Shown here: positions 1 to 21,956 of the stretch, one piece after another
How positions within the stretch are numbered: the stretch's first letter is position 1
Layout of the letters: each line of letters starts with the position of its first letter
Source of the DNA: a virus
Reading direction: 5' to 3' (one strand)
IMG/VR virus record: IMGVR_UViG_3300032093_000948
Span: 1-21,956 of that record
DNA: 21,956 nt
Notes under the pieces: generated by a model
What the model was told of the DNA's origin: nothing
Databases searched by the model: none
Seen by the model: only the letters and a program-made list of their open reading frames with translations
Program-made: the position numbers and the translations under genes

Positions 1-2
1 AA

Positions 3-944
3 GCAATCGACCAGACACGTCTAGGTCGTGAACTAGTTCAAAAGTATGGCGGTACAGGTCAAGGTCCTCACCTACCCAGCGCAACTTGGGAACTAGAAGT
101 TAGCCTAGCAATGGAAAACGAGGTTCGTCGTCGCTTAGTCGTTGCTCCTACCCTACGCAGTATTGCAATGCAAACTAACGTAATGACTATTCCTGTTAAT
201 CCAGAAGCAGGTGTTGCAAGTTGGGTTCAGAATAGCCAGTTTGGTGCCTCAGCTTCAGCTGGTAATACTGCTGTTCACGCTCTTAAAGAGATCACTCTTA
301 ACGCATACAAAGTTGCTACCAACGAGTATGTAGCCTTCGAAGAAGAAGAAGACGCTCTACTAGCAATTATGCCTGTTATCCGTGACGCAATGGTTCGCCG
401 TGTTGCTCGTGCTGTTGATCGCGCAATGCTACGTGGTGCTGGTTCTGGTGCAGATCCTGTTAAAGGTCTTGCCGAGTACGACGCAAGCAGCGCTGTTACA
501 CTAGATATTAGCGATGCAACTAAACTAACCGTTGCACTTCTACGTTCAATGCGTCGTGACCTAGGTGCTTGGGGCCTAGATCCTGCTGAGCTAGTTTATA
601 TCGTTTCAACAGATGGTTACTACGATCTCTTAGACGACGACAACTTCCTAACTGTTGATAAAGTCGGCACACAAGCTACTTTACTAACAGGTCAAATTGG
701 TAGCGTTGCTAATACTCCAGTTCTAGTAAGCGCTGAGTTTGCTGATAAAGCAGCTGGTGCTGTTGGAGCAATCTGCTTTGCACCCGGTAACTTCCTAGTT
801 GGTAATCAGCGTGGTCTACGTGTTGATACCGATGACCTAGTTGAAACACAACGTCGCGTAATGGTTGCCAGCCTACGTACTGGCATGACTCAAGTTACTA
901 CTAACCTTGGTCAGGGCGTAAGCGCTCTACGTTACGTAGCCTAA
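3..944 (+). CDS. Major capsid protein, HK97 fold (5' end outside window)
   Basis: Forms the icosahedral head shell. The frame is open from base 3, so the start lies upstream and 313 residues are visible; the Met codon at 111 is internal. Residues read like the body of an HK97-type capsid protein: a short helix with a run of Arg before VVAPTLRS, an E-loop-like segment rich in small residues, the acidic FEEEED patch followed by the long spine-like helix (AIMPVIRDAMVRRVARAVDRA), the GxGxxPVKGL motif typical of the P-domain, and a C-terminal beta region. It sits directly upstream of a head-tail adaptor, as in HK97 and lambda-like phages. Codon use differs from all downstream genes: 23 of 32 Leu codons are CTA with no CTG or TTG, and Arg is only CGT/CGC, as expected of a very highly expressed gene. 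Any N-terminal scaffold or delta domain cannot be judged. Confidence 0.9.
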   Translation, partial: AIDQTRLGRELVQKYGGTGQGPHLPSATWELEVSLAMENEVRRRLVVAPTLRSIAMQTNVMTIPVNPEAGVASWVQNSQFGASASAGNTAVHALKEITLNAYKVATNEYVAFEEEEDALLAIMPVIRDAMVRRVARAVDRAMLRGAGSGADPVKGLAEYDASSAVTLDISDATKLTVALLRSMRRDLGAWGLDPAELVYIVSTDGYYDLLDDDNFLTVDKVGTQATLLTGQIGSVANTPVLVSAEFADKAAGAVGAICFAPGNFLVGNQRGLRVDTDDLVETQRRVMVASLRTGMTQVTTNLGQGVSALRYVA

Positions 945-962
945 TTCTCAGGGATGGGAACT

Positions 963-988
963 AACAGGGCTTAAGAGCCCTGTTTCTT
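963..988 (+). terminator. Intrinsic terminator after capsid gene
   Basis: A 9-bp perfect stem (963-971 with 976-984, core CAGGGCT/AGCCCTG) closes a TAAG loop and runs into TTTCTT. It lies 18 bases after the capsid stop codon. The U-tract is short and interrupted, so it may be leaky, letting some transcription reach the neck genes, for which I see no separate promoter. Confidence 0.75.
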
Positions 989-1012
989 GGCTAGATTCTA
1001 ACGAGTCTAGCC
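989..1012 (+). other. Second hairpin in the capsid-adaptor spacer
   Basis: GGCTAGA (989-995) pairs with TCTAGCC (1006-1012), extendable by a G-U and a T-A pair. It has no T-tract, so it is not a terminator. It ends 10 bases before the GAGGAGAT ribosome-binding site of the adaptor gene. It could protect or mark a processed 5' end of the downstream mRNA; that role is inference. Confidence 0.5.
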
Positions 1013-1033
1013 CGGAAACATAGAGGAGATACC

Positions 1034-1603
1034 ATGGGATTAAGCCTTTTTACCAGACAAGAATATAAGTCGTACATGGGAATTAATAGCGCAAATTCTG
1101 ACGGTGAAATTGACAGTTTAATTCCTAAAGTATCACAGTTTGCAAAAACTTATTGCAAACGCACATTTATAGATTACTATAACGATCCGCTTATAGAATA
1201 CAGTACAGGCGGATTTGATCGTATCTTACTACACGAAACTCCAGTTGCAAATGTAACTAGTGTTCAGCAGAGTAAAGACTACGGACAAACTTGGACTACA
1301 CTTGTAAAGTTTACAGACTGGGTTGTAGACGGCGACGATATAATAAGCCTGCACCCTAGTGGCATATTTGAAAAACTAATTCGTGGTTATAAAATTGCCT
1401 ACTTTGGTGGTTACGAAACTGTACCAGAAGATTTAAAAGCTGCTTGTATGGATTTACTCACATACTACAAAGATAATGATGCAGCTATTAAGTCCACCAA
1501 ATCTGCAGGTACCAATACCACGCAGATTGAGTATGTACAAAGCAGCAGCCTGCCAGCACACATTAGACGAGTATTTGATCTCTACATGGCGGATTATGCA
1601 TAA
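1034..1603 (+). CDS. Head-tail connector/adaptor (HK97 gp6-like)
   Basis: A 189-residue protein in the adaptor slot directly after the capsid gene. Adaptors of the gp6/gp15 type form a ring under the portal. The fold signature is visible: an N-terminal helical segment with a 'LFTRQEYKSYMGI...DGEIDSLIPKVSQFAKTYCKR' pattern (residues about 6-43), a central beta insertion (about 45-125) with 'PVANVTSV' and 'GYKIAYFGGYETVPEDLKAACMDLLTYY' (about 119-147), the usual return to helices that closes this family, and a short tail. The start is set by a strong ribosome-binding site (GAGGAGAT, 1023-1030). The stop codon overlaps the next start by one base (TAATG), implying translational coupling. Assignment rests on the motif pattern plus gene order. 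Confidence 0.72.
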   Translation: MGLSLFTRQEYKSYMGINSANSDGEIDSLIPKVSQFAKTYCKRTFIDYYNDPLIEYSTGGFDRILLHETPVANVTSVQQSKDYGQTWTTLVKFTDWVVDGDDIISLHPSGIFEKLIRGYKIAYFGGYETVPEDLKAACMDLLTYYKDNDAAIKSTKSAGTNTTQIEYVQSSSLPAHIRRVFDLYMADYA

Positions 1604-3234
1604 TGGCAAGAAAAATTCACTTTTCCAGATTGTTAGACTTTTTAAGTGGAAGCGCGTTAGCCGGAGCTAGTACTAAAGTTCAACGCGGAGCATTAAACAG
1701 AGATTTTGATTTTGCCAAATTAGAATCTAAAAAATTACGTGAATTAATAGATGCAAATTTACCCACTTTTTATATAGTAGATGCTAATCTAATAGCTAAA
1801 GAATTAACAGATGGATTAGGATTTAGTAATTTTGTAGAAAATCAAGAATATGTTAATTTAAAGTTTCCTAGTAAAAAAGAGTTACATATATTTTTACTAA
1901 ATATTGTAATAAGTACTTTAGATGGTATACCAAAGAAATCATTTTTACAAACTATTGACTCTTTAAATAAAGAGTATATTGTTTTATTAAATACACTTAC
2001 AGAAGCTAAAACATATGCAAAATACAGAAACGCTAGTACACGTTTTGCATTTAAAATGAGATCGATTTTAAAAAGCTCCGGAGTGTATGTAGCAAATGAT
2101 TCTAGTAAAATAGTATCTAATTTTAAACCTAATAGTTATGCAATAATTGCCCCTACATTTAATAGCGCAGTAGAGTATGTAAATACCAGACTCAATGATA
2201 ATATTCGTAAAGCATTTAGTCAAAGCTATGACCTTACCTTAAAGGCATTTAATAGTAAAGCAGATAGTAAAAATAGATTTACTATTGGTGATTTTATAAA
2301 TGCTGGACATACTGCAGCATATACAGCTAAAAATGAGCTTATCGGCGTTAATATGCCGTTTGCACAGGAGAAACAGTTTCAGTTAAGCGGAGACCCTAAG
2401 GCGGAAGGACTTGAAACTGAACTAGGCCCACTATATCTAGAATCCGATTATGCTATTAAGTTTGATCAAAATTTTGTAGAAAATGCTACTAATATGCTAA
2501 ATATGCAATTTAGCTTTACTGTATCAATGCCTGCAAAGTATAATACTGCTACATTAAGAACACAAGAGGTAGCAAGAATTCGTAGCTATATAGCTGATAC
2601 TGTACTGCCAACAATTCAAGAACAAGCTAAAAATAAGTTTGTAGGCGGCATTGTACAAGATATATTACTAGATACTGGAGCTTCACCAAATGCTAGAGAA
2701 TTTATAGAATCAGCAATTAGAAGTAGTTTAAAAGGTGAGTCTGTAGAATCTATTAAAAAAAGAAGTACTGCAAATAAAAAAGATAATAAATTATTTGCTA
2801 CAACCGCAATATTTAAAAATCCTAAAAAATTAAATATTAAAACAAAAAGCGGTGGTACAAAGATTAAAGGTATAAAATTATCAACTTCAATTTCTGCTCC
2901 TCAGATTAGTAATTTAACAAATTTATTAAATATACTTTCTGCTCAGTTAGTTAACCGAGTTCGTCAAAATATGGGTACTGGCGATAGAAGTGATATATTA
3001 AACTACAGAACTGGTAGATTTGCAGAAAGTGTACGAGTTGAACGCCTTACACAAGGTCGTGAGGGTATGATAACTGCATACTATACTTATATGAAGTATC
3101 CTTATGCTACTTTTAGTGAAGGTGGTCGACAAGAGTTTCCTAGATCCCGAGACCCTAAACTGCTAATATCTAAGTCAATCAGAGAGATCATGCAAGAGCA
3201 GATGGTAACCAGAATGAGGGCACAGCTTATATGA
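1603..3234 (+). CDS. Large neck/tail-completion-like protein with long N-terminal extension
   Basis: A 543-residue protein. The last 110 or so residues (about 430-543) resemble HK97 gp10 / lambda gpZ-type tail-completion proteins: an N-terminal helix, 'YRTGRFAESVRVERL', a beta stretch with 'YPYATFSEGGRQ', 'PRSRDPKLLISKSI' and a final helix. The preceding 430 or so residues are Lys- and Asn-rich, mostly helical in character, and I do not recognise them. Classical family members are 100-200 residues, so this is a fusion or a heavily extended version. No separate head-closure (stopper) gene lies between adaptor and tail terminator, so the extension may supply that role; this is inference. The start overlaps the adaptor stop (TAATG) with no good ribosome-binding site, so translation is probably coupled. 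The end overlaps the next gene by ATGA. Confidence 0.5.
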   Translation: MARKIHFSRLLDFLSGSALAGASTKVQRGALNRDFDFAKLESKKLRELIDANLPTFYIVDANLIAKELTDGLGFSNFVENQEYVNLKFPSKKELHIFLLNIVISTLDGIPKKSFLQTIDSLNKEYIVLLNTLTEAKTYAKYRNASTRFAFKMRSILKSSGVYVANDSSKIVSNFKPNSYAIIAPTFNSAVEYVNTRLNDNIRKAFSQSYDLTLKAFNSKADSKNRFTIGDFINAGHTAAYTAKNELIGVNMPFAQEKQFQLSGDPKAEGLETELGPLYLESDYAIKFDQNFVENATNMLNMQFSFTVSMPAKYNTATLRTQEVARIRSYIADTVLPTIQEQAKNKFVGGIVQDILLDTGASPNAREFIESAIRSSLKGESVESIKKRSTANKKDNKLFATTAIFKNPKKLNIKTKSGGTKIKGIKLSTSISAPQISNLTNLLNILSAQLVNRVRQNMGTGDRSDILNYRTGRFAESVRVERLTQGREGMITAYYTYMKYPYATFSEGGRQEFPRSRDPKLLISKSIREIMQEQMVTRMRAQLI

Positions 3235-3671
3235 CACAACGCTCTAAAATTACTCAAGCCCTCGCCAACAAGATTGCTAGTACACTAACCGGCGATGCGC
3301 CCTACCTAACTAACTTGTACGGTAACTGCTACGCTAAATTAAAATTTTGGGACGAGGTTCAAGACTTTCCTAGTATATATATGACTCCTGGCATGGAGCT
3401 ACGAGAGTACTTACCTAGTGATTTTACCTGGGGTATGTTATCAATTAGTTTAAAACTCTACTGCAGAAGTGAGCAGAGCCAAGAAGAACTAGAACAATTA
3501 TTAAGCGATGTTGAGCTATGCATAAATGAAAATAGACAACTAGTTTATGATACCACAACCAATGCTGAAACTACAGAAATTTTGATTTTATCAATAACCA
3601 CTGACGAGGGCTTATTGGCACCTTATGCTATTGGAGAGATCAACTTACAGGTGCGATATGCACTACAATAA
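3231..3671 (+). CDS. Tail terminator protein (gpU-like)
   Basis: A 146-residue protein matching tail terminators in size, position and pattern. An N-terminal helix leads into a beta-alpha-beta core with 'GMLSISLKLYCRSE' (about 65-78), a helix with 'QEELEQLLSDVELCI', then 'ILILSITTDEGLLAPYAIGEINLQVRYAL' at the C-terminus, where the acidic residues and the final beta strand 'LQVRY' are typical. Such proteins form a hexameric ring that stops tube growth and docks to the neck. It overlaps the upstream gene by four bases (ATGA), with GAGGG at 3216-3220 as its ribosome-binding site. The next gene is the tube protein, the order of lambda U and V. Confidence 0.75.
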   Translation: MTQRSKITQALANKIASTLTGDAPYLTNLYGNCYAKLKFWDEVQDFPSIYMTPGMELREYLPSDFTWGMLSISLKLYCRSEQSQEELEQLLSDVELCINENRQLVYDTTTNAETTEILILSITTDEGLLAPYAIGEINLQVRYALQ

Positions 3672-3673
3672 TC

Positions 3674-3732
3674 TTCCAGTACCCGCTACAACCTGCAGAT
3701 AAATGTCTGGCAATTTGTAGACTCCACTGGAA
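3674..3732 (+). other. Long interrupted hairpin in the 5' leader of the tail tube gene
   Basis: The whole spacer can fold on itself. TTCCAGT (3674-3680) pairs with ACTGGAA (3726-3732); CTACAA (3686-3691) pairs with TTGTAG (3715-3720); TGCAGA (3694-3699) pairs with TCTGGCA (3706-3712) with one bulged G. Two symmetrical five-base internal loops (3681-3685 and 3721-3725) separate the outer stems. There is no T-tract, so it is not a terminator. It stops 6 bases before the AAGGA ribosome-binding site of the tube gene. It may stabilise the tube mRNA or be an RNase III-type processing site; that is inference. Confidence 0.55.
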
Positions 3733-3749
3733 TACTACAAGGAAAGATT

Positions 3750-5216
3750 ATGGCCTTAAATTTAGTTCGTAATAGTAGAGTTTTCTTTACTACAAACGTA
3801 AATACAACAACTGGCGTTATTAAGCCAGCAGCTGGAGAAGGTGGAGTAGCATTTAGTGCTACAAATACTTTTGAAATCCAAGTTCTAGATGGATTTACTT
3901 TTTCACAAAATGTTAATAGCGAAACAGTTACTATTAATGAAGCAGGTGTAACTCCTGTTCGCGGTCAGCGCAGCTTTAATACTAGCTTAGCTCCTGTAGA
4001 TTTTGCATTTAGTACCTATATCAGACCACGGGATCAAGCTACCAAGATTACTGCTGAAGAAAGCGTCTTATGGAATGCACTACTAAGTGCAGAAGCCATT
4101 AGTACTCCTTCAAGTATTACTGGAGTTACTACTGTGGGAGTTAGTGCTGGAGGATTAGTAACTATTACTGGCACAGCAATGACTGGAACACCTGCTGTAG
4201 GTGATATTATTACACTAAGCGGCATTGCCACTACTACACCAGCAGGTTTAACTGAATATGTAAATACAGCAGGTACTGTAGTTACTAGTACAGCTACTAG
4301 CATTACTATTCAACTATTTAACTTTTCTACCACAGCAATTACAGCTACTACATTGGTAACTGCTAGCACAGTTAAGTATAGTAAATGGGCTTGGAATGAG
4401 AGTAATGCTGACTACAGTCAAGCTACGGCTGGCCACAGTGATGCAAATCAATTACAAAAATTTGGTATGTTGTTCCTAGTAGATAACGTACTATATGCTG
4501 TAGATAATTGTGCTCTTAATCAGGTAACTATTGACTTTGGTATTGATCAAATTGCTACTGCACAGTGGACTGGTCAAGCTACCGCCCTACGTCAACTAGC
4601 AACCGGCGTATCCGCAGGCACTAGTACTTTTAGTGGTGGTACAAATACAGATGTAGGCTCCAACGGTGCTTTTACATCAAAAGATAGTAATGCTCAGTTT
4701 ATTACTAATAAACTAAGTACAATTAATATGCGTGCAGTTAAAGCTATTGGTTCAAGTATTAGTGCTGGTGATAGTTATAATATTCCTATTACAGGCGGCA
4801 GCATTACAATCAATAATAATATTACCTATATTACACCAGCTATTCTTGGTGTAATTAATAAACCTATTACATACTATACTGGTACTCGTGCTATTACTGG
4901 TACTTTAACAGCATACTTACGTACTGGTACTGATAAAGAAACTGGTGAACTACTTGCTGATATACTAAGTGAAGTTGCCACTGCTATTGAACCAATGTTT
5001 GCAGTAGCAATTAATATTGGCGGAGCTTCAAACACCGTTAAAGTTGTCTTAGACATGCCTGCTGTTACAATTGGCGTACCTGCTGTTAGCGTTGAACAAG
5101 TTATTTCTACAAGTATTAACTTTACAGCTCAAGGTTTTGTACCTAATGCAACTGCAGCTAATAGCGTATTTGATTTAACAAAGCCAAGTGACATAGCAAT
5201 TCGTTACTACGCTTAA
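3750..5216 (+). CDS. Major tail tube protein with inserted domain
   Basis: The subunit that polymerises into the tail tube. Evidence is position (tail terminator, this gene, G/GT chaperones, tape measure) and composition: a Ser/Thr/Ala/Gly-rich, almost all-beta protein without Cys except one, beginning with 'MALNLVRNSRVFFTTNV' and containing 'QVLDGFTFSQNVNSETVTINEAG', the start pattern of many phage tube proteins. At 488 residues it is about twice the size of lambda gpV. Residues about 118-208 form a separable beta domain ('VGDIITLSGI', 'VVTSTATSITIQLF') breaking the core between 'LWNALLSAEA' and 'YSKWAWNES', probably a surface decoration. The C-terminal half resumes with tube-like strands ('VSVEQVISTSINFTAQGFVP'). 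A good ribosome-binding site (AAGGA, 3739-3743) sets the start. It is followed by a very stable hairpin. Confidence 0.78.
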   Translation: MALNLVRNSRVFFTTNVNTTTGVIKPAAGEGGVAFSATNTFEIQVLDGFTFSQNVNSETVTINEAGVTPVRGQRSFNTSLAPVDFAFSTYIRPRDQATKITAEESVLWNALLSAEAISTPSSITGVTTVGVSAGGLVTITGTAMTGTPAVGDIITLSGIATTTPAGLTEYVNTAGTVVTSTATSITIQLFNFSTTAITATTLVTASTVKYSKWAWNESNADYSQATAGHSDANQLQKFGMLFLVDNVLYAVDNCALNQVTIDFGIDQIATAQWTGQATALRQLATGVSAGTSTFSGGTNTDVGSNGAFTSKDSNAQFITNKLSTINMRAVKAIGSSISAGDSYNIPITGGSITINNNITYITPAILGVINKPITYYTGTRAITGTLTAYLRTGTDKETGELLADILSEVATAIEPMFAVAINIGGASNTVKVVLDMPAVTIGVPAVSVEQVISTSINFTAQGFVPNATAANSVFDLTKPSDIAIRYYA

Positions 5217-5222
5217 CTATAG

Positions 5223-5260
5223 ATGGTAGCAGTGAATATTTCACTGCTACCATAATTTTC
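5223..5260 (+). terminator. Strong hairpin, probable terminator after tail tube gene
   Basis: A 14-bp perfect stem (5223-5236 with 5240-5253; ATGGTAGCAGTGAA arm) has a 3-base loop and is followed by AATTTTC. The T-tract is weak, so it may act as a partial terminator or as a 3' end that protects the tube mRNA from exonucleases. It begins 7 bases after the tube stop codon. Confidence 0.65.
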
Positions 5261-5277
5261 ATCCCTTAAGGTAATAA

Positions 5278-5685
5278 ATGACTCTTTCCCTAAAATCCCT
5301 ACTAGTTCCCTCAAAACAAGTTGAAGTAGAATATCCCGGAATGCCTGGATTCTTGATTCAGATTGCATTCTTATCCCGCGAAACGCTACTTAACATCAGA
5401 AAAAAATCAACAAAAACTACATTTAAAAATCGTCAACCTACTGAAGAATTTAATGAAGATCTTTTTCTACAACTATATGTAGAAAATGCAGTAAAAGGTT
5501 GGACTGGATTAAAACTTCAATACTTAGAACAACTTGCTCCTGTTGATCTGTCCGGTCAAGACCTAGAAAATGATCTAGAGTACACCGCTGAGAACGCACT
5601 ATTTCTAATGAAAAATTCTAGTAATTTTGATGCGTTTATTACAGAACAGGTGAGCGATTTGGGAAACTTTTCCAAGAGCAAATAG
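5278..5685 (+). CDS. Tail assembly chaperone, short form (gpG-like)
   Basis: A 135-residue product of the first frame, corresponding to lambda gpG (about 140 residues), a non-structural chaperone that coats the tape measure during tail assembly. It follows the tube gene and precedes the tape measure, the invariant place for this gene. The N-terminal half is beta-like ('KQVEVEYPGMPGFLIQIAFLSRETLLNIRKK'), and the C-terminal half is helical ('FNEDLFLQLYVENAVKGWTGL', 'EYTAENALFLMKNSSNFDAFI'), matching the family pattern. AAGG at 5268-5271 is the ribosome-binding site. Near its end lies the slippery heptamer GGGAAAC, followed five codons later by the UAG stop, so most ribosomes make this form. Confidence 0.85.
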   Translation: MTLSLKSLLVPSKQVEVEYPGMPGFLIQIAFLSRETLLNIRKKSTKTTFKNRQPTEEFNEDLFLQLYVENAVKGWTGLKLQYLEQLAPVDLSGQDLENDLEYTAENALFLMKNSSNFDAFITEQVSDLGNFSKSK

Positions 5686-6047
5686 CTCAAACAGAACGTG
5701 ATATAAAAAATTATATTCAAAATAGTGCTCTTGGTATGGATAAGTGGCAGTATTTTGAAATGTGCGAACAATTAGGCACAGAACCTAATCCGGACGATAT
5801 TCCTATAGACTTTGAAGATTTTACTTGGGAAGTTCAAGAAGCTTTTCAAATATATAATTTATTAAAAGATGAATGGGATGGTTTTAACGGTTTATACTTA
5901 GGTAAAAGCTTAATAGGTATTACAGAAATATTTGATATTTCTGCTGTAGATACTGAGCAAAGACATACTATGATTCTATTAATTAAATTAATTGATAGAG
6001 TTCGTGTTGAAGAACTAAATCGCAAACAAGAAAAACCCGCTAAGTAA
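5278..6047 (+). CDS. Tail assembly chaperone, frameshift fusion (gpG-T-like)
   Basis: Translation of the G frame to codon 130 (Asn AAC at 5665-5667), then a -1 slip into the overlapping T frame, gives a 256-residue fusion comparable to lambda gpG-T (about 280). The T frame is open from the heptamer to its stop at 6045-6047 with no break. The T part begins LFQEQIAQTERDIKNY and continues through an acidic stretch ('PNPDDIPIDFEDFTWEVQEA') to a basic, helical C-terminus. The Met codon at 5736 has no ribosome-binding site before it, so a free T protein is unlikely. In lambda the T domain recruits tube subunits to the G-coated tape measure; the same role is inferred here. Its last codons form one arm of the downstream terminator. 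Confidence 0.85.
5661..5688 (+). promoter_or_regulatory. Programmed -1 frameshift site (GGGAAAC plus small hairpin)
   Basis: The heptamer G GGA AAC (5661-5667) is in the correct phase of the G frame, with zero-frame codons TTG GGA AAC. It fits the X XXY YYZ rule and differs only in the last base from the lambda G/T site (GGGAAAG). Eight bases downstream, GAGC (5676-5679) can pair with GCTC (5685-5688) around an AAATA loop. The stem is short, and the G-frame UAG stop lies across its loop and 3' arm. Confidence 0.88.
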
Positions 6048-6067
6048 AAACTTTTGCGGGTTTTTTT
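6031..6067 (+). terminator. Strong intrinsic terminator after chaperone genes
   Basis: AAAAACCCGC (6031-6040) pairs with GCGGGTTTTT (6056-6065), with an inner AAGT/ACTT stem, and runs into seven T (6061-6067). The 5' arm overlaps the last codons of the chaperone fusion. A consensus promoter starts 20 bases after the T-tract, so this separates two transcription units. Confidence 0.92.
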
Positions 6068-6086
6068 ACATCCTAAAATTTTTGGG

Positions 6087-6115
6087 TTGACATAACAATG
6101 GTTTTATGTTACAAT
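6087..6115 (+). promoter_or_regulatory. Near-consensus sigma-70 promoter for the tape measure unit
   Basis: TTGACA (6087-6092), a 17-base spacer, then TACAAT (6110-6115) preceded by TGT, giving an extended -10. AT-rich sequence lies just upstream. The start point is expected near 6122, leaving a leader of about 27 bases before the tape measure ATG. It should be recognised by host RNA polymerase without a phage factor. Confidence 0.88.
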
Positions 6116-6148
6116 GGGTGTACTAAATCTTAAAGTCTTGGAGCTACC

Positions 6149-9100
6149 ATGGCTGGTAATACAATTAATTTTGAATTAAAATTAAACTCTAATATAAAAC
6201 AAAAAACTCAAGAAGCTAGAGAGCTTAACAGAGAAGTTTCGGCTGCTGCACGTGCAGCACAAGTTGTTGATTATGGTCGTGCTCGCGGAAGTATGGGTGC
6301 TACCGGAGCTAGTGCTCGTGACTTTGCTAATCAAGCACAGGGACTAGGCGGACTAGTTCAACTATATGCTACTTATGCAGCTAATGTGTTTGCACTAGGT
6401 GCAGCATTTCGTGCGCTTAGCGATGCTATGAATATTAATAACATGATTGAGGGTTTAAATCAATTAGGTGCACAAGGTGGTAATGCCCTAGGTAGTCTAG
6501 CTAAACAATTTGTAGCTACTTCAGGTGGTGCACTTAGCATGCGTGAAGGCATTGAAGCAGTATCTAAAGCTAGTAGCGCGGGCCTAAGTAATAAACAAAT
6601 ATTAGAAGTTAGTGCATCAGCTACAAAAGCTTCACAAGTTCTTGGTTTAGCACTTCCTGATGCTGTTAATCGTTTAACACGTGGTATTGTTAAGCTAGAG
6701 CCTGAACTATTAGACGAATTAGGTTTATTTACAAAAATTGGTCCTGCTGTAGAAGAGTATGCTCGTAAACTAGGCCGCACTGAAAGTTCGCTTAGTGATT
6801 TTGAGCGCCGTCAAGCTTTTGCAATAGCTGTACTAAAAGAAGCCCAAGATAAATTTGGAAAAATAAATATACCTACTAACCCATACGATAAATTGTTAGC
6901 CACACTAAAAGATATTAGTGTAGTTGGTTTACAACTAATTAATACTGTACTAGGGCCGCTAGTAAAATTTTTAAGTGAAAGCCCAACAGCACTAGTAGTT
7001 CTTCTAGGGCTACTAGGAAAAAACTTACTAGGTAGAGTTGTACCTATTATTGGACAGTATAACAAAGCACTAGAAACTAGTGCAAATAAAGCTGTAGAAA
7101 ATTATACTAAAATTTCTGATATTGCTAACGCTAATGAAAAGAAACGAATAGCTGGAATTGCTAGTAGAGCAGTTTTTGAAAAAGAAAAAATAGAAGATAT
7201 TAAAAATAAAGAATTAGAGGCACTGGAAAACGTTTCTAGAAAACGATTAGATCGTCGCACTAGAGAAATCCTAGACAGATCAAAAACTGAAGGTATTGCA
7301 GCTGTAACTGCTAAAGATATTGCTTACTTAGAAAGTAAAAAACCTGCAATATACGGAGATGTTGCTAAAAAACTAGTACAATTAAAAGGTTTAAATCAAG
7401 AAATTTTAGATATAGAAAAAAAGTCTGTTGAGCTACAACAAAAGAAACCAGGACTACTTACTGCAGCTGGTGTAGCTACTGCACGTGCTGAAACAGCTAG
7501 ACGTACTGCTGAGGGTAGACTAACTGTACAAGAAGTCAGTAAAACTGCACAAGAAGTAGGACTAGGTGCAGCAACTAAAAAAGCTATAACTGATATTAGT
7601 GACAAACGTCTTGGCGTAGTTGCTGGTACATTAACTGCAATAGGTTCAGCCGGTGTAATTGCTGCAGAAGGAGTTAGCAGACTAGGAGCAGTATTTAGTA
7701 GATTTTTAGGTTGGATTGGTTTACTAGTTAGCGCATATCAGTTATTAGATATGGCACTTAGTACTAATGATAAAGAAGTTGCTGCCCTTAATGAAAGTTT
7801 AACTAATTTAGAAGAAACTACTAAAACTGCTGCAGCTACTGCTAAATTATTTAAAAATGAATTAAGTGTTCAGAGTATTGTAGCTAAAGCAAATGCATTA
7901 GATGGTTTAAGTACTAGTATAAGTAAAGTAGTTAAAGATTTAGAAGCAGCAGATGATGCTGCTAGTCTTTGGAATAAAACTATTGATAGTATTCTTGTAA
8001 TAGCTGGTCAAGACTTAAAAACTAAATTTGTTCAAAAGTTTGCCCCCGCTATTGCAGAAAGTTTAGGAACAATTTCGGATCCAGAACTTAAGGAAAGAGC
8101 AGAAAAAGGCTTTAAAGAATTACTTAATATAGACCCTAAAGCTGTACTTAATGTTAAAGTTGTTGCAGAAGCACTAAGAGAGTTAGCCCCTAAAGATTTA
8201 CGAAAATCTGCTAAGGATATTGAACTTGCAATAGGAGCTATAAACGAAGCTAGTAAAAAAGCAGCACAACCACTACAAACATTAAAAGAAGAATTACAAA
8301 CACTGGATAAAAGTTTCCAAGAATTAACAAATACTTTTATAGCTCAGGATCCGTTCACACGCTATGCATTAAATTTAAACAAAGTTGCTAATACAATGCT
8401 TAATGCATTTGAAAATGCTACTAATCAAGCAGCACTACTTAGTGATATAGCTAAAGATCCATCAATATTACGCTCATTACCTGTGGCAACACAAGAAGCA
8501 GCTAAACAAACTCTTAAACAACTACAAGAATTACAAGACGCTATTAAAACTGGTGAAGATCTCCAGCGAACTGGTCGCTTAGCCAGACTAAGTGCACCAA
8601 AATCAGATTTTATAACAGGCCAAGAGTTAGAAGCAGAATATCAAGGTTCAAAAATTATTCAAGCTGCTAAAGAACAAATGCGTGAAGTTAGAGAAGCATT
8701 TAAGCAAGCTTTAATTATAGCAGCTAATCAGTCTGTAAAAGTTATTGAAGATGGAGTAACTGCTAATGCTAAACGCCTAACCGTAGACTTGCAAAAAAGT
8801 ATACTTAATTATCTACCAAAAACATCAGAAATAGTAAATATTTTAGCTGATTTAGAAAAGCAGGGAATTAATATTCGTAAAGAAGAACTTGTTCGTTTAC
8901 GAGAACTTGCAATAAGCACTGACAAATTACGTATTACTAATCAATTACTATTACTAGAGGAAGAAGAAACAAAGCTAGCTCCAGGATATATGGAAACAGA
9001 TGTACAAAATAGACTTGCAAATATACAAAGAAGTAAAGTAGATTTACGACAACAATTACAAGCTTATACAGATCCTGAAGGTTTAGTATCACAGTCTCAA

Positions 9101-10714
9101 GATAGAGTAAGTCAAGGTGCCCAAAATATTCTAGGAAACACAGCAGAGTTTAGAACAGCTTTAGCTAGATTAAATAATGAAACTATTTTAGTAGAATTAA
9201 AAAGAGTAGTTGATATAAGTCAAGTACAGTTTGATAAGCAAGTAGAAGATGCAGGACGACAGGTTGAAAATTATAGAGTTCAAACCGAGGATTATTTAGA
9301 TATTTTAAAAGCTTCAGGTGCTACGCCACAAGCGATTGAAGATGAAAGAGCTAGACGTCAAGCACAACAAAAACAGCTAGAAAGAAGGCAAACAGAACTA
9401 GGATTTGAGCGTGAAATTGCTAAATTTACAGAAGTTCGTAACTTTGCACAACAACAAAGTGTAGGCCTTAAAGATAAAGAGCTAGAAATATATACCAATA
9501 TTATTGATAATGCTAATAAAGAAATAGAAAGACAGCGACAATTACAAAAAGAAAGATTAGCAAATCTTGCTGCAACAGACGGTATTGCTGATAGAGAGGC
9601 TCGTAGGGCTAATGAAATCAGTAAAGAATTACGAGCCCTAGATCGTGTACAAGAAATAGAAACCCAACGCGCTCAAAAAATTCAACAATCTTATGATACA
9701 GATATTCAACGAACTCAACAAGCCTTACAAGATCTAGATGTACGTAAAGACTTATTAAAGCTAACTGATCAAGAATACATAAATGAAAAAAATGTACTTG
9801 ATCTTAGACTGCTTAAATTTGAAGCAGAGAAAAAAGTTTTTGAACTACAAACTACCGCAGCAGATAAACAGCGCGATTTACAAAGACAAATTGCTAGTCT
9901 AGGCGGGGGAGATGCAGAACGTCGCCAACAGCTTGAACAAGATCAAAAAACATATGAAGCTTACTATGCAGCACTAATCAAAGGCGAACTTGAGGTTTAT
10001 AATGCTCGCCTAAAAAATGCACAAGCACAGCAACAACTAAGTGAGCGTCAAAAAGCCTACGACAAAATATTTGAAAATAGTTTTAATAGCTTAGCAGATG
10101 CTATGGTTAATTGGGCGGAAACTGGTAAGTGGGCAGGTAAAGACTTATTTAAAAGCTTAACTGCTGAACTACTAAAGTTTGAGCTTAGAGCGCAAACTTC
10201 ACAACTATATAGTGCAGCTATTAGACCTGGACTTCTTAGCCTATTTAAACCTAGTTTTAATAATCAACCAGGAGTTCCTACAACTACACCTGATTTTGAA
10301 GGGGCAGGATTTTTTCTTAATCAAGCTAAAGGCGGAGCTTTTGATTTGGGTATTAAAACGTATGCCAAAGGCGGCATGTTTACTAACTCAATAGTAAATC
10401 AACCTACACTATTTAAATTTGCACGTGGTACAGGCCTAATGGGCGAAGCCGGGCCAGAGGCCATAATGCCCCTAAAGCGCGATAGCCAGGGTAATCTAGG
10501 TGTTCGTAGTACTGGACAAAAAACAGAAGTAGTTATTAATAACTACAGTGGTGAACGTGCTGAAGCTAAAGAAACTGTAGATAGCCGTGGTAATCGTAAA
10601 GTAGAAGTTGTTATTGGTGAAGCGGCTGCACTAGACCTTTCTACTGCGGGTAGTTCGTCTCAAAAAAGTCTGAGAAGTACTTTTGGACTAGCACCTCAAT
10701 TAATTAGGAGATAA
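6149..10714 (+). CDS. Tape measure protein (lambda gpH-like C-terminus)
   Basis: A 1521-residue protein whose length would set tail length and which is later threaded to the host envelope. The N-terminal region is helical and basic. Hydrophobic, possibly membrane-active segments lie at about 66-95, 279-302 and 488-537 ('GWIGLLVSAYQLLDMAL'). Residues about 550-1340 are charged, Gln/Glu/Lys-rich and largely coiled-coil. The C-terminus carries the lambda tape-measure motif ('YAKGGMFTN', 'PTLFKFARGTGLMGEAGPEAIMPLKR', about 1404-1445), which is nearly diagnostic. The start has GGAG at 6140-6143 and follows its own promoter. The final Arg-Arg codons (AGG AGA) double as the ribosome-binding site of the next gene. 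By the usual rule of about 1.5 angstroms per residue, it predicts a tail of roughly 200 nm or more (inference). Confidence 0.95.
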   Translation: MAGNTINFELKLNSNIKQKTQEARELNREVSAAARAAQVVDYGRARGSMGATGASARDFANQAQGLGGLVQLYATYAANVFALGAAFRALSDAMNINNMIEGLNQLGAQGGNALGSLAKQFVATSGGALSMREGIEAVSKASSAGLSNKQILEVSASATKASQVLGLALPDAVNRLTRGIVKLEPELLDELGLFTKIGPAVEEYARKLGRTESSLSDFERRQAFAIAVLKEAQDKFGKINIPTNPYDKLLATLKDISVVGLQLINTVLGPLVKFLSESPTALVVLLGLLGKNLLGRVVPIIGQYNKALETSANKAVENYTKISDIANANEKKRIAGIASRAVFEKEKIEDIKNKELEALENVSRKRLDRRTREILDRSKTEGIAAVTAKDIAYLESKKPAIYGDVAKKLVQLKGLNQEILDIEKKSVELQQKKPGLLTAAGVATARAETARRTAEGRLTVQEVSKTAQEVGLGAATKKAITDISDKRLGVVAGTLTAIGSAGVIAAEGVSRLGAVFSRFLGWIGLLVSAYQLLDMALSTNDKEVAALNESLTNLEETTKTAAATAKLFKNELSVQSIVAKANALDGLSTSISKVVKDLEAADDAASLWNKTIDSILVIAGQDLKTKFVQKFAPAIAESLGTISDPELKERAEKGFKELLNIDPKAVLNVKVVAEALRELAPKDLRKSAKDIELAIGAINEASKKAAQPLQTLKEELQTLDKSFQELTNTFIAQDPFTRYALNLNKVANTMLNAFENATNQAALLSDIAKDPSILRSLPVATQEAAKQTLKQLQELQDAIKTGEDLQRTGRLARLSAPKSDFITGQELEAEYQGSKIIQAAKEQMREVREAFKQALIIAANQSVKVIEDGVTANAKRLTVDLQKSILNYLPKTSEIVNILADLEKQGINIRKEELVRLRELAISTDKLRITNQLLLLEEEETKLAPGYMETDVQNRLANIQRSKVDLRQQLQAYTDPEGLVSQSQDRVSQGAQNILGNTAEFRTALARLNNETILVELKRVVDISQVQFDKQVEDAGRQVENYRVQTEDYLDILKASGATPQAIEDERARRQAQQKQLERRQTELGFEREIAKFTEVRNFAQQQSVGLKDKELEIYTNIIDNANKEIERQRQLQKERLANLAATDGIADREARRANEISKELRALDRVQEIETQRAQKIQQSYDTDIQRTQQALQDLDVRKDLLKLTDQEYINEKNVLDLRLLKFEAEKKVFELQTTAADKQRDLQRQIASLGGGDAERRQQLEQDQKTYEAYYAALIKGELEVYNARLKNAQAQQQLSERQKAYDKIFENSFNSLADAMVNWAETGKWAGKDLFKSLTAELLKFELRAQTSQLYSAAIRPGLLSLFKPSFNNQPGVPTTTPDFEGAGFFLNQAKGGAFDLGIKTYAKGGMFTNSIVNQPTLFKFARGTGLMGEAGPEAIMPLKRDSQGNLGVRSTGQKTEVVINNYSGERAEAKETVDSRGNRKVEVVIGEAAALDLSTAGSSSQKSLRSTFGLAPQLIRR

Positions 10715-10717
10715 TTT

Positions 10718-11083
10718 ATGGCCTATACATATGTATGGCCAGTATCCCTACCACAGTCTCCGCAAAAAAACTTTACGGAGACTGGGGGTGCATTAATAAT
10801 TCGCACTCCAATGGATAGTGGGCCGGCTAAACAACGTAGACGTGGTAAACTTCCATCAAAAATGACACTATCATTTATAATGACTAGTGCACAGGTTACT
10901 ACGCTTGAAAATTTTGTTACTAATGATATACGTGGTACAGCTAGATTTGGTTTTACACATCCACGTACTGGTCAAGTAATAGAAGCTCGTATGATTCCAC
11001 AAGGAGATGGTGAGCTTTATACAGCAAGCTATATAGCTCCAGGATACTATAATATTAGTACTACCTTTGAAATATTACCATGA
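10718..11083 (+). CDS. Minor tail protein, gpM-like (distal tail/tip hub)
   Basis: A 121-residue protein directly after the tape measure, the place of lambda gpM (about 109 residues). The pattern fits a small beta protein of the tip: an N-terminal 'YVWPVSLPQSPQ', the 'IRTPMDSGPAKQRRRGKLPSKMTLSFIMTSAQVTTLENFV' block in which strands lead into a helix, then 'RFGFTHPRTGQVIEARM' and a final strand. Its likely role is the first ring of the tip complex under the tube. The ribosome-binding site AGGAG (10706-10710) lies inside the tape measure end, and the stop overlaps the next start by ATGA. The family assignment comes from gene order and pattern rather than a diagnostic motif. Confidence 0.6.
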   Translation: MAYTYVWPVSLPQSPQKNFTETGGALIIRTPMDSGPAKQRRRGKLPSKMTLSFIMTSAQVTTLENFVTNDIRGTARFGFTHPRTGQVIEARMIPQGDGELYTASYIAPGYYNISTTFEILP

Positions 11084-11601
11084 GTAGATTAAGCGCACTA
11101 AGTCCAACAGCTTTACAGGCTATGTTTGGACAAGAAACAGATAAAGAATTAATATTACTATTAACTATATATGATCCTAGTAATCCTACACAAGTAGTTT
11201 TAAGACTATGCGACGGATTTACTCAGCGTATAAGTGAAACTGCTGATGAAGTTACATATGGAGTAATTAGTAGATCTAATAGTTACATATTCCTACCTAT
11301 GGAAGTAACAATGCCAGATGAATCAGATACTAATGCTCCAAAATGCTCAATAACTTTGTACGATGTTACTAGATATGTAATGCCTGTAGCAAGAAGTATT
11401 GATGGCCAACCAAAAGTTAAATTAGAGTTAATAGTCTCATCTACCCCTGACATAGTAGAAGCAAGTTTTAGTAGTTTTTATATTACTAATTTTTCTTATA
11501 CAGCAGATAGAGTTAATATTGAAATGTCAATGGTTGGATATGAACGGGAACCTTTTCCGCAGTATTCTTTTACACCAGCATATTTTCCAGGACTATTCTA
11601 A
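11080..11601 (+). CDS. Minor tail protein, DUF1833-like (gpL position)
   Basis: A 173-residue beta-rich protein between the M-like and the tip endopeptidase genes, the slot of lambda gpL. The sequence pattern resembles DUF1833 tail proteins: 'LSALSPTALQAMFGQETDKELILLLTIYD', then 'RLCDGF', a Tyr-rich 'YIFLPMEVTMPDESDTNAPKCSITLYDVTR' block, and a repeat-like second half. It has only two Cys residues, so unlike lambda gpL it cannot carry the C-terminal iron-sulfur cluster. It probably forms part of the tip hub; no enzymatic role is seen. It overlaps the genes on both sides (ATGA before, TAATG after). Confidence 0.65.
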   Translation: MSRLSALSPTALQAMFGQETDKELILLLTIYDPSNPTQVVLRLCDGFTQRISETADEVTYGVISRSNSYIFLPMEVTMPDESDTNAPKCSITLYDVTRYVMPVARSIDGQPKVKLELIVSSTPDIVEASFSSFYITNFSYTADRVNIEMSMVGYEREPFPQYSFTPAYFPGLF

Positions 11602-14600
11602 TGTGGTCAAATAAATATATAGGTATACCATTTAAAACTAAAGGGCGTGACTATACCGGCGTCGATTGTTGGGGACTAGTACGTCTTGTGTATATGGAAC
11701 AGTATGGTATTGAACTACCTAGTTTTGCCGATGAATATGTTCACCAAGATTCTAAAAGAATTGAAGAATTAATTAGTCAATATAAAGAAGGCTGGCAAAA
11801 GCTTGACGTTCCAGAGCCCGGATGTATAGCTTTATTTAGAAGCCTAAGCACGGCTACACACGTTGCAGTAATGATATCGTCCACAGAATTTATACATTCT
11901 CGTAGTGGATATGATGTTGCTATGGGAAGTATACAAGGTACAAGATGGGCTAGTAGATTAATTGGATTCTTTAAATATGTAGAGGCTACTAAAGCTAAAC
12001 TTGAAGAGTTACCCCTAGCCCTAGAAACAAAAACAATTGTTTTTGAAATTAAAAATAATAATACACCATTAATTGAAGTTGTTAATAAACTAACAGAAAA
12101 AACAGGGTTAAAACCCAGTAGTTTTATTATTTTATTAAATGATACTATAATTGCTGAAGAATTATGGGAAAAAGTAACTGTACAACATGCAGATGTTGTT
12201 GCATATCGTCAAGTACCTGGTGACGAAGACCTTGGTAGATTAGTATTAGTACTTGCAGTAGTAATTTTTGCAGCAGAATATGCTGCAGTACAGGGTTTTT
12301 CAGCAGCTGGAAAAGCTGCTTTTCAAGTTGCAGCAGCTACCGCAGCAAGTTTTGCAGCAAATGCTATATTTCCCGTTAGACCTCCACCAGAACCAAAAGA
12401 TCCTCTCAGCAGTGAGAGTCAATCAATGGTCCAAGGAGGCGCTAATAGTCCAAATCCATATGGAGCTATACCCGTAGTACTTGGAAAAGTGCGAATGACT
12501 CCGCCACTTGCTGCTCAAAATTATATTACTTATCCAGAAGAGCGCATTTCCTACTTAACAACAGCATTAGCCTGGGGATTTGGCCCACTTAGTTTTAGTA
12601 ATTTTAAAATAGGTGAAACAGATATAGCAGACTATTTAATAAAAGATAGTATAACACTTAATGGATATACTGATTCAGCAGCAGATATTCTTAAATTTAA
12701 TCAGCTATACTCTAGAGATGTAGACCAGCCTCAATGGAATCCAGTTACTATGGTTTGTGATGGCAGTCCTGGATTTCAAACTACTACACAAGAAACAACA
12801 ACTTCTGATGGTGAATATGGCACATATGTTATTAATGTTACTGTTCCTACTAATACGCCAATAGCCTCACCCGGTATTTATTATAATCCTCCAGGTTCCA
12901 CTAGTACTGCTATAGATGTTTCACTAGCTTTTCATATGCCACAAGGTATGCGTAAAGTTATTGTTAAAGGTAGTGGAGCAGGAAACTCTGAGGAGGCTCT
13001 TGTACGCATACAAACTCAGTATAAGTTTAATAACGGCCCATGGCAAGACTGGGAAACTTTTGATATTACAGGTATAAAAAAAGATGCTTATACTATTGTT
13101 AGAACTAAAACTTTTAGTACAGAAGGTTTAATACAAGTACAAGCTCGTAGATTAACAGGTGATAATACAGAGGATGACCCTACATATAGATATTATCATG
13201 ATGTAGTATTATTAAATGTTACTTATACAAGTAATAGAAATCCTATAAAAATTCCACCTAATACTTACCTAGCAAGAAGTGTTTATATAGTAGAAGCATC
13301 AAACCAACTAAACGGACAATTAGAAGGTATAAATGCAATTGTGCAAAGTAAATGTAGACCTATTAGTGCTACTCCTGGCTCAGACTATACCTTAACTACA
13401 AGTAATCCTGCAGCACTATTTTTTCATGTACTTACGCACCCAGCAAATCCTCAGCGAATACTAGACAGTGAAATTAGTGAAAAAATTAATATACAACAAT
13501 TACAGTATTGGTATACATATTGTGATACTTCTAGATCAATTTCTTTTTTTGACTATAATATAAATAGTACTATTGAAAGATACTATAAGTATGAGTATAA
13601 TGGAGTAATTGCTGAGCAAAGAAGTATACTAGAAGTATTACGAGATATTTGTGCTGCTGGCAGAGCAAGTCCTGCAATGATAGATGGTAAATGGACAGTT
13701 GTAATAGATGAACCTAAATCAACAATTGTTCAACATTTTAGTCCTCACAATAGCTGGGGGTTTGAGGGAACTAGAGCCCTGCCTAAAGAACCAGATGGAT
13801 TAAAAATAACTTTTTATGATGAAGAACAAAACTATCAACAAGTAGAAACAATAGTATATAATCTAGGAAAAAACATTAATAATGCACAACTATTTGAAAC
13901 TATTAGTCTACCCGGTGTAACTAATAGAGGCTTAGTAGTTGATCATGGTAAGTGGCATTTTGCTCAGCTAAAACTACGTAGAGAATTATATACTTTAAAT
14001 GCAGATATAGAATACTTAGCATGTAATCGAGGAGATCGTGTAAAGGTAACACACGATGTTCCTGCTTGGGGCCTAGGTAGTGGCAGAATAAAAGAAGTAT
14101 ATGTTGATACTAGTAATAATATAAATATTATTGAACTAGACGAAACTGTTCCCCTAAGTAATACAAGTCAATATACTATTCGTATAAGATCAAAAACAGG
14201 ACAAAGTACTACAAGTCAGGCCGGTACTCAATTTACTTTTTCAGGGTATACTAGAACAGGTAATACAATATCAATTACGTTAGGAAACACATATGGTACT
14301 GTGCCTTTTGATGAATATAATCCAATAACTATTGAAAGTACAGATACTGGTATTAATGTTACAAATAAAATAGTAAGTATTAATAGACAAACAAAAACAA
14401 TTAGTTATACAGTTACAACTACTGGTACTAATGGTTTTAATGCAGCAACAGGAACTATAAAATTAACACAATCTGACTATAAGTATTTAATACTACAATC
14501 ACCTGTTACTATAGCTAGCAATTTAATTAATACTGGTGATTTATTTATGTTTGGGCAATTAAATCAAGAAAGCCAAGATTTAATTGTTTTAAGTATTGAA

Positions 14601-15431
14601 CCTACAGCAAATAAAACTGCAAGACTTTCATTAGTAGACTATGGTGTTACCAGTAGTTATAATATATTTGAAGGTTATAAGAATTTTACTGATCCTATAG
14701 TCTTTCAAACTAATATAACTCTTCCACCAGAAAAATTACGTGATACGTTTACTAACTTACAAGTTCCTCTTGTAACTAGTATATATAGTGATGATAGAGC
14801 TGTAGAAATAGTATCGCCAGGCGTATATAAGTATAACATAAAAATTAGTTATGCAACACAAACTAATTTACCTACTAATACAAAATATATTCAATGTGAA
14901 TATGCATATGGTATAGATACATCTATTAATAACACTAAGATAATAACTTCTGAATATCTTACTAATACTTTAACCATTACTGATGTAATAGCTGGCGAAC
15001 AGTATAAATATAGACTACGATATGTAACTACGGATAATATAGTAGGACCTTGGACACAATGGGCCAATCATACAGTACAAGGTATTACTACTAATAAAGA
15101 AAGTGTTGCATCTGTAGCAATAGTTAGAATTGGTAAATATCTAAGAATTGCTCCAACTTTAACAATTATACCTAGTAATTTTAAATATTTTAGAATTAAA
15201 ATATTTAAAGATAGTGGTACAGGAGATTTTTGGACTAATACGGATGCAAGTATTAAAACTGTAACAACTGCTGCTAGTTATATTGATTATAACATATTAG
15301 AATTTGCTTCGCCCAGAATTAGTGAGGCTGGTATTAAATATAGAATCGCTTGTAGATTAGTAGATACAGCGGGTAATGAAAGTAGTATAAGTGCGTTAAA
15401 TAGTATAACACTAACTACAATAAATCCATAG
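11601..15431 (+). CDS. Tail tip protein: NlpC/P60 endopeptidase + gpI-like + gpJ-like fusion
   Basis: A 1276-residue protein joining three lambda tip functions. Residues 1-128 are an NlpC/P60 cysteine peptidase (lambda gpK type): 'DYTGVDCWGLVRL' with the catalytic Cys23, 'HVAVMI' with His87, and a second His (His99, 'FIHSRSG') in the third position; this would cut peptidoglycan. Residues about 142-206 look like a beta-grasp domain, followed by 'DLGRLVLVLAVVIFAAEYAA' and an Ala-rich hydrophobic stretch (210-257), as in gpI-type proteins. From about 258 the gpJ core follows: 'NPYGAIPVVLGKV', 'YLARSVYIVEA', 'SILEVLRDICAAGRAS', 'GDRVKVTHDVPAWGLGSGRI' (about 812-834). A beta insertion lies at about 870-960, and residues 1046-1276 are fibronectin-III-like. 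It overlaps the upstream stop (TAATG). It is intact, with no frameshift. Confidence 0.85.
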   Translation: MWSNKYIGIPFKTKGRDYTGVDCWGLVRLVYMEQYGIELPSFADEYVHQDSKRIEELISQYKEGWQKLDVPEPGCIALFRSLSTATHVAVMISSTEFIHSRSGYDVAMGSIQGTRWASRLIGFFKYVEATKAKLEELPLALETKTIVFEIKNNNTPLIEVVNKLTEKTGLKPSSFIILLNDTIIAEELWEKVTVQHADVVAYRQVPGDEDLGRLVLVLAVVIFAAEYAAVQGFSAAGKAAFQVAAATAASFAANAIFPVRPPPEPKDPLSSESQSMVQGGANSPNPYGAIPVVLGKVRMTPPLAAQNYITYPEERISYLTTALAWGFGPLSFSNFKIGETDIADYLIKDSITLNGYTDSAADILKFNQLYSRDVDQPQWNPVTMVCDGSPGFQTTTQETTTSDGEYGTYVINVTVPTNTPIASPGIYYNPPGSTSTAIDVSLAFHMPQGMRKVIVKGSGAGNSEEALVRIQTQYKFNNGPWQDWETFDITGIKKDAYTIVRTKTFSTEGLIQVQARRLTGDNTEDDPTYRYYHDVVLLNVTYTSNRNPIKIPPNTYLARSVYIVEASNQLNGQLEGINAIVQSKCRPISATPGSDYTLTTSNPAALFFHVLTHPANPQRILDSEISEKINIQQLQYWYTYCDTSRSISFFDYNINSTIERYYKYEYNGVIAEQRSILEVLRDICAAGRASPAMIDGKWTVVIDEPKSTIVQHFSPHNSWGFEGTRALPKEPDGLKITFYDEEQNYQQVETIVYNLGKNINNAQLFETISLPGVTNRGLVVDHGKWHFAQLKLRRELYTLNADIEYLACNRGDRVKVTHDVPAWGLGSGRIKEVYVDTSNNINIIELDETVPLSNTSQYTIRIRSKTGQSTTSQAGTQFTFSGYTRTGNTISITLGNTYGTVPFDEYNPITIESTDTGINVTNKIVSINRQTKTISYTVTTTGTNGFNAATGTIKLTQSDYKYLILQSPVTIASNLINTGDLFMFGQLNQESQDLIVLSIEPTANKTARLSLVDYGVTSSYNIFEGYKNFTDPIVFQTNITLPPEKLRDTFTNLQVPLVTSIYSDDRAVEIVSPGVYKYNIKISYATQTNLPTNTKYIQCEYAYGIDTSINNTKIITSEYLTNTLTITDVIAGEQYKYRLRYVTTDNIVGPWTQWANHTVQGITTNKESVASVAIVRIGKYLRIAPTLTIIPSNFKYFRIKIFKDSGTGDFWTNTDASIKTVTTAASYIDYNILEFASPRISEAGIKYRIACRLVDTAGNESSISALNSITLTTINP

Positions 15432-15439
15432 GAATATAA

Positions 15440-18400
15440 ATGTCTGCACAAATATTTCCAGCTGTAAAAGGATTACAGCTAGTTGTTGAACCACCAATTG
15501 ATAGTGCTACCGGACAAGTTCGTGATGACTTATCCGGTATCAAGGTATGGTATAGTACTCAGAATAACATAGATACCACAACAGCTCCTCAACTAAAAAG
15601 TGATAGTTTAAATATTTTTATTCCTGATTTGTTATCTGGTACTTTATATTATGTAAAGTATGCACTAGTATCATACTTAGATGAGGCCCAATTTAATGAT
15701 TCAGAAGTACTACAAGCCACACCCCTTAGTGGAGCAGTAGCAGTAGATTTATCAATAGGTACACAGGTATTTACTTACACTGCTCAAGGCGAAAATCCTA
15801 GTCCGGCTAATACTACAATAACTGCTACAGCTCGTAATACTAGTGGTACAGTTTACTATGAATTTATACTAGCTGGAACTACTGTACAAAATACTAACGC
15901 AAATAGTTATACATATACTCCACAAGCTAATCAAAGTAATATGCCACAACAAATTGTGGTTAAAGTAAGAGAACAAACCAATAACTCAACTGTACTAGCT
16001 CAAGATACCATAACACTAATAGGAGTTAAACCAGGTGTTAATGGTATTGACGCTGTTAGCGGATTTTTAACTAATGAGTCCGCTACAGTAAGTACACTAA
16101 GTGACGGCACTGGTGGAGTATATACTAGTGCTGGTGGTACTTTTAGAGTATATAGTGGTATTACAGATGTTACTGTCAGTGCTACTTATAGTGTAGTTAC
16201 TGCCAATACTACGGGTGGTTTAAGTATTAGTATAAATACAGCAGGAGTTTATACAGTAACTGGTTTAACAGATGATAGTGGTACCGCTACACTAAGAGCT
16301 GTATACGGTACGGTTACTATAGAAAAAATATATAGTATTAGCAAAAGTAAACAAGGTATTGGTGGTACCCCAGGTATTCCAGGTACTAATACAGCTCAAG
16401 TAGTATTGTATGCTAAAAATATAGATCCTATTAATGCTCCAGCTAGTTTTAGTGGAACTTTTACCTATACCTTTAGTACAGGACAATTAACTGGTGGTAC
16501 ACTTAATGGTTGGAGTACTACTCCTCCTAGTATAGGTAATGGAGAGTACTTATGGGCTAGATATGCTGTAGCTGCTAGTAATAATGCTACAGATACTGTA
16601 CTAACTACTGACTTTGGAGATGCTGTAGTAGATAGTATTGGCGGTATTAATGGCAATCCAGGTACTAATACAGCTCAAGTAGTATTGTATGCTAAAAATA
16701 CTAGTAGCACAGCTGCTCCAGCTAGTTTTATCGGACCTTTTACCTATACCTTTAATACAGGACAATTAACTGGTGGTACACTTAATGGCTGGAGTACTAC
16801 TCCTCCTAGTATAGCTAAAGGAGATTACTTATGGGCTAGATATGCTGTAGCTGCTAGTAATACTGCTACAGATACTGTACTAGATACTGATTTTGGAGGT
16901 GCTGTAGTAGATAGTATTGGCGGTATTGATGGTAATTCTGCAAAAGCAGTAGACCTAACTGTAAGTACACAGGTATTTACTTATACTGAGGAAGGAACTA
17001 GCCCTAGTCCTATTAATTCATTAATAACTGCCAGTGCTCGTAATACTACTGGTACAGTATATTATGAATTTATATTAGCCGGAACCACTGTACAAAATAA
17101 TGCTGAAAATACTTATACTTATATACCTAAAGCATCACACTCTAATATGCCGGAACAAATAACGGTTAATATTAGACAGGGAACAAATGACTCAGCTATA
17201 TTAGCTAGCGATGTCATAACACTAATAGGAGTTAAACCCGCTATTAATGGTACTGACGCTGTTAGCGGATTTTTAACTAATGAGTCCGCTACAGTAAGTA
17301 CACTAAGTGACGGTACTGGTGGAGTATATACTAGTGCTGGTGGTACTTTTAAAGTATATAGTGGTATTACAGATGTTACTGCCAGTGCTACTTATAGTGT
17401 AGTTACTGCCAATACTACGGGTGGTTTAAGTATTAGTATAAATACAGCAGGAGTTTATACAGTAACTGGTTTAACAGATGATAGTGGTACCGCTACACTA
17501 AGAGCTGTATACGGTACGGTTACTATAGAAAAAATATATAGTATTAGCAAAAGTAAACAAGGAGCTAAAGGAGATACTGGTGAAGCAGCTTATTCAGTAA
17601 CTTTAGTAACAAGTGCTCAAGCTATAACATATGATCAAGATGGATCAAATCCAACACCTTCTCCTATTATTATAAGCGGCACAATTAAAAGATTAGGCCA
17701 GTTTATTGCTAGTGATAGTGATCCTGACTGGGATTACACCTATGATTTTCAAGTAGATATAAATAATCAATCTGGTTCCTCTGATGTATACGTATATTCT
17801 CCTCCAAGTACTTTTACCAATAGTTCAATATTAGTATCATTAAATGTATATAAAGTTCCCAAAGGCCAGTCTAGTCCTTCATATATTGTAGGCTCAGATC
17901 AAATAAGTCTTGTATCTATTAAACCAGGTGATAAAGGTGATAATGGTACTAGAACAGCTATTTTAGAATTATATAGATGGGGCACTAGTGTTCCAACTAC
18001 TTTTCCTATAGGCAATACTGTATATACTTGGGCAACAGGATCATTTACTACTAATCAATTAACTTTAAATGGCTGGTCCACCATAGATTCGGTTGGAAGC
18101 GGCACCGCAAATCAAACTTTATATGTTACTAGACAAATTTATACGGATACTACTACTGAGGCTACAAGTTTAATTGGTTGGACAGCTACAACTGTAGCAG
18201 GTGTTGGACTTAATGGTTCAAACGGTACTTCAGGTACTTGGACAAAATATGTTTATGCATATAAATTAGCTAATCGTGTAAATAACAGTACAGCTTCTGT
18301 ACCTCCAGCAACACCAGCAGGCGGCGTGTTTAATATAAACACATTTGAATTAGCACCTCCAGATGGTTGGTTAAATTTTCAACCATCAAATACGGGTGGT

Positions 18401-21400
18401 ACTGTATATGTAAGTCGTAATAGAGTAGGACCTAGTCAAGCTACTACAGGTAGTATTAATATTTCTGGAACTTGGTCTACTCCGTTACCCGCATCTCAAA
18501 TACTTGAAAATGGTGCATCTTATACTTATGATGTAGAATCGGCTACTTCAAGTTATGTTCCAACCGTAGGAACTACAACAGTATACACAAAAGCAGCTTC
18601 TACAGGCCAAACTCCTACAACACCTAGTGGTGGAACATTTTTATTTGATATTAATACAAGCAATACTACAACAGCGCCTACCGGTTGGTACAATACAATT
18701 GCCTTAGTAGATGCCGCAGCATTACCTGCACAAAATCCAGTATTTCAATCCAGTACTACAATAACTACTGTTAGCGATATTTTATCTTATACTCCTACGT
18801 GGTCTAGCCCCCAGTATCAATTTCGAACTGGAGGACAAATTTCAGCAAATGTAATTCAAAGAGATAATTTAAGTAGAAACTTTACTACAGCAAGGATTTG
18901 GAGAGAAGTTTTAGGTAGTGGCCCACAACCAAATAGTGCAAATAGAATTGCATTTAGTGCAACATCAAATGTTATAGTAGCTTTAGCACCTGCTGCTATT
19001 AACTATTCTGTAGATGGAGGATCTTTCACCAATACTACTACTAATGTACCAAATGTTACTTTTAGAGGTATAGCTGCAAGTACTAGTTATATGGTATTAA
19101 GTCGTAATACCGCAAGTTCAACAATTTATGTTAATACTTTGTCTAACGGATTACCTTCAGCTACTTGGACTACTGTATCATTAGGTACTGCTATAGGTAG
19201 TTCAATAATGTCTATTTATAGTATTATTAAGTTAAGTTTAGGCTGGCTTGCAGTAGGAGATATTAGTGGAACAGGTGCCATTATTTACTGTAATAATGAT
19301 GACCCTAGAACTGCTGGAAACTGGTCTCAAGTAACATCAATTCCTTGGGGAGGCACGGGTACACTACCAGGACTACGTAGTGTTGCACAAACTATGGTAG
19401 GTGGTACTACTATAACTGTAGCAGTAGGTGTTAATGGTACTGTAATACAATCTTTATATGCTACACCCAATACAGGAGCAGCTTGGACTAATAGTTATGG
19501 TCCAGGAATTGGTGAAATTTTTACAGGCAGTAGCTCTGTAACTATTAATACAGTTGCAGCACATCCTTCAAGTCTTTATTTTGGAATATTTTCTATTGGT
19601 TTTGATGCCAATGGGCTAACTACTCCACAAACTTATCTTATAAAGTATAGTTATGGAGGCTCTCCAACAGTATATACGCATCCTGTTATTACAATTCCAG
19701 GATATACTACACCAATTAAAATTTTAAAGTTAAGTTATTCATACAGTCTAGAATTACTATTTGCTGTTACAAATCTAGGATTATTTGTTTCTAACATTAC
19801 ATTAAAAGGTGCTGATTCTTATCCTTATTCTATCGGAACAGATACTTGGAGAATGATTTCTGCTAGCGATCCTTGGGGGGATGTAACTAGTTCAAATATT
19901 GCAACTACTCAAGCAGGATACCTTTTAGCTATATTTGTTGCACCATTTAGTTATACTGATAATAAATATTATTACCTAGGAACTCCAACTAGTGCTGAAC
20001 TACAGGTTTCATTTTTACGTACTAGTCCACAAGTTGGAGATGTAGTTAGTGTTCAACTAAATAGTAGTATTTCACAGGGTGCTACAGATAAAAACTTTAC
20101 AATAGGATTACGCTGTACTGGTGTTGGTAGTACGGGTCTTGCAAGCGGAGCTACTTGGTCACGAGTTGCATCATGGATAGATGGCGACATGGTTGTGTCT
20201 GGATCTATTACTGCAGACAGTTTAGCCGTAAATTCAATTATTGCTGAAAAAATTCAAGCTGGTAGTATTACAGCTGAAAAATTATCTGCTAATACTGTGC
20301 TAGTTAATCAATCACTAACAGTTGGTAATCCTGTTGTTAGTGGAACAACTATTAGTTCTGGTAGTGGAGCTGTTATTACTGGAGGATCTACAACCAGTAC
20401 AAATACGGTTGCTTTTGGTAATAGTAGTGGAAACATTGTAGTAAAAGACGGTACGATTAATTTAAATGGTAAAATAGTTGTACCAAAAAATGCTGCTTTT
20501 GGAATGATCAGCGAAGCTTTACTTTATAATATTGTTGCACCGCTAGGAGTTAGTCTTCCTAGTATGTCGGAACAAAACCGCAGCGTAAAACTTGAAATAT
20601 CTACAACACCTACTATATATATTCCTACTGATGATCTTGATAAAGTATTTAAAATACATATAGAATTAAATCTTCATGTAAACATAAAGGTAGAATTATA
20701 TGCTGGTTATATAGGTATGCGAATAATTAGAACTAATATTACTGATGGAGGTATTCCTCCAACAACTATTGATGGTTTAAACTCAAATTTTGATAGTATT
20801 GTATCAACATCAAAAACTTGGAGTAATCAATTAACTCCTTGGGGTGAATGGCCACATAATTTAACCACTACTCTTACACATTCATTAATAGAAAGTACTA
20901 CAGATTCAGTTCCACCTAATTACTACTTTTTTCAACCAATTACACCAGGCAAAACTTATGTTTATACAGTATTTCTTTTTGCAGAAAGAAATAATACTGT
21001 TAATACTGCTTTATACCAAACAGTTCAGCCTTCTACAATTGTTGGAGATAGTACATATATTCCTAGTCAACAATACTATCCTGAATACGGTCAACTTTTT
21101 ACTACAGTAAGTAATGTTCTTCCCGAAAATTATTTTCCATTAAGCTTTTATGGCAGTCCTACATATTCTAATGTTTTAACTGTTAGTGGTGCAACATGGA
21201 ATACTAATTCATTATTAAGAGGTATGACAGTATATGGGCCAGGTGTTCCTCCTAGAACCGTTATTTTAAGTGTACTTAATAGTACACAAATATCATTATA
21301 TACATTTACTGGTAATAATTTTGGGAACAGTGGTGGATATTTGCCAAAAATACCAGGAGCTGTTAATGCTGGAAAAACTTATTATTTTGGACCACCTTTA

Positions 21401-21607
21401 ATTACTGGTTTAACAGCTGATAATGTAATAGTATTTGGAAATTGGACTTTTCTTGCAGGTACTCAACCTAGATTTATTTGGCCTAAAATAAATAGCGATG
21501 ATTATAACAATAGTATACGTATAAATCCTCTAGGTATATACAGCGGAGCTTCAGGTACAGGTAGTACTATTCAATTAATTGGATATTACACTCAAAGTAT
21601 TGTTTAG
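15440..21607 (+). CDS. Giant modular tail fibre / receptor-binding protein
   Basis: A 2055-residue protein, AGGA ribosome-binding site at 15430-15433, 8 bases after the tip gene. Domains: a fibronectin-III-like N-terminus (1-95), resuming the type that ends the previous protein; two Ig-like repeat units (about 101-306 and 503-708) plus a diverged half copy (about 717-830); two tandem 93-residue 'GWSTTPP...LWARYAVA' units (314-499) plus a diverged third (about 838-925); Thr/Ser-rich beta domains to about 1150; a propeller-like region (about 1165-1513); a trimerising stretch of the gpJ C-terminal type ('GSITADSLAVNSIIAEKI', about 1588-1605); and a C-terminal head (about 1690-2055) that is the best candidate for receptor contact. 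Short Gly-X-Y collagen-like hinges such as GAKGDTG sit between modules. It is followed by a terminator. Confidence 0.85.
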   Translation: MSAQIFPAVKGLQLVVEPPIDSATGQVRDDLSGIKVWYSTQNNIDTTTAPQLKSDSLNIFIPDLLSGTLYYVKYALVSYLDEAQFNDSEVLQATPLSGAVAVDLSIGTQVFTYTAQGENPSPANTTITATARNTSGTVYYEFILAGTTVQNTNANSYTYTPQANQSNMPQQIVVKVREQTNNSTVLAQDTITLIGVKPGVNGIDAVSGFLTNESATVSTLSDGTGGVYTSAGGTFRVYSGITDVTVSATYSVVTANTTGGLSISINTAGVYTVTGLTDDSGTATLRAVYGTVTIEKIYSISKSKQGIGGTPGIPGTNTAQVVLYAKNIDPINAPASFSGTFTYTFSTGQLTGGTLNGWSTTPPSIGNGEYLWARYAVAASNNATDTVLTTDFGDAVVDSIGGINGNPGTNTAQVVLYAKNTSSTAAPASFIGPFTYTFNTGQLTGGTLNGWSTTPPSIAKGDYLWARYAVAASNTATDTVLDTDFGGAVVDSIGGIDGNSAKAVDLTVSTQVFTYTEEGTSPSPINSLITASARNTTGTVYYEFILAGTTVQNNAENTYTYIPKASHSNMPEQITVNIRQGTNDSAILASDVITLIGVKPAINGTDAVSGFLTNESATVSTLSDGTGGVYTSAGGTFKVYSGITDVTASATYSVVTANTTGGLSISINTAGVYTVTGLTDDSGTATLRAVYGTVTIEKIYSISKSKQGAKGDTGEAAYSVTLVTSAQAITYDQDGSNPTPSPIIISGTIKRLGQFIASDSDPDWDYTYDFQVDINNQSGSSDVYVYSPPSTFTNSSILVSLNVYKVPKGQSSPSYIVGSDQISLVSIKPGDKGDNGTRTAILELYRWGTSVPTTFPIGNTVYTWATGSFTTNQLTLNGWSTIDSVGSGTANQTLYVTRQIYTDTTTEATSLIGWTATTVAGVGLNGSNGTSGTWTKYVYAYKLANRVNNSTASVPPATPAGGVFNINTFELAPPDGWLNFQPSNTGGTVYVSRNRVGPSQATTGSINISGTWSTPLPASQILENGASYTYDVESATSSYVPTVGTTTVYTKAASTGQTPTTPSGGTFLFDINTSNTTTAPTGWYNTIALVDAAALPAQNPVFQSSTTITTVSDILSYTPTWSSPQYQFRTGGQISANVIQRDNLSRNFTTARIWREVLGSGPQPNSANRIAFSATSNVIVALAPAAINYSVDGGSFTNTTTNVPNVTFRGIAASTSYMVLSRNTASSTIYVNTLSNGLPSATWTTVSLGTAIGSSIMSIYSIIKLSLGWLAVGDISGTGAIIYCNNDDPRTAGNWSQVTSIPWGGTGTLPGLRSVAQTMVGGTTITVAVGVNGTVIQSLYATPNTGAAWTNSYGPGIGEIFTGSSSVTINTVAAHPSSLYFGIFSIGFDANGLTTPQTYLIKYSYGGSPTVYTHPVITIPGYTTPIKILKLSYSYSLELLFAVTNLGLFVSNITLKGADSYPYSIGTDTWRMISASDPWGDVTSSNIATTQAGYLLAIFVAPFSYTDNKYYYLGTPTSAELQVSFLRTSPQVGDVVSVQLNSSISQGATDKNFTIGLRCTGVGSTGLASGATWSRVASWIDGDMVVSGSITADSLAVNSIIAEKIQAGSITAEKLSANTVLVNQSLTVGNPVVSGTTISSGSGAVITGGSTTSTNTVAFGNSSGNIVVKDGTINLNGKIVVPKNAAFGMISEALLYNIVAPLGVSLPSMSEQNRSVKLEISTTPTIYIPTDDLDKVFKIHIELNLHVNIKVELYAGYIGMRIIRTNITDGGIPPTTIDGLNSNFDSIVSTSKTWSNQLTPWGEWPHNLTTTLTHSLIESTTDSVPPNYYFFQPITPGKTYVYTVFLFAERNNTVNTALYQTVQPSTIVGDSTYIPSQQYYPEYGQLFTTVSNVLPENYFPLSFYGSPTYSNVLTVSGATWNTNSLLRGMTVYGPGVPPRTVILSVLNSTQISLYTFTGNNFGNSGGYLPKIPGAVNAGKTYYFGPPLITGLTADNVIVFGNWTFLAGTQPRFIWPKINSDDYNNSIRINPLGIYSGASGTGSTIQLIGYYTQSIV
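15740..16356 (+). repeat. Fibre direct repeat A, copy 1
   Basis: A 617-bp unit encoding about 205 residues, repeated at an offset of exactly 1206 bases. The right part (16048-16356) matches copy 2 with 3 differences in 309 bases; the left part (15740-16047) has clearly diverged, with differences every few bases. Confidence 0.93.
16379..16657 (+). repeat. Fibre tandem repeat B, copy 1
   Basis: A 279-bp (93-codon) unit directly adjoining copy 2. By my count the two differ at 26 positions, about 91% identical, with most changes clustered in one 18-base stretch. It encodes the 'TYTFSTGQLTGGTLNGWSTT' module. Confidence 0.93.
16658..16936 (+). repeat. Fibre tandem repeat B, copy 2
   Basis: The second 93-codon unit, in phase with the first. 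A third, strongly diverged relative ('LNGWSTIDSVG...TLYVTRQIY') can be read at about 17951-18228 in protein only, not in DNA. Confidence 0.93.
16946..17562 (+). repeat. Fibre direct repeat A, copy 2
   Basis: The second copy of the Ig-like unit, offset 1206 bases from copy 1. Bases 17254-17562 are the near-identical block; bases 16946-17253 are the diverged part. Confidence 0.93.
18935..19980 (+). other. Beta-propeller-like region inside the fibre
   Basis: Residues about 1165-1513 of the fibre show repeated blade-like phrases: 'INYSVDGGSFTNTT', 'GLPSATWTTVSLG', 'GWLAVGDISGTGAIIYC', 'AGNWSQVTSIPWGG', 'ITVAVGVNGTVIQS', 'GAAWTNSYGPGIG', 'YFGIFSIGF', 'LLFAVTNLGLFVS'. The alternation of 'W..V' with 'vaVG..G.ii' resembles BNR/Ycf48-type propellers. 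It lies just before the trimerising stretch, a plausible place for a glycan-binding domain. The assignment is from pattern only. Confidence 0.45.
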
Positions 21608-21633
21608 TAATATTTTATTAAGAAGTAATTAAG

Positions 21634-21670
21634 AAAAATACCCGCCCTAAACCAGGGCGGGTATTTTTTA
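21634..21670 (+). terminator. Strong intrinsic terminator after the fibre gene
   Basis: A 15-bp perfect stem (21634-21648 with 21654-21668; core ACCCGCCCT/AGGGCGGGT) with an AAACC loop runs through TATTTTTT. It lies 26 bases after the fibre stop and ends the tape measure-to-fibre unit. Its A/T flanks make it partly symmetrical, so it could also work on the opposite strand. Confidence 0.95.
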
Positions 21671-21672
21671 CA

Positions 21673-21701
21673 TTGACAACTTTATGCTCTTGTGTTACAA
21701 T
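21673..21701 (+). promoter_or_regulatory. Near-consensus sigma-70 promoter downstream of the fibre
   Basis: TTGACA (21673-21678), a 17-base spacer, TACAAT (21696-21701), with the -10 preceded by TGT. It has the same boxes, spacing and TGTTACAAT end as the promoter at 6087-6115, and starts 3 bases after the terminator. The start point is expected near 21708, giving a leader of about 75 bases before the next gene. Confidence 0.88.
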
Positions 21702-21782
21702 AGTTGAAAATGTCCATTTCAAAACTAAAATTTTCAAGGAGCCAAACCTTTTAGGCTACTGTACGGAAAGAAAGGGTAAAGA
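21702..21782 (+). promoter_or_regulatory. Structured 5' leader of the last gene
   Basis: The leader contains an imperfect inverted repeat TTGAAAATGTCCATTTCAA (21704-21722) at the predicted transcript start. Further on, AAGGAG (21736-21741) has no start codon at a usable distance; it may pair with CCTT (21747-21750), while AGCC (21740-21743) may instead pair with GGCT (21753-21756). The ribosome-binding site used is AAAGGG at 21771-21776. Any regulatory role is speculative. Confidence 0.35.
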
Positions 21783-21956
21783 ATGTTAGAAATATCAGAA
21801 CAAGTCATTCAAGTCTTGGGCCTTATTGCCATAGCCGTTGTAGCCGCATTTTTTGGCATCCAGCAGCTAATAAAAAATTGGAAAGCAACCCAAGCAGAGT
21901 CGGGGATTATACAAATTATGCACCGAGAGCTAGAGCGAATGGGTGAGCAGAATACT
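21783..21956 (+). CDS. Small membrane protein, 3' end outside window
   Basis: The first 58 residues of a protein that continues past the window. A short N-terminus (MLEISEQ) is followed by one hydrophobic helix (residues about 8-25, 'VIQVLGLIAIAVVAAFFG'), then a charged, helical stretch ('WKATQAESGIIQIMHRELERMGEQN') that looks like the start of a coiled coil. An in-frame TAA at 21777-21779 and AAAGGG at 21771-21776 fix the start. Small proteins of this shape are common beside phage lysis genes and may be holin-like or spanin-like, but none of these is shown by the visible part. It has its own promoter and so is uncoupled from the tail genes. Confidence 0.75.
   Translation, partial: MLEISEQVIQVLGLIAIAVVAAFFGIQQLIKNWKATQAESGIIQIMHRELERMGEQNT

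Follow-up and report, generated by a model that had tools for sequence, protein, structure and literature searches.

The analysed stretch, hereafter the window (IMGVR_UViG_3300032093_000948, 21,956 nt), belongs to a siphovirus-like phage and carries head-tail and tail genes. A tail tip gene of the lambda J type is recognised by Pfam (NLPC_P60, 5.5e-13; Phage-tail_3, 5.8e-9) and by phrog_31, central tail fiber J (9.8e-59). Directly on its 3' side starts a long modular fibre ORF, which places this ORF in the position of a J-associated straight fibre; the order J, then fibre is that of J and the straight fibre in Klebsiella Sugarlandviruses. Profiles (HMMs) made in this analysis resolve the first third of the fibre into domains, and the order along the protein is N-A1-B1-C1-C2-A2-B2, followed by a distal part. 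For the distal fibre (17561-21604), a single-protein scan of viral_contigs confirmed no relative. This region contains a coiled ITAEKL-type segment, the profile of which matches other fibres.

Features of the tail tip and fibre region, in window coordinates
Feature	Position	Strand	Evidence or remark
Lambda-J-type tail tip gene, 1276 aa, N-terminal NlpC/P60 domain	11601..15431	+	directly 5' of fibre
Modular tail fibre ORF, 2055 aa, without internal stop	15440..21607	+	phrog_38396 tail protein, 1.6e-18
Domain N (N-terminal)	15440..15733	+	kept among relatives
Domain A1, predicted beta-sandwich	15740..16036	+	HMM; AlphaFold2 model of A2-B2 unit
Gly-X-X linker GVNGID, between A1 and B1	16034..16051	+	change point 16048 inside
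Domain B1, near-identical block, predicted Ig-like	16048..16356	+	HMM, copy comparison, change-point scan
Gly-X-X linker GTPGIPGTN, just right of B1	16364..16390	+	
Domain C1, including leading Gly-X-X linker	16364..16654	+	HMM
Domain C2, tandem copy of C1 (279-bp spacing, ~90% identity)	16643..16933	+	HMM, repeat comparison
Domain A2, 25% diverged from A1	16946..17242	+	HMM, sequence comparison
Domain B2, near-identical block	17254..17562	+	HMM, copy comparison, change-point scan
Gly-X-X linker GAKGDTGEA, at B2 right edge	17561..17587	+	
Distal fibre modules	17594..21604	+	HMM

An AlphaFold2 model of the A2-B2 unit, built on an input alignment of 17 A-B units, is all-beta with two domains (pLDDT 84.7). 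Among its viral fold matches, with TM to the query of up to 0.71, are the tip attachment protein J and proteins of tail fibres. The PDB matches (cadherins, titin) span the two domains at an rmsd near 20 Å and only indicate an Ig/cadherin-like sandwich. As modelled, the window fibre is a J-associated modular fibre with beta-sandwich/Ig-like domains.

A sequence-only reading of this DNA had proposed that 16048-16356 and 17254-17562, offset by 1206 bases, differ at only 3 of 309 positions, third codon bases included, next to left flanks that have diverged. Direct comparison confirms the count and locates the mismatches at 16108 (C/T), 16146 (G/A) and 16176 (T/C); the left flanks (15740-16039 versus 16946-17245) differ at 75 of 300 positions. 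The sharp step that the same reading had placed at 16048 was recovered at that very base by a maximum-likelihood change-point scan over 617 aligned bases, with 76/308 mismatches to the left and 3/309 to the right. The associated LLR is 47.1, as compared to a maximum of 9.6 among 2000 shuffles. The longest run of identity between the copies is 180 bases, against a maximum of 96 in 20,000 shuffles. Fourfold-degenerate sites show the step as well, with 12/35 differing to the left and 2/57 within the block (p = 1e-4), in keeping with the near-identity claimed for third codon bases; amino-acid constraint is therefore no explanation for it.

Both limits of the block lie at Gly-X-Y linkers. On the left, GVNGID contains the change point; on the right, the block borders on GTPGIPGTN in one copy and on GAKGDTGEA in the other. 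The right edge is no drop in identity along homologous sequence: homology itself stops at the domain boundary, with module C after B1 and a different module after B2.

The order of events comes from comparison with L006, a related contig with 85% DNA identity to the window that carries N-A-B in the same place and breaks off eight bases short of the B1 end. Every close sequence is a metagenome contig; another one (L008) is 94% identical over J, and its record ends within J and holds no fibre elsewhere. In domain A, A1 differs from the L006 A at 40/300 positions and from A2 at 75/300, with 74/300 between A2 and the L006 A. Since A1 is nearer to the L006 A than to A2, the duplication of A predates the split between the window and L006. 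In domain B, the two window copies differ from each other at 3/300 positions, whereas 11 and 12 differences separate them from the L006 B. Ten sites distinguish both copies from L006, and at each of these B1 and B2 have the same base. Synonymous divergence (NG86 dS) between B1 and B2 is 0.013, about ninefold below that between B and its nearest relative (0.115 for B1 versus the L006 B); it is about 0.49 between A1 and A2 over a 198-bp stretch. Between the window and L006, dS is 0.50 for J and 0.55 for the tape measure. The B copies are thus closer within the genome than to their L006 counterpart, as in concerted evolution, and the adjoining A parts are not. Because the duplication of A is the older event, this points to homogenisation of B1 and B2 by recombination after the split.

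Such a pair is rare. IMG/VR contigs provided 129 B copies, among which the window pair, at 98.4% identity, is unique, and the next-best pair within one genome is 77% identical, which makes selection at the DNA level on all B copies unlikely. This comparison of copy identity in related genomes, which the sequence-only reading had suggested as a check, found no comparable identity. A genome_contigs search with B gave no relative, and the fibre repeats had no match at the DNA level in cultured phages.

Taken together, these data lead us to assign a probability of roughly 70% to a recent homogenisation of B within an old A-B duplication, by gene conversion or recombinational copying to the same effect, bounded by linkers. 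In this view, exchangeable domains would follow one another along the fibre, connected by short Gly-X-X linkers, and two A-B units (A1-B1 and A2-B2), with two C domains between them, would stem from an old duplication. After the split from L006, one B would have been copied over the other by non-reciprocal homologous recombination. We infer the pathway, which copy was the donor, and a capacity of this fibre to change length; the pathway would be gene conversion or an annealing of genome copies in the course of replication that has the same effect. The switch may have taken place in the left Gly-X-X linker, with the exchange running on until homology ends at the following linker on the right, such that exactly one domain was replaced. 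The three point mutations would have arisen since the copying.

One alternative is that no B2 was converted, and that a fresh copy of B was instead inserted beside A2, copied and pasted via Gly-X-X linkers. The coincidence of both block edges with linkers is consistent with this proposal, as is the occurrence of exact module duplication and linker-to-linker deletion in related fibres. As L006 ends at B1, a late arrival of B2 beside A2 by module insertion would produce the same picture. However, in 17 of the 18 untruncated cases among relatives B comes immediately after A, and an A2 lacking B would be an exception. This suggests that A2 probably already had its B2, so conversion is preferred over insertion, which we consider rather unlikely. 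Conversion, moreover, needs one event, with the reading frame kept by homology. The earlier proposal of recent recombination between the copies thus stands on the L006 comparison and the 129 B copies, and within it both conversion of an existing B2 and insertion of a fresh B fit.

A different source for the shared sequence would be a common circulating B allele, recombined independently into both positions from other phages. Divergence from L006 is far lower in B than in the backbone (dS 0.115 versus about 0.5). Positions 16049-16348 are the least diverged 100-codon stretch in the 11 kb common to the window and L006, synonymous sites included, and fourfold sites differ at 2/53 in B as compared to 347/1241 elsewhere (p = 1e-5). 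Phage-to-phage exchange or a constraint on B may therefore play a part, and PMC12654880 describes co-infecting phages that swap RBP fragments. Yet the same allele would have to be imported twice, separately, and ten bases are common to both window copies and absent from L006. As an account of the pair, double import is quite improbable.

Assembly error, in which a block was collapsed or duplicated, had been named as a hazard to the observation. The window and its relatives are short-contig metagenome records, and contigs tend to end in B. Against this, the copies have three distinct bases and different flanks, and an exact collapse would erase the differences. A separate IMG/VR record, L005, with 99.97% identity to the window, independently has the layout A-B-C-C-A plus the start of B2, ending mid-B2. 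An artefact is accordingly very unlikely. A B repeat in both contigs would make an assembler stop at such places: L005 ends within B2, and L006 just short of the end of B1. These contig ends at most suggest a repeated B there. L005 and the window B2 differ by two SNPs, at 17314 and 17352, with the B1 base in L005 at both. The sites look like a segregating conversion, but this reading was set aside, as the L006 bases equal the B1 bases and two mutations in the window B2 explain them equally well.

Purifying selection on B DNA or protein, holding all copies alike, would suit a domain slower to diverge than any other stretch shared by the window and L006, but is hardly credible given that B copies elsewhere, same-genome pairs included, are at most 77% identical and that B1 and the L006 B already differ by 8 synonymous codon changes in 100.

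The two near-identical 309-bp blocks could in turn provide a substrate for losing or gaining the 1206-bp unit B-C-C-A. The sequence-only reading had held that the fibre may grow, shrink or swap modules. Length change is found in relatives; in this lineage no growth or shrinkage was seen, and no length variant of 1206 bp was found. That B stays near-identical on account of a use for the repeat itself, the pair being a standing recombination site at which the population switches between a long fibre (two A-B) and a short one (one A-B) while conversion renews the homology, is a long shot. A programmed length switch of the fibre is possible but unsupported.

The same searches yielded 139 distinct fibre ORFs, among which 14 records show internal repeats that are 150 bp or longer and have 90% identity or more. 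In the fibre ORF of L195 (7741-8586), a 423-bp segment is duplicated exactly, in tandem and in frame; L196 and L197 lack the second copy, although an exact tandem repeat of this length can be mishandled by assemblers. Elsewhere the aligned stretches of these records share at least 99.9% identity, and the fibres are 1928 versus 1787 aa long. In the single-copy form, a 7-bp direct repeat, GGTGCTA, lies at the ends of the unit.

Among the closest known counterparts is the straight fibre of Klebsiella Sugarlandviruses (T5-like, PQ5697xx). The window profiles find A and B domains in it, and, like the window fibre, it lies directly after J and has Gly-X-Y linkers; unlike the window fibre, it has longer collagen-like linkers, and identity over A-B is about 31%. 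Six laboratory-evolved recombinants have in-frame losses in this fibre, of 3906 bp in rec9 and 3051 bp in rec11, 12, 13, 26 and 27, as measured against the parent vB_Kpn_K7PH164C4 (L250, PQ569735, and L254-L258, PQ569710-12 and PQ569726-27, versus L252, OY979402). The crossovers fall inside Gly-X-Y linkers, at four distinct positions. Evolved recombinants of this parent are published in PMC12654880, and the word 'straight' is absent from its main text. These recombinants have undergone module deletion, in contrast to the homogenisation in the window. The L195 duplication and the Klebsiella linker-to-linker losses indicate that module-scale recombination is ongoing in related fibres, which favours the recombination proposed for the window.

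Two known generators of fibre variation were considered and rejected. For a diversity-generating retroelement, the differences (C/T, G/A, T/C) are not adenine-directed, and no reverse transcriptase occurs among the scanned proteins of the window, which is a fragment. For an invertible fibre segment of the shufflon type, there is no inverted repeat of at least 40 bp in the window.

Fibre domains are multiplied in other phages. In the T4 tail-fibre adhesin, a small fibre domain was reportedly duplicated by recombination, as in the window (work of Tetart et al. in 1996, cited in PMC6365445), although the duplicated element is said to be an adhesin tip motif, as compared to an Ig-like shaft domain here. 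Beyond Klebsiella, the B domain is present in a fibre-like ORF of Enterococcus phage EF1. The tail fibre of Enterococcus phage EfV12-phi1 acquired 1.8-kb in-frame tandem duplications during coevolution (PMC6365445). It resembles the window case in that the gene is of similar size and its segments change copy number in the laboratory, answering host resistance; it differs in being the long tail fibre of a myovirus (Herelleviridae). A scan of this fibre for the window modules detected none, which makes it an analogue and not a tested homologue. Beta-sandwich BACON domains in the tails of crAss-like phages have likewise been multiplied, by duplication and transfer (PMC6949934), but the copies have diverged and the accessible part of that source reports no homogenised pair. 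Recently emerged tail-fibre mosaicism is also described for phage receptor-binding proteins (PMC10684548), where domain shuffling is an exchange between proteins, whereas in the window it would be between copies inside one protein.

Set beside these systems, the window case is a clear, well-supported example of known phage-fibre remodelling by recombination. It adds a dated example in which copies within a single fibre were homogenised domain by domain and the breakpoint lies in a Gly-X-X linker. In combination with the Klebsiella linker-to-linker deletions, this suggests that linkers mark the sites at which fibre domains are exchanged, lost and gained, a proposal testable by sequencing.

Three smaller observations concern other parts of these sequences. 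The tandem C1/C2 pair (16364-16933) has nearly equal dN (0.099) and dS (0.117), unlike the C pairs of L036 and L032, in which dS is far above dN. In a related fibre, L146 differs from the near-identical phage L145 at two adjacent bases of a repeated module (L146:11438-11439), each version matching a different copy; this is a possible case of segregating conversion. Finally, the 331 bp 3' of the fibre (21626-21956) are 93% identical to L009:21612-21944, as compared to only ~66-73% identity for most tail genes, and are likely another recombination patch.
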